From NCBI GenBank assembly GCA_913061055.1, contig CAJXVA010000002.1:1-64000 (forward strand): DNA of 64,000 bases, in the 5' to 3' direction. The stretch is from an uncultured Pseudomonadota bacterium (GTDB lineage: Bacteria; Myxococcota_A; Polyangia; Nannocystales; Nannocystaceae). The notes beneath the pieces were generated by a model. The model saw only the letters and a list, made by a program, of their open reading frames with translations. It was not told where the DNA came from and made no database searches. A program made the position numbers and the translations under genes. Shown piece by piece: positions 1-64,000 of this stretch (position 1 is its first letter; each line of letters starts with the position of its first letter).

Positions 1-747
1 ACCAGCTCGACAACCGACGAGGTCGATACCCGTGAGCCCGACTCAGACTCGGACCCAGGCGGCGGCTCCACCAGTGGCCCCGATCCGACCTCCGAGGCGT
101 CGAGCAGCGAGGGAACAACAACCGGCTCAGATACCGACACGGCCGACGCAACGGGCTCACCGCCTCCCCCGACGAGCTGGCCTGCACGTTGCGTCTTCAA
201 CCCCGGGCCGCTCCCACCATGTGGCGACGATCCGCTCTCAATTTCGAGGGCCGGCGCCGATCAGTGCGAGTTGAGCGGGTTTGCAAACGACGGCGAGAGC
301 TTCTGCAGCCTGCCCGAGTTCGCGGAGACCAACCTTCAGAGCCCGCCCGGACAGCACGTCATCGGCCTCCTGGGGGTGTCAGGAGCAGTCTCGGTGGTGG
401 GCCAGAACGCTGAGGACGCGCCGCTGAACTGTGCGCCGGCCTGGGGAAGCTTTGCGACGATCCCGGCCGACGCCACGGGGTTGGCGGTGCGGGTGCGAGC
501 CAGCGGCGTACCGGGGGCCCCCATCGTGGTCCGCCCCGCCGCAGGCCTTTGCGAGCTCCCAGCCGAAGGCGCCAACTGCTGCGCGGGCGCCGGGGCCTCG
601 CCGGCATCCACAGCATGCGGTGACGCAGGCCTCCGGGAATGCGTCGTCGGCTTCGACCCCTACTGCGACGAAACAGCATGGGACGACCTCTGCGTCGCAA
701 CCGCGGTCCTGCGGTGCGGCGCAAACTGTCTCGCGCTTGCCGACTGA
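1..747 (+). CDS. Secreted Cys-rich protein, 5'-truncated by window edge
   Basis: The frame is open from base 1, so the start lies upstream; 248 residues are visible. The first ~55 residues are a Thr/Ser/Asp/Gly-rich linker of the kind that follows a lipoprotein or secretion signal in myxobacteria. A globular part follows, then a Cys-rich end (about residues 195-245) with a CC pair, a DP.C.ETAWDDLC signature and a final CGANC. I know this ETAWDDLC module as a recurrent C-terminal domain of secreted myxobacterial and planctomycete proteins without assigned function. Probably extracytoplasmic. Function unknown. Confidence 0.75.
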   Translation, partial: TSSTTDEVDTREPDSDSDPGGGSTSGPDPTSEASSSEGTTTGSDTDTADATGSPPPPTSWPARCVFNPGPLPPCGDDPLSISRAGADQCELSGFANDGESFCSLPEFAETNLQSPPGQHVIGLLGVSGAVSVVGQNAEDAPLNCAPAWGSFATIPADATGLAVRVRASGVPGAPIVVRPAAGLCELPAEGANCCAGAGASPASTACGDAGLRECVVGFDPYCDETAWDDLCVATAVLRCGANCLALAD

Positions 748-817
748 AACGCCGACGAGGTGGCGATTCTCGAGCCAACAACCAACCCAAACAACCGACG
801 ACCGTATAGGAGGGCCG

Positions 818-1501
818 GTGACTTCGACGAGGATGGCGGTTGGCTCCTTGAAACTCTTCGGCCATGTCCCGCTGCTGTGCTCCCTGGCGGCAGTGGCCTG
901 CGGCCCGGCCGTTGACAGCGGCGACGGTGATTCCGAGGCCTCGACATCGATGGGGGGCTCCTCGACCGACGCTGGTGGCCCGACGTCCACGCCGGCCTCC
1001 TCGACGGGCAACACCACGGACGACCCAACGTCGACCCAGGGGACCTCAGCCGCCGAGACCACCGACGACCCGACGACTGCCGAGACCAGCTCGACCGGCG
1101 GCTCCCAAGGGTGCGATCCGTTTCCGGTCGAGGACACCGCCTGCGCCCTCGAGGGGGAAGTCTGCTCGACCGACTGCACCGACCAGTGCGAGTTCTGCAA
1201 TGTCCTCACGTGCGACGAGGGAGTCTGGAGTCGCACCGAGGTCTTCCCGGCGGCCTGCCTCGATTGCGGACCCCTGTGCGACCTGGTGTTGCCGGCCGGA
1301 TGCGCGGGAGGCCCTCCCAACACCGAGACCTGCGTCGCGGGATGCGAGCAAGGGATTGCCGGCGAATGTGCGGCCGAGTTCTCGGCGACTCGCGCGTGTG
1401 CGGGGACCGACCCAGCCTTCATCTGCAGCGACGAGACCCGCCCCGAGATCGCCGGATGCGAGGAGCAGTACGACGCGCTCTACGCCTGCATGGGGCTCTG
1501 A
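818..1501 (+). CDS. Cys-rich lipoprotein, unknown function
   Basis: 227 residues from GTG 818. An AGGAGG lies 4-5 nt before this GTG, and a TATAGG hexamer (805-810) lies 7 nt before it; the in-frame ATG at 833 would be too far from either. The N-terminus is a signal peptide ending in a lipobox-like LAAVAC (Cys28). A Ser/Thr/Asp/Gly linker of ~70 residues follows, then a domain with about 18 cysteines, which suggests a disulfide-stabilised fold at the cell surface. It follows the previous gene by 70 bp in the same direction. No recognisable catalytic motif. Confidence 0.75.
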   Translation: MTSTRMAVGSLKLFGHVPLLCSLAAVACGPAVDSGDGDSEASTSMGGSSTDAGGPTSTPASSTGNTTDDPTSTQGTSAAETTDDPTTAETSSTGGSQGCDPFPVEDTACALEGEVCSTDCTDQCEFCNVLTCDEGVWSRTEVFPAACLDCGPLCDLVLPAGCAGGPPNTETCVAGCEQGIAGECAAEFSATRACAGTDPAFICSDETRPEIAGCEEQYDALYACMGL

Positions 1502-1565
1502 GAGAACGCCCCGCGCCGACCCGAACCGCACGATGCGTCGTCGGGGTTGAGGGTGGAAGCCAGAG

Positions 1566-2735
1566 ATGCGACGAATAGCCGTGCGCCAAGACTGGATCAT
1601 CTCGGCTTTCCTTGTGGCCGGATGCTCCCCCGACGCGGTGACCCGACCGCACGAGACGAAGACGACGGAGGCCGACCGACCATCGGCGGCCTCGGCGAAG
1701 ACCGAAGAGACGACGGCACCGGAGCGCAAGCCTTCGACACCGGCGCGATTCGGGCCGTCGTGGCGGCTGGTCGAGGGGCGCTTCGAAGACTTGACCGGGG
1801 ACTACGCGATCGAAGCACCCAAAGGATGGTCGCTGCTCGCGGGCGAGCGGTTGCCCTCATTTGCGAAGGCTCTGCCGGGGACGGTCGGCTGGATCGCCAA
1901 CGGTGCGCCCGTTGAAGCGGTCCTCTCCCGCCGCCGCGTGGTCACGCCTGCGCCGGAGCTGCGGGACGAACTCGCGGCCGCCGGGATCGTCACGCGAGGA
2001 GAGTCGACGGTGCAGGTCAATGGCCGGAAGCACACAAGCTTGTTGTATCTGGAGGCTGACGGACGTGAACACCAGATCGCGCGGTGGTGCGATGGCGACC
2101 GGTGTACGCGCCTCGAGTTCGTCTATCCGCTCGCAAGCAATGACGCGCGTGCAGCCGTGGCTCGTGCGGACTTCTCGCTGCAGCGCTTGAGCGCGCGAGA
2201 GCGCAAAGAACTCCGGGAGGAATTGGTGGCGCGTGGGCGCGAGCGCAAGACGTCCGAGGGCAGCCTGACACTCGACGGGCTGCGTTTGAGCGACAGCGCC
2301 AACGGGCTGTCGTTCACGCTGCCGAACGAGGGGCCGTGGGAGATCCACATCGGCGCCGCAGCCCGCCAGCGCACCAATCAACGTTGGCTGCTTGCCCGCT
2401 GTGCCCACGTGGAGACCGGGCTTGTGTTCAAGTACTCTGCGAATCCGGTCAAAGGCCTCACGACAAACGCGGCGTTTCACGGGTCTGTCGTGTCGACCTT
2501 CGCCGAGCAACTGGCTGCCTCCATTCGCACACCCAAGCCCCGTTCGACCAGCATCGGATCCCTGGCGGCACTCGAAACCGAGTTCGACATGGGAGGTCTA
2601 CGAGGCCGCTTGGTCACGGCGACGGTCGACGACCGCGCCGTGTCGCTGGTGATCACCCAAGATGTTGCGTTGTTCGACGACCACGTGGAGGCGATCGACC
2701 GGTTCGTTGCTGGCTTCGAGGGCGACGGCCGATGA
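1566..2735 (+). CDS. Lipoprotein, unknown function
   Basis: 389 residues. The signal peptide ends in LVAGC (lipid Cys20), followed by a ~40-residue Thr/Ala/Pro/Lys linker. The rest looks like one or two alpha/beta domains with no catalytic signature I recognise. A phrase near residues 70-85 (GDYAIEAPKGWSLL) resembles the opening of small ligand-binding folds in uncharacterised lipoproteins, but this is only an impression. A GGTGGAAG upstream of ATG 1566 may be the ribosome site. Same strand as the two preceding genes, 64 bp downstream of the second. Confidence 0.7.
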   Translation: MRRIAVRQDWIISAFLVAGCSPDAVTRPHETKTTEADRPSAASAKTEETTAPERKPSTPARFGPSWRLVEGRFEDLTGDYAIEAPKGWSLLAGERLPSFAKALPGTVGWIANGAPVEAVLSRRRVVTPAPELRDELAAAGIVTRGESTVQVNGRKHTSLLYLEADGREHQIARWCDGDRCTRLEFVYPLASNDARAAVARADFSLQRLSARERKELREELVARGRERKTSEGSLTLDGLRLSDSANGLSFTLPNEGPWEIHIGAAARQRTNQRWLLARCAHVETGLVFKYSANPVKGLTTNAAFHGSVVSTFAEQLAASIRTPKPRSTSIGSLAALETEFDMGGLRGRLVTATVDDRAVSLVITQDVALFDDHVEAIDRFVAGFEGDGR

Positions 2736-2747
2736 ACGCCCGGTCCG

Positions 2748-3060
2748 GTGCGCCGGGTAAGACCGGGTCTTGAATGCGACACTGCGGATCGCGACACCGG
2801 CCACTCGGCCCCCCTTGCGGGCTTGCGACTGGACGCGGCCCCGCCGCAGTCTCCGGCTCCTGCCACCCCCAACGTCGATGCAAGCGAGCGGCCAGCCCAA
2901 GCGGACGCGACTGTGGCCGCCGATGGCTACGTGTTGCTGCGGCACGACGCCTGGGTTCGTGCTGCGCCCAGCCCAAAGCAACGGTCGCAAACCTTGAAAT
3001 CGATTCGGTTGCAGCCGAGCGTCGCGGGTGGCGTGGCGCGGAGGTTGCGGACGGGCCGCC
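2748..3060 (+). pseudogene. Possible decayed coding fragment
   Basis: This stretch lies between a plus-strand gene and a convergent minus-strand gene. One plus frame (GTG 2748) reads for ~100 residues with protein-like composition: a Pro/Ala linker followed by a segment containing DGYVLLRHDAWVRAAPS. It then becomes Arg-rich and overlaps the antisense gene, ending at 3182. No signal peptide, ribosome site or recognised domain. Most likely a gene remnant; it may be non-coding. Confidence 0.25.
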
Positions 3061-3071
3061 CGGCATCAACG

Positions 3072-3440
3072 TCAGCTCTCGGACCTGCGCCGCCAAACGT
3101 TGTACGTGACGCCGGGTCCGATGGTCAACGTCGCGCCCGGCGAGGAGGCGTCGGTTCGACCGTCGCGTCGGCTGACGAATGAGATCGCTTCGCCTCCCAT
3201 CTGGCAGACCTTCGCCCGCACGCTGTCGACCGCATCCGGGCTCAATGGGTCGGTGTCCTCGGACGCGATAGGACCGCTCAGACTCCCGATGGTCGTCCAT
3301 CCAGGCGCGGCGTGGCCCGACACCTCGATGAGCTCGATCTCGCAGTCCGTCGCTCGAGGCGGATAGGTGCGTACGGGATTCGCCGTCGCGCAGCTGACGA
3401 CGAGCACAGCGCAGAGCACAAAGAGAGAACGAGCGTGCAC
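3072..3440 (-). CDS. Small lipoprotein
   Basis: 122 residues from GTG 3440. AGGA stands 6 nt before the GTG, and TAGGAC (3446-3451) stands 5 nt before it. The signal peptide ends in VLVVSC (Cys17). The mature part has DCEIELIEVSG near its start, a GGEAISFVSR phrase in the middle, and a C-terminus ending in a Val/Thr beta segment and Arg-rich tail. Small lipoproteins of this general shape are common and uncharacterised in proteobacteria. Its 3' end points at the possible remnant at 2748-3060. Confidence 0.7.
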   Translation of the reverse strand: MHARSLFVLCAVLVVSCATANPVRTYPPRATDCEIELIEVSGHAAPGWTTIGSLSGPIASEDTDPLSPDAVDSVRAKVCQMGGEAISFVSRRDGRTDASSPGATLTIGPGVTYNVWRRRSES

Positions 3441-3590
3441 GTCGCGTCCTACGATCGCGAAACACGGTGACTCCGTCAACCCTCGCTTCACCTCAACGAC
3501 CCCGTACGCACCTCCTGCGATCCGTCTTCGTACCCGAACCAACGACGCCATCGAGCACGGCGAGAAGGAGCCTGGCCTTGTGCTTGCACT

Positions 3591-4049
3591 GTGAGACGCC
3601 CACCGTGCACCTTCGAGGTGGCGCCGGATGTGCGGGCCGAGCTGGACGACAGCGTCGCCGTTCACGTGCTGGAGTCTGACCGTCGAGAAGCAACCGTCGC
3701 CCTCCACACCCGATGCGCTGCCGTCACCACCTCGGTACCCGCGATCGACATCCAGCCAGGCCCGCCCCCGCGCTTTTTCGGAGGCTCGGCATGCGGCGGC
3801 TACAGTGTTGGCAAGGACTTCCTCGCGTGGCCCGACGCTCCGGTCGAGTTCGCTGATGGAACGCCCGCCGGCGTCGTCGGCAAACATGGAGCCCGTCTAC
3901 GTCGACGCAACCGCAAGGACGACGAGGGGCGCGCCTGCTTCGCACAGGGTCCACTCGACGACATGGACTGCAAAGAGTCGGACCTGCACCTCACGCTGTG
4001 CATTCCGCTCGACGAACTCACCCCGCTTCCGCGCGGGGGCGTGCCGTAG
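3591..4049 (+). CDS. Hypothetical protein
   Basis: 152 residues from GTG 3591, divergent from the lipoprotein gene at 3440. Codon third positions are mostly G/C, and segments such as ESDLHLTLCIPLDELTP (near the C-terminus) look like real protein. No signal peptide, ribosome site or family signature is visible. The middle (around residue 105) is Arg-rich and could mark a frame disturbance. Either an unknown small protein or a damaged one. Confidence 0.35.
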   Translation: MRRPPCTFEVAPDVRAELDDSVAVHVLESDRREATVALHTRCAAVTTSVPAIDIQPGPPPRFFGGSACGGYSVGKDFLAWPDAPVEFADGTPAGVVGKHGARLRRRNRKDDEGRACFAQGPLDDMDCKESDLHLTLCIPLDELTPLPRGGVP

Positions 4050-4287
4050 CAGACGAGCGGAACATGTTTCGCACCCAGCGGGCGAGGCGGCGCATGTGCG
4101 GCCGCACGGGCTGCATCCTCCACCAGCGTCTTTGGTAGTGCCGATTGCTGACCCATCCACGACCACCTCGCAGGAGGACAGCGCGTAACCCGCCGTACAC
4201 CGGACGTGATCTTCTCGGGTCGCCACTGGGCTGACTCGCTATGACGACAACAAACATCGTGCGAACGGGCGAGTCCAGGCGCCGCAC

Positions 4288-4419
4288 TTGCGTCTCTCAT
4301 CGATCGTTGCCGGGGCGGTGACGTTCGGAATTGGGTGTGGGGACGACGGTGCGGCGCCGTCGGACTCGTCGACGGGGGGCGCGGGGTCGCGGTTCCGGGA
4401 AGGTAGTATGTGCTGGTGA
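4288..4419 (+). pseudogene. 5' fragment of a lipoprotein gene
   Basis: A TTG at 4288 opens a 43-residue frame with a near-perfect lipoprotein start: a short basic region, a hydrophobic run and a lipobox FGIGC, followed by GDDGAAPSDSSTGGAG, the typical local linker. The frame then stops at 4417-4419, inside the start of the next gene. It looks like the amputated head of a lipoprotein gene whose body has been lost. A functional short lipopeptide cannot be excluded. Confidence 0.35.
4404..4409 (+). promoter_or_regulatory. Putative -10 box, leaderless start
   Basis: TAGTAT lies 6 nt before GTG 4416. The position fits a -10 box whose transcript would begin at or next to the start codon, as in several other genes here. 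Confidence 0.4.
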
Positions 4420-7082
4420 GGGCAATCTGCATCGCGCTGGCGCTCGTCGCCGTCCTGGCGTCCGGGAGCTGCGCGGACCTGCCCACCGGCGATCTGAACC
4501 GTTGCGGGAACGGCATTCACGAGCCCGAGGCCGGTGAGGAGTGCGACGAGGATGCTGGGCAATTCGGGCCCAATGCGGCTTGCGGCGAGACGTGCCGCCT
4601 CGTGTGTGGTGACGGGGCTGAATGCCCTGACGGATACGCGTGCGGAGAAGATGAGGTCTGCCGGGTTCCATCGGGAGAGTGGGCTCTACGCTCGAGCTTC
4701 GCCGACGAAGGCATTGCGGCCGGAGCCGTCAGACTGACCGCGCTGCAGTTCGCCCCCGACCGGCCGCACGAGCTGTTCCGGGTCGCGGGACGCAATGACG
4801 TGACCGTCGGCACGTCTAGGGAGTGCTCACTGCATAGCCTGACCAGCTTGGATGCGCCGGATGTTGATGGGGTCGACTGCCTCGCGAAGCAGTGGGTCGG
4901 CGACCTCGATGGTGACGGCTTGGACGATCTTCTGACCTCGACCGAGTTCCCACGCGATAAGCCTGATGGGACAACGCGGTTTGAGGTCAGAGTTGGACCC
5001 GAGATGCCGGGCCAGCTGATCTCCCAGGCGACGATGGCCCTGTGGGATCCGTTGCCGCGCTTGTACCCGATCAACGACGTCAATGTGGCGCGACTGGGCC
5101 GCCAAGTCGGCGCCCTCGATGCGAACCTCCGCCTGAAGGACGGCTTTCTCCTGCCGGAGGACTTGACCAGTGAGGAGGGCGTCGCCGCGCTGAGTGTGGG
5201 GGCACTCGGCCTCGAGGGCCTGAGCACCTTGGCCCTGGCCGCGTCTTCGCCAGGACGTGTGCTGCTCTATGACTTCCGCGGCCCGTTCGCCGAGGCCTCG
5301 CAGGAGGAAGTCTTGTTGCCGGTTGGGGTGCGCGTGGTCGGCCGACCGACGTCGGTCGACGTCAACGGGGACGGGCGGCGGGATCTGCTGGTGCTCGGCG
5401 ACGACTCCCGAATGTACGCGGCGTACACGACCCTCGGCGGAGCACTTCACTCCTCGCCCGAATCGCCTGTGAATGGAGGCGGTGACTCCAGGTTCTCGGC
5501 CCTGGCTGTCGCGCTCGATGAGTTGAAGCCGATTTTCAACGCCGATGTGCTGCTTGCTGCCGGCGACGTCAACGGAGATGGCTGCACCGATTTGGCGTTC
5601 CGCAGCGTCCTGTTCGAGGGAGCCGGGTGCGCGGGGGAGAACCCGTTCTCCGGTGATAGTTCGAGGTTTGCCTCGGGTGACTTCGAAGACGTCCAACTGG
5701 CCGACCTCGATCTCAATGGCAGACCCGACGTCGTGGCCCTCAACCGCACCGGGGCGCTTTCGGCCCCGGGGGGCCTCTTCGTGGCGCGCTACGCCGTCGA
5801 TGGCAATCGAGGAGTCCAGAGTATTGAGGTCGCCCCAGATGGACCCTTTCTCGTCCAGGATGTGACCGACGACCTCGTCCCCGACATCGTCTACACGCGA
5901 CGCAGTCCTGAGGGCGGGGGCTCGCTCATGTTCGCGCGTGGTCAGCCAGGCAGCATCGTCGCCGACCCGGTCGTGTTCGGCGAGTTTCCCGTGGTCGATC
6001 AGCTGGTCAAACAAGGCGGCCCGTTCGCGACACAAACCGGTGAGTTCATCGCGGTGGTCCGAACCGAGGCCGGTATCCCCGCGGGCGCGCTGTTCGGTCC
6101 CGGTATTCCACCGCGTCCGTTCAACGCATGGCAGGTCCTCACCCAGCCCGCCACTGAGAGTGTGCCAACCTTCAACCCACGCGCGCTCGCGCTGGGTGAG
6201 TTCGACGGCCAGCCCGAGCACCCGGAGTTGGCCGGACTCGTCGGATTCGGTGACGGTGTTGCGCCCGGATCGGCCGCGCTCCTCAACCCGTCGCGTCTTG
6301 CTCACATACGACTTGGCGAAGACCAGCTGGTCGATGTCTTCGGCGCCGCGTTTTCCGATGCCCGCCTCGAGCTACTGCTGCGTGACTACTATGCGGTGGC
6401 AACTCGCGTTGGTCTCGACAGCAGCCGCGATGCGCTCGTCATCGCAGTCCCAACCGACCTCGAGTCTCCGGCGGGCGGGAGTGATATCTACGCTGCCGTG
6501 CTCGACGACGATCGCCTGTGGTCGTTTGGCCTGGTGATGCACGTTGATGCTCTGATCGCGACACGACCGGCCTTGTTCGCGACGGGACCACAGAGGATCC
6601 CCCTTGCCGGCGGGATCCCGGAACCGGAGGTTGATCCTCTCGGACATGACCGCCCCGGCGCGCGGACGCTCGAGGTCGACCTCGAGCACGATGGCATCGA
6701 CGAGGTCGTGCTCGTCCCCGACGATGGCACCTCGCCATGGCTAGTGCTCGGTACCGACGGTGCCGGGGCCATCGTTCCAAGGCTGCTCATCGCGTCCCCA
6801 ACCACTGCTGTCCACGACGTCATCGTCGATCCGACGCAGCGCGACCGCGTGATCTGGAGCGGCACGGATGGCACGTTTCGCGGGCTTATCAACCTGGACG
6901 CGGAGCGCACGCCCGGCCTGTACGACCTCGACGAGGTCACGCTCACGGAGATCGAGACGCTTTCTCCGGACGGTGGGGACGCGGTCGCGGCCGGTCAGTT
7001 TGACGGCGACGGCTTGCTCGACTTCGCAATCGGTGACTCGATGAGCGTCCGGGTCTACATCGCGGTTGCGACCCGGCCTTGA
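4416..7082 (+). CDS. FG-GAP/VCBS-repeat lipoprotein
   Basis: 888 residues from GTG 4416; GTG 4410 is an alternative with a GGGAAG 6 nt upstream. The signal ends near Cys19. Residues 30-85 form a Cys-rich module starting CGNGIHEPEAGEECDED, matching the myxobacterial CGNG..E.GE.CD repeat (DUF4215-like). The body is a beta-propeller with Ca-binding-type FG-GAP/VCBS blades: DLDGDGLDDLL (~165), DVNGDGRRDLL (~317), DVNGDGCTDLA (~385), DLNGRPDVV (~433), then weaker ones near 485, 770 and 870. Such propellers bind ligands or partners outside the cell. No catalytic domain. Probably a surface-exposed binding lipoprotein. Confidence 0.8.
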   Translation: MRAICIALALVAVLASGSCADLPTGDLNRCGNGIHEPEAGEECDEDAGQFGPNAACGETCRLVCGDGAECPDGYACGEDEVCRVPSGEWALRSSFADEGIAAGAVRLTALQFAPDRPHELFRVAGRNDVTVGTSRECSLHSLTSLDAPDVDGVDCLAKQWVGDLDGDGLDDLLTSTEFPRDKPDGTTRFEVRVGPEMPGQLISQATMALWDPLPRLYPINDVNVARLGRQVGALDANLRLKDGFLLPEDLTSEEGVAALSVGALGLEGLSTLALAASSPGRVLLYDFRGPFAEASQEEVLLPVGVRVVGRPTSVDVNGDGRRDLLVLGDDSRMYAAYTTLGGALHSSPESPVNGGGDSRFSALAVALDELKPIFNADVLLAAGDVNGDGCTDLAFRSVLFEGAGCAGENPFSGDSSRFASGDFEDVQLADLDLNGRPDVVALNRTGALSAPGGLFVARYAVDGNRGVQSIEVAPDGPFLVQDVTDDLVPDIVYTRRSPEGGGSLMFARGQPGSIVADPVVFGEFPVVDQLVKQGGPFATQTGEFIAVVRTEAGIPAGALFGPGIPPRPFNAWQVLTQPATESVPTFNPRALALGEFDGQPEHPELAGLVGFGDGVAPGSAALLNPSRLAHIRLGEDQLVDVFGAAFSDARLELLLRDYYAVATRVGLDSSRDALVIAVPTDLESPAGGSDIYAAVLDDDRLWSFGLVMHVDALIATRPALFATGPQRIPLAGGIPEPEVDPLGHDRPGARTLEVDLEHDGIDEVVLVPDDGTSPWLVLGTDGAGAIVPRLLIASPTTAVHDVIVDPTQRDRVIWSGTDGTFRGLINLDAERTPGLYDLDEVTLTEIETLSPDGGDAVAAGQFDGDGLLDFAIGDSMSVRVYIAVATRP

Positions 7083-7133
7083 GCTCCACAAGGATCGACC
7101 CAGCGCGCTTCTCTTACCGGGCGCGGCAGGCCG

Positions 7134-8981
7134 GTGCGGCGACACCCGGTCACCCGGCCGGCCTGTTTGCTCTTTTGGAGCGTGAGGGCGATTCTCTGCG
7201 TAGGCGTGGTGGAGCAAGCCGACCAGCATGTGAGCGCAGGGAGCTCCGATACCCTCCGTGACAGCCACTCGGGAAATTCGGAGCCACGAGGCGAGGGTTC
7301 AAGGAGCAGTGACCTCGCGTTCGAGGACGTTGTGCAACGGGATCAGGCCCGCGCCAAACTGTTCGGGCACAAGCCCACCACTCGAATCGGGCGCTATCGT
7401 GTAGTCGACACACTCGGCGAAGGTGGCATGGGCGTGGTGTTCAGCGCGGTCGACGAGGACCTCGACCGCAAGATTGCGCTGAAGGTCCTGCGGGCGAGCT
7501 CGGGGTCGGGGCTCGAACGCCGGCTCCAGCGGGAGGCGCGAGCGATGGCCAAGCTCAGTCACCCCAACGTCGTCACGGTGCACGAGGTCTCCGTGGTGTC
7601 GGGGCGCGTCTGCGTGGCGATGGAGTTCGTAGCCGGGTCGACGCTGCGCACCTGGCTTACGCAGGCCCGGCCACTGCGTCAGATCTGCGATGTATTCGCC
7701 CAGACAGCGCGAGGCCTGATCGCGGCTCACGAGGTGGGCATCGTGCATCGGGATCTCAAACCCGACAACGTGATGGTCGGTGACGACGGCCGAGTTCGTG
7801 TCCTGGACTTTGGGCTGGCCAAGACCATCGGCGAGCTCCAGGGCGACGACGGGTCCGCGATTACCGACGGCGCACAGGCGAGTCGAGACGGCGACTCGGG
7901 CTCGAGCGAGGACCTGGAACGCCTCACCGTGACCGGGGCTGTCATGGGGACACCTCGGTACATGGCTCCCGAGCAGTTCTTGGCCGAAGACTGCGACGCA
8001 CGAACCGACCAGTTCGCGTTTTGCCTCGCCCTGTACGAAGCCGTCTACCGTCAGCACGCATTTCTTGGCAGCACGGTGCGAGCCATCGGTAAGGCGGTCG
8101 TCGGCGGTGAACTCCAAGATCCCCCGACCGACCACTCCGTGCCGGAGCCCTTGGCCGACGCAATCCGGCGCGGCCTCCAGGTCGACGCCGACGAGCGGTA
8201 CCCCAGCATGACGGCGTTGCTGGACGTCCTGTCTCCCGCGGCAGGTGAACGTGTCGACGACGGCAGCAAGGCGGCACAAGCGGTCCCGTCGCATGGGAGG
8301 GGACTGGGCCGCGCCTCGTTTTTTGTGGGATTCGTGGTCGTGGCGGCGATTTCCGTTGGGGCGATTGCCTTCACCAATCGAGAGCCTCCCCCGCGACAAC
8401 CCGTTGCGACTACGGCGGACGATGAACTGTTGCTGATCGATCGTCTGTACGTCGGTGGTCAGGAGAAGTACGCGGTCGGGGATTTTGCCGGCGCTGCCAA
8501 CGATTGGGGTCTCATGCTCGATCGCGTACCCGAGGCGGCTGCGAATCGAGCAAGCCGTCAGCTCGTTGTATTGAACGCTTTGCAGGCGTTCCAAGACGCG
8601 TACGAACACAAACCGAATGCCGATGGGAGCAAGAACCCGCGGTTCCTCGACATGGGCCGGCGGTTGGGTACGCAATATGTTGACCAGTTCCGGCGAGAGT
8701 ACGGCGATACGGCGGTCGTCGCGGCCCAGGTTGTGGAGAAGCTCAAGCAGCTCGACGACCTCGGCGAAGCGGCCGCAAAGGCGCAGGCCAGCCTCTCGGC
8801 GGTCATGCCCCCACCGGCGGGTACGAGCTCAACTCCTGAGGTCGAAGCGACGCCCCCACGGAGCAAGAGACGGCGGAGCCGCGTATCTCCCAAGGCAAAG
8901 ATGTCTGATGGCGCCCCGTTGGTGGACCGGGACCCGCAACCCGCAAAACAAGAAACCGACTTGGAGGCGGTCGGACGATGA
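7134..8981 (+). CDS. Ser/Thr protein kinase, single-span membrane protein
   Basis: 615 residues from GTG 7134; later GTGs at 7182 and 7206 are possible because none has a clear ribosome site. The Hanks-type kinase domain covers about residues 87-366: Gly loop LGEGGMGVV, Lys117, catalytic HRDLKPDN (His205, Asp207), DFG at Asp225 and GTPRYMAPE. A transmembrane helix (about 393-413) leads to a ~200-residue extracytoplasmic part, TPR-like at first and basic at the end (KRRRSRVSPK). All catalytic residues are present, so it should be active. The next gene overlaps it by 4 bp and is presumably a functional partner. Confidence 0.9.
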   Translation: MRRHPVTRPACLLFWSVRAILCVGVVEQADQHVSAGSSDTLRDSHSGNSEPRGEGSRSSDLAFEDVVQRDQARAKLFGHKPTTRIGRYRVVDTLGEGGMGVVFSAVDEDLDRKIALKVLRASSGSGLERRLQREARAMAKLSHPNVVTVHEVSVVSGRVCVAMEFVAGSTLRTWLTQARPLRQICDVFAQTARGLIAAHEVGIVHRDLKPDNVMVGDDGRVRVLDFGLAKTIGELQGDDGSAITDGAQASRDGDSGSSEDLERLTVTGAVMGTPRYMAPEQFLAEDCDARTDQFAFCLALYEAVYRQHAFLGSTVRAIGKAVVGGELQDPPTDHSVPEPLADAIRRGLQVDADERYPSMTALLDVLSPAAGERVDDGSKAAQAVPSHGRGLGRASFFVGFVVVAAISVGAIAFTNREPPPRQPVATTADDELLLIDRLYVGGQEKYAVGDFAGAANDWGLMLDRVPEAAANRASRQLVVLNALQAFQDAYEHKPNADGSKNPRFLDMGRRLGTQYVDQFRREYGDTAVVAAQVVEKLKQLDDLGEAAAKAQASLSAVMPPPAGTSSTPEVEATPPRSKRRRSRVSPKAKMSDGAPLVDRDPQPAKQETDLEAVGR

Positions 8982-10267
8982 ACGCCGTCGCGTTGCTGCT
9001 GACACTCAGTTTGTTCGCGCCGGAATCGAGTCCGGCGCCGCTGCCGACGGAGACCGAGACCGAAACCGAAACCGTGGAAGCACGGACCGCGTTCATCAAA
9101 GACGCGCGCGGGCATCGGTATCGGTCAGAGCCGGAGACGCTCCCTGAAGAGCAGTGGAACGAAGTGGAAGCCGACCGCTTGTTCGAGGAAGGGCGGACTG
9201 CGTACGGCGAAGGCCGCTACCGCGATGCGATCGAGCTGTTCGAGTTGTCGTATCGAGTCGGGCCCTCCGATGGGACGATCTACTCGATGGGGCAGGCGCA
9301 CGCAGAGGTGTACGAGGCCGACGCCGACCAGGCCCACTACCAACTGGCGGTCATGCGGTACGACGCCTACCTCGTACTCGCCGGCGCCGGGGGATACTTT
9401 GCGACTGCAGCCTCTGCAAACCTGAGTCGTCTCTCAGCACTCAGGGCGTCTGAAGTCCCGCCCACTCGGCTCATCGTTTCGTCGGCTGTGGAGGCGGCTT
9501 GGATGCGCGTGGATCGCAGGCCACAGACCCAGGTCGGCGCCATCGACATCGACCCCGGGCATCACAGCATTCTTGTTGGAGCACCCGGACACATCGCCCA
9601 GGAGCGGAGTCTCGAAGTTGAGGAGGGACAACGTCTCGCTCTATCGTTTGAGTTGGACATGCTTCCGGGTCGGCTCTCCATCCGCGGTCCCACCAACGCT
9701 CGCATCGAGATCGATGGGCAGTCGTACCCCCAGCTTCCACTCGAGAGTGTCGAGGTTTCCGCTGGCCCCCACTTCGTCGCAGTGACCAAGCGGGGCCGCC
9801 TTCCATACGCCCAGTCGGTGGTGCTGCACCCGGAGGAGACCATCGAGCTGGATGCCACCACGCGCACCTCCACGCAGCGGGTCCTTGCCCTGTCACTGCT
9901 CGGTGTTGGCGGCTGTGGCGTCGCCGTCGGGGCGCTGACCGTGGGGTTGGCCATCTCGCGACAGGGCCGCGCGCAGGAGCTCAACGAGAAGCGTGGGGAG
10001 TCGGTGCTGAGCACCGAGGAATACGACCGCTACGAGGACCTGGTGCAGCAACGCGACCGGCTGCGCACAACCGCGATCGTGACGGGGGCCGCCGGCGGCG
10101 CGCTGCTGATCACCGGTGTCTTGCTGACGTTCGTCGAGCGAACTCGCGTCGACTCGCCGACCCTCGACCGACAGACGCTCTCCTCACGACGTTCAGCGCG
10201 GCAGGTGAACGTGGCTCCGGTCATTTCCTCGCAGTATGCAGGCGGCACAGCGAAGGTCGCCTTCTAG
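8978..10267 (+). CDS. TPR/PEGA-like membrane protein, kinase partner
   Basis: 429 residues; its ATG overlaps the kinase stop (ATGA), so translation is coupled. A short signal-like N-terminus is followed by a (TE)n-rich stretch, then a TPR-like region (about residues 55-150, with EEGRTAYGEGRYRDAIELFELSYR). PEGA-like beta repeats follow (about 155-285; ...IDIDPGHHSILVGAPGH). Two hydrophobic helices lie near 293-313 and 355-378, separated by a charged coiled stretch. This resembles the TPR-PEGA proteins that accompany myxobacterial kinases; the exact role is unknown. Confidence 0.8.
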   Translation: MNAVALLLTLSLFAPESSPAPLPTETETETETVEARTAFIKDARGHRYRSEPETLPEEQWNEVEADRLFEEGRTAYGEGRYRDAIELFELSYRVGPSDGTIYSMGQAHAEVYEADADQAHYQLAVMRYDAYLVLAGAGGYFATAASANLSRLSALRASEVPPTRLIVSSAVEAAWMRVDRRPQTQVGAIDIDPGHHSILVGAPGHIAQERSLEVEEGQRLALSFELDMLPGRLSIRGPTNARIEIDGQSYPQLPLESVEVSAGPHFVAVTKRGRLPYAQSVVLHPEETIELDATTRTSTQRVLALSLLGVGGCGVAVGALTVGLAISRQGRAQELNEKRGESVLSTEEYDRYEDLVQQRDRLRTTAIVTGAAGGALLITGVLLTFVERTRVDSPTLDRQTLSSRRSARQVNVAPVISSQYAGGTAKVAF

Positions 10268-10403
10268 GCTTGGGCTCGCGTCCTGTTTTTCTGCGTAGGT
10301 GTGATCTCTTGGATCGATGCGGAGGATGCTTCGATGGCCGATACGCTGATCGAGTTCGGGCCGGCCGAACTGTTGTGACGCCCGGTTTCACGAAATAGAG
10401 CCC

Positions 10404-11270
10404 CTACTCGCGAGCCGCGAGCCGCGACACGAGCTCGGCATAGCTGTTCTGCTCGCCTCCCGCACACCCAATATGCGGGCATTCTTGGGGCTGAAAGAAG
10501 GTGCTGTTGCACGCATCGGTGAACTCCGTCGCGAGCATGAAGTCGCTGTTCATGAAGCCGCTGTCGGCGTTGACCGGTTCCAGCCCGTAGGTCTGGCCGA
10601 GCATGCGCGAGATGTTGAACGCGATGGTCGCAGCGTCGGGGCTGCTGTGGGTGAACACCACCCCGGTGGAGTTGGGGTTTGTGTTCTCGCAGTCCAGCCC
10701 TGAGACCCCCTGAACGCCCTCGGGGTAGCCGTTGGAGAGAGTGGGCGTGATGACGACCATCGTAAAGTCGCCGTCGGCGGGCCGCTCTGTGACGAACACG
10801 ACATTGATTCCCGACCACGCCGCTTCGACCGAAGCGACGATCTCCGTGATCTTCAGCGGGCTCTGATACGGGCTGAGGTCGCCGCTGACGGCGGAACTAG
10901 TGTCGGCCGGGGCGTTGTCGGTTCCACCGAAGAGAATGACGCCGTAGAAGTTCAGGAAGATGACGTTGGAACCATCGGGTGGTTCGATCTGCCCGGTCTC
11001 TTCACCGCTTGTGTCGCTTCCCGCGGACCCGGCACTCGCGGTGGTGGTCACCGAAGATCCGCTCGCCGCCCCGGACGTGGAGGGCCCGACGCCGCCCGAG
11101 GTGCTGTCGGGCTCGCCGGTTCCACTGTCGCTATCGGTCTCCTGCTCGCCGATGTCGGTGGGGTCGTTGCAGGCACCGAGTGCGAGGATCAGGGCGAAGA
11201 GGCAGGCCGAGCAGCTCATGCCCGAGATGCGGCGCGAGACCGGCCAGTCTGTGTCTGATGCCGTCACCAT
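10404..11270 (-). CDS. Lipoprotein with degenerate metzincin-like domain
   Basis: 288 residues; ATG 11219 is an alternative start closer to the signal peptide. The lipobox is LALGAC (Cys34), then a Ser/Thr/Gly linker to ~95. The domain resembles zinc-metalloprotease-like lipoproteins of myxobacteria: it begins with an IFLNFYG strand and contains VVFVTERPADGDFTMVVI. Where HExxHxxGxxH would be expected, residues 222-232 read RMLGQTYGLEP: the Gly and flanking residues remain, but the Glu and all three His are gone. It is probably a non-catalytic homologue; the family assignment is by pattern only. Convergent with the upstream kinase operon. Confidence 0.65.
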   Translation of the reverse strand: MVTASDTDWPVSRRISGMSCSACLFALILALGACNDPTDIGEQETDSDSGTGEPDSTSGGVGPSTSGAASGSSVTTTASAGSAGSDTSGEETGQIEPPDGSNVIFLNFYGVILFGGTDNAPADTSSAVSGDLSPYQSPLKITEIVASVEAAWSGINVVFVTERPADGDFTMVVITPTLSNGYPEGVQGVSGLDCENTNPNSTGVVFTHSSPDAATIAFNISRMLGQTYGLEPVNADSGFMNSDFMLATEFTDACNSTFFQPQECPHIGCAGGEQNSYAELVSRLAARE

Positions 11271-11415
11271 TTCTCCGAAAGTGTAGTCGATAAGTCAGCG
11301 GCCTTTTCGGCGGCACGCGGTGCGCCAGGCTTGCATTCGGCCTCGGGTGCGAGCGTCTCGGCGGCAGAGGCCGCCGCGGTCCGACAAGCCGTTCGCATTG
11401 ATCGTGAATTGCTGC

Positions 11416-11700
11416 TCAAGCCGGGTTGCAGAACCCGTAGCCCGGGGTGTCAAACAGGGGCAGGCACAGGGCGCCCTCGTCGCAGTCTCCGTCGATGCCG
11501 ATCCGGCACACAACCTCACAGGTCACACCGCCAGCAAGCGGAGCGATGCACGACATGCCTGCGCCGCAATCCTCGTTGAACCCGCAGTCGTCGCCCTGGA
11601 CCCCGGGGCCGTCGACTTCGCAGTAGCCGATCGCCTCGCCCGGCGGATTCGCGCCGACGTTGCACTTATGCGCCTCGCCGCAGGCATCGACAAACGGATC
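11416..11700 (-). pseudogene. 3' fragment of a Cys-rich secreted protein gene
   Basis: About 95 residues read in one minus frame as a disulfide-rich domain: ACGEAHKCNV, then CGFNEDCGAGMSC and a final CNPA. This is the usual C-terminal half of a myxobacterial secreted protein. Upstream, the frame turns Arg-rich without a signal peptide or linker, so the 5' part is missing or out of frame (a neighbouring frame reads to 11954). I regard it as a truncated gene. Confidence 0.5.
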
Positions 11701-11783
11701 GCGTCTTTTCCGACACTGTCTTGTTTGAGGTTGAACGTAGCCCGGCTGACCCGCGGCCCCCCATCGAGCGGGCGGACTAGCGC

Positions 11784-11789
11784 TACGCT
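11784..11789 (+). promoter_or_regulatory. Putative -10 box, leaderless start
   Basis: TACGCT lies 6 nt before ATG 11796, which opens the signal-like start of a damaged gene. Confidence 0.3.
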
Positions 11790-11795
11790 TTGAGC

Positions 11796-12010
11796 ATGCG
11801 CCGGTTGTGGTTCTCCTTCGTGCTGGTTGCCCGCGGGCGACTCGCACGGCATCGAGGCGACCGCCCCGACCGACCGCAGCACTGACGCCGCCCCACCGCG
11901 GGGGTCGTCGAGCGCCCGCTCCACTGAACTGTGCGCGAACACGACTTCGCCCACAGCGGGAATCTATTCGATCATCGGCCGCGGCGAGGGCACCGCTTGG
12001 ACGGTCAGCG
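11796..12010 (+). pseudogene. 5' remnant of a secreted protein gene
   Basis: ATG 11796 begins a short basic-hydrophobic signal (MRRLWFSFVLVA). The frame then turns Arg-rich and stops after 29 codons. The +1 frame (from about 11827) continues with a typical secreted-protein linker (GDSHGIEATAPTDRSTDAAPP) and TAGIYSIIGRGEGTAW, before running into the antisense DUF1552 gene. It appears to be a gene head with a frameshift and a lost 3' end. Confidence 0.35.
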
Positions 12011-12015
12011 CGCGC

Positions 12016-13476
12016 CTACCCCAGCAGCTCGTCGATCCCCCCAGGCACTTCACCCAGCGTCTCGGGCACGCCCACGGCTTGCAGCGCCGTGTTGAGGATC
12101 GCGGTGGGATGTCGGCCCGCGCCGTCGATGTGGCGGCCGATGCCGTCGGCGTGCAGACCACCGGCTTGACCGCCGAGCAGCATGCACATGTTCTCGGTGC
12201 TGTGGGGGCTGCTCTCGGAGCCCGTCGCGGTGTCGTAGCCCCAGCCGCCCTCAAACGCGAAGGCGAGCGCGGTGCTCTCGAGCAGCGAGTTGCCCTCGAT
12301 GTCGAGCGTGTCTCGCAGACGCGAGGTGAGCTGGCCGTAGAAGTCCAGGTGCCAGCCGGCGACACGTCCGAGCGCTTGCATCTGCTCGTCGCCGCCACCC
12401 ACCCGACCGTGGGTGATCTCGTGGACGTCGCTGGGGATGCCAAGCGGCGGGAACACGTTCATGAAGCACTCCGCTTGGGTGATCATGAAGGAGGCGACGC
12501 GCGAGATGTCGCAGGCCAGCGCCATGTGGATCAGGTCCACCATGACTTGGGCGCGAAGCGCTTCGTTGGAGTAGGCCTGGTCGTTCTCGAAGTCGGACCC
12601 GTGGCTGTAGTCGGCGATGACGCTGCCGATCGGAGGATCGTCGCCGGGGTGCTCGGGCAAGACACACGCGGGCGAGTCGGGAAGCTCGAGTTCCTCGAGA
12701 CGGCCTTCGAGCGAGCGAATCTCGTCGAAGTGTCGCTGCATCCGAAGAGAGTCTTCTTTGCCGAGGCGGCTGATCAAGCTCTCCGCATCTTCGGAGACGA
12801 GATCGACCACGCTCTTGCGCATCGCCAGCTCGCGACGTGCAGCGGCGGCCAGCTCGGGGTCGGGCGGAATGAAGCCCTCGAACAACGACTCGTACGCAAC
12901 CCGGGGGCTGGTGATCGGAGGCAACTGCTCCATGTCGCCGGCCTCGTTGCGGCGAGCCGAGATGACGCCGTTGGAGCCGCCGTCGCCTTCGCCATAGTAG
13001 TAGGCCGGCTGCGCTCCGTAGATGAGGGAGTCCTGCAGGGTGTCACCGGCGAGGTAACGCGCTGCGAGCTGGTCGGAGGAGTCCGACATCATCTGCGAGC
13101 CGTTCTGCCGGGTTCCCGTCGCGAGGACGCGGTGCGCCGTGCTGTGGAACGCGGTGGGACGACCCCCAGGAGGAACGTCGGCGGCCGAGGGCATGCTGAG
13201 CCCGGAGACCATGCTGATCACGTCGGTGACACCATGGGTTCCCAGCGGCTGCATGCCGATCGGAAGGTTCTTGGGATCCAGGGCTCCGAACTCGCTGGGC
13301 GCGAGGTGGTTGCCAGGGTTGGAGCCCACGGAGAAGCCAGCGAACATGAAGACGTAGCGTTGTGGCGCCTTGCCACCGTGCGCCTTGCCGACCATCGCTT
13401 CGAGAAACGGGAGCGCGAGCGTGGTTCCACCTACGCCGCGCAGGAATCGTCGCCGAGTCAGACCGTGTCGCATCAT
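12016..13476 (-). CDS. DUF1552 family protein, Tat-exported
   Basis: 486 residues. The N-terminus carries a twin-arginine signal (TRRRFLRG, residues 7-14), then the DUF1552 pattern: LPFLEAM, RYVFMFAGFSVGSNPGNH, SMVSGLSMPSA and STAHRVLATGT. A central helical segment holds RMQRHFDEIRSLEGRLEELE, and a later one VMVDLIHMALACDISRVASFM. This family is common in myxobacteria, planctomycetes and other large-genome bacteria, nearly always beside a DUF1592/DUF1588 c-type-cytochrome-like protein; no activity is established to my knowledge. The start overlaps the upstream gene's stop by 4 bp, so the two are co-translated. Confidence 0.9.
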   Translation of the reverse strand: MMRHGLTRRRFLRGVGGTTLALPFLEAMVGKAHGGKAPQRYVFMFAGFSVGSNPGNHLAPSEFGALDPKNLPIGMQPLGTHGVTDVISMVSGLSMPSAADVPPGGRPTAFHSTAHRVLATGTRQNGSQMMSDSSDQLAARYLAGDTLQDSLIYGAQPAYYYGEGDGGSNGVISARRNEAGDMEQLPPITSPRVAYESLFEGFIPPDPELAAAARRELAMRKSVVDLVSEDAESLISRLGKEDSLRMQRHFDEIRSLEGRLEELELPDSPACVLPEHPGDDPPIGSVIADYSHGSDFENDQAYSNEALRAQVMVDLIHMALACDISRVASFMITQAECFMNVFPPLGIPSDVHEITHGRVGGGDEQMQALGRVAGWHLDFYGQLTSRLRDTLDIEGNSLLESTALAFAFEGGWGYDTATGSESSPHSTENMCMLLGGQAGGLHADGIGRHIDGAGRHPTAILNTALQAVGVPETLGEVPGGIDELLG

Positions 13477-15161
13477 TCTCCCTCTCCTTGAAGTTCGCGG
13501 CGGTGGCGGAAGGCTTCGGAGCTCACGTAGGCCTCCACGAAGCCGAACAGCTCGAACGTGCCGTCTTGATCCTCGAGCACCCGCTCGATCAACGCCTCAT
13601 CGTGTTCGTCGAGCTCGAAGTGGCCCGTCGCGTAGCGGTAGAGCATCCGCGATGCGCACGCTTCGACAAGCCCACTCTCCACGGCCATGTCGCCCAACTC
13701 CTTGGGGCCGTTGAACGCACCCACGCCGACGAAGTCGCCATCCCCGGTGATCTCGCACTCGGGCTTGTCGGGCTCTTCGGTTCGCAATGCCCCCGAGGCG
13801 TCGTACTGCTCGAGCCCGAAGCCGATCGGGTCCATCAACTGGTGACACGAGGAGCAGGCCGGCTCGTTCATCATGTAGTAGCGCTCGGTCTTGCAAGCGT
13901 CGGGGTCCGCTCCGGGCGGCTCGTCGACGTCGACCATCAGGTCGTCGGCCGGCAGTGGGATCTCCTGGCAGAACAACCGGGTGCGAACGAGGAGGCCACG
14001 CTGGGTTGGGCTGGTGTCGCCGAACTTGACCCCTACGGACAGGAACGAACCGTGTGACAGCAAGCCGCCACGACCACTCTCTTCGTACGAGACCCAACCT
14101 TCGCCACCGTCGGGCTCCGGGATGCCGTAGTGCTCAGCGAGCTCGGCGGTCACGTACGTCTCGGTTGCGGTCAGCAGCTCCGACCAGGGCTGCCGTTCGT
14201 CGAAGATGTTGCGCTCGATGAGGGCCTGGGTCTCGCCCAGCATGGCGCCCGACAGACCTTCTTCGGCCAGCTGGTGATAACCGAGCCACAGACCGTGAAA
14301 GCGGCCGATCGCCGTGCGGCCTTCGTCGCCTTCGAGGAGTTGCGAGGCGGCAGCGGCGATGCCTTCACGGCTATCGAGATCGCCAGCCTCGGCTGCGTCG
14401 AGCAGCCACGGTGCCGGCGTGGTCCCGGCCAAGAAGAACGACAGGCGCGTGGCGACCTCATAGGCCCCCAGTCGGAACACACCCGGCTGGCCCTCGACCT
14501 CCTCACCGATCTCGACCCGATACACCAGCTCGGGATGCTGCAAGAACATGCGCAGTGCGGCCGCAACGGCAGCATCAAACTCTCCGGCCTCGACACCGTG
14601 CTCCAGCAGGATGCCGTAGCGGGTCAGCTCTTCGCCGGTCAGCGGACGACGCAGCGCTCGGCGCCCGAACGAGGACAGGAACTCCTCGAAGCAGGCCGCG
14701 TCGTCGACTCCGGTGGGCTCGCATGGAAGGAGAGCGTCTCGAAGCTGGGCGTCGGCGACGACCGCCTCGGCGATGTCCCCGGACAGCAGCTCCAGGCCCT
14801 TCACCAGCGGCTCGGACGGTGTCTGGGTGGTGTAGTCGTTGTCGAAGGGTGTGAGGTTGTCGATCGGCAGCAGCTCGCCGACCGCCTCGGGCATCAGACC
14901 TGTGAGGTCGGCGACGGTGCGCTCGTACTCGGTGATCGAGAGCCTGCGCAGCCCCGAGACCCCGACCTCGGCGGCGTCCCCCTCCGGAATCGGCGGGTCC
15001 TCCCCGGTTCCGTCACCCGTGCCGGACTCACCTCCCTCCGCGCCGCTGTCGGTCGCCCCGACCGAGTCCTCTCCGTCCGCACCGGACGCTGAAAACCCGC
15101 TGTAGCAGCCAGCGCTCAGTAGCAATGCCACCAGCCCGGTATTCGCCGCTGTTCCCCTCAC
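13473..15161 (-). CDS. DUF1592/DUF1588-type lipoprotein
   Basis: 562 residues from GTG 15161, chosen because it begins directly at a lipoprotein signal (LLSAGC); the open frame extends to 15275 without signal character. After a Gly/Asp/Ser linker come the family blocks in order: LRRLSITEYERTVADLTG, a DUF1595-like SFGRRALRRPLTGEE, DUF1592 (YEVATRLSFFLAGTTP...LL.AAEAGDL), DUF1588 (TSPTQRGLLVRTRLFCQEIPLP with CSSCH before QLMDPIGFGLE), and a DUF1585-like end. CSSCH could bind haem c. It forms a coupled operon with the DUF1552 gene; the pair is thought to act outside the cytoplasmic membrane, function unknown. Confidence 0.88.
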   Translation of the reverse strand: MRGTAANTGLVALLLSAGCYSGFSASGADGEDSVGATDSGAEGGESGTGDGTGEDPPIPEGDAAEVGVSGLRRLSITEYERTVADLTGLMPEAVGELLPIDNLTPFDNDYTTQTPSEPLVKGLELLSGDIAEAVVADAQLRDALLPCEPTGVDDAACFEEFLSSFGRRALRRPLTGEELTRYGILLEHGVEAGEFDAAVAAALRMFLQHPELVYRVEIGEEVEGQPGVFRLGAYEVATRLSFFLAGTTPAPWLLDAAEAGDLDSREGIAAAASQLLEGDEGRTAIGRFHGLWLGYHQLAEEGLSGAMLGETQALIERNIFDERQPWSELLTATETYVTAELAEHYGIPEPDGGEGWVSYEESGRGGLLSHGSFLSVGVKFGDTSPTQRGLLVRTRLFCQEIPLPADDLMVDVDEPPGADPDACKTERYYMMNEPACSSCHQLMDPIGFGLEQYDASGALRTEEPDKPECEITGDGDFVGVGAFNGPKELGDMAVESGLVEACASRMLYRYATGHFELDEHDEALIERVLEDQDGTFELFGFVEAYVSSEAFRHRRELQGEGE

Positions 15162-15244
15162 AGCAGTAAGGTTCCCATACCGGGGATTCCGTCCCCCAAA
15201 TCGCTGGGGGAAAACGACCCCGAGCACAGTTCGTAAGGCAGATC

Positions 15245-15451
15245 TCAGCTTCGGCGACCCACCAGGGCCCTCCACAACCGGACGAGCACATTCGGGCCGA
15301 GCGCCGCATAGTCGCCGCCGGGTTCGAAATCGAGCTCACCCGGCGGTGGATTCGACGGATCGGGTGCGGGCGCGCGATAGCTCCCCATCCGCCATCGCTT
15401 TCTCCGTGCCGGCTTCGTCGACCACCGGGCAGGCCGGACGCGCTTGGACAT
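15245..15451 (-). CDS. Small basic protein, hypothetical
   Basis: 68 residues from ATG 15451. The N-terminal third is strongly basic (KRVRPARWSTKPARRKRWRMG). It is followed by a Pro-rich segment and a C-terminus with FEPGGDYAALGPNVLVRLWRAL. The regular composition and a divergent neighbour at 15460 support coding, but there is no ribosome site or known family. Confidence 0.35.
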   Translation of the reverse strand: MSKRVRPARWSTKPARRKRWRMGSYRAPAPDPSNPPPGELDFEPGGDYAALGPNVLVRLWRALVGRRS

Positions 15452-15459
15452 GCCGTCGC

Positions 15460-15981
15460 ATGCTAGCAGATCCAGCCTGCAAGCAACGCTCCCGTGGGAA
15501 CGTTCGGGCTCTCGTGGGACGCGACCGCAACTCGAGTCCGTACCCGCTCCTTCGTCCATGGGTCGTCGCGAGCGTGTTCGTTCTGCTCCTCAACGATCAC
15601 GTCCTCAAGGCGAGCGTTCCGGGAACCGTGACGGGGAAGCTCTCGGACTTCGCGGGTCTGCTGTTCTTTCCGTATTTGCTGCACGCGTTGTGGGCGTCCG
15701 TCATGCCCCATCGCGCCCGGCTGCTCCCCTGCGTGATCGCAACCGGGCTTGTCTTCTCTGCGATCCAGCTCGACCCCACCGTCGGTGAGATGTGGGCGTG
15801 GGCCCTCGGTGGACTGCAATGGCTGGGCTGGACCGGCTGGGCGGTCATCGCCGGCGAGGCGACCCCACCGCTGCGTTCCGTCTCGCATACCGCCGACCCC
15901 ACCGATCTGTGGGCGCTGCCCATGCTCGGGTTCTCGCTCCGAGACGCCTGGGCCCATCGAAAGCGAGCTCCCCGGCCATGA
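15460..15981 (+). CDS. Integral membrane protein, unknown
   Basis: 173 residues from ATG 15460; GTG 15514 is an alternative. Several hydrophobic helices are visible: WVVASVFVLLL, DFAGLLFFPYLLHALWA, LPCVIATGLVFSA and a Trp-rich WAWALGGLQWLGWTGWAVIAG. The phrase NDHVLKASVPGTVTGKLSDFAGL between the first two looks like a conserved signature of a small membrane-protein family I have no function for. The next gene overlaps the stop (ATGA). Confidence 0.65.
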   Translation: MLADPACKQRSRGNVRALVGRDRNSSPYPLLRPWVVASVFVLLLNDHVLKASVPGTVTGKLSDFAGLLFFPYLLHALWASVMPHRARLLPCVIATGLVFSAIQLDPTVGEMWAWALGGLQWLGWTGWAVIAGEATPPLRSVSHTADPTDLWALPMLGFSLRDAWAHRKRAPRP

Positions 15982-16601
15982 CCCAAAACGAACGTCGCGC
16001 CCACGTCCTGATGCTCGCGATCGCCAGCGTTGCAACCATCGCAACCAAGCGCCCGCAGCCGGGGTGGTCGACCTCCGTACCTGTCGCCCCGAAGCAGAGT
16101 CAGTTGGTGCTCACCCCCGAGACCCCGAGCAAAGAACTCCGACTCCGGATCGAGGTCCCCGCCGAAGCCCGAGCTGCACAGCACACGATGGGGGGCCTCG
16201 TCCGCGCAAGTCTATCGGTCCGCGAGTGGCAGCACCGAGGCGAGGATGGCTCGAGCTCGGACCAGCTCACCCTCACGTTCCGCAGCGACGTGGGCGTGCC
16301 CGATCACTCGAGCAGCGTGCACCTGTGGGACTTCAAGCAACCGCTTGGAGCCGGCGTTCACTGGCCCGTCATCGGACCCGACAGCGTCTGCCCACCGCTG
16401 CCCAAGCCCTGCGTGCTCGAGGCCACCGCCACGATCGAATGGACGGGTGCGTTCATCGGCGAGGTCGTTGTGTCGCCGTCGGTCGACGCCAGGCTCGACG
16501 TTTCCACCACGAGCCGTCGACACCAGGAGCAACCGCCAAACTCCGACCTGCGCGTGCTCGAAGCTCGATGGCAGGATCCCGATCTGCCGCCAGAGCGCTG
16601 A
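15978..16601 (+). CDS. Secreted or periplasmic protein, unknown
   Basis: 207 residues; ATG 15978 overlaps the upstream membrane-protein stop, indicating coupled translation. A signal-like stretch (HVLMLAIASVATIAT) follows a charged start. The mature part is rich in beta-type segments (ELRLRIEVPAEARA, QLTLTFRSDVGVP, ATIEWTGAFIGEVVVSP) and has two Cys (SVCPPLPKPC) that may form a disulfide. No family recognised. Confidence 0.6.
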   Translation: MTQNERRAHVLMLAIASVATIATKRPQPGWSTSVPVAPKQSQLVLTPETPSKELRLRIEVPAEARAAQHTMGGLVRASLSVREWQHRGEDGSSSDQLTLTFRSDVGVPDHSSSVHLWDFKQPLGAGVHWPVIGPDSVCPPLPKPCVLEATATIEWTGAFIGEVVVSPSVDARLDVSTTSRRHQEQPPNSDLRVLEARWQDPDLPPER

Positions 16602-16612
16602 GCGTTCCGCCG

Positions 16613-17527
16613 CTATTCGCAAAGACCCGCGCACGTGTCCGGAAGGTTGTCGCTGCAAAACACTGCGCTCGGACTCGCCTGTTTGTAGAGGCTCTGGATC
16701 TCACAGTTGGGGAGCATCGGGTTGTAGCCGACATCCAGTTGTTCGACGATCTCGGTCAGGACCGGAAAGCCCAACGAGGTGAGGGAGTCGTTCTCGTAGA
16801 TGAACATTGCTCCAACGGTCTCGAGGCTTGGCATCCCGAGGGTCGTGAGCTGGGCGTTTTGAACCACTCCAAGCTCGCCGACGAAGTCGAGCATGACGAA
16901 TCCAGACAGGTCGCTGAGACCGGTCTGACCGATTCCCAGAACGCCGTCAACCTCTTGCAGGCAGCCCATGGGCTCCAAGGTCGTGTCCTCACCTTCGATG
17001 TATAGCTGGCCGTCGATCCGGCTGCAGACGCCGAGGGCTTCGAGTTGTCCCGGTGACGTGACGTAGAACTCGCCTACGCAGGGCAGGTCGAGTCCCAAAC
17101 AGTCTTGGCCCGGCGGCAATTCCGGGATACCCGGCTCCCAGCCGCCGGACGAGCTCGAGCTTCCCCACCAGCCCGATGAGCCGGAGGATCCCCACCAGCC
17201 CGACGAGCCTGACGTGCCCCAGGTGACGTCGTCCCCGTAGCACTCGCACGCGCCGTACTCCCCCTGTTGGCTGCAGATCTGCTCCCCGTAGCCGCCGCCG
17301 GGACACGTGCATTCCACGTATGTCCCCGGAGCGCATCCGATGGGAGATGTCGTCGACGGGTTGGGCGGAACAGGGCTCGTCGGAGACCCCGGCTCACTGA
17401 TGCCCGATGAACCGACCGAGCCCGTCGAGCTCGCCGACTCGCCGGACGTCTCACCGATCGGAACCAGCGGGTCGCAGGCGACCACGCTCAACGAAAACAA
17501 GACTGCGCATCCTCGCGTCCAAGCCAT
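16613..17527 (-). CDS. Receptor-L-domain-like lipoprotein
   Basis: 304 residues from ATG 17527; the frame opens further up at 17575 without signal character. The lipobox is LSVVAC (Cys18). A Ser/Pro linker, a small Cys-rich module (CAPGTYVECTCPGG..EQIC..QGEYGACEC) and a tandem SSGWWG repeat come before the main domain. That domain (from ~170) has the pattern of a receptor L-domain/leucine-repeat sheet: CSRIDGQLYIEGED, LSDLSGFVMLDFVGELGVVQNAQL, TVGAMFIYENDSL, ending in CAGLCE. Probably a surface recognition protein. Confidence 0.75.
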   Translation of the reverse strand: MAWTRGCAVLFSLSVVACDPLVPIGETSGESASSTGSVGSSGISEPGSPTSPVPPNPSTTSPIGCAPGTYVECTCPGGGYGEQICSQQGEYGACECYGDDVTWGTSGSSGWWGSSGSSGWWGSSSSSGGWEPGIPELPPGQDCLGLDLPCVGEFYVTSPGQLEALGVCSRIDGQLYIEGEDTTLEPMGCLQEVDGVLGIGQTGLSDLSGFVMLDFVGELGVVQNAQLTTLGMPSLETVGAMFIYENDSLTSLGFPVLTEIVEQLDVGYNPMLPNCEIQSLYKQASPSAVFCSDNLPDTCAGLCE

Positions 17528-17611
17528 GTCCCATCGTGACACAAGAAGCGGACCGGAACACGCGGAACGCTCCACGAGGGACGGATCGCCGGCCTGGCAG
17601 CCGCCGCCGAG

Positions 17612-18697
17612 CTACCGGCTCTGGAACTCTTTGCCAAAGAAGTACGTCAGCGACCCGCCGAAGTAGAACCCGGTGTTGAAGCCGCCGTTGATCGTGATGC
17701 CGACCGTGTCCTTGATGATCATGCGCGCGCTGAGGATCAGGTTCACGACTGGAATCACCGGGGGCACACCGCCGGATTTGTTCCGATAGCCGAACGCGTT
17801 GAGGTCGGACTCGCTGCAGCCGTTCTCGTCGCAGCTGGCGTACCCCTCGGCGTTGGGGTCGTCGAGGTCGCCCGGGTCGGGCGGCGTGCGATCCGGATCC
17901 ATGCTGACGTCGTAGCGCGGCGTGCAGCGGTTGAAGTCGCCGAGGTCCTCGGGGGTCTGGCAGGTGTCGGTCGGAGTCGCGCCCTGGCCGGGCACGTAGC
18001 CGTCCGGCAGAGAGCCGATGCCGGTTCGGTGGATATCGCCGAACAAGATGCCCAAGCCGATTCCGCCACCGCCGCCAATCCCCAGTTCGAAGTTCTCCGT
18101 TTGCACGACGGGAGCGCGCGCGATGAAGTCGGCCTCGAAGTAGAGCATGCTCAGGTCGACGTCGGTGTAGTCCGCGGCGACGAGCGACTCGGGCGTGCCG
18201 ATGTAGCGCCCCTTGTCGAGCCAGTAGCCCTCGGGGAGCTTGGCGCTCTGGTAGCCGACCGCTCCGACGATGTCGAAGATCTTGGAGTGCCGATAGACGT
18301 ACTCGCCGCCGACGTAGAAGTTGCAGCCGTCGGTCCTCAGCAGGCCCTTGTCGCGGGCAAAGTTGCCGACCGACTCCCCGCGGCACAGCGCGTTGGTCTG
18401 CGTCTCGAACCAGCGTGAGAGGATCCAAGTCGGCACGATCACGATCCCCGAGCGCACGCCGACTCCGTGGCGGTTGAACTTGGGCGTGGGGGGTTTGGCC
18501 TCCGAGAGCGGTTCGGGCTCCGGTTGCGGCTCGGCGACGGGCTCTGGCTCCGGCGCTGGCTCGGGCAGCTCTCCGGCCGCGGGCGCCTTCGAGGACGTCG
18601 GGGTGTAGTCGGGCTCCGGCACCACCCCGGGCTCGAGTACGGTCACCGGTTGCGGTGCCAACAAGTTCGCAATCAGTCCAAGTGATGCCCCCGTCAC
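17612..18697 (-). CDS. Outer-membrane beta-barrel-like protein
   Basis: 361 residues from GTG 18697, chosen because TAGGAT (18705-18710) lies 7 nt before it; the frame opens at 18793 but would then overlap the divergent gene. The N-terminal ~75 residues are a Pro/Glu-rich linker (PEPEPVAEPQPEPEP). The remainder alternates hydrophobic and polar residues with many Gly and Tyr/Phe (GVGVRSGIVIVPTW, FYVGGEYVYRHS, GGFNTGFYFGGSLTYFFGKEF) and ends in an aromatic strand, as barrels do. The Pro/Glu stretch could span the periplasm. Confidence 0.65.
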   Translation of the reverse strand: MTGASLGLIANLLAPQPVTVLEPGVVPEPDYTPTSSKAPAAGELPEPAPEPEPVAEPQPEPEPLSEAKPPTPKFNRHGVGVRSGIVIVPTWILSRWFETQTNALCRGESVGNFARDKGLLRTDGCNFYVGGEYVYRHSKIFDIVGAVGYQSAKLPEGYWLDKGRYIGTPESLVAADYTDVDLSMLYFEADFIARAPVVQTENFELGIGGGGGIGLGILFGDIHRTGIGSLPDGYVPGQGATPTDTCQTPEDLGDFNRCTPRYDVSMDPDRTPPDPGDLDDPNAEGYASCDENGCSESDLNAFGYRNKSGGVPPVIPVVNLILSARMIIKDTVGITINGGFNTGFYFGGSLTYFFGKEFQSR

Positions 18698-18704
18698 GTT
18701 CTCG

Positions 18705-18733
18705 ATCCTACGCTGGAAACGCTGCGATGCGAA
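18705..18733 (-). promoter_or_regulatory. Putative promoter, leaderless start
   Basis: On the minus strand TTCGCA (18728-18733) and TAGGAT (18705-18710) are 17 bp apart, and TAGGAT is 7 nt before GTG 18697. Confidence 0.45.
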
Positions 18734-18805
18734 TCCTGGGTGTTTGAGGGGTGATTCCGGCACTTCGTGATCAGCTGCGGGTGGGCGGTCCACTCACCGG
18801 ATACG

Positions 18806-21790
18806 ATGGCCACCCCCGCGTCCACTTCCCTTCCCGTGATCCACCTCGATACGCTCTCGTTTGTCGGCCTCGAGCGCTCACACCTGCGTAGCGCGGTGTA
18901 TCGACGCGTCTTCGGGGATGACGCGGGGCCGGTTCGCATCGGTCGCTACTCGCTGCTGGAGCGTGTCGGTGCAGGTGCACGCGGCGTGGTGTTCAAGGCG
19001 TTCGACAACCAGCTCGACCGTCTGGTGGCGCTGAAGGTCCTCTCCGCGCGGGCCGACGACCACGAGGAGCTGCTCCGAGAAGCCAAGGCCCTCGCGCGGC
19101 TGTCCCACCCGAACGTACTCCCGGTCTACGAGGTCGGTGAGACCGAAGATGGCCAGGTGTTCCTCGCGACCGAGTACGTCAAAGGCTGGACGCTGCGCGG
19201 TTGGTACGACGAGGAGACGCGCGGCGAGGCGGCGATCGTCGAAGTGATCCGTCAGGTCGCACGTGGGGTTCAGGCCGCTCACGATGAAGGGCTGGTCCAC
19301 CGCGACCTCAAGCCCGCCAACATTCTGCTTGGGGAAGACGGTCGGGTGCGGGTCGCCGACTTCGGCCTGGCGCGTTTCGACCCGAGCGCGCTCGAGCCCG
19401 CCGCCGACGTCCCGCGCGACGGACTCGCCACCACGACTGCTGGTACGCCGGGTTACATGGCGCCCGAGTTGTTCCGCGGGGCGCCGGCCTCGGCCGCGTC
19501 CGACCAGTACGCGCTCGCGGTCACGCTGCACGAGCTTCTGCTCGGGGCGCTTCCAGACGAAGCCAGCGCGACGGCGCTTCGCCGGACCAGCAAGACAGTG
19601 TCGAGCGCCGTCCGACGAGGGCTGGCGGCCGCACCGGAAGATCGGTTTCCCACCGTCGGTGCGTTCGCGGACGCGCTCGTCTCCGCCTCCCGTTCGTCGT
19701 TGCGGCGGCGATTGCCCTGGATCGCCGGCCTGTCTGTGCTGGCTGCTGCATCCGCGACGATCTGGATCACAACGCCGCTGGGCGAGCGTGCGGCGGACAA
19801 CGACCTCGCGCTGCTACGTGCCGAGGCAGCTCTTCCGGAAGACCCTGCTGCGGCGTTGGACGAACTCCGAAAGGCGCCCGACCTCAGCGACGAACGCTTG
19901 CTTCCGACGGCGGAACGCGCGCTCGCACTTGGACCTGAGCACGCTCGCCATGCTCTTCCCAAGGGAGCGCATGACATCACTCAGATGGGAAGCCTCCTCT
20001 TGTTTCGAGATGCGCAGGACGGACTTGTCGCAGCCCGGCTGACGGCGGAGGGGCTCGAACCCCTCGAGGCTGCCGCGCTCGGGTTCGTTGCAGAGGACCG
20101 CGATCCCAACTGGCCGGACATGTACCAAATACCCGGGACACGCGCCGTCCTGAAGGACCCCCGTGCACTCGCTGCGATCGACCCTCGAGCGGCTCACCGC
20201 TTTGGCGCGCTCTCGCGGAAACTCGCGATCTCGGCAGACGCGCGACGAGTCGCCAGGTCGAGCAACGACCGCTACACGATCACGGTCGAAGACATCGCCA
20301 CCGGAGAGACGGTGTGGAGCGCGGACCGAGACGCTGGCAAGATCGGTGCTATTCGCCTCGACGCGACCGGCGACCGCGTCGCATGGACGGAGGGCGACGC
20401 GGCTGCGCACCTCTTCGATATGAAGACCGGGATGATGACGCGTCTCAAGCCAGAGGCGTCGCACGTGATCTTCGAGTCGCAAGCGGACTCGGTCGTCATT
20501 GCGGGCCGCTTCACAGGCGTGTTCCGAGCCGACCTCGCGCAGGCCGAGACCATTCGTCTACTCGGCGAGGACGAGGGTTTTCGGCGGGTCGAGGTCTCGC
20601 CCGACGGCGCGTGGATCGCCGCTCTGGGCGCGGACGACAAGATCACCATCACCAACCTCGCGGCCTCGGTGCCCCGCGTCGTCACCGGGAGCGCCTTCGA
20701 ATTCTCACCCGACGGAAAGCACCTGGCCGTGAAAAATGGCGAGCGGGTTGAAGTGCACAATGTCGCGTCGGCAGACTTTCAGACCTTCACCTCCGCCGGG
20801 GGCGTCTCGATGTTCGACTTCTCCGACGCCTCGACGCTGTGGGTGCTCACTCCGGACGGCTTTGCTTGTAGACACCAGCTTCGCAAGACACGCGCATTCG
20901 CCGGTCATACCGCCCCGATCAAGGACATTGCGCTCTCCGCCGATGGCGGCCTTCTGGTTTCGGTTGCGAGCGACTTCACGCTCCGGCGCTGGGACGTAGA
21001 CGCCGGCGCCGGCCGGGTCCTCGTCGAGCTGGACTCTGACGTGTACCGCCTCGCGCTCGACGAAGGCGCTGGCCGGGTTGCTCTGACTCGCCACAGCAAC
21101 CCCACGATGATCTTCGACCTCGAGAGCGGGGCTCCGCTCGCAGACGCCCCGCACAGTGGTCCACGGCCAGTCGTGGGTCCGAAAGGCGCGTTGTTTGGAG
21201 CTGGCGAGGGTGGTGTGTGGCGCAACCTCGACGGGGAGACGACGGTTATCGCGCCCGAGCTTCACTGCTACAACCTCGCGGCGACAACCCAATGGGTTGC
21301 GGCCGTCTGTCGGGGCGACGAGCACGAGCTTCACGTCTGGGCCGACGACGAGCACAGCTCGATCCCATTCGTGGGTCGACCCGTCGGTGGCTCTCTGCAC
21401 GCGTGGCCGGATGCTGACCATATCTACGCCCTGGGGGATCAGGAGCAACTCGTACGGCGCAACGGTTCCGGAGAGCTCGAGCGCCTCGAGGCGCCCCGGA
21501 TGCTCATGGGGCCCGAGCCCTACGCCTTCTCCTCCGCCGTCAGCAACGCCGCACACGACCTGGTGGTTCGCAAGCAGGGCGGCATCCATTCGCTGTGGAC
21601 CACGGACGAGCAACCGATTCGTCTGTTCGACAGCAACGCGCGCGCGCTCGCCATCTCGGGCGATGGCCTCCGAGTCGCCTACCCCACAGATCGTCACAAG
21701 ATCATCGTGCGAGAGCGGGCTTTGTCCAAGGCCCACCCGGAACTGTCCGCCGTCCTTGCCGCCTCGACCGAAGCAGGCGGTGCCCATTGA
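18806..21790 (+). CDS. Ser/Thr protein kinase with WD40-like propeller
   Basis: 994 residues from ATG 18806; the frame opens at GTG 18767. Kinase domain at about 47-290: Gly loop VGAGARGVV, Lys77, HRDLKPAN (His165, Asp167), DFG (Asp185), GTPGYMAPE. A transmembrane helix (~303-323) follows, then a ~650-residue extracytoplasmic region. It starts helical and becomes a WD40/propeller-like series (for example FAGHTAPIKDIALSADGGLL and ISPDG-like turns). All catalytic residues are present. The next gene, a sigma factor, begins 23 bp after the stop, so signalling from this kinase to that factor is a reasonable inference, unproven. Confidence 0.9.
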   Translation: MATPASTSLPVIHLDTLSFVGLERSHLRSAVYRRVFGDDAGPVRIGRYSLLERVGAGARGVVFKAFDNQLDRLVALKVLSARADDHEELLREAKALARLSHPNVLPVYEVGETEDGQVFLATEYVKGWTLRGWYDEETRGEAAIVEVIRQVARGVQAAHDEGLVHRDLKPANILLGEDGRVRVADFGLARFDPSALEPAADVPRDGLATTTAGTPGYMAPELFRGAPASAASDQYALAVTLHELLLGALPDEASATALRRTSKTVSSAVRRGLAAAPEDRFPTVGAFADALVSASRSSLRRRLPWIAGLSVLAAASATIWITTPLGERAADNDLALLRAEAALPEDPAAALDELRKAPDLSDERLLPTAERALALGPEHARHALPKGAHDITQMGSLLLFRDAQDGLVAARLTAEGLEPLEAAALGFVAEDRDPNWPDMYQIPGTRAVLKDPRALAAIDPRAAHRFGALSRKLAISADARRVARSSNDRYTITVEDIATGETVWSADRDAGKIGAIRLDATGDRVAWTEGDAAAHLFDMKTGMMTRLKPEASHVIFESQADSVVIAGRFTGVFRADLAQAETIRLLGEDEGFRRVEVSPDGAWIAALGADDKITITNLAASVPRVVTGSAFEFSPDGKHLAVKNGERVEVHNVASADFQTFTSAGGVSMFDFSDASTLWVLTPDGFACRHQLRKTRAFAGHTAPIKDIALSADGGLLVSVASDFTLRRWDVDAGAGRVLVELDSDVYRLALDEGAGRVALTRHSNPTMIFDLESGAPLADAPHSGPRPVVGPKGALFGAGEGGVWRNLDGETTVIAPELHCYNLAATTQWVAAVCRGDEHELHVWADDEHSSIPFVGRPVGGSLHAWPDADHIYALGDQEQLVRRNGSGELERLEAPRMLMGPEPYAFSSAVSNAAHDLVVRKQGGIHSLWTTDEQPIRLFDSNARALAISGDGLRVAYPTDRHKIIVRERALSKAHPELSAVLAASTEAGGAH

Positions 21791-21813
21791 CCGTCGCAGT
21801 CCAGAAACGGACG

Positions 21814-22452
21814 ATGACCGTCGTTCCCATGGAGGACGACGAGCAGCTCTACAGCCGTTGGGCGTCCGGTGAACGGAAAGCCGGAGAGACGCTCATCGAG
21901 CGGCACCTCGACACGGTGGGCCGGTTCCTCGCGAACAAGTGTCCGGACCCCTCGCGTCTCGAGGACCTGGTCGCGACCGTCTTCGAGCGGTGCGCCAAGA
22001 GCCTCGGCCGATTTGGCGGTCGCTCTTCGTTTCGAACCTACCTGCTCGGTATCGCCTACAACGTCGCACGAGACGATCTGAAGCGACACGTACGCTCCCC
22101 GAAGTTCGACGAGACTCTCACCAGCCTCGCCAGCATCTCGAAATCGCCGAGCGCGATCGTTGCGGTCCGCGAGGAGCAAGCGATGCTCCTCCAGGCGCTG
22201 CGCCACCTCCCCTTCGCGTTGCAGGCCGTGCTCGAGCTGCACTTCTTCGAGGAGCTGTCCCGCGCAGAGGTGGCGCTGATTCTCGAGCTCCCCGAGGGCA
22301 CGGTGGCCGGTCGACTGCGCAAGGCCAAGGCGGAGCTACGCACGGAGCTGGAGGCGTTGGCAGACAACCCGGCGCTGCTTCAGGCCACGGTTACAGACCT
22401 GCCATCGTGGGTCGCGGACCTGCGGGCTCGGTTGTACGGCTCCGCGGATTGA
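21814..22452 (+). CDS. RNA polymerase sigma factor, sigma-70/ECF family
   Basis: 212 residues from ATG 21814; a TTG at 21787 overlapping the kinase stop is an alternative. Region 2 is visible as ERHLDTVGRFLANKCPDPSRLEDLVATVFERCAKSL..F.GRSSFRTYLLGIAYNVARDDLKR. Region 4 appears as LRHLPFALQAVLELHFFEELSRAEVALILELPEGTVAGRLRKAKAELR. The order and length fit an ECF-type factor that redirects RNA polymerase to a small regulon. Adjacent to a membrane kinase on the same strand; no anti-sigma gene is present here. Confidence 0.9.
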   Translation: MTVVPMEDDEQLYSRWASGERKAGETLIERHLDTVGRFLANKCPDPSRLEDLVATVFERCAKSLGRFGGRSSFRTYLLGIAYNVARDDLKRHVRSPKFDETLTSLASISKSPSAIVAVREEQAMLLQALRHLPFALQAVLELHFFEELSRAEVALILELPEGTVAGRLRKAKAELRTELEALADNPALLQATVTDLPSWVADLRARLYGSAD

Positions 22453-22548
22453 CGGGGCCAAGGCGGGTGCTTCGCCGTCGCGTGCGGTGACCCGGCCCGA
22501 AGCAGGCCGGGGCGGGTCCTTGCAGCGCCGCCTCCCGGCCGCACAGAG

Positions 22549-24042
22549 ATGAAGTCCGTTGTGATGGCTACGCGTCTCAGTACCGCTGCGCTCACCTTGT
22601 GTATCGCCTTCGGCCTCACAGGCTGCGAGAAGCTGTGCGATGCGGGAATCAACGAGAAGTGCCCACCGTGCACGCCTACGCCCCTTTCGAGTGCATGGGA
22701 ACGACCGATGCTCGAGCCGCTGGTCCCCGCCGAAGACGCGATCGTCTGCGAGGCGACCGGCGACGATGCAGGTGATGCCACCCTGTCGTACTGGCTCCCC
22801 GAGCGGGTCCACGAGAGCAACGTCGCGACGGTCAGCGCCGCACAAAACGCCGGTTGGATCCGAACGAGCGACAACTGGTACGACGGTAACGACCACTCGC
22901 AGATGGCCAAGTGGAGCGAGTTCGGCCTGAGCAATGGGGACACGCTGCGCATCGACCTCAAGTCCGAGGGCGGCGGCACGCGGGTCGACGTGAAGCTCGA
23001 GGCCGTCCCCCTCTCCCCGCAGCTGCTGGGCGACGTCAGCATCTTTGCCTATCGCAGCGGCTCCTATGCCCTGCAGGACGGGCGCGTCATCGCTCTGCCT
23101 GGCGTCGTTGGAGGCGCATCCATCTCCGCGGAGGACAGTTTCTACTTTCGCGCCGCGGTCGACCAATACGGCCACTACCAACCCGACGGCACCGCGGTCG
23201 TGCACCCCGCGTTTCCGGCAGGTGAAGGTTCCACGACCTCCCACGGGGCGGGTCCGCGCGGAATGCCGTGGGTCTCCCACAACCCCACGGATCGCAACAA
23301 GCCGCTGTTGCTCGGAGAGCTTGTCGACGGCATCTGGGACCTCGAAGCGGTCACGGGACTGACGCCTCGGCTCCCCTCGGGATCTGTCGACGCGGCGGTG
23401 ACCGACTCCGAAACGGTGTGGCTGCTTGCAGGGAGCGCCCTATACACGAAGGACGCGAGCGGCTGGCACGGCAAGAAGTTGGGCACGAGGCCTGGCCCGC
23501 TGCGTCCACTCGTCGCCGAGGCCAACAGCGTCCTGATCTCCACCGAGCACGCCGTGCTGCGAGCGAGCTTCGACGGCAAGCGCATCACGACAACCCCCGT
23601 CGTGTCCCTGGACTTCTATCCAGAGCTCTACGACGCCGGCGAGGTCGGTGTCGTCGCTCGCACCCGCACCGATGTCGTGCTCATCAACGGCGAGACCTCG
23701 ACCAAGCTCGAGCTTCCCGGAGACTCCCTCGCCCCCGACATTGCGATCAACGACCACGGCGTGATCGCGGTCGCGACGAAGTCGCCCTCGACGATCATCG
23801 TCCGCGAAACCGACGGCACGATCACGCGTTACCCCGAACTACCTCGGCGTGTCGCGTCGATGTCCGTAGACCCAATGGGGCGAGTCTGGACACTCCTGGT
23901 GGATGGCGATCCCGTCGTCGCCGACCGCGGCACGCTCGTGCCCCTGCTCGGACTTGCCGAGGACGGCATGCGTCCAAGCAGCGTGACGTTCATGGGGAAC
24001 GGCGCACCGCCGATTCTCGCGGCCGTAGCCGAGCACGGTTGA
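22549..24042 (+). CDS. Propeller-like lipoprotein, unknown
   Basis: 497 residues with a clear lipoprotein signal (FGLTGC, Cys26) and a CPPCTPTP stretch soon after. Residues ~30-200 form a first domain; the second half has repeated beta-type phrases (TDSETVWLLAGSALYTKDASG, EANSVLISTEHAVLRASFDG, VDPMGRVWTLLVDGD) resembling NHL or PQQ-like propeller blades. It probably binds something in the periplasm or at the surface. It follows the sigma-factor gene by 96 bp and could belong to the same unit. Confidence 0.7.
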   Translation: MKSVVMATRLSTAALTLCIAFGLTGCEKLCDAGINEKCPPCTPTPLSSAWERPMLEPLVPAEDAIVCEATGDDAGDATLSYWLPERVHESNVATVSAAQNAGWIRTSDNWYDGNDHSQMAKWSEFGLSNGDTLRIDLKSEGGGTRVDVKLEAVPLSPQLLGDVSIFAYRSGSYALQDGRVIALPGVVGGASISAEDSFYFRAAVDQYGHYQPDGTAVVHPAFPAGEGSTTSHGAGPRGMPWVSHNPTDRNKPLLLGELVDGIWDLEAVTGLTPRLPSGSVDAAVTDSETVWLLAGSALYTKDASGWHGKKLGTRPGPLRPLVAEANSVLISTEHAVLRASFDGKRITTTPVVSLDFYPELYDAGEVGVVARTRTDVVLINGETSTKLELPGDSLAPDIAINDHGVIAVATKSPSTIIVRETDGTITRYPELPRRVASMSVDPMGRVWTLLVDGDPVVADRGTLVPLLGLAEDGMRPSSVTFMGNGAPPILAAVAEHG

Positions 24043-24084
24043 GAACGCCCCACGTGCATCGTGGCGACGTGTCTCGATGTGCTC

Positions 24085-24090
24085 TAGGCT
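24085..24090 (+). promoter_or_regulatory. Putative -10 box, leaderless start
   Basis: TAGGCT lies 7 nt before GTG 24098. No good -35 match was seen. Confidence 0.4.
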
Positions 24091-24097
24091 GTGCGCC

Positions 24098-24793
24098 GTG
24101 ACGAGCCCGGCCGACAGCCCCCTGCCCCAAGATGCATCGACGATGGATTGGGTCGCGATCAGAGCGCTCCGAGACACGCTGAGGCACCACCTTGTCGAGG
24201 TCGCCGATGGCACGCACCTGCGCGCGGCGGATCCGGGAGCGGCCGTCCGGGTCGTCCGCGCGGACTGGAAGAGCATCGTCATCGCATCCGCCAACAGTCT
24301 CGCCGACCTCCTGCGCCTGAAGCACTTCACCGAGATCAGCGGCACCCCTGACCACGACATCGCCTCTGCCGATGCGGACGTCCGCAAGAGGAGCCCGCTC
24401 ATCCAACACGCGGTCCTCATCGAATGCACCGCGTCCGCGTTGCTGTCGAGTCACGAAGAGACCGAGAGCTCGCTCCGTCCCACCAAGGCCCCAGACCTCA
24501 TGGCGTCGCTGCTGAAGACGATCTCGGGCGCGGCGGGAATGCCGGTCACCCTGTGGACGCCCGGCGGTGTCATCTCCGGGACGACGACCTCGCTCGCGGA
24601 CTTCTTTGCATCGACGGTGGACCACCTCGAGAACAAGATCAGTGGCGAGCACTACGCGCTGCTGCGTCAGCAATCCGCACGACTGAGCGACACCGCCGTG
24701 TTGCCAAACGTCGTCCTGCTCGCGACTGCCCAGGGCCAGAAGGTCGCGGTCCGCTTCGAGGACGTCTCCGCCTGGACGCTGGGCTCACCGTAG
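24098..24793 (+). CDS. Hypothetical cytoplasmic protein
   Basis: 231 residues from GTG 24098, the start favoured by the upstream TAGGCT; the frame also opens at 24077. No signal peptide or transmembrane helix. The composition is alpha/beta, with conserved-looking phrases SPLIQHAVLIECTASALLSS and MPVTLWTPGGVISGTTTSLADFFASTVDHLE. The C-terminus (TAVLPNVVLLATAQGQKVAVRFEDVSAWTLG) reads like a small beta domain. No family recognised. Convergent with the next gene. Confidence 0.6.
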   Translation: MTSPADSPLPQDASTMDWVAIRALRDTLRHHLVEVADGTHLRAADPGAAVRVVRADWKSIVIASANSLADLLRLKHFTEISGTPDHDIASADADVRKRSPLIQHAVLIECTASALLSSHEETESSLRPTKAPDLMASLLKTISGAAGMPVTLWTPGGVISGTTTSLADFFASTVDHLENKISGEHYALLRQQSARLSDTAVLPNVVLLATAQGQKVAVRFEDVSAWTLGSP

Positions 24794-24812
24794 CGCTGCA
24801 ACCCACTCGGCC

Positions 24813-25499
24813 TCAGCGGCGAGATACCGCAGTCCAACCCCACGCCGTCGCCGCGACGATACCGACGAAGCCTCCAAGGTCCCCCGTGTTCAATGCCCCA
24901 CCGAGGGTCATCAGCAACTGAAGCGGGACCAGGAATTTCGTCGGGATCGGAAGGCCGAACACATACGGCGTGTGCGAGACGGTCGAGTAGCGGTTGTTTG
25001 CTGCAAATGCCGCCAAGCCGATTGCGAGGATCACGTTCTGCCCTTGCATCAACCAGAACGGGGCGTAGCTGCACGACGGCCCACCGAACTGGTTGGACGC
25101 CGCTTGGGCCAGCGCAGCCGTGACGCCGGCCACAGCAACACCGCCGAGCAGGGTCGTCCGGGCTCGCCGCACCCCGACCCAAACCACGAGCTGTTGGACG
25201 AGCCAGTACACCAGCACCAGCTGCAGCACGACCCAGGCGCTGATGCCCCCGCGCCCGAACACGCCGTACGTGACCATGCGCCACACCTCGCCGCGCTCCC
25301 ATGCCGCCGGGTCCAGACGCAGCCACTCGACCCACGCCCGAAGCGGCTCAACCGCGTCTGCGAGGCACCCGACCGAGAGCGCCAGCAACAGCAGCTTGAG
25401 AAACGGTGGCGGCTCCCCGAGACCCGAGAGCACCTCCTGCCAGGGATTGCGCTTGAACACCACCGCAGTATGGACGGCCGAACCCCGTACGGGTTGCAC
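24813..25499 (-). CDS. Rhomboid-like membrane protein, probably inactive
   Basis: About 228 residues; GTG starts at 25514, 25499 or 25463 are all possible and none has a good ribosome site. It has 5-6 hydrophobic helices with a rhomboid/derlin-like order: a first helix, an amphipathic stretch with WERGEVWRMVTYGVFG, two long helices, then GQNVILAIGLAAFAANN and GGALNTGDLGGFVGIVAATAWGW. At the places where rhomboid proteases have GxSG and the histidine of the last helix, this protein has GQN and no His. So I read it as a non-proteolytic family member. Confidence 0.6.
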   Translation of the reverse strand: MQPVRGSAVHTAVVFKRNPWQEVLSGLGEPPPFLKLLLLALSVGCLADAVEPLRAWVEWLRLDPAAWERGEVWRMVTYGVFGRGGISAWVVLQLVLVYWLVQQLVVWVGVRRARTTLLGGVAVAGVTAALAQAASNQFGGPSCSYAPFWLMQGQNVILAIGLAAFAANNRYSTVSHTPYVFGLPIPTKFLVPLQLLMTLGGALNTGDLGGFVGIVAATAWGWTAVSRR

Positions 25500-25507
25500 G
25501 ACGTCAT

Positions 25508-25535
25508 TCGACACCGGGCCGCTCGCAGCTAGGAT
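25508..25535 (+). promoter_or_regulatory. Putative promoter, leaderless start
   Basis: TCGACA (25508-25513, five of six to TTGACA), a 16-bp spacer and TAGGAT (25530-25535), then 6 nt to ATG 25542. This is the best-formed promoter in the window. Confidence 0.55.
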
Positions 25536-25541
25536 CGGGGT

Positions 25542-26408
25542 ATGGCTTTGTCTTCCGTTCGATTGCTGCTCCCGCTCAGCGCTGCGCTCTCCAGCATGCT
25601 GCTCTTCGCGTCCCCGGCATCGGCCGAGGGGGAAGACTGCATTCGGGACACGGACTGTGGCGGCAGCGAACTGTGTCTGGGCGGACTCTGCGCTGTTCCC
25701 GAAACCCTGCCGCCAACCTGTGACGCGGGCTGCGAGTTCGACGAGACCTGCGACGATGGGTTCTGCAAGGTGGAGGGCGTTGCCTGCGACAACCCTGCGG
25801 GCCGGTGCTGGGTCGAGCAGGACCACGGGCTGTGTGAGTGCATCAGCGGCGAGGGTGCAGGGTGGTCCGACGGCTTCAACCCCGACGATCCTCCGGAGAC
25901 CAAAACCGACGACGAGATGCTCGCGCAGTGCGGTGACACGTTGGCGAAGGTCTGCGGAACCGAAGCCCCAACGCTCCCCGAGACCTGTGTCGGCGAAGTC
26001 CTGACCGGATGCGAGGCGTTCCTTCTGCTCGAGAATGCGGTGGCCGAAGATTGTGGCGAGGACCCGCCGGAGGTGAGCATCGCTCGACTCACAGAATGCT
26101 GCGACAGGTACGAAGAGCCGGACTACGCCGAGTACCGAGAGTGCTTGGGAGTGACGGACGCCCCCACGTGTGAGCTGCGCAGTGAATGTGTGAACGACGA
26201 TGGAGGCGTCGAAGACCCAGAGTTTGGCGACACCGATGGCGGCAGCGATCCGACCGCAGCAACCACCGACCCTACCGCCGGTGACACCGACGCGGGCGGT
26301 GGCGCAGTCGACCAAGACACGTCGAGCTGCGCGGTCGGCAGCGGAGAACAGGGTTGGGCCCTACTCGGCCTGTTTGCGCTGCTGCCCTTCGTCCGGCGGC
26401 GTCGCTGA
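25542..26408 (+). CDS. Cys-rich secreted protein with MYXO-CTERM-like tail
   Basis: 288 residues. A cleavable signal (LLLPLSAALSSMLLFASPASA) precedes a Cys-rich region with repeated C.D.DC...LC..G.C motifs (residues ~30-90). A longer domain has paired cysteines (CGDTLAKVCGTE, CCDRYEEPDYAEYRECLG), then a Thr/Asp/Gly linker. The end is Cys, a hydrophobic helix (GWALLGLFALLPF) and VRRRR. This Cys-helix-Arg arrangement matches MYXO-CTERM sorting tails, by which myxobacterial proteins are processed and surface anchored. Confidence 0.8.
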   Translation: MALSSVRLLLPLSAALSSMLLFASPASAEGEDCIRDTDCGGSELCLGGLCAVPETLPPTCDAGCEFDETCDDGFCKVEGVACDNPAGRCWVEQDHGLCECISGEGAGWSDGFNPDDPPETKTDDEMLAQCGDTLAKVCGTEAPTLPETCVGEVLTGCEAFLLLENAVAEDCGEDPPEVSIARLTECCDRYEEPDYAEYRECLGVTDAPTCELRSECVNDDGGVEDPEFGDTDGGSDPTAATTDPTAGDTDAGGGAVDQDTSSCAVGSGEQGWALLGLFALLPFVRRRR

Positions 26409-26423
26409 TACGGCGAGCCCCGG

Positions 26424-26429
26424 TAGAGT
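26424..26429 (+). promoter_or_regulatory. Putative -10 box of decayed pcm
   Basis: TAGAGT lies 7 nt before ATG 26437, as in the intact genes of this window. Confidence 0.3.
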
Positions 26430-26436
26430 TGGGGCC

Positions 26437-26960
26437 ATGAGTGCAGACGCCGAGCGAGGCCGGATGCTCGAGGGTGCAACTGCGGGGCCGAGGCATCCAC
26501 GACGAACAGGTGTTGGAAACGATGGCTGTGGTTCCCCGGCACGGGTTCGTGCTCGAGAGTTCCTTGGACCACGCCTACGCAGATCACCCGCTGTCGATCG
26601 GGTTCGGCGCCACCATCAGCCAGCCCTACATCGTTCGCGCGCGCCCGGCTCGAAGCATCGGGCTACGCCGCCGACGTCGTCACCGGTGATGGGCACGCCG
26701 GGCGCCCCGAACACGCCCCCTACGCGGCCATCATCTGCGCCGCCGCTGCGGAGAAGATTCCCAGCGCGTTGCTCGAGCAGCTCGAGATCGGAGGACGCCT
26801 CGTCATCCAGATCGGCCCTGCCTCCGACAGCGCCGTGCTCAAGGTCGTGACGCACACCGAGGACGGCGATGAAGTCAGCGACTCGATCGGCGTCCGCTTC
26901 GTGCCGCTTCGGCGTGGCGCTACTCCGCGCCGCCGCAACCAGGCCCGATCCCGAAGTTGA
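26437..26960 (+). pseudogene. pcm: Decayed protein-L-isoaspartate O-methyltransferase gene
   Basis: Pieces of PCM appear in three frames. ATG 26437 gives an N-terminal start that is broken near 26473 by a one-base frameshift. The next frame reads [22 protein letters not shown], then [22 protein letters not shown], the PCM N-terminal region. It is interrupted near 26640, and from 26643 another frame reads [17 protein letters not shown], the C-terminal PCM part ending in GVRFVPL. The ~45 residues between, holding the SAM-binding motif (VLEIGTGSGYQ in PCM), are absent. So the gene has a frameshift and an internal deletion and cannot make a methyltransferase. Confidence 0.85.
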
Positions 26961-28377
26961 ACTGCTTGTCCTCGGCCGTGACCCCGGCCATCGCCTCCTC
27001 CGGGAGGATGTCTTCCTCGCGCCAATCACGAATCACGAGCTCATCCGCGCCGCCCTCGGGCACACCGACGATCCCGAGCATCAGCACCTCCTTGCCCTGG
27101 TTCACCGACAGCTCGTCAACGAGGTAGTTGATGTAGCGCGACGTCGGTTGCAGCCCATTGTCGACGCTCATGCAGTTGCTGTAGACGCCCAACCCAGGGC
27201 TATCGCAAACGACTCCGGCATTCCAGCAGAGCGCGCTGCTTGCAGCAGGCGTCCCGCTGCCCGGATCCATCTCCTGGTACGCCGCATCCGTCATGATGTC
27301 GTAGTTCTGGATCGAGCAGTCCGCTTCGTTGGTCAAGAGCACGATCGCAAGGGCCGCGTCCGGGCGCAGGAACGGGGTGTTGCCCGTGTTCCAATCCGCA
27401 GCTGGATTGAGCGCTTGGAGCATGTTCTCCAGCTGCGATTCGTACCCGCATCCGTCGATGCCTTGCGGCCCAATGCAAGCAAGCGCTCGAGCGACAGGCG
27501 GGTCGTCGGTCCCGTCGCCGTCGACGTCGTAGGGCTCGACATCGGGCACGTTGTCCCCGGCGGCATCGAAGTGGATGAACGGATCGGTCGGTTCCACATC
27601 GACCGGACAAACCTCGGTGCAGGCCTCGCTGAAGACCTCGGGCACCACGCCCAGCCCGGTGAAATAGTCGATCCTCGAGTTGCACCCCGTCGCAATGGGA
27701 GCCCCTCGCGCCGGTTCGTGCGACTGGAACGCCGTACACAGCGGGTTCCCGAAGTCGCTGGTTGTCGCCATGATGTTCACGCTCGGGTCGAGCGCCCCAC
27801 CGCCTGCGCCCTGCAGCCCCTGGATACGCTCGAGAAGCCCAGGGAACTCGCGCGCAAGCATCAGCTGCATTGGGCCCATGCCCGAGCTGTTGTCGACCAC
27901 GAACAGGATGTCGATCGCCTGCTCGTCCCCCGAGGCTTCCACCGCAACCTGCAGCTGGTCGGTGAAGTCGGTCATCGCCCCCTCGTAGTCGCCCGAGCAC
28001 GCGGTGCTCAGGATGCAGTTCTCGCCCAGCGACTCGCAGACCTCCCTCACCCGAACCGGAGGAATCGCCTGGACGAGGCCGGGCTCGGTGAGCCCACCGG
28101 TGGTTCCGGAGCTGCTCTCGCTGCTCGACGATCCGGTGGTTGACTCGGCTGTTGTGGACCCGGAGGACGACCCGCTCGACCCCCCCGAGGAGCTGGGGTC
28201 TGTGGGACTCGTCATCGTAGCGCTGGTGCTCGGCCCGCCCGTACTCGTCCCGCCATCGGTGTCTGCAACCGCCACACTGCTGCCGCACGCGGTGGCGACA
28301 AGGCTCAGCCCCACACCGAACGCAACCTCCGACAGCCAAGTCACCGTTGAGTTCTCCATCGCGACAGCACAACGCAC
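26920..28377 (-). CDS. VWA-domain lipoprotein
   Basis: 485 residues; ATG 28359 is the alternative start nearer the signal (LSLVATAC). A Ser/Gly/Thr linker runs to ~95. A block IPPVRVREVCESLGENCILSTACSGDYEGAMTDF precedes the VWA-like domain, which begins IDILFVVDNSSGM (~160). The family usually reads DNSGSM there; here the second MIDAS Ser is Gly, and the S-G order is swapped. The rest carries many Cys (CTEVCPVDVEP, CIGPQGIDGCG) and ends FNFGIGPGCGGAE. Probably a surface protein binding a partner through a metal site. Its 3' end overlaps the decayed pcm. Confidence 0.8.
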   Translation of the reverse strand: MRCAVAMENSTVTWLSEVAFGVGLSLVATACGSSVAVADTDGGTSTGGPSTSATMTSPTDPSSSGGSSGSSSGSTTAESTTGSSSSESSSGTTGGLTEPGLVQAIPPVRVREVCESLGENCILSTACSGDYEGAMTDFTDQLQVAVEASGDEQAIDILFVVDNSSGMGPMQLMLAREFPGLLERIQGLQGAGGGALDPSVNIMATTSDFGNPLCTAFQSHEPARGAPIATGCNSRIDYFTGLGVVPEVFSEACTEVCPVDVEPTDPFIHFDAAGDNVPDVEPYDVDGDGTDDPPVARALACIGPQGIDGCGYESQLENMLQALNPAADWNTGNTPFLRPDAALAIVLLTNEADCSIQNYDIMTDAAYQEMDPGSGTPAASSALCWNAGVVCDSPGLGVYSNCMSVDNGLQPTSRYINYLVDELSVNQGKEVLMLGIVGVPEGGADELVIRDWREEDILPEEAMAGVTAEDKQFNFGIGPGCGGAE

Positions 28378-28492
28378 TGCTCTGCCGCTGTCAACGAACG
28401 ACCCGGCCTTCGTGCAACCGGCCTCCCATCCTGCCTCTAAAGGTCATGCCGCCCGATGGACAACCGGCTAGCGGGCTCTCGTACGGGCCCCT

Positions 28493-29572
28493 TCAGCGGC
28501 CGGCGTGGCAGCTCAAGCTCTTGCAGTGATGGCAGGTCTCTTCCGTCACGTCCAACGACGCTCGAAGCCTCTTCCCGTTGAACCGATAGGTCCGCTTCTC
28601 ATACCGCCACGAGGAGCGTTGCTTGCCACGCCCGGCCCGGCGCTCGGTCGTCAGCTCCCGCAGCCCGTGGTGAAAGCGCGCGGTGTTGACATCAAAGGCC
28701 GCTCCCACGATCGAGCCCACACGGTGACCACAGGTGCCCCGCATGACGTAGACGTCGTAGGCGACCTCGTCGGAACACGCCGAGGGCGACGCTTCTTGGG
28801 GCACGAGAACCTCAGCCTCGCCGTCGCCATCGAGGTCCCAGGCGCGGTGGGTTCCGATCTCGTGCACAAGCGCGTTGTCGAGAGTCTCGGGGCTGGAGCT
28901 CTCCAACGCGATCCGCCACGACCGCTCTGGCGGGACCACGCACCGACCTGGCAGGCGCCCGGGCGGCTTGTGGCCGCGGGGCAACACCCACAAGTTCACC
29001 GAGAGCTCTCCCTCGCCAAGCTCATCCGCCACGGCCCACCGCCTTCCTCCTGTCTTTCCGCGACACCGGATCCTGCCCTCCTCGGCCGGCAAGTCACACG
29101 CGTCCGCATCGCCCAACGCAGACACCAGGTCCGACACCATCCGCGCGCTGTCCCCCTCCACGCCTCGCCAAACCACGTGTACCCCTCCGCGGGCGGACGA
29201 ATCCGACGAGTCCGGACGTCCGAGGCCCTCGACCGGCCAGGACAGCGATGCGGGCCAGTGCTCCGGAGCGGGAGGCGGCGGCGGGTCGAGCAAGGAGTCC
29301 AGATCCGTGGCGGCCGCCGGAGGCCCGTCCGGCGGAGGCTCCCAGACCTGACTGGGATCCTCGGCCGGTCCCGGCACCTCGGTTGGCTCCTGCACCTCCG
29401 CCGGCGCCTGCACCTCGGGTGAATCCACGTCGGCCACGACAACGGCGGGCTCTGCCATCGGTTCAGAGGGTGCCGTCCGGCAAGCGAACAGGAGCGCGAC
29501 GAACAACGTAGGTGTCACGACTCGGCTTGGGACGAGCTTGGAGGCGCGTGGGGCTCGGTTCAAACTCAACAT
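28493..29572 (-). CDS. Lipoprotein with FG-GAP-like segment and Cys-rich end
   Basis: 359 residues; GTG 29518 is an alternative start. The lipobox is ALLFAC. A long Pro/Glu/Ala linker (~35-110) precedes a domain with WDLDGDGEAEVLVPQ, a single FG-GAP-type turn, and CSDEVAYDVYVMRGTCGHRVGSIVG. The very end is CHHCKSLSCHAGR, a Cys/His cluster that might bind a metal. It may report on or bind a ligand outside the cell; no family assigned. Confidence 0.65.
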   Translation of the reverse strand: MLSLNRAPRASKLVPSRVVTPTLFVALLFACRTAPSEPMAEPAVVVADVDSPEVQAPAEVQEPTEVPGPAEDPSQVWEPPPDGPPAAATDLDSLLDPPPPPAPEHWPASLSWPVEGLGRPDSSDSSARGGVHVVWRGVEGDSARMVSDLVSALGDADACDLPAEEGRIRCRGKTGGRRWAVADELGEGELSVNLWVLPRGHKPPGRLPGRCVVPPERSWRIALESSSPETLDNALVHEIGTHRAWDLDGDGEAEVLVPQEASPSACSDEVAYDVYVMRGTCGHRVGSIVGAAFDVNTARFHHGLRELTTERRAGRGKQRSSWRYEKRTYRFNGKRLRASLDVTEETCHHCKSLSCHAGR

Positions 29573-29647
29573 GCTCCGAACGACTCCGGATCTCGAGGCT
29601 GGCGGCGACGGGTGAAACCCCGGACAGCAGATCGGGTCGTCACATGA

Positions 29648-29905
29648 CTACGCATCAGACGTCGCCTCGGTTTCGCACGCTCTCGATTCGACCACGGCGA
29701 GCATCGTTGCTCCGGCGCGCCGTTCGAGGACCTCACACCGAGTCGGAGCCACATTGGCGGAATCACCGCGAGACACTGCGAGTCCGAGGGTGAACTTCGC
29801 GACTCCGATCAACGCGTGTCCGCAGCTCAGGACGGTCGCTGCAACCCCGCGGTCGAACCCCCCGAACTCGGTCCCGCTCCGCCGTTCGAGGTTGTCGATG
29901 TCCAT
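29648..29905 (-). CDS. Small hypothetical protein
   Basis: 85 residues from ATG 29905. Composition looks like protein (GFDRGVAATVLSCGHALIGVAKFTLGLAVS; RAGATMLAVVESRA) in an otherwise unassigned 485-bp stretch between two genes. No clear ribosome site; TATGTC lies just upstream of the ATG. Could be a small domain protein or a chance frame. Confidence 0.35.
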   Translation of the reverse strand: MDIDNLERRSGTEFGGFDRGVAATVLSCGHALIGVAKFTLGLAVSRGDSANVAPTRCEVLERRAGATMLAVVESRACETEATSDA

Positions 29906-30057
29906 CCCGACATAGACTCAGCTTGTCTCTAGCGTGAATTGCGCAGGGACCACGCACCCTTTGCCGGGGGACGCGATCGCTTTACTTCCAGTGGCTTAGC
30001 CATCGTTGTTGCGCATCCCACACTGTAGGCCTAAGTGTGCGGAAGACCGAGGCTCGC

Positions 30058-31698
30058 ATGAAGAAGACCGCAACGTTCCTTGCCGCCGCTGCTCTGCTGA
30101 CCGCCTGCCAGTCGGGGGCAGACACGCTGGCCGTCGGCGAGGGCGACTACGTCAAAGGAGGCTTCCCAGGAAAGGCCGACAGCAGCGTCGAGGCGATCTT
30201 CGTCGACTTCGAGTTCTCCGGTGAGGTGGTCATCAGCTCGACGTGGTCGGCGGCGAGCGCGATCGAGGACCAGCTGCTCTACACGATCGGCCACCTCAAC
30301 GAAGACAACTCGGTCGGCCGACTGGACCAACTCGAGATCACAAACATCGAGACCACCCCCACGGACGACGGCCGCTACCTCGCCACGTACGACGCGAAGA
30401 TTCCGGTCGCTTGGGGAGACCGCGACCATGTGCCTTCGACGTACAAGTTGCTTCTTCCGGCCGACATCACCATCGCGGGTCAAGATTCGTTCACCGAGAA
30501 GTACAACCACGACTGCGTAGACTTCGGCGCCCACGACGTGACGCGCGGGAGCATGTGGTACTACTACCGACCCGGCCGTTCGGGCTGCGACATCGACGAC
30601 AACGACATCGTGTCCGTTGATGCCACCGTGTCCATTAGTGACATCAACACGACGGGCAAATACCCCGAGTACCACAAGGTGTGGGAAGACGATGTCCTCC
30701 AGGTCGTCGCGGTCTTTGGCAAGTATGAAGATGGCGCCACCTCGGGCTGGGACGCCGGGATTCGGGCCTACGACCGCTTCAACGTCGCCGTCGGTCAAGC
30801 ACTCGCAGGACAGGACCTCACCACCGTGCCCGCGTCGGTCCCATCGACGCCCGGCGTCGCGACCCCCGAGGTGCAGTACTTTTCGCGCATGGCCGACGGC
30901 CGGACGGTCGAAGTGACCACACTCTTGGTCGACAACGTCCGCACCGCACCCAACAGCTTCAACGAACGCTACGCCGAGCTGTCCGCGGAGGCCGACCTCA
31001 TCGTCTACAACGGTCACGCTGGGCTCGGCGCCAACATTCGCGCCCTGGCGGCCAAGGGCGACTGGCAGACCGGCCAGTACGCGATGGTGTTCATGAACGG
31101 CTGCGACACCTACGCCTACGTGGACTCCGCGCTCGCCGATGCGCACGCCGAGATCAACGCCGACGATCCAGACGGCACGAAGTACCTCGACATCGTCACC
31201 AACGCGATGCCCTCGTTCTTCCACTCGATGCCCAACGCCACGATGGCACTCGTGCGAGGGCTGATGGACTACGAGGACCCCAAGACCTACGAGCAGATGT
31301 TCATGGAGATCGACAGCGCCGAGGTGGTGCTCGTCTCCGGCGAGCAAGACAACGAGTACTTCCCCGGCTTTGACGACGACGGTGGGGATGACCCCGGCGA
31401 CGACGCATGGGACGGGCTCGAAGAGTCCGGCACGGTCTCCCGCCAGGAAGAGCACCACTACGCAACACCAACCCTCGCGGCGGGTCGGTACGCGTTCACC
31501 CTGTCCGGTTCCTCGGACGCCGACCTCTACGTGCGCAGCGGCGTCGCACCCACAGTCGCGTCCTGGGAGTGCCGGCCGTACCGCAGCGGCAGCGACGAGC
31601 GGTGTGAAGTGGAGCTGTCCTCCCCTGCCGAAGTTCACGTCATGGTCCGCGGGTGGGCATCATCGAGCGACTACGCCCTGCGCGGCGAGTCCTTGTAG
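30058..31698 (+). CDS. Lipoprotein, clan-CD-like cysteine protease plus PPC domain
   Basis: 546 residues from ATG 30058, with GAGG 6 nt upstream; GTG 30037 is the alternative. The lipobox is ALLTAC (Cys17). Residues ~40-260 are an uncharacterised region. The core (~300-420) has the clan CD (caspase/gingipain-like) pattern: a strand before NGHAG (His320) and another before MNGC (Cys349), the expected His-Cys dyad. The end (about 455-546) is a bacterial pre-peptidase C-terminal (PPC) domain: HHYATPTLAAGRYAFTLSGSSDADLYVRSG. A secreted cysteine protease is the best reading; catalysis is inferred from the dyad only. Confidence 0.75.
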   Translation: MKKTATFLAAAALLTACQSGADTLAVGEGDYVKGGFPGKADSSVEAIFVDFEFSGEVVISSTWSAASAIEDQLLYTIGHLNEDNSVGRLDQLEITNIETTPTDDGRYLATYDAKIPVAWGDRDHVPSTYKLLLPADITIAGQDSFTEKYNHDCVDFGAHDVTRGSMWYYYRPGRSGCDIDDNDIVSVDATVSISDINTTGKYPEYHKVWEDDVLQVVAVFGKYEDGATSGWDAGIRAYDRFNVAVGQALAGQDLTTVPASVPSTPGVATPEVQYFSRMADGRTVEVTTLLVDNVRTAPNSFNERYAELSAEADLIVYNGHAGLGANIRALAAKGDWQTGQYAMVFMNGCDTYAYVDSALADAHAEINADDPDGTKYLDIVTNAMPSFFHSMPNATMALVRGLMDYEDPKTYEQMFMEIDSAEVVLVSGEQDNEYFPGFDDDGGDDPGDDAWDGLEESGTVSRQEEHHYATPTLAAGRYAFTLSGSSDADLYVRSGVAPTVASWECRPYRSGSDERCEVELSSPAEVHVMVRGWASSSDYALRGESL

Positions 31699-31703
31699 AT
31701 CCG

Positions 31704-32819
31704 ATGACCGGCGTCAAGGACGACCAGAACGAAGCCCGGACGCGCGACGCACTCGCGCGGATCCGTCGCTGGATGACGACGCATGGTGCACCTCTGCTTG
31801 CAGAGAACCTCGCACCAGGGGCCACGGCGGAACGACTCGCGTCGGCCGAGGAGGAGTTTGGTGTCGCGTTGCCGGCAGACCTCCGCGCGCTGTGGTCGGT
31901 GCACGACGGGTCGCTTCAGGAACTCAACGGGTTCGTGAATGGCTTCAACCTGCTATCCACGAGTTGGGCCGCCGGGCAACAAGAGTCGGTCCTGATGTCG
32001 ATTGATTTTGCACGGGAGTCGCCCGACAACTGGCCAGAATCGGGAGGCACGATGGACGAGCTGGCATCCGAGCACTGGCTCCCCTTCGCGGGGTTGGACT
32101 CCGACTCGCTGGTGGTCCACGGCGAGAGTGGCCGCGTCTTCGACTGCCCCCACGATGACACGCCGAGACTCGTGGCCCCTTCACTCGCCGCTTGGCTGGA
32201 GGAGTACGCATCCCGCCTGGAGGCCGACGACTACGTGCTCGAGGAAGGATTCGGCGACTACTACCTGACGCTGCGCGACCGCAAGGCCGAACAGCGAGAG
32301 CAACGACGCGCCGAAAAGAAGGCCGCGCATGACCGGCATCGCCACGAGACGCCTCTGCTCGAGCAGTTTCGCGAGGCTGTCGCAGCGTCTGATGAGGACC
32401 GGTGCATCGAGGTCCTGAAGGACGCGCTGGAGTGGGACAACATGGACGCGTTCCATGCCTGCATCGTGCTGTTGTTCGCGTCCAAGCCGGACCCTACGTT
32501 TGTCGCCGCTGCGCTCCGCCCTCACCTGAGTTCCGTTTCCCTGGAGCCGGACCAATGGGTCGACGTGGCCACCGGCGGCGTGTTGTTGGAGAACAACGCC
32601 ATCCGCCGTTTCGCCGAATCCCGATGCGCGGGCGCGACCGAAGACCGGCTGAAGCTGCTGGCCCAGAGCGTGAAGCGGGCGCCCGAGTCCAGGCGAGGAG
32701 ACCTCGCCGCCCTGTCTCAGAAGCTGAGAGACGAGAACCATCCACAGATGGACGACGCGCACGAAACACCCGGTGGTTGGCTCTCGCGCTTGCTGGGCAG
32801 ACTTCGGCGCAAGTCCTAG
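31704..32819 (+). CDS. SMI1/KNR4 (SUKH) family protein
   Basis: 371 residues from ATG 31704. The N-terminal ~170 residues have the SUKH pattern: AEEEFGVALPADLRALWSVHDGS (about 50-72), WLPFAGLDSDSLVVHGESGRVF and PSLAAWLEEYASRLE. SUKH proteins often act as immunity factors against polymorphic toxins, but also as general adaptors. A basic coiled stretch (LRDRKAEQREQRRAEKKAAHDRH) links it to a C-terminal helical repeat region. No toxin gene is adjacent, so an immunity role is not supported by context. Confidence 0.8.
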   Translation: MTGVKDDQNEARTRDALARIRRWMTTHGAPLLAENLAPGATAERLASAEEEFGVALPADLRALWSVHDGSLQELNGFVNGFNLLSTSWAAGQQESVLMSIDFARESPDNWPESGGTMDELASEHWLPFAGLDSDSLVVHGESGRVFDCPHDDTPRLVAPSLAAWLEEYASRLEADDYVLEEGFGDYYLTLRDRKAEQREQRRAEKKAAHDRHRHETPLLEQFREAVAASDEDRCIEVLKDALEWDNMDAFHACIVLLFASKPDPTFVAAALRPHLSSVSLEPDQWVDVATGGVLLENNAIRRFAESRCAGATEDRLKLLAQSVKRAPESRRGDLAALSQKLRDENHPQMDDAHETPGGWLSRLLGRLRRKS

Positions 32820-32934
32820 GCGGCCGCGGCCGCCGTGTCGCTGAGATGCTCCGTTGGTGCCACGGACCGCGTGCGGTACCGTGTAGGAGGTCCGCGCGCC
32901 GGAAAGCTGCGTCAGCGCCTCGGCGGGGAGGGGC

Positions 32935-34020
32935 TCAGTCGTCGTTGACGATGATGACCGAGTCGTGCATCCAGCCGGTCGAACCGTCCTGGGTCTTGAC
33001 CTTGATCCACTCGCCCATGGTTTCGAGGACCTCGACCTTCGACTTGCGAGGGATGACCCGAATGCGTTGGTTTCGCTTGCCCGGGCCTGCGCGAAGGCTT
33101 GCCTTCTTTCCGCTGACCGTTGCCGTCTTGACCTTGGGCGGCTCCGGCTTGGCTTCGGGCTTGGGCTCGGGCTTGGGTGCGGGCTTCTCATCCGCGACCA
33201 GCGGCGCCCCCGCCATCGCGGACTTCTTCATCGGCTCGAGGAGCCGGCTGACCAAACCGCCGAAGGTCGAATCCAGCGTGGACTCCGACGCGACGTAGTC
33301 GGTGAACACGAAGTTCTCCTTCTCGAGGCCGCAGTCCTTGTCGAGCTTCGCCACCCAGCTCTCTTCGAGGGCATCGACGACGTTCTGTCGCCCGGATCCG
33401 ACCCAAAGGACGTTGCCGTTGCGAGCGTCGATGAGCTTCGCCTCGAACCGCACCTCGTAGTAGGGCAGCTTGAACACGCACTGCTCGGTCTCGGAGTGAT
33501 ACAGGCGCTCCTTCTTGTCCGTCTTTACCCGGCTCGCGTCCACGGGAAGAGTTTTGAGGTCTTCGACCGTGAAGTAGTCGACAGTGCCCCGAACCGCGAG
33601 TTCCTGAACCTGGAAGACCGCGTCGGCTTTCGTTTCCTTGCCGAGGATCAACGCCTTCTCGGCGGCCGAGAGCTTGCCACCCTTGATGCCTTTCTCGGCC
33701 CTCGCCACGATCTCCGGCGAGATGAGCTCGAACCCCTGGGCGAGCAGCGCCTTCTCGAGCTTGGCGGAGTAGTACGAGGTCGCCTTCTCGGTCACCACCG
33801 CGACGTTGGTGTCCTTCACATCAACGGCGCTCTCGATCGGCAACAGCAGCAGCCTCTTGTAGACGCTGGCTTCGAGCTGTTCGGCCGGGAGCAGCTCCGC
33901 AGCTTGAGGCGCGGACGGCTTGACGGTCAGCGTGCTGTTCTTCGCACAGCCGGCCGCGGTCATGCTGGCGACCAGAAACAGACCGGCGAAGAAACCCCGT
34001 TGCGACATCGCGAAGTTCAC
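32935..34020 (-). CDS. Lipoprotein with C-terminal SH3-like domain
   Basis: 361 residues from GTG 34020, backed by TAGACT 6 nt upstream; ATG 34008 is the alternative. The lipobox is MTAAGC (Cys25). Residues ~50-250 resemble a CsgG/GNA1162-like outer-membrane-linked fold (YKRLLLLPIESAVDVKD, LEKALLAQGFELISPE, ADAVFQVQELAVRG, LIDARNGNVLWVG). A Lys/Pro/Glu linker leads to a bacterial SH3-like domain (~293-358: KKASLRAGPGKRNQRIRVIPRKSKVEVLETMGEWIKVKTQDGSTGW). It probably acts at the cell wall. Confidence 0.75.
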   Translation of the reverse strand: MNFAMSQRGFFAGLFLVASMTAAGCAKNSTLTVKPSAPQAAELLPAEQLEASVYKRLLLLPIESAVDVKDTNVAVVTEKATSYYSAKLEKALLAQGFELISPEIVARAEKGIKGGKLSAAEKALILGKETKADAVFQVQELAVRGTVDYFTVEDLKTLPVDASRVKTDKKERLYHSETEQCVFKLPYYEVRFEAKLIDARNGNVLWVGSGRQNVVDALEESWVAKLDKDCGLEKENFVFTDYVASESTLDSTFGGLVSRLLEPMKKSAMAGAPLVADEKPAPKPEPKPEAKPEPPKVKTATVSGKKASLRAGPGKRNQRIRVIPRKSKVEVLETMGEWIKVKTQDGSTGWMHDSVIIVNDD

Positions 34021-34026
34021 TCCACG

Positions 34027-34032
34027 AGTCTA
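34027..34032 (-). promoter_or_regulatory. Putative -10 box, leaderless start
   Basis: TAGACT on the minus strand lies 6 nt before GTG 34020. Confidence 0.45.
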
Positions 34033-34121
34033 CACCCAGGGCTGCGAGGACAAAGGAGCAGTGCGAAATGGGGGCGCCCGGCTACACGTTTCTCCAACGC
34101 GGTGCTCCTCGAGCCGTCACT

Positions 34122-35372
34122 CTACGGTCTGTCGGACGGCTGCTCGCTGGACTCCGGGGCCGATGGCTTCGCAGCCCCGGTTTCCCCGGCCCGCTTCAGG
34201 GCGATCTTCGTCGCGATCGGCCCGAGCACCTCGAATACGAACGTGGTGCCCACGAGCACGGAAAGCAGTCGAGGGCCGTGCTCCGGGAAACGCTCGGCCG
34301 CGACCAAGCCCAGGCCCAGCGCGACGCCTGCCTGCGGCAGCAAACACCACCCGACGTAGCTTCGAACCGCTGGCGGGGTGCCATCCGAGCGGGCTGCGAA
34401 CTTGCTCCCGAGCAGTTTCCCGGCCGTTCGGGCCACGACATACACACCCCCGATCAGACCGAACGTCGCAAGGCCCGACGGGTCGAACTCAAAGCCAGCG
34501 AGCAAAAAGAAGACGATGAGGAACGGCTGACTAATGCCCTCGATCGCGTGAAACGGACGCTCGTGATGCTTGGCCCGATTCGCAACCGTGGCCCCAAGTG
34601 CGATGGCGGTCAGCAAGTACGAGACCCCCAAAGCGGTCGCAAGCCCGCCGCCAAGCAGGACGAAGCCGGCGGTCTCGATCAAGGTGAGTTCTCCAGGCTG
34701 GGCGCGGCCCGAAACCCACGCCATCACCACGCCCAACGAGGCGCCCAGCGCAATCCCGCCGAAGACCTCCCAAGCCGCTCCGAGCAGTTCGGCCCCCGAG
34801 AAACCGGCGCCGGAGATCGACTGCGCGATCGCAAGCAGAAGACTGAACAGGATGATGCCGAAGGCGTCGTCGACCGCCACGACGCCGAGCACCGTGTCGG
34901 TCAGTGGCCCGGCTGCGCGGCTCTCACGGATGACGTCGGTCGTCGCTGCCGGAGCGCTCGCGGGGGCAATGCCCGCCAACAGGAGCGCAAGCCCGAGCGG
35001 GGCTCCGGCGAGCATGAGTCCGCAGAACACGATGAGGGCCGCACCAAGCGTCTCCGCGAGAGCGACGAGAAGCACGACGCGACCCGTGGCACGCAGCTGC
35101 TTTCCGATGAAACGCTCCCCCATCATGAACCCCACCATGCTGAGCGCGACTTCTGCGACCGTGGGGAACCACTCGATCACGCCGTCCGGCACCAGGCCGA
35201 GCACATGGGGCCCGCACATGACCCCAATCACAAGCAGCAACGTGACTCGAGGAACGTGCGCCCGCTGGCCCACGACGTGCGCCAGAAATCCGACGAGGAG
35301 GAAGAGACCCAACGCGATCAGTGGCCACGCTTCGTGTGCTGCCTGGTGCGCCAACATCGATTCGACACGCAC
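34122..35372 (-). CDS. Cation:proton antiporter, CPA2/Kef-like
   Basis: 416 residues with about 12 hydrophobic helices. The ion-binding signature AVDDAFGI (Asp168-Asp169) is present, with upstream PASAPAATTDVIRES, both typical of Na+/H+ or K+/H+ exchangers of this group. It lacks the TrkA-N regulatory domain of full KefB/KefC proteins, ending in a Pro/Ser-rich tail. Expected in the cytoplasmic membrane, exchanging a monovalent cation for protons. The start is GTG 35372; ATG 35357 is possible, and TACCGT lies just upstream. Confidence 0.88.
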   Translation of the reverse strand: MRVESMLAHQAAHEAWPLIALGLFLLVGFLAHVVGQRAHVPRVTLLLVIGVMCGPHVLGLVPDGVIEWFPTVAEVALSMVGFMMGERFIGKQLRATGRVVLLVALAETLGAALIVFCGLMLAGAPLGLALLLAGIAPASAPAATTDVIRESRAAGPLTDTVLGVVAVDDAFGIILFSLLLAIAQSISGAGFSGAELLGAAWEVFGGIALGASLGVVMAWVSGRAQPGELTLIETAGFVLLGGGLATALGVSYLLTAIALGATVANRAKHHERPFHAIEGISQPFLIVFFLLAGFEFDPSGLATFGLIGGVYVVARTAGKLLGSKFAARSDGTPPAVRSYVGWCLLPQAGVALGLGLVAAERFPEHGPRLLSVLVGTTFVFEVLGPIATKIALKRAGETGAAKPSAPESSEQPSDRP

Positions 35373-35437
35373 GGTACCGAAAGAGCAACGGCGGCATCGC
35401 GCAGGGTCTGCGGCTCGCGCACCGGGAGGGCGAGCCC

Positions 35438-36952
35438 TCAGTCGAAGCGGCGAAACACCGGCTTGTCCGTTTCGGGCTTGGGCTCGGCCGAGGGTTTTCG
35501 GCGACGCTTGGACACCGGCCTGCGCTTGACCGGGGGCGGCGGCTCGTTGACCTCCGGCGCGGCGGCTTGTGGCGCCGGCGTCAAGGCGACCAGCAGGCGC
35601 GTGTCCTCGGTCGGGGCGATCGACTGGGTTGCGCCGAGGTGGCCCTCGAGTTCGAGGCGAAGCTCCACGGGCTGATCCTGCCGGGGCATTGGCACGGACA
35701 AGGGGGTCGTCCCGAGTTCACGTCCGTCCACTCGGACGATCGCCCCCGCCGGCCGGCTCTCGATGAAGACGTCCACGGAACCCGGGTCCGCCGTCGCCGC
35801 AGGAGGCGTGTCGGCAACGGGCTCGGTCGCTGGAGGCCGGTTCAACCACCACACGCCCGTGAGCACGGCTGCCGTCGCAGCGGCCGCGAGGACCCCCCAT
35901 TTTGCAGATCGCGGCGGCGGGGTCGCGGGAACGACCGTGACTCCATGAGCGGCACCTTCGGGCTGGGACGGCTCGGCGGTCGCGGCGTCACGCACCGCCG
36001 CCCGCGTACGGTCGAGCTCCTCGGCAAAGTGCGCCTCCACGTAACTGGCTAGGTCCACAGGGCCTTCGAGGGCCAGCTCTTCCTCGATACGCGAGGCCAC
36101 CTCGGCCGCAGTGCTCGGCCGCTGGGCGGGGTCCTTTGCGAGAAGTTCGAAGGCCAGCTCAACGACCGCCGGCGAGACCTCGGAACGCAGATCGCCCAGG
36201 TCCGGTGGGGGCTCGTTGAGGACCCGGCGGGCCACCGCAGCCGCGTCTTTGCCCGGGAACATGCGCGAGGCTGTGAGCAGCTCCGCCAACACGACGCCCA
36301 ACGCGAACAAGTCGCAGCGACGATCGATCGGTTCGAACCGAAGCTGCTCGGGTGACATGTAGCCGACCTTGCCCTTGAGCAGGCCGGTGCTCGTGTGCGT
36401 CGAACGTCCCAGCGCCTTGGCCACGCCGAAGTCGGTCACCCGCACCACGCCATCGCGCGCGATCAAGATGTTCTGCGGGGACACATCGCGGTGCACGAGT
36501 TGCAGCGCGTGCCCGTCGGAGTCCTCGAGTTCATGAGCCGCGTGAAGGCCTCGGGCTGTCTGAGCGACGATGTGCAGACACAGCGGCACGGGGATGCGAT
36601 CGCCTTGCTTGGCGTGATGCCGGATGAATCGCGAGACCGAAACACCCTCGACGTAGTCCATCACCAAGAACGGGCCCGTCTCGTCCTCTCCGACATCGAG
36701 CACTGGGACCACGTTCGAATGTCGAGACAGCCCCGACATCCTCGCTTCGTCGAGGAACATCGAGCGCATGGACGGGTCGCCCTGAAGATGCGGATGCAGC
36801 CGCTTGATCGCGTAGAGACGCTCGAACGCACCCGAGCGGCGCACGCAAACCGAGACGGTTCCCATCCCCCCTGAAGCGAGCTCCAGGACCGGCACGTAGC
36901 TCGTCGGCTCGGATGAGCCGCGCCCGTGGGCTTCCGTCGTCCCGAACTCCAC
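35438..36952 (-). CDS. Ser/Thr protein kinase with PEGA domain
   Basis: 504 residues from GTG 36952; the frame opens at 37009. Kinase domain: Gly loop LASGGMGTV, an invariant Lys in YAIKRLHPHL, HRDVSPQN, DFG (VTDFGVAKAL), GKVGYMSPEQ. The lysine in the usual HRDLKP position is Ser (HRDVSP), common in this kinase subgroup. A helix near residue ~365 (LAAAATAAVLTGVWW) anchors it; outside, a PEGA domain (VDVFIESRPAGAIVRVDGRELGTTPL) ends in a basic tail. Divergent from an HTH regulator. Confidence 0.9.
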   Translation of the reverse strand: MEFGTTEAHGRGSSEPTSYVPVLELASGGMGTVSVCVRRSGAFERLYAIKRLHPHLQGDPSMRSMFLDEARMSGLSRHSNVVPVLDVGEDETGPFLVMDYVEGVSVSRFIRHHAKQGDRIPVPLCLHIVAQTARGLHAAHELEDSDGHALQLVHRDVSPQNILIARDGVVRVTDFGVAKALGRSTHTSTGLLKGKVGYMSPEQLRFEPIDRRCDLFALGVVLAELLTASRMFPGKDAAAVARRVLNEPPPDLGDLRSEVSPAVVELAFELLAKDPAQRPSTAAEVASRIEEELALEGPVDLASYVEAHFAEELDRTRAAVRDAATAEPSQPEGAAHGVTVVPATPPPRSAKWGVLAAAATAAVLTGVWWLNRPPATEPVADTPPAATADPGSVDVFIESRPAGAIVRVDGRELGTTPLSVPMPRQDQPVELRLELEGHLGATQSIAPTEDTRLLVALTPAPQAAAPEVNEPPPPVKRRPVSKRRRKPSAEPKPETDKPVFRRFD

Positions 36953-37012
36953 GCCGGGCAAGCATGCCAGACCTGCTTGCCGGGGACCGCACCCCCGTGC
37001 TGTCATCACGCC

Positions 37013-38329
37013 ATGGCGCCGGCTTCACGCCCGCCGATCGCTGCCTTCTTGGGCCTGCAGGGCATCCATCCCGGCGTCGGATCGGACACGGACCTGGACA
37101 CCGCGTGGGCAGCCCTGGCCGGTGGTGAGCCGCTGCAAGACGAAGTCGTGGCGGATCTCGAGCAGCAGGCTCGGCAAGACGCCCGCGCCGACGGCGTGGT
37201 CGAGGCGGCGTGCCTGCGAGCGCTCGGTTTGGCGCACGTCGGAGACATGGCAGCCGCGCTTGCGGCCGGTCGCCGAGCGTTTCGAATGGGCCGCACCGAA
37301 AAGCTTCGCGGGTGCGAGGTTCTTGCGGGGGTCGTGTTGGCCCGACTCCGGCGACTTACGGGGCGAGCCCACCTTGCCGCCCGCATCGCCACGGCGTTGC
37401 GCGACGTGGCTCCGGCACCGTGGCATCCGTGGGTGGAGTGGGAGCTCGTGCTCGCGGGCGGCGCAGACGCGGCAAGCCCCGGGCCGGCGCTGGAGCTGCG
37501 GGAATTGCTCGACGCAGCGAAAGCGGGAGACCCCGCAGGCTTCGCGTCGCGGCTGGCCTCGCTGACGCAACGGCTCTCGAGGTTGGCCCCGATGGTGGAG
37601 GACCTCGCCCGAGTCCGTACCGCGATCGACCCTCGAGCCGACCCTGCTGCGGCGGGGCCCGAAGTCGAGGCTTGGGTGCGTGGGCATCTGGGCTATGGAC
37701 CTCCGCCGTTTGGGCTCGCGGCGTTGTCCCACGCGGACTCCGACTCGACGGAGGCGGAGTCGGTGGCATGGGTCGTCGCATCCCCCGGTGCGCCTGGTCG
37801 CCGGGTCCTCAGCGCGGCCCGCGGCTTGGCTGCGACTGTCGGCGACACCGCCACGCTGCCCGACGGTCCCGGCGGTCGCAGCGATGCGCTGGCCAGCACG
37901 CTGGCGCTCCTGGGTCCGCAAGGGGCTGACGACGAGCAAGTCTTCGGCGTGGTCTATGGCTTCTCGTACGTGCCCTCGCTGCATCGCGGCACCTTCGACG
38001 TCGCACTCCATCGGGCCCGAGCCTTACTTGCGTCCCACGGTGAGATTCGGCGAGAGGAGGGTCGGATTTCGCTCGAGCTTCGGCAGGCCGTTGTACTGGC
38101 GGATCCCCGCTCAGCCCCCGCCACAGATGCGCGCGTCTTGGGGCACCTTGCACGGTCAGGCCAACTCAGCGCGCGCGAGCTGGCCCGCCACTTGGGTGTG
38201 TCCCTGCGAACCACACAAGACGCCTTGCGGGGCTTGGTCGAAGACGGCGCGTGTCAGCAACGTCGCGCCGGTCGGGCGGTGCTCTACGACCTGGAAGACA
38301 CGACGTTTCAGCCGCCCACCGAGATCTGA
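37013..38329 (+). CDS. TPR-like protein with C-terminal winged HTH
   Basis: 438 residues from ATG 37013, divergent from the kinase at 36952; an upstream frame opening at 36926 looks non-coding. The first ~200 residues are Ala/Leu/Arg-rich helices in TPR-like pairs (ACLRALGLAHVGDMAAALAAGRRAFRMGRTE). The C-terminus (from ~385) is a winged HTH: GHLARSGQLSARELARHLGVSLRTTQDALRGLVEDGACQQRRAGRAVLYDLED. Probably a transcription regulator; its position suggests control of, or by, the neighbouring kinase, which is inference. Confidence 0.75.
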   Translation: MAPASRPPIAAFLGLQGIHPGVGSDTDLDTAWAALAGGEPLQDEVVADLEQQARQDARADGVVEAACLRALGLAHVGDMAAALAAGRRAFRMGRTEKLRGCEVLAGVVLARLRRLTGRAHLAARIATALRDVAPAPWHPWVEWELVLAGGADAASPGPALELRELLDAAKAGDPAGFASRLASLTQRLSRLAPMVEDLARVRTAIDPRADPAAAGPEVEAWVRGHLGYGPPPFGLAALSHADSDSTEAESVAWVVASPGAPGRRVLSAARGLAATVGDTATLPDGPGGRSDALASTLALLGPQGADDEQVFGVVYGFSYVPSLHRGTFDVALHRARALLASHGEIRREEGRISLELRQAVVLADPRSAPATDARVLGHLARSGQLSARELARHLGVSLRTTQDALRGLVEDGACQQRRAGRAVLYDLEDTTFQPPTEI

Positions 38330-38331
38330 GG

Positions 38332-39084
38332 TCAGAACGACACGCGTAGGCCGGTCATGCTCGCTGTGACCCGGCCGCGTTGCCGACGCTTCGCGACGAT
38401 GCCCCAGGTCACGCCCGCGACCAGCAGCGCGCCGCCAACGATGAGGGCGCCCGTAGAGACCCTGCCGAATGTCCTCGCCTCATCTTGGGCGTCGACGGCT
38501 CGAACCTGGTTGGTGCCCGAGTCCTCAGCCTCGGAGGCTCTCGCGAGCGACAGGCCCCCCAGGACGCCGCCGGCGATCAAGACCGCCCCACCCGCGCCCG
38601 CGATGATCCATGGCACAGGACTCAGCCGCGGGGGGACGCTCGGGGTCGCATCCGCCGGGGTCTGCACCTCCACCGGAACGGGCGCTGGTTCCGGTTCGAC
38701 CTCACTGGGAATCCGCGCCTCGAGCCGCTCCACCCGGGCCTCGACCGACGCTCGGTCCGGGGCGTCGGGGGCAGCTTGAAGGTACTGTCGATACGCCTCG
38801 ATCGCCGGGTCGAGCAGGCCCGCGCTCTCGTACGCGCGGCCAAGGTTGAAGCGGAGGATCGGCTCGGGATAGGCCTCGACGAGCGCCTCGAGGATCTCAA
38901 TCGCTTCCTCGTAGCGGCCTTCGCGGTAGAGCGTTTCCGCCTGATCGAACAACGCAGCAGGGTCTTGTGCAGCCTCGGGGGGTGCGCTGGCGGCAACGCA
39001 GGGGAGAGGCGTGGCCGCGACGAAGAAGGCCGTCATTGCTGTGGCAATGGCCCTTCGCGGTCCCTGGAACCGTTCGCGCGGCAC
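38332..39084 (-). CDS. TPR protein with two membrane helices
   Basis: 250 residues from GTG 39084, supported by TAACCT 7 nt upstream. A signal-like N-terminus (AIATAMTAFFVAATPLPCVAA) precedes TPR motifs (ALFDQAETLYREGRYEEAIEILEALVEAYPEPILRFNLGRAYESAG, ~45-100), a Pro/Val-rich linker and two hydrophobic segments (PWIIAGAGGAVLIAGGVLGGLSL and STGALIVGGALLVAGVTWGIV). Resembles the TPR partners of kinases, as at 8978-10267. Confidence 0.75.
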   Translation of the reverse strand: MPRERFQGPRRAIATAMTAFFVAATPLPCVAASAPPEAAQDPAALFDQAETLYREGRYEEAIEILEALVEAYPEPILRFNLGRAYESAGLLDPAIEAYRQYLQAAPDAPDRASVEARVERLEARIPSEVEPEPAPVPVEVQTPADATPSVPPRLSPVPWIIAGAGGAVLIAGGVLGGLSLARASEAEDSGTNQVRAVDAQDEARTFGRVSTGALIVGGALLVAGVTWGIVAKRRQRGRVTASMTGLRVSF

Positions 39085-39091
39085 TTGTTCG

Positions 39092-39097
39092 AGGTTA
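39092..39097 (-). promoter_or_regulatory. Putative -10 box, leaderless start
   Basis: TAACCT on the minus strand lies 7 nt before GTG 39084. Confidence 0.4.
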
Positions 39098-39169
39098 CTC
39101 GATCTACGCCCACAGCGCGCCGCCCTGTCCTGCGCAGCCGCGGTAAGGTTGGGTCTGCGCGGACCCCGA

Positions 39170-39175
39170 TAGGGT
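39170..39175 (+). promoter_or_regulatory. Putative -10 box, leaderless start
   Basis: TAGGGT lies 6 nt before GTG 39182, divergent from the minus-strand promoter at 39092. Confidence 0.45.
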
Positions 39176-39181
39176 GCCAGG

Positions 39182-40456
39182 GTGATGCATCGCCGCTCTC
39201 GCACCTCGTGGATCCTGGGCACTGTGCTCCTGGGCCTGGTCCTGGGTTCGCCCGACGCCGACGCGTCCCCCTGCGACGAGCCCGGCTCCGGCTGGCTGAT
39301 GTGTGAGGACTTCGAGGCGGGTGGAGCAGGATGGACGGATTGGTATGCGCAATCGGACTGGACCGAGTGCGACGGCTGCCCCGATGGCGTGAACGACCCC
39401 AACCGCATTCGTCTCGAGAACGATCCCGCGCTCGCCCACGACGGTTCTTGGTCGGTGACGATGCCCGGATCCGACGACAGCTTCCGGGGCGGCACCCTGC
39501 GCTTTGCAACGTGTGCCGACGGCGAGCAGAACGCCGGGTGCACCCTGCAGGGTCACGACCGGCTCTACTTCCAGACGTGGGTCCGGCTCGATCAGGACCA
39601 CGACTACGTGCACCACTTCCTCGGCCTGGGCGGATCACGACCCGATGCGTACTGGGACGCCAACGGCAACGCGGGTTGCCGGCCCAACGGCGAGCGCTGG
39701 GCGGGGACGCGCGTCGATCTCAACCCCGAGCACGAGCTGTTTTTCTACACGTACTACCCGGGCATGAACTGCGACGCGGGCGGCTACTGCAGCGGCGACT
39801 ATGCCCAAGGCATCTGCGATGGCTGCGCTGACCGGGACATGCCGTGCACCAACGGACTGGAGTGCTGTTGGGGCAACCACTTCTCGCCCGAGCCCCCGGT
39901 GGTCCTTCAGACCGAGACGTGGACCTGCCTGGAGATGATGATGGAGCTCAACACGCCCGGGCAGGCCGATGGCTCGATGGCGTTTTGGGTGGATGACGCG
40001 CTCGGTCACGAGGCGGACGGGCTGGCCTGGCGAGACGTCGCCGACCTGCAACTCAACCGCGCGATGCTCGAGCACTACATTGCCGCCGGCGACACCGATC
40101 ACGCCAACCAGGTGTGGTTCGACGACGTCATCGTGAGTACCGAACGAATCGGCTGCAGCCTCACGCCCGGCGGAGGCGAGACCGACGGTGGGTCGTCGAC
40201 CGGCGGGGCCGAGGGCGGATCGGGCGGAGACGACGGGCCGAGCGCCACCACCGGCGCACCGGGTGGGGACGATGGTCCGGAGCCTGCCGGCGATTCGGGC
40301 AGCAGCGATGACGGACCTGCCGGATCCAGTGGGCCCTCGACGCCTCCCGATGCCGCAACAGACGATGCTTCCAGCGGCTGTCGTGTTCCCACGGAGGGCC
40401 CTGCAGCCTGGATGCTCGGTGTCGTGCTGCTCGGTCTACGTCGACGACGACGGTAA
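39182..40456 (+). CDS. Secreted lectin-like protein with MYXO-CTERM-like tail
   Basis: 424 residues. A signal peptide (WILGTVLLGLVLGSPDADA) precedes a concanavalin/lectin-like or polysaccharide-lyase-like beta domain (~30-330): WLMCEDFEAGG, WSVTMPGSDDSFRGGTLRF, LYFQTWVRLDQDHDYVHHF, WTCLEMMMELNTPGQADGSMAFWVDD, QVWFDDVIVST. Many Cys pairs. A Gly/Ser/Asp/Thr linker ends in SSGC, a short hydrophobic helix (AAWMLGVVLLGL) and RRRRR, a MYXO-CTERM-type tail. Likely displayed on the cell surface and binding a polysaccharide; the lectin fold is inferred from pattern. Confidence 0.75.
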   Translation: MMHRRSRTSWILGTVLLGLVLGSPDADASPCDEPGSGWLMCEDFEAGGAGWTDWYAQSDWTECDGCPDGVNDPNRIRLENDPALAHDGSWSVTMPGSDDSFRGGTLRFATCADGEQNAGCTLQGHDRLYFQTWVRLDQDHDYVHHFLGLGGSRPDAYWDANGNAGCRPNGERWAGTRVDLNPEHELFFYTYYPGMNCDAGGYCSGDYAQGICDGCADRDMPCTNGLECCWGNHFSPEPPVVLQTETWTCLEMMMELNTPGQADGSMAFWVDDALGHEADGLAWRDVADLQLNRAMLEHYIAAGDTDHANQVWFDDVIVSTERIGCSLTPGGGETDGGSSTGGAEGGSGGDDGPSATTGAPGGDDGPEPAGDSGSSDDGPAGSSGPSTPPDAATDDASSGCRVPTEGPAAWMLGVVLLGLRRRRR

Positions 40457-40480
40457 GCGGACGTGTATGATGGAAGCGTC

Positions 40481-41593
40481 GTGAGGGGCGTTGGGAGCAC
40501 GGGGCGTGCATTGGTCGGGCTGACGCTCGCCGCAGGGTGCTCCGTGCCGAACATCGACCTCGAAGGGCGCCCATGCCCGTGTTTGGGGGGCTGGCAGTGC
40601 GAGGCGGAGACGCAGACCTGTGTACGGGGGGCGGGCGAAAACTCCGGAACCGCACAGGGCTCGAGCACCGGTGGCGAAACCAGCGCGGAGTCCTCCACCG
40701 GCACCCCTCCCCAGGCTGCGTTCGATATCGAGACCTTCTCCGCCGACTGGTCCACCCCGCAGTCGATGCACTGGACCTGGGAGCTTCGCGGCGCCGAGGA
40801 AGACTTCCGCGCGTTCGAGTTGTGGATCGCGACCTCTGCCGATGCGCTCGAGCAAGGCGACGTGATCATCTTCGACCGGGACGTCAACCCCGAGCTGGGC
40901 CGGTTCTCGCTCGCCAACACCAACGGCGTGGATCTCGTCGTCGGCACCATCACCGACGAGCTGCTACCGGGCACCGAGTACTGGGGTCAGCTCCACGTAC
41001 TCGACACCGCCGGTGGCCGCACGGTGAGTCCCAACGTTGCCGTTCGGCCAACCACCGCCGAGCCGACGTCGAGCCTGGTCATCTTCACCGACGACGATCC
41101 GTTTCCGCCCGGGTTCTCGCTGCCCGCGTGCTTTTCCCGGTCCGCCGCCGTGCCCTCCGAGGGCACCCACCACTTCGAGTTCCTGGTCGAGTGCGCTTCG
41201 GACGGCATCGCTGCATGCGAGCCCGTGTCCGAATCCGCTCCGGAGTGCTTTGAGAACCTCCGCATCCAAGGCCTGGAACGCCCGGCCGCGGACATCGGAG
41301 GCGGCGATTTTGCCGATGCATTCCTGGAGATCGACATCGCCATCGTCCCGCCTGATGACGCCCCAGCCCACGGCTGGTGGGGGGACATCAGCATTCAGAC
41401 TTCCGAAGGGTGGCGCGGCCTGTACGGCGTCACGCTGCGAGCAGATGGAGAGTATCGCCGCTATCAGGTCCCGCTCGCGCAGACGGGGCTGACGCCCGAG
41501 ACCTTCGACGGAGTCATCCAGGGCCTGCGCGTCGGATCGCAGTGGACACGCGGCGCCGTCGTCCGCTTGGACGAAGTCACGCTGCGCTGGTAG
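40481..41593 (+). CDS. Lipoprotein with fibronectin-III-like region
   Basis: 370 residues from GTG 40481 (GGAAG 5-6 nt upstream; TATGAT at 40466-40471). The lipobox is LTLAAGC (Cys20). A short Cys-rich region (CPCLGGWQCEAETQTC) and a Ser/Thr/Gly linker precede a beta-sandwich of FNIII type (~80-195: MHWTWELRGAEEDFRAFELWIATSADAL, GTEYWGQLHVLDTAGG). A second beta domain follows (SSLVIFTDDDPFPPGF to the end). It comes 24 bp after the previous stop, so the two surface proteins are probably co-expressed. Confidence 0.7.
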   Translation: MRGVGSTGRALVGLTLAAGCSVPNIDLEGRPCPCLGGWQCEAETQTCVRGAGENSGTAQGSSTGGETSAESSTGTPPQAAFDIETFSADWSTPQSMHWTWELRGAEEDFRAFELWIATSADALEQGDVIIFDRDVNPELGRFSLANTNGVDLVVGTITDELLPGTEYWGQLHVLDTAGGRTVSPNVAVRPTTAEPTSSLVIFTDDDPFPPGFSLPACFSRSAAVPSEGTHHFEFLVECASDGIAACEPVSESAPECFENLRIQGLERPAADIGGGDFADAFLEIDIAIVPPDDAPAHGWWGDISIQTSEGWRGLYGVTLRADGEYRRYQVPLAQTGLTPETFDGVIQGLRVGSQWTRGAVVRLDEVTLRW

Positions 41594-41598
41594 TTCCC

Positions 41599-43953
41599 CT
41601 AGCGATTCTCGACCCGGGAGATGTCGAGCAGTCCGGACTCGATCGGCTCCTGTTCGGCATAGGTCTCATGAAGGCTGTCGACGGTCGCCCAGAACCGGGG
41701 GTCCGTGCGGCGGACCCCGTGACGCTCTTGCAACCGCGCGTAGGAGTCCTCGCCAACGAGCGACTCAACTGCGGTCGCGAACGACTCGAGCTCGGCCTTC
41801 GGAACTCGGTACAGCGCGTTGGGGTAGGTACCGACAAAGCCCCGGACGACGGTCAGCGTGTCCTCGGCTGGCACCCGCCGTTCGCTCTCGTTGAGTGGAG
41901 ACGCGATGTTGAAGTGAGCGGAATTGCGAACCAGCGTGAACACCCGGTCGGCGGGAGGGGCGTCGGGGATGAGAAGATACGCGAGTTCCGGGAGGCGGCT
42001 CACTGGGGTTCCCCGAAGCACGGACAGGCGCTCAAGCGGTTCGCGTATCCCATCGGCCACCGGACCGAGTTCGGCGCGCCGGTCCAGCACGGGTGCCAAA
42101 TGGTCACGCAGCTTTCCGTAGAGTTCCCGTTTGGGATCCGCGGTCGAGTAGCTGATGTCCGAGTGCACAGCGAAGCTGGTGAGCTGCCGCGTGATCTCGT
42201 TCGAGATCCGCTTGTTGAGATTGCGGTACCAGAACTCCCATTCTTTCTTCTGGCTGTCGTCCGGGAGCAGCAGCAAGAAGTGGAACTCGCTCTCCAGCCG
42301 CAAGAAGTCCATGTACGTCCGCGTTGCAAGCTGGTGCCCGACGTTTCCGAAAACGTCGAAGCCTGCGACGAGCAGGTAGTGGATCCGCTCGAGCAGCGGG
42401 TAGCCAAGCACCCACGCCGTCTTGGGCATGTCCCCCACCATGCCCTTCGCGACGGTTGCACTGTCGAAGTGGCGAAACACTGTGAGCGCGGCGTTGGAGT
42501 TGGTGCCTTCGCCGTCCCACAACGTGTCGAGCGTGACCTTGCGATTGTTCCCGAACGACTCGCGCGCCGCGGCCCGCTTGGCTTCCATGTACTTGTATTG
42601 CCGCGCCGCGCTTCTGACCCACGTCACCATGGCAGGAGCGGTGGACCCGGCCTCCGCGGGCATGCTGAGCAGCTGAGCGTTCTTCTTGAGGAATGCGTCG
42701 GTACCCAGCCCGAGTTCCGGATCCAGAAAGAAGATGTAGAAGTGATCGTTGATCACATTGAGCGCGATGGGGCCACGACAGACCGCGCCCTTGATGAACC
42801 CCATGATCGTGAACTGCGCTTCGTCCAGCATGAACTGGTAGCGCGATGCCGCGGGAAGTTGCTCGAACGCGACAAACGGATTCGAAGACACCGCCGGCTC
42901 ATACGACGGCAGCTTCGAGACCGAGAACGGCGCGTCTTGGAAGAGCGAGCGCCATCGAGCCATACGAGCGTCGTTCAACGCGTAGGGCAGATGCAGCTTG
43001 GCGACGATGGACTCCCGAACCGGACGCAGCCGGTAGTACGGACGGCCACCAGGGTCGTCGAACGGGCGGCGCGTCGCGATGCGATCGATGGACTGCCCCG
43101 GCGGCGTACGAGAGCGGACCAACTCGAAAAACTGTCGTGGGCGTGCGCCTGATGGGTCCGGCGGCATGTCCTCGAAGTACAGATGCGCGAGGAACAAGTG
43201 CTCGTACATGTAGCGAGCCGTGAGGCGCCCCTTGAGCGATGGGTCGTTGAAGTACGCCTCCCACCGATCCACCTGCGCGACCGTGCGGTCGTCCAGGGGC
43301 GGCGGAGGGGTGTGGACCGCCCCCTCTTCGACCCACCGCATCAGTGTTTCGTGCTCTTGGGGTTCGAGCCCGGGCACGCCAAACGGCATGCCCCAGCTCG
43401 GGTGCTTGCGTTCGTACTTGTCGAGAGTCTCGATCGAGGGGCACACCTGCTCGCGATGAATCGAGACGTCCATGTCCTTCGGGAGCAGGCCACCAGACTT
43501 CAGCGGATGGGCTTGCTTCAAGTCGAGAAGGCGAGGGAGGACACCCGCTTCGCGGTTGGGGTGCTCGGACTGCGTGCGCTCATTCAACACCGGATGAAAG
43601 CCCGCGTAGCGCCACTGAGGCGTCGTCTGAGCGTCCTCAAACAATCGCGTCGTCGGAGCCTCCAGAAGCCGCTTGGCATCGTAGACCTTGGCCTCCGTCC
43701 CCCCGCGATCAATGCCTTCGGGCGATCCGAGCTTGAGCTGGCAAGGTGCGTCGTAACAGCCGTGGCAGACGACGCACCGCGACGCCACGATCGGTTCGAC
43801 CTCCGTCCAGTAGTCCACCGCGCCGGCCGGGAGTGTCGGCACGATTCTCGACACTGGCCGGGCTTCGCCGTAGCGGCGATCGAGCCGCTGAGTGCTGACG
43901 AACGCACAGGCGCCGATGAGCATCACAGCCAAGAGGTAGAAACGAAGTCGCAT
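41599..43953 (-). CDS. cti: Fatty acid cis/trans isomerase
   Basis: 784 residues, about the length known for Cti (~770). The N-terminal signal (LLAVMLIGACAF) is followed by a haem-c site CVVCHGC (Cys60-Cys63-His64) in the family phrase RCVVCHGCYDAPCQL. Other Cti-like segments are MYEHLFLAHLYFEDM and YALNDARMARWRSLF. The enzyme acts in the periplasm on membrane phospholipid cis-unsaturated acyl chains, converting them to trans and stiffening the membrane under solvent or heat stress. It faces the converging lipoprotein gene at 40481. GAGG sits 4 nt before ATG 43953. Confidence 0.95.
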   Translation of the reverse strand: MRLRFYLLAVMLIGACAFVSTQRLDRRYGEARPVSRIVPTLPAGAVDYWTEVEPIVASRCVVCHGCYDAPCQLKLGSPEGIDRGGTEAKVYDAKRLLEAPTTRLFEDAQTTPQWRYAGFHPVLNERTQSEHPNREAGVLPRLLDLKQAHPLKSGGLLPKDMDVSIHREQVCPSIETLDKYERKHPSWGMPFGVPGLEPQEHETLMRWVEEGAVHTPPPPLDDRTVAQVDRWEAYFNDPSLKGRLTARYMYEHLFLAHLYFEDMPPDPSGARPRQFFELVRSRTPPGQSIDRIATRRPFDDPGGRPYYRLRPVRESIVAKLHLPYALNDARMARWRSLFQDAPFSVSKLPSYEPAVSSNPFVAFEQLPAASRYQFMLDEAQFTIMGFIKGAVCRGPIALNVINDHFYIFFLDPELGLGTDAFLKKNAQLLSMPAEAGSTAPAMVTWVRSAARQYKYMEAKRAAARESFGNNRKVTLDTLWDGEGTNSNAALTVFRHFDSATVAKGMVGDMPKTAWVLGYPLLERIHYLLVAGFDVFGNVGHQLATRTYMDFLRLESEFHFLLLLPDDSQKKEWEFWYRNLNKRISNEITRQLTSFAVHSDISYSTADPKRELYGKLRDHLAPVLDRRAELGPVADGIREPLERLSVLRGTPVSRLPELAYLLIPDAPPADRVFTLVRNSAHFNIASPLNESERRVPAEDTLTVVRGFVGTYPNALYRVPKAELESFATAVESLVGEDSYARLQERHGVRRTDPRFWATVDSLHETYAEQEPIESGLLDISRVENR

Positions 43954-44071
43954 GGGGCCTCGAACCTGCCAGGGAGCGTCCTCCCTCAGCGGATGCGGAG
44001 ACTAGCAGACGTTCTTCGAGTGTCACCAACCCGTAAGGGCAGTGGCGCACATCACAGGCGCCACGCGCGTC

Positions 44072-44935
44072 CTAGAACGTCGCAGCGTGCGAAGCCGTCG
44101 TGGGTACGCTCAAGATGATGCCATGGCTCAGTGCCCACCCCGAGCCGGTCGCGGTGATTCGGTACTGACTCCACGCCCCGCCTGCGTACGTCTGCCCGTT
44201 CCGCCGAGAATGCTTGGACGTACTCTTGTGGCTGCTCCGGCCCATCGAACAACTGTTGCCCGGGTCTACGGTTTCGAAGGGGCTGTAGTACGCCGGGCAC
44301 CCGGACTGGTTGGTGCACAACCGATACTGCTGCAGGTTGGCGCCCGTGTTCGCGCACAGGATATCGGCGTGGCGTTGGGTCCATGCGCCCGCGTAGATCT
44401 CGTAGTGCCTCGACTCCGTCCAGGCCTGACGCTTCCCGATGATCGGCGTGGTGATCCCATTGCGCGTCCTGAGCCGCACCGCTCCGATCTCCTGCGTCGT
44501 CCAATAGCCCGATGACCGCAAGACGACAGAGTCGTCACCGTCTCCCTCTTCTTCGCCAAGGTCCGCGTTGACGTCCGGGTCCGCGACCGCATCCATGGCG
44601 GCACTGAGAAACTCGTCGCTGAAGGCCTCAACGTCCTGTGGCGACGCGCCCGAAAGGCCGAGGTCGACGAGCTGTTCTGTGAATGCGATGGCATCCGCCT
44701 CCGAGATCTGTTCGCAGAGATCGTCGTAGAGCGCACAGTCAAACGGCGCCGTGAGTCGGGCCGTCGTCAGGTCGATGTCCTCATCAGGCGTGTACTCGTC
44801 GTGCAACTGCTGGACATCGTCTTGCGTCAGGCCGAACAGGAGACCCTCGCGTTGCTCGGTGGCGTCATCGGTCGATGCACCACAAGCAGCGGAGAGAGAC
44901 AGAAGGATGGTGGCTGCGATTAGCTTGGTTCGCAC
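44072..44935 (-). CDS. Lipoprotein, unknown
   Basis: 287 residues from GTG 44935. The signal ends in LSAAC (Cys18). An acidic helical region (~30-135: GLTQDDVQQLHDEY, EADAIAFTEQLVDLGLSG) precedes a Cys-containing C-terminal domain (YWTTQEIGAVRLRTRNG, ILCANTGANLQQYRLCTNQSGCPAY, GWALSHGIIL). No family recognised. Fourteen bases separate the GTG from a run of nine T on the plus strand near 44985, of unknown meaning. Confidence 0.65.
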   Translation of the reverse strand: MRTKLIAATILLSLSAACGASTDDATEQREGLLFGLTQDDVQQLHDEYTPDEDIDLTTARLTAPFDCALYDDLCEQISEADAIAFTEQLVDLGLSGASPQDVEAFSDEFLSAAMDAVADPDVNADLGEEEGDGDDSVVLRSSGYWTTQEIGAVRLRTRNGITTPIIGKRQAWTESRHYEIYAGAWTQRHADILCANTGANLQQYRLCTNQSGCPAYYSPFETVDPGNSCSMGRSSHKSTSKHSRRNGQTYAGGAWSQYRITATGSGWALSHGIILSVPTTASHAATF

Positions 44936-44998
44936 ACCCCCGAAGACATCGACGTGTCGGATTCGGATTGCGCGAGCCGGAGTTTTTTTTTCAAGCGC

Positions 44999-46471
44999 TC
45001 AGAGCTTGATCTCTCGCCAGCCTTTGCTGGCGAACTTGAAGGCCATCACGACCCCCAGCAACGACACGTACAGCGAGGCGGAGAACCACACGCCTTCCAT
45101 CCCGAATCCGAGCTTGGGGCCAAGCAGCCAGGTCAGCGGCACCAACACGCCGAAGTGCAGGATGCCTTCGGCGACAGCGACGAAGACGTTGGCACCGGCG
45201 CCGTAGAGGGCTTGGGCGAGGATCAGCCCGACCGACATCAGCGGCAGAGCCAGTGTCACCATGCGCATCGAGGCTGCCGCGGCTTTGGGCACCGCGGGGT
45301 CGTTGGGTGCGAGCACTGAGATGATCTGCTCGGGGATCACCATGAACACGGCCCCGATCACCAGCATGGCGTAGATGCCCAAGCGTGCCGACTCCCAGCC
45401 GTAGCGGGCTGCGAGGTTCGGCTTGCCGGCGCCCAAGCTCTGACTGACACAGGTCGCGGTGGCCGTGCCAAACGCGATCGCGGGCATGAAGCACAACGCC
45501 GACGTATCCATGATCGCCTTGGTCGCCGCGGTGTACGTGTTGGCCGTGCCGCCGGATGCCGCGTCGATCTGACCGACGAAGTACATGAACAGCGCAAACC
45601 CGGCCATGAGAATGACCGTCGCTGTTCCCGAAGGCACCAGCAGCCTGATGATGTTCCGCATCACCACGGTGTCGACCTTGCGGTGGCGATAGATCTCGAA
45701 TCGCTTGAAGTCACCCGAAGCGCTGACGTAGGCCATGATCGCCAGGCCCAGATAGGTGCTGATGACCGAGGCGTAGCCCGCTCCGGCGAGCTCCATCCGA
45801 GGGATGCCCAGCGGGTCAAAACCGAAGATGAACAGGTAGTTCAACCCGATGTTGAACACGTTCATCGCAAGCGCCGCCCACAAGTGCACGTAGGTCCGGC
45901 CGATGCCGTCGAAGAAGGCTTTGTAGCTGAACGTGACCACCATGCCCAACACACCGATCATGCGGATCTGCGTGTATTCGGCTCCAAGAGCGGCCTGCAA
46001 CGGGCTGGCACTCGCGAGGGCCTCCACGGCGATCGGCGTCGCGAACCATCCAAAGATTCCGCCGAACGCACCCGCCAGGAGGCCGACGCAGAGACTGTTG
46101 AACAGCACCTGCCCGGTCTCGACGGGCTTCCCCTCCGCAAACCGCCGACCTGTGATGGCTTGGGTGCCCGCGCCGATGGCCGCAAAGAACCCTCCGACCG
46201 CCCAGAAGACCGGCATGCCGAGGCCGAGTGCGGCCTGCGATGCGGTGGCGAGCTCTGGCTCGAGACGCCCGACCATCAACGTATCGAAGTAGTTCACGAA
46301 GAACTGCGTGAGCATCGCGAGGATCACCCACGCGCCCAGGCGGAACACGCGTTTGACGATCGTCATCTCCAAGCGGAGCGTCAGCAGCTTGGGCGCATCA
46401 TCGGGGAGCGCGGTGAGATCTGCTTCTGAGGCCAGAGCCGAACTCCAGTACCCCAGCGCGAACCCCACCAC
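44999..46471 (-). CDS. MATE family efflux transporter
   Basis: 490 residues, near the family norm, with 12 hydrophobic helices. N-terminal half motif FVNYFDTLMVGRLEPELATASQAALGLGMPVFWAVGGFFAAIGAGTQAITGRRFAEG; second half motif AIAFGTATATCVSQSLGAGKPNLAARYGW. MATE pumps export drugs or metabolites by Na+ or H+ antiport in the cytoplasmic membrane. The first codons up to 46366 may be an extension; ATG 46366 begins just before the first helix but has no ribosome site at the right spacing. Confidence 0.93.
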   Translation of the reverse strand: MVGFALGYWSSALASEADLTALPDDAPKLLTLRLEMTIVKRVFRLGAWVILAMLTQFFVNYFDTLMVGRLEPELATASQAALGLGMPVFWAVGGFFAAIGAGTQAITGRRFAEGKPVETGQVLFNSLCVGLLAGAFGGIFGWFATPIAVEALASASPLQAALGAEYTQIRMIGVLGMVVTFSYKAFFDGIGRTYVHLWAALAMNVFNIGLNYLFIFGFDPLGIPRMELAGAGYASVISTYLGLAIMAYVSASGDFKRFEIYRHRKVDTVVMRNIIRLLVPSGTATVILMAGFALFMYFVGQIDAASGGTANTYTAATKAIMDTSALCFMPAIAFGTATATCVSQSLGAGKPNLAARYGWESARLGIYAMLVIGAVFMVIPEQIISVLAPNDPAVPKAAAASMRMVTLALPLMSVGLILAQALYGAGANVFVAVAEGILHFGVLVPLTWLLGPKLGFGMEGVWFSASLYVSLLGVVMAFKFASKGWREIKL

Positions 46472-46666
46472 AAGGCCGCGTGGCCCGGTCGCGCGTGCGT
46501 TTCGGGCGCGTACGGCGCGCAGGGAAACGCCATGGGTCCAGCCTGGAAGTCGGGGGGTCGCGCGATCAGCGGTCGTAGGTTGGTGTCACGAGAAGAGGCG
46601 AGTCGGCCTCGGCCTCGAGGAACGAGATCACCTGCACCTAGGGGTCAGGATCGCCGAGGCCCAGCC

Positions 46667-47814
<1,148 letters not shown>

Positions 47815-47818
<4 letters not shown>

Positions 47819-48951
47819 GCGTCGCCTCGGAGCTTCCCGAGACGGCCAACGTGGAATGCGAGCTCCATCCCGGCGTCCTGCTGGATCGCCTGCCGCAGGT
47901 AGATGTGGGGGTTGAGCTCCACCGCGGCCAGCGATGGCTCCAGTCCCGCCTCGATGCACGCGAGAAGGAAGCGTCGCCGCAAGGAGGGCAACGCCTCGTA
48001 CACGGCTCCTTCGCCCCAGATGAACCCGAGCACCCCGCCGCCGGAGAACCCGAGGAGGCGCAGCACCCCCCACACCGGGTCGTCGCCAACACCCCGAACA
48101 AAGAGGAGTGCGAGCAGAGCCACGATGGCGAGGCTGGTGGCCGGCCAGGTGAGCGCGCGGAGGCAGTTCGCCGGAGGATCACCGGTCGCTTGCGAATCGA
48201 GCTCGGCCTCGAACTCGGAGGCCAACTCGCACAGGAACGGCCTGACGTCGGACGTTTGCTGCGCGATGGTGTGCATCAGCGCCATGCCTCGGGCGACGTC
48301 CCGCTGAAACCACGCCCCGAGGGCCCGGGCCAACTCCCGACGCACCGCGGGGTCACGCTCGAGGGGCATACGGGTTGCAAACGCCACGAGCGCGGGCGGC
48401 AGCGAGAGTGTGGCGGCGAGGGACGACCAATCCCCGCTGACCCGAAGCAGATAAACGAACTCGGTGTCATCGTGGTCGAAAGCGTCAGGGTACTTCGATG
48501 CGAGCAGGCCAAACGCGGGGCGGTTGAGCAACAGGACGCGCAGCCCGACGCATCGCGTGGCCCACCGCAGGTGACCGCCGTCCTCTCCCAGCATTGCGGC
48601 GGCCCAGCGGTCGTCCATCACCAGCTCGTACGCCCACTGCACTTCGTCGCGATCGAGTGCATCCAGCACCACCGCTGGATCGACCTCCGACTGCGGAACC
48701 TCCTTCGGGTCTCGGGGCGGCTGCGGTTCTTCCTCTGCCTGTGACACGTGGGGCACTTCGAACGACGCCGCAAACGCTTGCATCGCCTCCGCCTCGCTCG
48801 CCGCCTCGAATGCATCCCGCAGGCGCCGAAACCCGTCGGGATCGGAGTCGGGCTTATGGCGCTTGAGCAGCTTGTGATACGCGCGCTTGATCGCACGAGC
48901 GTCGGCGTCCGGGGGGAGCCCTAGGAGCTCGAAGGCTTCGGAGGCGGACAT
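47815..48951 (-). CDS. J-like membrane protein (A), Hsp70 partner
   Basis: 378 residues, starting 1 base after the Hsp70 stop codon. The J-like domain (~1-48: ASEAFELLGLPPDADARAIKRAYHKLLKRHKPDSDPDGFRRLRDAF) again has HKPD instead of HPD. A middle region carries VQWAYELVMDDRWAAAMLGEDGG, matching the paralogue's TALALVMDDRWAHAM. Then come hydrophobic helices (~265-315) and PSLRRRFLLACIEAGL. Co-translated with the Hsp70 and the second J-like gene. Confidence 0.82.
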
Positions 48952-48952
48952 C

Positions 48953-50683
48953 TCAGTGCTGCTGCAGGCGTTCGACGATGACCAACAGCTGTTGTCGGTG
49001 CTCGCGGATCAGCGCCGGGTCTTGGGACTCGAGGCAGGACTTGAACGACCCGATGAGCTCGCCGAGTAGCGCCCGGTCGTCTCGGGTGAGAGTGGTGAAC
49101 AAGGCCTCGGCGCGCTCGAGTGCCGCGACGTTGGGGAGTGCGTCGCGCGGGTGGAACTTGAGCGACTGCAGCATGGTCTGCGCCCGCCCGACCTCCGCCT
49201 TGGTCATCCCCCGGCCCGAACGATCCAGTACCAGCGTGTGTTTCTTGCCCGTGCTGAGAACGGTCGTCTCAACCTCCAGAAGACCGTTGAGGTCGTACGA
49301 GAAGCGAACCTCGATCTGCTCGCTTCCTGCGGGACCTGCGGGGACCCCCTTGATTGTGTACTCGCCGATCTTCGTGTTGTGCTCGCACAGGGCGTGCTCC
49401 CCTTGGTAGACGCCAAACTCGACCCATCGCTGGTTGTTGTCAATCGTCGTGAAGACATGCGACCGACTGGCAGGCAGGACCGTGCCGCGCTCGACGATGG
49501 CGCTGAACATGCCGTTGACCCGATGTCTGCCGTGCTCGCTGCTGTGGTCCACCCCGAGACTGAACGGGGCGATGTCCGTGACCACGAGATCCTCGACCTG
49601 GGCGTCATCAGCCTTGAGCGCGGCCTGCACGGCTGCACCCACGGCCACGGCCTCATCGGGCGAGAGCGTTCGGGTGCCTTCTTTGTTGAACACGTTGGCG
49701 ACCAGCCCATCGACCAGGGGCATCCGGGTCGCGCCTCCGACGAGCAGCACCTGGTCGACCGCACTACGCATCCAGCCGGCATCTTTGAGCGCCTGGCGGA
49801 TCGGGGTCTGCATCCGGCTCACCAGCGGTGCCCACCAGCCGTGGACCTGCTCACGCGTGACCTCGAGCGTGAACGTCCTGGCGGAGGGGCCTACCCCGGC
49901 GACCACGACTGAAGCGCGCTCGGCCGACGAGAGGGCTCGTTTGGCGCGCTCACAGGCGAGGCGGAGTTTCGCGGAGAGGTCCGCCGCGCGGCTGAGATCG
50001 ACCCCCTCGGTCTCCAAGATGCGCTTGCCGCAGTGCTCCATCATCAGTTCGACGAAGTCCTCACCGCCCAGGCGAGCGTCTCCGGCCGAGGCCAGGATCT
50101 CGATGATGCCGTCGGTCACCTCGAGCACCGAGACGTCAAACGTACCGCCGCCGAGGTCGAGGACCACGAGCTTGGCTTCGCTCTGCGGGTTGCCGAAGCC
50201 GTACGCGAGGGCGGCTGCGGTGGGCTCGTTGATGATCCGTTCGACGTGCAGGCCGGCGATCTCGCAAGCGGCCTGGGTGGCGCGACGCTGGTCCTCTCCG
50301 AAGTACGCCGGCACCGTCACCACCGCCTCCAGCACCCGCTGCCCGAGATGTTCTTCCACGCTCTGGCGGAGGTCAGCGAGCACGAGCGCCGAGAGGGACT
50401 CCGACCGCATCGACTTGCGACCCAGCGTCCAGGTGCGCTCGGTCCCCATATCGCGCTTGAAGTTGCACACGGTCTCCCCGGGGTGCGTGAGTTCTCGAGA
50501 CTTGGCCGGCGCGCCAACCAGGGTGCGTCCGTCGTTGTCGACCGAGACCGCGCTTGGGGTGAGCCGCTCGCCAAGCAGGTTGGGGATGATGATGGCCTGT
50601 CCGTCCATCAACACCGCCGCCAGCGAGTGGGTCGTCCCGAGATCGATACCAATGCGAACGCCCGCATCCTCGCGTCGTGTCAC
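48953..50683 (-). CDS. Hsp70 family chaperone, HscC-like
   Basis: 576 residues from GTG 50683. The ATPase domain is complete: IGIDLGTTHSLAAV (N-terminus), AVVTVPAYFGEDQRRATQAAC, NEPTAAALAYGF, VVLDLGGGTFDVSVLEV, LLVGGATRMPLV. A substrate-binding beta domain follows (DIAPFSLGVDHSSEHG...IERGTVLPASRSHVFTT), then a short, charged C-terminus instead of the full DnaK lid. DnaK is ~640 residues, and no EEVD-type or DnaK tail is seen. HscC of E. coli is similarly short and works with J-type partners; the two J-like genes directly downstream fit that model. A well-formed promoter precedes the GTG. Confidence 0.92.
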   Translation of the reverse strand: MTRREDAGVRIGIDLGTTHSLAAVLMDGQAIIIPNLLGERLTPSAVSVDNDGRTLVGAPAKSRELTHPGETVCNFKRDMGTERTWTLGRKSMRSESLSALVLADLRQSVEEHLGQRVLEAVVTVPAYFGEDQRRATQAACEIAGLHVERIINEPTAAALAYGFGNPQSEAKLVVLDLGGGTFDVSVLEVTDGIIEILASAGDARLGGEDFVELMMEHCGKRILETEGVDLSRAADLSAKLRLACERAKRALSSAERASVVVAGVGPSARTFTLEVTREQVHGWWAPLVSRMQTPIRQALKDAGWMRSAVDQVLLVGGATRMPLVDGLVANVFNKEGTRTLSPDEAVAVGAAVQAALKADDAQVEDLVVTDIAPFSLGVDHSSEHGRHRVNGMFSAIVERGTVLPASRSHVFTTIDNNQRWVEFGVYQGEHALCEHNTKIGEYTIKGVPAGPAGSEQIEVRFSYDLNGLLEVETTVLSTGKKHTLVLDRSGRGMTKAEVGRAQTMLQSLKFHPRDALPNVAALERAEALFTTLTRDDRALLGELIGSFKSCLESQDPALIREHRQQLLVIVERLQQH

Positions 50684-50689
50684 GTTGGG

Positions 50690-50718
50690 AGTATAGGCAG
50701 TTCGCCGCTCCGCGTCAT
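50690..50718 (-). promoter_or_regulatory. Putative promoter of Hsp70-J operon, leaderless
   Basis: On the minus strand ATGACG (50713-50718), a 17-bp spacer and TATACT (50690-50695), then 6 nt to GTG 50683. Confidence 0.5.
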
Positions 50719-50862
50719 CACAGTCCGCCGAGCCGCAGCGCACGACGGTTCCCGCCCCAGCCGCGGATCCGTGGGCCTAAACCTCGCGCGGCAGACAGGC
50801 CAGAGTCTCCAGAGCACCGAAGAAGGCCAGTGACGCGCCGTGACGCGACCGCGTCCTGCAGG

Positions 50863-51327
50863 TCAGGACAACCGTGGACGTTGAGGCGCGCGATCTGGCC
50901 GAGGGCTGCTGGCCGTTCTCCAGGGCCGGGCCGAGCGGACCACGAACGTCCCCGACAACCGGTCGTGCCGTGGACGAACTTCTCGGAGCAGCGAGTGCGC
51001 GTTCAGGAAAGGTCTGCCTTTGTACCCGGCGCGGTCGAAGAGCTGCCGGGTCGACGGCTTGCCTCCTTTGCAGTCCACAACCCGCGTCCCCGTGACGAGC
51101 TTTCCCAACGTTCGGCCGAGTCCGACCTCCATGACAAACTGTAGGAACGTCGCCGCCATGACAGCGGGCACCAACGACGAGGCAGGGGCAAGCGTGTCGG
51201 GGAGCAACGACGCCGCCGCGACCGCCACCGCGACGAAGGCACCAGCATCGATGAGACCACTCGCCATGCGCCGCGGTACGCTGGCGGGCAAGGGCGTTCG
51301 AGGCTGCGGCGTGAGGGGAACGGACAT
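50863..51327 (-). CDS. RDD family membrane protein, short form
   Basis: 154 residues from ATG 51327; the frame opens at 51396. RDD signature: PRRMASGLIDAGAFVAVAVAAASLL (first helix), a second helix (VPAVMAATFLQFVMEVG), LGRTLGKLVTGTRVVDCKGG and RPRHDRLSGTFVVR. Normally a third hydrophobic helix stands between the last two; here that place reads LFDRAGYKGRPFLNAHSLLREV, not hydrophobic. The helix may have been lost by deletion or frameshift. RDD proteins act in the membrane, role mostly unknown. Confidence 0.6.
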   Translation of the reverse strand: MSVPLTPQPRTPLPASVPRRMASGLIDAGAFVAVAVAAASLLPDTLAPASSLVPAVMAATFLQFVMEVGLGRTLGKLVTGTRVVDCKGGKPSTRQLFDRAGYKGRPFLNAHSLLREVRPRHDRLSGTFVVRSARPWRTASSPRPDRAPQRPRLS

Positions 51328-51448
51328 CCTTACCGACCAACAGGCTGGACGCGCTGGGCATTCCTGACGTTCACCGGACCTGTACCTCGAAGACACCAGG
51401 AAGAAGGCGAACTCGGCCCCCGAAATCCGTCGCCCGCGACGGATGGGG

Positions 51449-51454
51449 TAGGCT
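51449..51454 (+). promoter_or_regulatory. Putative -10 box of small ORF
   Basis: TAGGCT lies 7 nt before ATG 51462. Confidence 0.3.
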
Positions 51455-51461
51455 CACCCTG

Positions 51462-51554
51462 ATGAGGCTCCGCGGACTGTTGATGGCGTTCCTGTTTGTC
51501 CTCGCGGTCGGCGCTCTCGCGTGGCTCACGGGCGACGCCGGCCCCTGGGGATGA
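51462..51554 (+). CDS. 30-residue putative membrane peptide
   Basis: ATG 51462 gives 30 codons: a basic start (MRLRG), a hydrophobic helix (LLMAFLFVLAVGALAWL) and a short polar tail TGDAGPWG. One helix with a positive N-terminus fits a small membrane protein. A -10-like TAGGCT stands 7 nt upstream, as in neighbouring genes, which is the main reason to think it is expressed. Confidence 0.4.
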   Translation: MRLRGLLMAFLFVLAVGALAWLTGDAGPWG

Positions 51555-52163
51555 CCGACCCCTGATGGTCGAGGTCGGAGTTCGGCACCTCGCTCCTCTC
51601 ATCTGACAGTGCCCCACCAATATGAGGGGTGCGGTGTCACGATAGAGCGCGCCTGAGAATCGACACTGGCACGTAACTCTTGTCGCAGACGGCCGTTGAC
51701 TCCACACACCACCGGACCCTGATCGACGCTCAATCTTGCCGGCCTGCGAACCGGCCAAGACGAAGCTTGGCTCTCGGAAGAATGCGGCTCCTGGGCCGTA
51801 TTCGGCGAACTGCGTTGCGCCGCGCGCAAAACCGCGCAGACGCTGTTCCTAGCCGCAGATCGATGTTCAGCTTCCAATGAGCGGTTTCGCCCGCCGGCTC
51901 GTATGGGGACGCGTGCTCGCGTTTCGCGCCCCCCGCGTGGGTCAGGATGGGACTGCGGTCGGGGCGCTTTGACGCCTCACGCCTTTGGCGCCGCCATTTG
52001 CGAACCGGAGGCCGCGGACGTTGTTCGGCGCGTTCTACGCCAGCTGCACGGCAAGCTGGCTTACGGCTGTTGGTTGTCAGGAAGGACTGATCCCCTTACT
52101 GCTATTCAGGCGGCTTTTCGCGGGTAAGGAGACTTGCCTCGATGCGCCAGGGGAATGGATCCG
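51555..52163. other. Intergenic region before copper/thiol operon
   Basis: About 600 bp without a convincing gene and visibly less GC-rich than its surroundings. It contains a perfect inverted repeat (52039-52060), an imperfect one (CTTGCCGG..CCGGCCAAG, near 51735-51760), and AAGGAG (52124-52129) before a TTG at 52134. It should hold the operon promoter and any operator, but I could not identify a known metal-regulator site. Confidence 0.4.
52039..52060. repeat. 7-bp perfect inverted repeat
   Basis: GCCAGCT and AGCTGGC separated by 8 nt, about 100 bp upstream of the operon. Possible operator or RNA hairpin. Confidence 0.5.
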
Positions 52164-52916
52164 ATGAAGACAGGTCGTCAAAAATCGCCGTGGACGAGCG
52201 CACTTTGCGCTCCGATTGCTATCATGTCCGTGCTCGCGTTCGCGCCAGGAGAGGCGCGGGCCGAAGAGCCCTACGGTGATTCGCCGGGCGATCAGCCCTA
52301 CGATTTCTCGAAGAAGTTCTACAAGAAGAACGGCATCAAGAAGAAGAATCTCGTCCTGACCATTCAGGAGCGGGGTGGCGGCGTCGGTGCGGTCGTCGAG
52401 GATTCCAAACCCGACAGCTCCCGCAGCAAGGTCCGCATCATCGCGACCAACGGTGGATACGACGCCGGCGGTGCACTGCTCTACTACCCTGACCCGCCGG
52501 CGTTCCTCCCCGTCGAAGGCTTCCGCAAGGGCAAGAAAGGCAAGCAAGCGCGGGCCATCGCGGATGAGTTCCGAGCGTTCATCTTCCCGCGCGCCGACGG
52601 AGACCCGTTCTCTCCTGGCCCGCCCAACCGTCGGCAAGACAACGTATTCGACACGGGCCTCGGCTACCTGTCCGAGAACCCGCTTGGGTTATGGACGATC
52701 GAGTTCGTGCAGTACACCGAGGCCGCGCTCATCGGCGGCACGCCAGCACAGAACGCCCTGATGTTGACGATGGCCGATCGCAACGGCTTGGACGAAGACG
52801 GCACGCCGATCATCCGTCGCAAGCACGAGATCTTCGCGCTCGAAGAGGCGGGCTTGGTCACCCTCTACAGCCGCGACAAAGAAACGTTTGAGAACGGGCC
52901 ACCCTGGGTCATATGA
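52164..52916 (+). CDS. Secreted protein, first gene of copper/thiol operon
   Basis: 250 residues from ATG 52164; AGGGGA lies ~10 nt upstream. TTG 52134 (after AAGGAG) and ATG 52155 are alternatives. A classical signal peptide (ALCAPIAIMSVLAFAPGEARA) precedes a mature part with a basic stretch (KKFYKKNGIKKKNLVLTIQERGGG) and beta-type phrases (SKVRIIATNGGYDAGGALLYY, WTIEFVQYTEAALIGG, NALMLTMADRNGLDEDG). No Cys-based metal site. Unknown family. Its stop overlaps an ATG (52913) that opens the apparent true beginning of the oxidase. Confidence 0.65.
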   Translation: MKTGRQKSPWTSALCAPIAIMSVLAFAPGEARAEEPYGDSPGDQPYDFSKKFYKKNGIKKKNLVLTIQERGGGVGAVVEDSKPDSSRSKVRIIATNGGYDAGGALLYYPDPPAFLPVEGFRKGKKGKQARAIADEFRAFIFPRADGDPFSPGPPNRRQDNVFDTGLGYLSENPLGLWTIEFVQYTEAALIGGTPAQNALMLTMADRNGLDEDGTPIIRRKHEIFALEEAGLVTLYSRDKETFENGPPWVI

Positions 52917-52935
52917 CCAACTCTCATCGACCCCC

Positions 52936-52943
52936 GGGGGGGG
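52936..52943. repeat. G8 homopolymer at oxidase start
   Basis: C5 followed by G8. With seven G, the ATG at 52913 (overlapping the previous stop as ATGA) would run in frame into the oxidase. Confidence 0.6.
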
Positions 52944-52946
52944 TCA

Positions 52947-54830
<1,884 letters not shown>

Positions 54831-54844
54831 CTGCGGCTGTACTC

Positions 54845-54889
54845 TCCGGCGGTTGACGACGACGCAAGCGTGTCGCATCAACCGCCGGA
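54845..54889. repeat. 12-bp perfect inverted repeat
   Basis: TCCGGCGGTTGA pairs perfectly with its inverse at 54878-54889 across 21 nt, between the oxidase stop and the SCO start. No T-run follows, so it may be a processing or stabilising hairpin or an attenuator rather than a simple terminator. Confidence 0.7.
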
Positions 54890-54920
54890 ACTCGCTACGG
54901 TTCAGGCCCGCTGTGTCTCC

Positions 54921-55727
54921 ATGACCCTCCGAGATCTCCACCCGACCCACTGGCGCCCCGCAGCGCTCGCGGCATGTCTGCTCGCGTTCGCCGGCTGCAA
55001 CGAATCGACGGTCGACACCCCGCCAAAAGCCGCCGCTCCCCCTGCACAGGAGCAGGCGGACAAGCCGGACAAGGAAGTGGTTGTCGACCCAGCGGCGCTC
55101 TACGACCCGCCCACGGCCGACGTGGCCCCGCCGAAGGTGTCGGGAAAACGCCAGTCCGCCCCAGACTTCCCGGACGTCCTGCTCACCGACCACACCGGAA
55201 AGAAGGTCCGGTTCTACGAGGAGTTGGTCAAGGGCAAGATCGTGTTCATCAACTTCATGTACGCGACGTGCACCGGGACGTGACCGGTTACGACGGCGAA
55301 CCTCGTGAAGGTTCGGGACAACATGGGCGAGCGGTTTGGCAAGGACGTCTTCTTCGTCTCCATCACGCTGATGCCAGAGCAGGACTCCCCTGCGGTTCTC
55401 ACCAAGTTTGCGAACCGCTACAAGATCCTCGAGAAGCCAGGCTGGACGTTCGTGACCGGACGGCCCCGCGACATCGAGCTTCTGCGTCGCCGGCTGGGTT
55501 TTTCCTACATCGACCGCGAGCTCGATGCCGACCGCACCAACCACATTCGATTGGTCCTCGTCGGAAACGAGCCCTTCGGATGGTGGGGTACGCTGCCCGG
55601 CGCTGACATGTCGTCGAACCAGCTGACGCAGTATCTCAAGTGGATGGAGCCGGGCGTGTCCGGCATGAAGACGCCGCAGACCATCCCGATGAAGAAGAAA
55701 AAGAAGAAAGCGAAGAGCGGGGAATAG
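54921..55727 (+). CDS. SCO1/SenC copper chaperone, candidate selenoprotein
   Basis: One open frame from ATG 54921 to 55727 is interrupted only by TGA at 55281-55283; read through it gives 268 residues. Lipobox LLAFAGC, then an Ala/Pro/Lys linker. The thioredoxin-like SCO domain starts at about residue 90: FPDVLLTDHTGKKVRFY, VKGKIVFINFMYAT, then C117-T-G-T-U121-P-V-T-T-A-N-L, followed by VFFVSITLMPEQDSPAVL and the metal-binding His in RTNHIRLVLV. In SCO proteins the motif is CxxxCP, so the TGA replaces the second Cys, a copper/redox ligand. A hairpin lies just downstream (55297-55315). SCO proteins load copper onto oxidase centres or act as periplasmic thiol oxidoreductases. Alternatives: a nonsense mutation or a sequencing error. 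Next gene is 3 bp downstream. Confidence 0.7.
55281..55315 (+). promoter_or_regulatory. UGA codon plus SECIS-like hairpin
   Basis: UGA followed by C (a weak stop context). After 13 nt, CGAACCT (55297-55303) pairs perfectly with AGGTTCG (55309-55315) around the 5-nt loop CGTGA, which has G at its second position. In E. coli fdhF the SelB-binding stem-loop begins 11 nt after the UGA. The geometry fits a bacterial SECIS. Confidence 0.55.
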
Positions 55728-55730
55728 GTC

Positions 55731-56432
55731 ATGGACAAGCGCATCCTGATCGTCGGAGGTGCCGTAGCAACGGCCGGCCTCCTCTATCTCTTGCTTTCGG
55801 GGGAAGGCCCCGATTCACAGGCCTCTGACGTGGCCGAAGGGGCCGTCGCGACGGCCGACAAACCGTCTGGGGACTCGGCCAAGGCGGGCGCGAGCGGATT
55901 GCCCACGGCCCGCAAATCGATCTCTGGGGACGGCGAAGACGACGAAGACGCCTGGAATCCAGGTGGCGAACATGAACCGACTGCCGACGACTCCCAGAAG
56001 TGGCATTGGCTGCAGCAAGACCTCGATCGCATGATCGACGACACGCGACCGAAGGCTCGCAAGCGAATGACCGCAGAGGAGTTCCGCGCCGGCTACCTCA
56101 AGTCGAGCGCCGAATACCTCGAGCTCACCGCGGACGAGCGCACGAAGTTCGACGCTGCCGCCAACCGGGCCGTCGAGTCGATCGAGGACGCGCGCGCCGC
56201 CATGCAGACGGCGCAGGCCGACACGCCTTACGACGAGGACAAGCCAGAGTCGATCGAGGCCTGGAAGAACGCCCAGGCGACGTTCAAAGAGCAACAGGCC
56301 AACGCTGCCAAGGCTTTTTCCGCGTCGCTCCCGGTGCGGTCTCGGACCACACTGATGCGCGAAGAGTCGCTGCGATGGGTCGTACGCCTCGACTTCGGGC
56401 TCAAGCACGCGGGTCGGGCCGCAAGCCAATGA
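55731..56432 (+). CDS. Single-span membrane protein in copper/thiol operon
   Basis: 233 residues starting 3 bp after the SCO stop. An N-terminal anchor (ILIVGGAVATAGLLYLLL) precedes an acidic, low-complexity linker and a helical region (KWHWLQQDLDRMIDDTRPKARKRMTAEEFRAGYLKSSAEYLELTADERTKFDAAANRAVESIEDARAAM). No Cys. The mature part should project into the periplasm, where it could act as an adaptor for its neighbours. Unknown family; overlaps the next gene by 4 bp. Confidence 0.75.
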   Translation: MDKRILIVGGAVATAGLLYLLLSGEGPDSQASDVAEGAVATADKPSGDSAKAGASGLPTARKSISGDGEDDEDAWNPGGEHEPTADDSQKWHWLQQDLDRMIDDTRPKARKRMTAEEFRAGYLKSSAEYLELTADERTKFDAAANRAVESIEDARAAMQTAQADTPYDEDKPESIEAWKNAQATFKEQQANAAKAFSASLPVRSRTTLMREESLRWVVRLDFGLKHAGRAASQ

Positions 56433-56908
56433 GTCGGCCTCGGGTGAGCGCAGGGATCGCTGCCGCGGCCTTCCTCGTGGCGATCGGCGGCTGCGCCCAA
56501 AGCGAAGGGCAGCCCGCTCCGCAGGCGGAGTCCATCCCCGCGGAAACGTGGCGGACCGACGAGGATGCGGCCTTCGCCGAGGCCAAGAAGAGCGGCCGGC
56601 ATGTTGTGGTCGACTTTCGTGCGATGTGGTGCGAGCCGTGCAAAGAGGTCGAGGCCATCCTCGCCCAGGACGCGGTCTTCTCCGAGATCACAAAAAGCTT
56701 CGTTCCCCTCGAGTTCGACATCAGTGGACTCACCCCCGACGACAACGAGCTCAAGGCCAAGTACAAGGCGTTCGAGCTCCCGGCGGTGATCTTCGTGAGT
56801 GCTTCGGGCGACGAGCTCGGCCGGATCGACGGGGTGGTCTCCACGTCGGATGCGTTCTTGAGCCAGATGCGAGGCATCCTGGACAAGCATCCGGCCCCGG
56901 ACAGCTGA
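56429..56908 (+). CDS. Thioredoxin-fold lipoprotein
   Basis: 159 residues, ATG overlapping the previous stop. Lipobox AIGGC (Cys22). Thioredoxin fold: HVVVDFRAMWCEPCKEVEAIL with the active-site pair WCEPC (Cys68, Cys71) and a cis-Pro in FELPAVIF (Pro118). Similar in length and motif to DsbD-gamma-like and DUF255-type periplasmic reductases (for example TDEDAAFAEAKKSGRHVVVDF). It probably passes electrons to, or is regenerated by, thiol partners in the periplasm, such as the SCO protein encoded upstream. Confidence 0.88.
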   Translation: MSRPRVSAGIAAAAFLVAIGGCAQSEGQPAPQAESIPAETWRTDEDAAFAEAKKSGRHVVVDFRAMWCEPCKEVEAILAQDAVFSEITKSFVPLEFDISGLTPDDNELKAKYKAFELPAVIFVSASGDELGRIDGVVSTSDAFLSQMRGILDKHPAPDS

Positions 56909-56915
56909 GGTCGCC

Positions 56916-58343
56916 TCAGGGCGACTCGCCCACGGTTGCCTCGCCGAGCTTGGGTGCCTTCTTTGGGTCACCGGCATCCCAGCCGTGCATCGCCTCGGAC
57001 TCCTTGCGCTCGAGAATCTTCGCGGTCGCGTTGCCCACGATCGTCCCGTCTGCCTTCTTGTGGATGTAGTCCATCACGAGCGCCTGATTCACCTCGACCG
57101 CGGATCCGGCCTTGAGCCCCTTGGTGAGCTGCGGATCATTTTGGAGGATCCCTTTGATCTTCTTCCCCTCCCAGCCCTGGATCTCGACCCACATCCACTC
57201 CTGGCCGCCGGTCAGGGTTGGGAACGGAGCCTTGACGAGCAGCATCTCGTGCTTGGCGAGACCACCCGCGAAAGCGGGCTGAAGCGCCGCGAGCTCCTCC
57301 TGCGCCTGTTGCCTCGCCTCGATGATCTCGAGATCCATGGGGCTGCGCTTCAGCTCATCTCGTGCGCCGGTGATCTTCGCCAAGACCTTCGCCTGCCGCT
57401 CGTGGAGCGTGTCGGCGCCACCGGGAAAGATCACCGCCACCGTCCGGTTCTCGGGGTGTCCCTCCTTGGGTTCGGCGCGGGCGAGGTTGAGAACGATCCG
57501 CCCCTGCGCACCCTTGGGGAGCTCGATGCCGAGCTTGGACAACTCGATCGTCACCTCTCCTCGCTTCTCCAACTGAGGTTTCGCGACGAGCCTGGCCGCG
57601 ACGAGGTTCAGCAAGTTGCCCATCGCGCTCGCACTCGCGACCGGAACCTCTTCGATCGTGATGTCGGGAAGGCCAAACTTCGACATGCCGAAGCTGACCA
57701 AACGGACGAGGTTCCCCTCGCGATACGACCGCACGGCAAAGTGCTGCCCCAGGTTTGCGGCATGCGCAGGATCGGCGGAGAGGCGTTTCTTCCACGCGGC
57801 CTGCGACAGCAGCTGCCCCGTGTCTTCGTCCCAGATCAGCCCGCCCGTCTTCACAGCCACCGCAGCGGTCATGCGTAGCGCGTCCCGGTGCAACGCAGCG
57901 CTCTGCCCCTTCGTACCCGCAAACGCCATCACCACGGCCTCGCGGGAGGCTTGCACTCCCTGCGCCTGCGCCTCGGTCAGTCCGCGGCCAAAGTAGCGGA
58001 GGCGGTCGACGGCCGGCGGCGCGAACTCGGACATCGGAGGCGCGACGAGCAGCACCGACGGCGTCTTCTTCGCCACGTCGGTGGTCGCGAGGTTGAGTCT
58101 GGGGAAGTCCTTCTTGTGGATCTCCTCGGCGGCCCGCAGGACTTCGCCGCCACCGCCGGGCATCCCGTAGACCGCGAATTTGATGACGGTCTGGTCGGCC
58201 CTGAGATCGCCGGCGGGAACCAGACCATCGTCTGGTTCGGCGACTTCGGCCTTGGGCTTCGCGGCTTCCGTCTCGGTGGGCGCCTTGGAGCTTTGGCCAC
58301 AGCCGAGCAAGCACAGGACCACGGCGATGGGCAGCAAACGCAC
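56916..58343 (-). CDS. Lipoprotein with DUF2314 domain
   Basis: 475 residues from GTG 58343, backed by TATCCT 6 nt upstream. Lipobox VLCLLGC. A DUF4261-like first half (VIKFAVYGMPGGGGEVLRAAEEIHK, VLLVAPPMSEFAPPAVDRLRYFGRG) and a C-terminal DUF2314 domain (~360-450: APFPTLTGGQEWMWVEIQGWEGKKIKGILQND, AVEVNQALVMDYIHKKADGTIVGN). E. coli YegJ is a DUF2314 protein; function unknown. Converges on the thioredoxin-like gene, ends 8 bp apart. Confidence 0.8.
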   Translation of the reverse strand: MRLLPIAVVLCLLGCGQSSKAPTETEAAKPKAEVAEPDDGLVPAGDLRADQTVIKFAVYGMPGGGGEVLRAAEEIHKKDFPRLNLATTDVAKKTPSVLLVAPPMSEFAPPAVDRLRYFGRGLTEAQAQGVQASREAVVMAFAGTKGQSAALHRDALRMTAAVAVKTGGLIWDEDTGQLLSQAAWKKRLSADPAHAANLGQHFAVRSYREGNLVRLVSFGMSKFGLPDITIEEVPVASASAMGNLLNLVAARLVAKPQLEKRGEVTIELSKLGIELPKGAQGRIVLNLARAEPKEGHPENRTVAVIFPGGADTLHERQAKVLAKITGARDELKRSPMDLEIIEARQQAQEELAALQPAFAGGLAKHEMLLVKAPFPTLTGGQEWMWVEIQGWEGKKIKGILQNDPQLTKGLKAGSAVEVNQALVMDYIHKKADGTIVGNATAKILERKESEAMHGWDAGDPKKAPKLGEATVGESP

Positions 58344-58349
58344 CAAGGG

Positions 58350-58355
58350 AGGATA
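58350..58355 (-). promoter_or_regulatory. Putative -10 box, leaderless start
   Basis: TATCCT on the minus strand lies 6 nt before GTG 58343. Confidence 0.45.
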
Positions 58356-58412
58356 CAGGCTGAGCGCTGTGTACGGCAGTCCGTGTCGCCTGACTGATAG
58401 CATCCCCGCTCC

Positions 58413-60527
58413 ATGACAGGAGTCAGGAAAATGGGTCGCTCGGTCGAGGCCGGTCGTAGGCGAGGATCGCCTGCCCGCGCAGGTCTCCTCGCGGTCACAC
58501 TGATCTCGGCCTGTGCCAACCACCCGTGCCCGACCGCGGAACCGTTACCGTGGGAGCAGAACTACGAGACCGTCTCGTTGACCGCCGCGGATGCGGCAGC
58601 GAACGAACCGCTCGATCACCGCATGGCAGCCGTCATGAGCTGCACCGTCAACCCGTGCCGGGACTTCTACACGTACGCATGCGGCGGATGGCAGGACGCG
58701 CTCGAACAGCAGCAGGCGTACCGGGGCGTGGGACTCCGGGAGCTTGCCACGCTGAACCAGATGTGGATTCGCGACATCATCAAGGCGGCGGAGATCAGCC
58801 CTGGGACGAACCCCGACCGCCGCCGCATCGCAGCGTTCTCTCGCGCGTGCCAGGACGAGGGGCCACGGTCAGATGGCGAGAAGCTGGTGAAGAACATCCT
58901 CGCCCCGCTCGATCGTGTGAAGGACATGGCTAGCTTTGCCAAGGTCATTGGCGAGCTTCAGTACTTCGGAGGAGCACCGGCTCAGCTCAGTGTCGGCAGA
59001 CATCCCAAGGATGGACGGTCGATCTTGTGGCTGTCGCTCCCGGGCACCGGTATGCACGCGTTTCGCTACTCCGATGCCAAGGTGATGCGGCGGTACCGAG
59101 CATTCGTCCGCGACAACCTCATCGCGCTGGGCATGCCCGCGGCGCGCGCTCGAGAACAAGCCACGCTCGTCGCGGCGTTCGAAACGAAGCTTGCGCGACT
59201 CGAGCTGGCGTCGGAGGAACGCCTGGCGTCAATGATGCTCCCGAGCATCGTGGAGATCCAAAACGAGAGCTTCGGGGCATTCTCCTGGCCGGCCGTGCTC
59301 AACGCGATGGGCCTGAACTCCTCGAGCCCGATCTTGGCCGCAGACGCGACGCTAGTTCGCGATGTGTTCGCCCTGTGGTCGCAACCGCAGAACCTCGAAT
59401 CGCTCATCGCCTACACGCGGTGGCAGGTGCTCCACCTCAGCGCGCCAACGCTGGGCAGTGAGTTCGAAGAACTCCACGACAGCTTCCACATCAGGTTTCT
59501 CGCGGGACTGGAGCTCTACGATCCTCCGCCAGAACTCCGCTGCCTCGAAACCACCTACACGTGGATGCGCGATCCGATCGACCGGTTCTACACCGAGGTC
59601 ACGTACTCCGATGCGCAGCACGACCTCGCACGCAGCCTGGCCCGAGATGTTGCCGGGGCACTCGACGCACGACTCGAGGCCAACCGCTGGCTCGCACCTT
59701 CAACGCGGGCCACGGCGCGGAAGAAGTTGCACTCGCTGGACGCGAGGATTGGTGCGCCGTCGAAGTGGCGCCCCTTCCCCACCGACGTCACCCTAGGCTC
59801 CGACCACGCTGTCAACGTCCTGAGGCTCCGGCGGGCCGGTGCGATCGAAAGCTACCGCGAGCTCAACGAAACACTCGCACCCCGGTGGGCTCCGGTCGCT
59901 CAGGCCAACGCGTTCTACGAGCCGCCGCGCAACCGCATCACCCTTCCCGCAGGCGTCCTGCAGCCGCCGTTCTTCGGCCCTCAACTCCCGTACGTCGTCA
60001 ACCTGGCTCGCATCGGAAACGGCGTGGGGCACGAACTCTCCCATGCATTCGACAACGTCGGTCGACTCTTCGATGAGAAGGGACACCTGTCCCCATGGTT
60101 CACTGTTGCGGACGACCACGCGTTCGCCGAGCGAGCGCAGTGCGTCGTCGATGCATTCGACGGACTCTCGGTTGCCAACGGCGCCCGCCTGGACGGCCAT
60201 CAGACCCTCGGCGAGAACATCGCCGACCTGGGCGGAATGCATGCGTCGTGGGACGCATACCAGGCGTGGCTGCGACGGCACCCCAAACAGGCCGGTCCGC
60301 ACGTCGAGGGCCTGACCGATTCGCAGCTGTTCTTCATCGCGTTTGGCCAGACCTGGTGCAGCCAAGAGACCGGAGCTCAAGCCGCCGCCGCCGCCGAAGT
60401 CGACGGGCACAGCAGCAACCAGCACCGGGTCAACGTCGTCCTTGCCAACTTCCCTGCGTTTCAGGAAGCGTTCGCCTGCGAGCCCGGCGATGCGATGGTT
60501 GCCGAGAACGCATGTGTTGTTTGGTGA
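58413..60527 (+). CDS. M13 family metallopeptidase (neprilysin-like) lipoprotein
   Basis: 704 residues from ATG 58413; TAGCAT stands 9 nt upstream. Lipobox LISAC. Starts with the M13 block CRDFYTYACGGW. Catalytic region: NAFYEPPRNRITLPAGVLQPPFF, zinc site HELSHAFDNVGRLFDEKG (His540, Glu541, His544), GENIADLGG (Glu601, third zinc ligand), and a C-terminal VVW. All catalytic residues are present. These enzymes cleave short extracellular peptides. Divergent from the DUF2314 gene, with 69 bp between the starts. Confidence 0.95.
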   Translation: MTGVRKMGRSVEAGRRRGSPARAGLLAVTLISACANHPCPTAEPLPWEQNYETVSLTAADAAANEPLDHRMAAVMSCTVNPCRDFYTYACGGWQDALEQQQAYRGVGLRELATLNQMWIRDIIKAAEISPGTNPDRRRIAAFSRACQDEGPRSDGEKLVKNILAPLDRVKDMASFAKVIGELQYFGGAPAQLSVGRHPKDGRSILWLSLPGTGMHAFRYSDAKVMRRYRAFVRDNLIALGMPAARAREQATLVAAFETKLARLELASEERLASMMLPSIVEIQNESFGAFSWPAVLNAMGLNSSSPILAADATLVRDVFALWSQPQNLESLIAYTRWQVLHLSAPTLGSEFEELHDSFHIRFLAGLELYDPPPELRCLETTYTWMRDPIDRFYTEVTYSDAQHDLARSLARDVAGALDARLEANRWLAPSTRATARKKLHSLDARIGAPSKWRPFPTDVTLGSDHAVNVLRLRRAGAIESYRELNETLAPRWAPVAQANAFYEPPRNRITLPAGVLQPPFFGPQLPYVVNLARIGNGVGHELSHAFDNVGRLFDEKGHLSPWFTVADDHAFAERAQCVVDAFDGLSVANGARLDGHQTLGENIADLGGMHASWDAYQAWLRRHPKQAGPHVEGLTDSQLFFIAFGQTWCSQETGAQAAAAAEVDGHSSNQHRVNVVLANFPAFQEAFACEPGDAMVAENACVVW

Positions 60528-60537
60528 GCGGGCCCGA

Positions 60538-62229
60538 CTATCGGTAGCCCGCTCCCTGCCCCGACAGTCGGCGCCCCACCTCCAGCATCGCCTCCAGGCG
60601 ATCGACCATCGGCTGGACTTCGCTCCCGCAGGGGGGAAAGACGATGCGGACCGCTTCGGCGTCGATCTCCACCGAACGGGCGCCCTCCAGGAGAGGCTCG
60701 ATCCCCTCGGGCAGCGGGTCTCGTGGGCCGTCGCTCCAGCGCTGATGCCAGCGAGCATCGATCGGAAGCGCGGGCCGGACCTCCAGCAGCATGCGAGCGT
60801 TGCCTTCATCGTCCCATTGGACCTCGAGCGCGAACGGGATCTCGTGACGGCTGCCGCGGATGTCCATGCTGGCCACATCGAGCTCGCCTCCGAGCTGGCG
60901 GGCCGCAGCCTGGAACGCTGGAACAGCCTCGAGCATGTCCGCGGGAGCTGGGAGCGACTCGAGGGCCGTCTCGAACGCGAACCAGAACGCGGCAAACCGA
61001 TCGGCCGTCTCGGCGACCGAGCGCATGCGCGTTCCCGGGTCATCGACCGAGAACAGCAGGCGCATGTCGTCGGCGTGCTCGAGTTGGAGTCCTTCGAGCT
61101 TCGGGTCGGTATGCGAGCCGATCAGCTCCGACTGCGCCGCATCACGAGAACGAAGCCGGCCGTCGTCCATGCGCAGGCCGAGGTCATAGTCAGGATAGCG
61201 GGCCTCCGCGAGCAGACGCAGGCCGCGACGGCCACGGTGCTCCCGCCGGATCACCAAACGGGCCGCGCCACTGTCTCGGGATAGCTCGGCGTCACGGTAA
61301 TTGAAGCCAGTGTCGCGCCCAGCCTGCCGCCAGACCTGTGCGAGGCGGTCCGAGCCGACCGCCAGCGGTGCGCTCGTCTCAGTGCGGTCTCGAGTGCCCC
61401 GAGTTCGAACCTCCAGGGGGATCCACAATGTGGTGTCCAGCGCCCATCCTAGGCTCAGCCGCACCTCGAGCAACCACGACAGCGACAGCTTCTGCGTCTC
61501 GAACGCCGGCACGATCGAGGGGAGTTTGAGGCTGAACCGGATCAACTCGTTCTCCCCCGGTGAGGACAGCGAGACCTTCCAGCCCCCGTGTTTGTGTTGC
61601 TCGGTCCGCGAGCTGAACAGTGAGGGGATCTTCTCGCGCGACGTGAGCCGGAACTCGATCGCGCGGTAGTCGTTGTGCTCGGTGTTGGAAAGCGCGACTG
61701 TCCCCTCGAGGGCTTCCCCACTCACGACCTCGCCCAGCGACAGCTCCGCGTAGGGCTTGGTGCCTTGTGGGCCGCTGGTGTCCGAAGCGAACACTCGCGG
61801 CCGTCCGACAACTTCAGAACTCGGGCGCGGAGCCACGTGGGCCACGAATGTGGCTTTGGCATCCGGCCACCACGGGATGTCCGCCCGCACGCGAAACTCC
61901 CACTCGACGGACAGCAAGCCGCCGCTGAAGGAAGGGGGCGCATCCGGGGGAACCGCGAAGCTGACAGCGTACTCGTGGTCTCCCACCGTCAGCTCGGTGC
62001 GCTCGACGAGGGGCCGCCCGACCAGCCGGACCAGGTCGAGCGTGTTGCGGTGCCGACCATGCTGCGAGTGCGTGTACCAAACCCCGGTTCCGACGAGCTC
62101 GATGCTGAGCGCATCGACGGGAACGGGGACCGAGCAGCGCAGGACCACGCGCGCCGTGAGGGAATCTCCCGGGACGATCACGCGCGGGATGGCGAGGCGA
62201 ATCTCCGGCCGAGTCTTGAGCAGGGACAC
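60538..62229 (-). CDS. Arrestin-fold protein
   Basis: 563 residues from GTG 62229, backed by TATACC 6 nt upstream; the frame opens at 62259. The N-terminal ~200 residues have an arrestin-N-like beta pattern: PEIRLAIPRVIVPGDSLTARVVLRC, VDALSIELVGTGVWYTHSQH, TELTVGDHEYAVSFAVPPDAPPSF, LLSVEWEFRVRADIPWW. A second beta region follows (ALEGTVALSNTEHNDYRAIEFRLTSREK), then a large C-terminal part of alpha/beta type. No signal peptide. Bacterial arrestin-like folds occur in scaffold and adaptor proteins such as SpoOM. Convergent with the peptidase gene. Confidence 0.65.
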   Translation of the reverse strand: MSLLKTRPEIRLAIPRVIVPGDSLTARVVLRCSVPVPVDALSIELVGTGVWYTHSQHGRHRNTLDLVRLVGRPLVERTELTVGDHEYAVSFAVPPDAPPSFSGGLLSVEWEFRVRADIPWWPDAKATFVAHVAPRPSSEVVGRPRVFASDTSGPQGTKPYAELSLGEVVSGEALEGTVALSNTEHNDYRAIEFRLTSREKIPSLFSSRTEQHKHGGWKVSLSSPGENELIRFSLKLPSIVPAFETQKLSLSWLLEVRLSLGWALDTTLWIPLEVRTRGTRDRTETSAPLAVGSDRLAQVWRQAGRDTGFNYRDAELSRDSGAARLVIRREHRGRRGLRLLAEARYPDYDLGLRMDDGRLRSRDAAQSELIGSHTDPKLEGLQLEHADDMRLLFSVDDPGTRMRSVAETADRFAAFWFAFETALESLPAPADMLEAVPAFQAAARQLGGELDVASMDIRGSRHEIPFALEVQWDDEGNARMLLEVRPALPIDARWHQRWSDGPRDPLPEGIEPLLEGARSVEIDAEAVRIVFPPCGSEVQPMVDRLEAMLEVGRRLSGQGAGYR

Positions 62230-62235
62230 GTCTTG

Positions 62236-62241
62236 GGTATA
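62236..62241 (-). promoter_or_regulatory. Putative -10 box, leaderless start
   Basis: TATACC on the minus strand lies 6 nt before GTG 62229. Confidence 0.35.
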
Positions 62242-62371
62242 CCGCCAGTCGCGCCTCAATCGTCCGATACGAGCGCCGGTGCTTCGATGTCGTCGCTGCA
62301 GACGCCGAGAATTCTCTAGACGAAGTCAGGATGCCATTGCGCGACCGGCTCCGGCATAGGACAACAATGGC

Positions 62372-63544
62372 GTGAAGACGTTCGCCAACGGTCGCTCGAT
62401 CCTTCACAAGGGCGACAACTTGACCCATACGGCCGCACCGCCCGACGTATGCAAGACGCCCAGCCCGGCCGGCCCCGTACCCATCCCCTACGTCAACGTC
62501 GCCATGGACAGCAGCCTGGCCAGCGGCACGAAGAAGGTGAAGGTGGAAGGAAAGATGGCGGCACACGAAAAGGCCAACATCTCCACGAGCATGGGCGACG
62601 AGCCCGGCACCGCGGGCGGGCTCCTCTCCTCAAAGTTCAAGGGCAAGCTGACCTGGGCCACCTGCAGCCCCACCGTGAAGCTCGAGGGCAAGGGCGCCGT
62701 TCGCTTCATGGATGTCGCCCAGCACAATGGCAACTCGTTCAACACCGCGTTCATCTCGCTGGGGAGCCCGGGGCTGGCCTATGCGGATGACTTCGAAGGC
62801 CAGTGCGAGATCTGCGGCAAAGACCCCGATACCCATCGTGTGCTGACCAAGAAGAGCAGCATCGACCTCTGCGTCAAGATCATCGACGACCTTCAGGGGC
62901 GGGCGGCTGCGTGCCCCTCGAAGAACCAGGCGAGGAAGCGCGGACTCGATAAGGGGTTCATGGTTGGGGCCATGATCTGCAAGTGCGGTTTGTCGCACGT
63001 TGCGAAGTCGGGGCACGGAAACGCAGAGTTCGAAGCCGCTGGCGCCGCGGCGGGTGCCGACGACGTGATCACGAGCGGCCCCCAGCCTCCACACTCCCTG
63101 ACCTTCGGCAACACCCCTGCCGACGAGAACTACCCCAATCGTGATGCGATTGTCCGGCAGCGATTTCGGCTCCTAGAGAAGAAGTACCGGCGTACTTCGA
63201 AGGGAGGCGGCTACAACATCCCCGGCTCGTGTGCGGGGCCGAAGCTCCTCGCGTGCGGTCACGCTCCAGCCGAGATGACCGAGATGTTCTTCAACTCGAA
63301 GTGGCAGAAGGAACCTTGGACCGCGGTGTACTCGGTCCTCAGAACCGAGAAGAGCGACGTCGCAAGCGGCTCTCCGGCTTGGCAACAGCGTGTACTCAAG
63401 AACCTGGAGGCACGTCGTGAACTCACCGCCTACGAGTCGAGGTCTGAGTTCAACAACCCTGATCGACCTGGAGTTGCCTCATGCCAGACGTGTCAAGAAT
63501 TGCTGTACCTGCTCACGTGTGATGTTGATGATTGGAGCTGCTGA
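62372..63544 (+). CDS. PAAR-like (DUF4150) effector with Cys/His-rich toxin end
   Basis: 390 residues from GTG 62372. The first ~125 residues fit DUF4150 (PAAR-like): VCKTPSPAGPVPIPYVNVA, TKKVKVEGKMAAHEKANISTSMGDEPGTAGG, GKLTWATCSPTVKLEGKGAVRFMD. The rest carries Cys/His clusters: CEICGKD, CKCGLSHVAKSGHGNAEFE, then CGHAPAE (His297, Glu301), CQTC (Cys371, Cys374) and two later Cys. His-x3-Glu with CxxC is reminiscent of a zinc deaminase, but spacing is unusual. The overlapping SUKH gene downstream makes a toxin role likely. DUF4150 proteins are generally delivered by type VI secretion. Confidence 0.78.
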   Translation: MKTFANGRSILHKGDNLTHTAAPPDVCKTPSPAGPVPIPYVNVAMDSSLASGTKKVKVEGKMAAHEKANISTSMGDEPGTAGGLLSSKFKGKLTWATCSPTVKLEGKGAVRFMDVAQHNGNSFNTAFISLGSPGLAYADDFEGQCEICGKDPDTHRVLTKKSSIDLCVKIIDDLQGRAAACPSKNQARKRGLDKGFMVGAMICKCGLSHVAKSGHGNAEFEAAGAAAGADDVITSGPQPPHSLTFGNTPADENYPNRDAIVRQRFRLLEKKYRRTSKGGGYNIPGSCAGPKLLACGHAPAEMTEMFFNSKWQKEPWTAVYSVLRTEKSDVASGSPAWQQRVLKNLEARRELTAYESRSEFNNPDRPGVASCQTCQELLYLLTCDVDDWSC

Positions 63545-64000
63545 TGGGGTGGGCTGATATCGAGAACTTCGTCCAATCGAACGACCCTTCGGTCCTCGCG
63601 AGCGCTCGTGGGGTAGAGGAAAACGATCTCGCCGCGTTCGAGCAGTCGGTCTCGATTCCGGCGGGATACAGGGAGTTCCTCCAACGATGCGGCGGAGACG
63701 CGGGGACCCTGCACCCACTCGGTCCGAAGTGGAACGCGGGTTTCTACCGCCTGGCGGTGGTACCCCCCGAGGACGAGTTTCTGGAGAACGGTCTCCTACG
63801 TATCGGGATGCATGACGATTCTTCATCGATCACCGCAAACGACATTTATCTCGACCTCAGCACCAGCGACGGCGACGACGCGATGCTGGTCGAGCATGAA
63901 TCCGACATGCCGTACGCCGCGGAGACGGTCGAACCTCGCGGGATCTCCTTTCTCGACCAAGTGGCGATTCAGGCGTTCCAGCTGTTGCAGCTGGAACCGC
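63544..64000 (+). CDS. SUKH (SMI1/KNR4) immunity protein, cut by window edge
   Basis: 152 residues are visible from ATG 63544, which shares bases with the effector's stop (TGATG); the gene continues beyond 64000. SUKH pattern: ENDLAAFEQSVSIPAGYREFLQRCGGDAGTL (about 26-55), then a beta region (FYRLAVVPPEDEFLENGLLRIG, NDIYLDLSTSDGDDAMLVEHESDMPYAAETVEP). SUKH proteins commonly neutralise polymorphic toxins by direct binding. Coupled to the putative toxin gene. The region is less GC-rich than its neighbours, which may indicate transfer. Confidence 0.8.
   Translation, partial: MGWADIENFVQSNDPSVLASARGVEENDLAAFEQSVSIPAGYREFLQRCGGDAGTLHPLGPKWNAGFYRLAVVPPEDEFLENGLLRIGMHDDSSSITANDIYLDLSTSDGDDAMLVEHESDMPYAAETVEPRGISFLDQVAIQAFQLLQLEP

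Follow-up and report, generated by a model that had tools for sequence, protein, structure and literature searches.

What is a single TGA codon doing inside an otherwise uninterrupted gene for a copper chaperone? The question is raised by a gene of the SCO1/SenC family at positions 54921..55727 (+ strand) of a 64,000-nucleotide stretch of DNA from an uncultured bacterium, hereafter the window, whose reading frame contains just one stop before the terminal TAG, namely a TGA at codon 121 (55281..55283, +; context YATCTGT[UGA]PVTTANLVKVR). If the codon is read as selenocysteine (Sec, U121) the product has 268 residues and the second cysteine of the CxxxCP motif is replaced by Sec. The initial annotation had described exactly such a frame and placed the TGA at the second cysteine; the former claim is borne out by the frame itself and by a Pfam score of 57.1 bits, the latter by the cysteine found at this codon in 75 relatives (among the best 80 of 391). 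The frame downstream is indeed intact, its length however being 147 sense codons followed by the stop rather than the 148 codons originally given.

The family assignment of the read-through protein is well founded. Pfam SCO1-SenC matches it with an E-value of 2.3e-15 and a score far above the gathering cut-off of 22.8, solved SCO proteins match it as well, and NCBIfam returns no match. For an AlphaFold model based on six sequences, whose pLDDT averages 66.8 and is higher in the domain, all of the Foldseek PDB ranks 1-26 are SCO or putative SCO-type entries, the best with an E-value of 2.9e-9. As regards the CxxxC motif and the distal histidine of the family, the first cysteine (Cys117, TGC, 55269..55271, +) and His208 (CAC, 55542..55544, +), the candidate third metal ligand, are retained and are invariant in alignments A1 and A2, and with Sec in the second position the motif reads CxxxU, which fits the family pattern provided that Sec is taken as equivalent to cysteine. 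A lipobox-like LLAFAGC26 recognised by eye near the N-terminus suggests a membrane-anchored lipoprotein. An open frame after a TGA is in itself little evidence, since chance alone produces 46 comparable open stretches split by a TGA in the six frames of the GC-rich window; this particular TGA stands far above chance because homology extends on both sides of it and because it is conserved in other genomes. On the opposite strand, an open frame of 866 amino acids (52944-55544, -) runs across the SCO gene and the oxidase gene upstream of it, probably only as a by-product of the high GC content.

To assess the conservation of the codon, an alignment of four sequences was searched against GTDB, each species being represented by one genome; this yielded 391 confirmed relatives, the best 80 of which were kept. 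Among these 80, the position of codon 121 is occupied by TGA in five and by a cysteine codon in 75, and neither TAA, TAG nor any residue other than cysteine occurs there. The five TGA genes belong to Planctomycetota OFTM205 (L089) and ARS63 (L115), Myxococcota PW6 (L090) and IP29b (L092), and UBP10 UBA1149 (L091); they come from separately assembled genomes and are 45-60% identical over the aligned length. In five of the 75 cysteine loci, at first missed by the motif search, the motif is longer by one residue and the second position is cysteine all the same. The nearest cysteine genes of the same family are a pair in a single genome (G002) with the motifs CPDTCP and CPDSCP. Several candidates were discarded along the way: L085, L086 and L211 have cysteine at both motif positions and their stop elsewhere, L219 has TGC at the site, and G419 and G425, considered as additional Sec genomes, are identical to L090 and L092.

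These data bear directly on the most mundane explanation, a broken SCO gene in which TGC or TGT became TGA by mutation or through an error of sequencing or assembly. One altered base would suffice for this, and the initial annotation had named it as the rival to be reckoned with. The same TGA in five separately assembled and considerably diverged genomes contradicts it, as do the lack of any TAA or TAG at this codon among the loci examined and the coding constraint downstream, so that we regard it as extremely improbable. It is the retention of the same UGA in five other genomes that makes this look like a real selenoprotein gene rather than a broken one; had the reading frame merely decayed, relatives with random stops could have been expected, and the codon is cysteine or TGA throughout the best 80 of 391. 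The constraint itself is apparent from a comparison of the window with L089 over the 122 codons after the TGA, where 20, 10 and 66 differences fall on the first, second and third codon positions, respectively, 49 codons are changed synonymously and 78% of the residues are identical. Other pairs of Sec genes display a similar third-position pattern, weaker for the most distant, and the excess of third-position changes past the TGA therefore indicates that the downstream part is translated and under selection.

The six TGA genes group in a single clade (support 99/98) in a tree for which the TGA column had been replaced by X; a quick tree gives 97. As this single clade crosses at least two phyla, one origin combined with some horizontal transfer is suggested by the sequences, for which the transfer of a selenoprotein gene between a planctomycete and the myxobacterium Plesiocystis provides a published parallel (PMC4807772).

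If UGA 121 is decoded as Sec, a selenocysteine insertion (SECIS) element would be expected close behind it, and the window contains a SECIS-like hairpin at 55297..55315 (+), CGAACCU-CGUGA-AGGUUCG, with a 7-bp stem and a 5-nt loop that has a G at position 2 and lies 20 nt beyond the UGA. The core of this element, GAACCU and AGGUUC separated by 5 nt, recurs in all six Sec genes with the same 20-nt spacing and with a G within the first two loop positions; the stem measures 6-7 bp, the seventh pair being present in four of the six. The minimum free energies over 45 nt range from -9.0 to -16.1 in the six genes, with the reservation that another fold may account for the 45-nt minimum of L089 and L115, whose hairpin itself amounts to -7.8 and -8.2. 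In all six genes the hairpin agrees with the bacterial SECIS rules for spacing, loop, stem and energy as quoted in PMC13188914. In plain folding energy the RNA behind the UGA does not surpass its dinucleotide shuffles in stability, and because these thermodynamic z-scores gave no support, the test of the hairpin was moved to its conservation relative to cysteine genes. For this purpose 57 cysteine genes are comparable in that they encode the same Asn-Leu and Val residues as the Sec genes; the inner six base pairs are closed in 6/6 Sec genes and in 2/57 of these (Fisher p 4e-7), counts that do not represent independent events because the six Sec genes form one clade. When synonymous codons are shuffled according to the codon usage of the window, 4-9% of the draws yield a closed stem. 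All six Sec genes and 17 of the 57 cysteine genes use GTT for the Val in the 3' arm; across five genes of the window, 19 of 136 Val codons are GTT. Compensatory changes lend no support to the hairpin because its inner six pairs never vary, and Rfam detects no known RNA near the SCO gene or on the contig with selA and selB. Two acidobacterial genes in which the cysteine codon is TGT (L094 and L103) possess a complete SECIS-like stem, possibly a remnant of a past Sec gene or else a product of chance.

The genome, an assembly of 10.65 Mb in 913 contigs that is 89% complete, encodes SelA (404.8 bits) and SelB (299.7 bits) on one contig as well as SelD (369.5 bits), which has an in-frame TGA of its own at the Sec position (motif AG-U-ASK). 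Of the machinery whose presence the initial annotation had proposed to verify, the three proteins are thus in place and selC was not found in the incomplete assembly: searches with Rfam, with DNA of the same genus and with a family-specific covariance model, in which a limited number of candidates was scored, retrieved no tRNA-Sec. Eight weak Rfam matches in the genome were rejected as Ser, Tyr, Leu or Arg tRNAs according to ARAGORN. A genome of the same genus does have a tRNA-Sec called by ARAGORN, and 40 of 59 relatives exceed the Rfam tRNA-Sec cut-off, a score that some other tRNAs reach too. A search for the dnaJ neighbour of the same-genus selC led to no more than another J-domain gene, located on a short contig, an outcome that is consistent with an assembly gap and does not prove one. 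Among the five other host genomes of Sec-SCO genes SelA is present in all and a tRNA-Sec called by ARAGORN in four, the best candidate of the fifth being a Ser tRNA. As separate observations, a Ser (GGA) tRNA occurs on both L003 and L001 (contigs C206 and C252 of the genome), and on C206 Ser and Tyr tRNAs are tightly packed, perhaps as a tRNA array on a mobile element.

A further possibility is that the UGA is decoded in some other way, by genome-wide reassignment, by near-cognate readthrough as tryptophan, or not at all, as a programmed stop with a short product. Some UGA readthrough occurs at a low level in general, which speaks for this family of explanations. UGA is however also an ordinary stop here, because three genes of the same operon (gene A, gene 4 and the thioredoxin-like gene described below) terminate in TGA; relatives have cysteine and not tryptophan at the site; SelA, SelB and a Sec-containing SelD are encoded in what we take to be a genome with the full Sec system; and the SECIS-like hairpin lies at the right distance. 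Taken together we consider alternative decoding very improbable, if marginally less so than a broken gene. The proposal of a selenocysteine SCO protein is thus supported by the conserved TGA, the hairpin and SelA/SelB/SelD, and residue 121 is, judging from these sequence data, almost certainly Sec.

What the protein does is addressed by its neighbourhood, in which gene A, a multicopper oxidase, the Sec-SCO gene, gene 4 and a thioredoxin-like lipoprotein follow one another on the + strand. The oxidase gene (52947..54830; Pfam Cu-oxidase_2, E 9.8e-21) lies immediately upstream of SCO, and a homologue of it is detected by tblastn at all five other Sec loci and at 73 of the 75 cysteine loci among the best 80 of 391 relatives. 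A GACAGC-type repeat (54771-54828) gives the oxidase a C-terminal tail of Asp-Ser repeats. Upstream of the oxidase, gene A (52152..52916, start provisional) has no Pfam match; it occurs in four of the five other Sec genomes, the contig of the remaining one breaking off too early, and at three of the 75 cysteine loci in the same set of 80. Gene 4 (55731..56432, 233 amino acids, likewise lacking a Pfam match) follows SCO directly; it recurs beside the Sec gene in four of the five other genomes, L115 giving a weak match (E 2e-5), and at 0/75 cysteine loci among those best 80 of 391, and its product may work specifically with the Sec form of SCO. The thioredoxin-like lipoprotein gene (56429..56908; Thioredoxin_7, PF13899, E 3.8e-13, motif CEPC) overlaps the end of gene 4 and has a homologue at only one other Sec locus, L090.

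Known SCO proteins bind one Cu(I) or Cu(II) via the cysteine pair of CxxxC and the distal histidine, and TlpA reduces ScoI (PMC7558416; PMC6696091). The mixed disulfide of TlpA and ScoI deposited in the PDB was made with ScoI C74S, and because this substitution removes the first cysteine, the second must be the bonded one. The explanation that we favour, and hold to be highly probable as a whole, is that of a Sec-containing SCO protein whose synthesis is directed by the hairpin and which probably serves copper for the adjacent oxidase. UGA 121 would be decoded as Sec by SelA, SelB, SelD and tRNA-Sec under the guidance of the downstream hairpin; the protein, which has CxxxU and a distal histidine and is probably located as a lipoprotein outside the cytoplasmic membrane, would most likely make copper ready for, or insert it into, the multicopper oxidase whose gene lies upstream, with Cys117, Sec121 and His208 as the putative copper ligands. 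An oxidised Cys-Sec bridge would be re-reduced by a thioredoxin-like protein, plausibly the one encoded two genes downstream. Selenium may ease this step, because the Sec position corresponds to the cysteine left intact in ScoI C74S when trapped with TlpA; it may accelerate TlpA-type reduction and, in addition, coordinate copper, possibly as a better soft-metal ligand, to the benefit of the oxidase.

The copper role with the neighbouring oxidase, which is argued from gene order and homology, we judge, considered on its own, slightly better supported than not. Its competitor is a real selenoprotein that acts as a thiol/selenol oxidoreductase or in peroxide defence instead of as a copper chaperone of the oxidase. 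Sec is typically selected for redox speed. Most selenoproteins are redox enzymes with a thioredoxin fold (PMC13188914), SCO may be a reductant rather than a copper donor in some systems (PMC7558416), and redox defence has been proposed for Sco (PMC7558416; PMC6307045). Copper is favoured by the retained His208 and by the multicopper oxidase gene that adjoins SCO at almost every locus of either version, Sec or cysteine, which leaves a purely redox role as a serious, albeit less probable, reading. Beyond the preferred copper role, the most far-reaching version of it, in which genetically encoded selenium is a native copper ligand, the metallochaperone brings a multicopper oxidase to maturity and the products of gene A and gene 4 are partners dedicated to the Sec version, altogether a selenium-dependent pathway of copper delivery, is put forward tentatively, at somewhat short of an even chance.

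The initial annotation did not count SCO among the described selenoprotein families, in line with the most complete list that we found, the table of 119 prokaryotic selenoprotein families and subfamilies in PMC13188914 (May 2026), from which SCO is absent; its text contains none of the terms SCO1, SenC, PF02630, cd02968 and COG1999. Searched by term, neither a 2022 review nor the deep-Sep paper yields SCO, the literature covered being openly licensed, so that an earlier unlisted report is possible. On present sequence evidence Sec-SCO is very likely a previously unlisted selenoprotein. It would bring a copper chaperone family of wide distribution into the selenoproteins, its CxxxU motif being new to the current family list, and connect the supply of selenium with the maturation of copper enzymes; annotation pipelines would split such a gene into two fragments or call it a pseudogene.

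Like the thioredoxin-fold selenoproteins already on that list (Prx-like, DsbG-like, the redoxin family PF08534 and UGC-TlpA; PMC13188914), the predicted protein carries Sec in place of a redox cysteine, with a SECIS-like hairpin just after the UGA of its gene, whereas none of the listed families is SCO or has CxxxU. With the SCO1/SenC chaperones (PF02630), including Bacillus Sco, Bradyrhizobium ScoI and human SCO1, it shares the domain, the thioredoxin-like fold, the position of the CxxxCP motif and the distal histidine; in contrast to these, its second cysteine is Sec, it is accompanied by the extra partner genes A and 4, and it resides beside a multicopper oxidase and not beside cytochrome oxidase genes. 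The closest counterparts are the 75 loci of cysteine-type SCO and multicopper oxidase in Methylobacter, Nitrosomonas, Acidobacteria and others, which belong to the same subfamily and have the oxidase upstream in nearly every case, but differ in having TGC or TGT, a stem that is usually incomplete, no gene 4 and only rarely gene A. Since matched Sec and cysteine versions thus stand beside the same oxidase, the gain from selenium over sulphur at a copper/redox site is directly testable.
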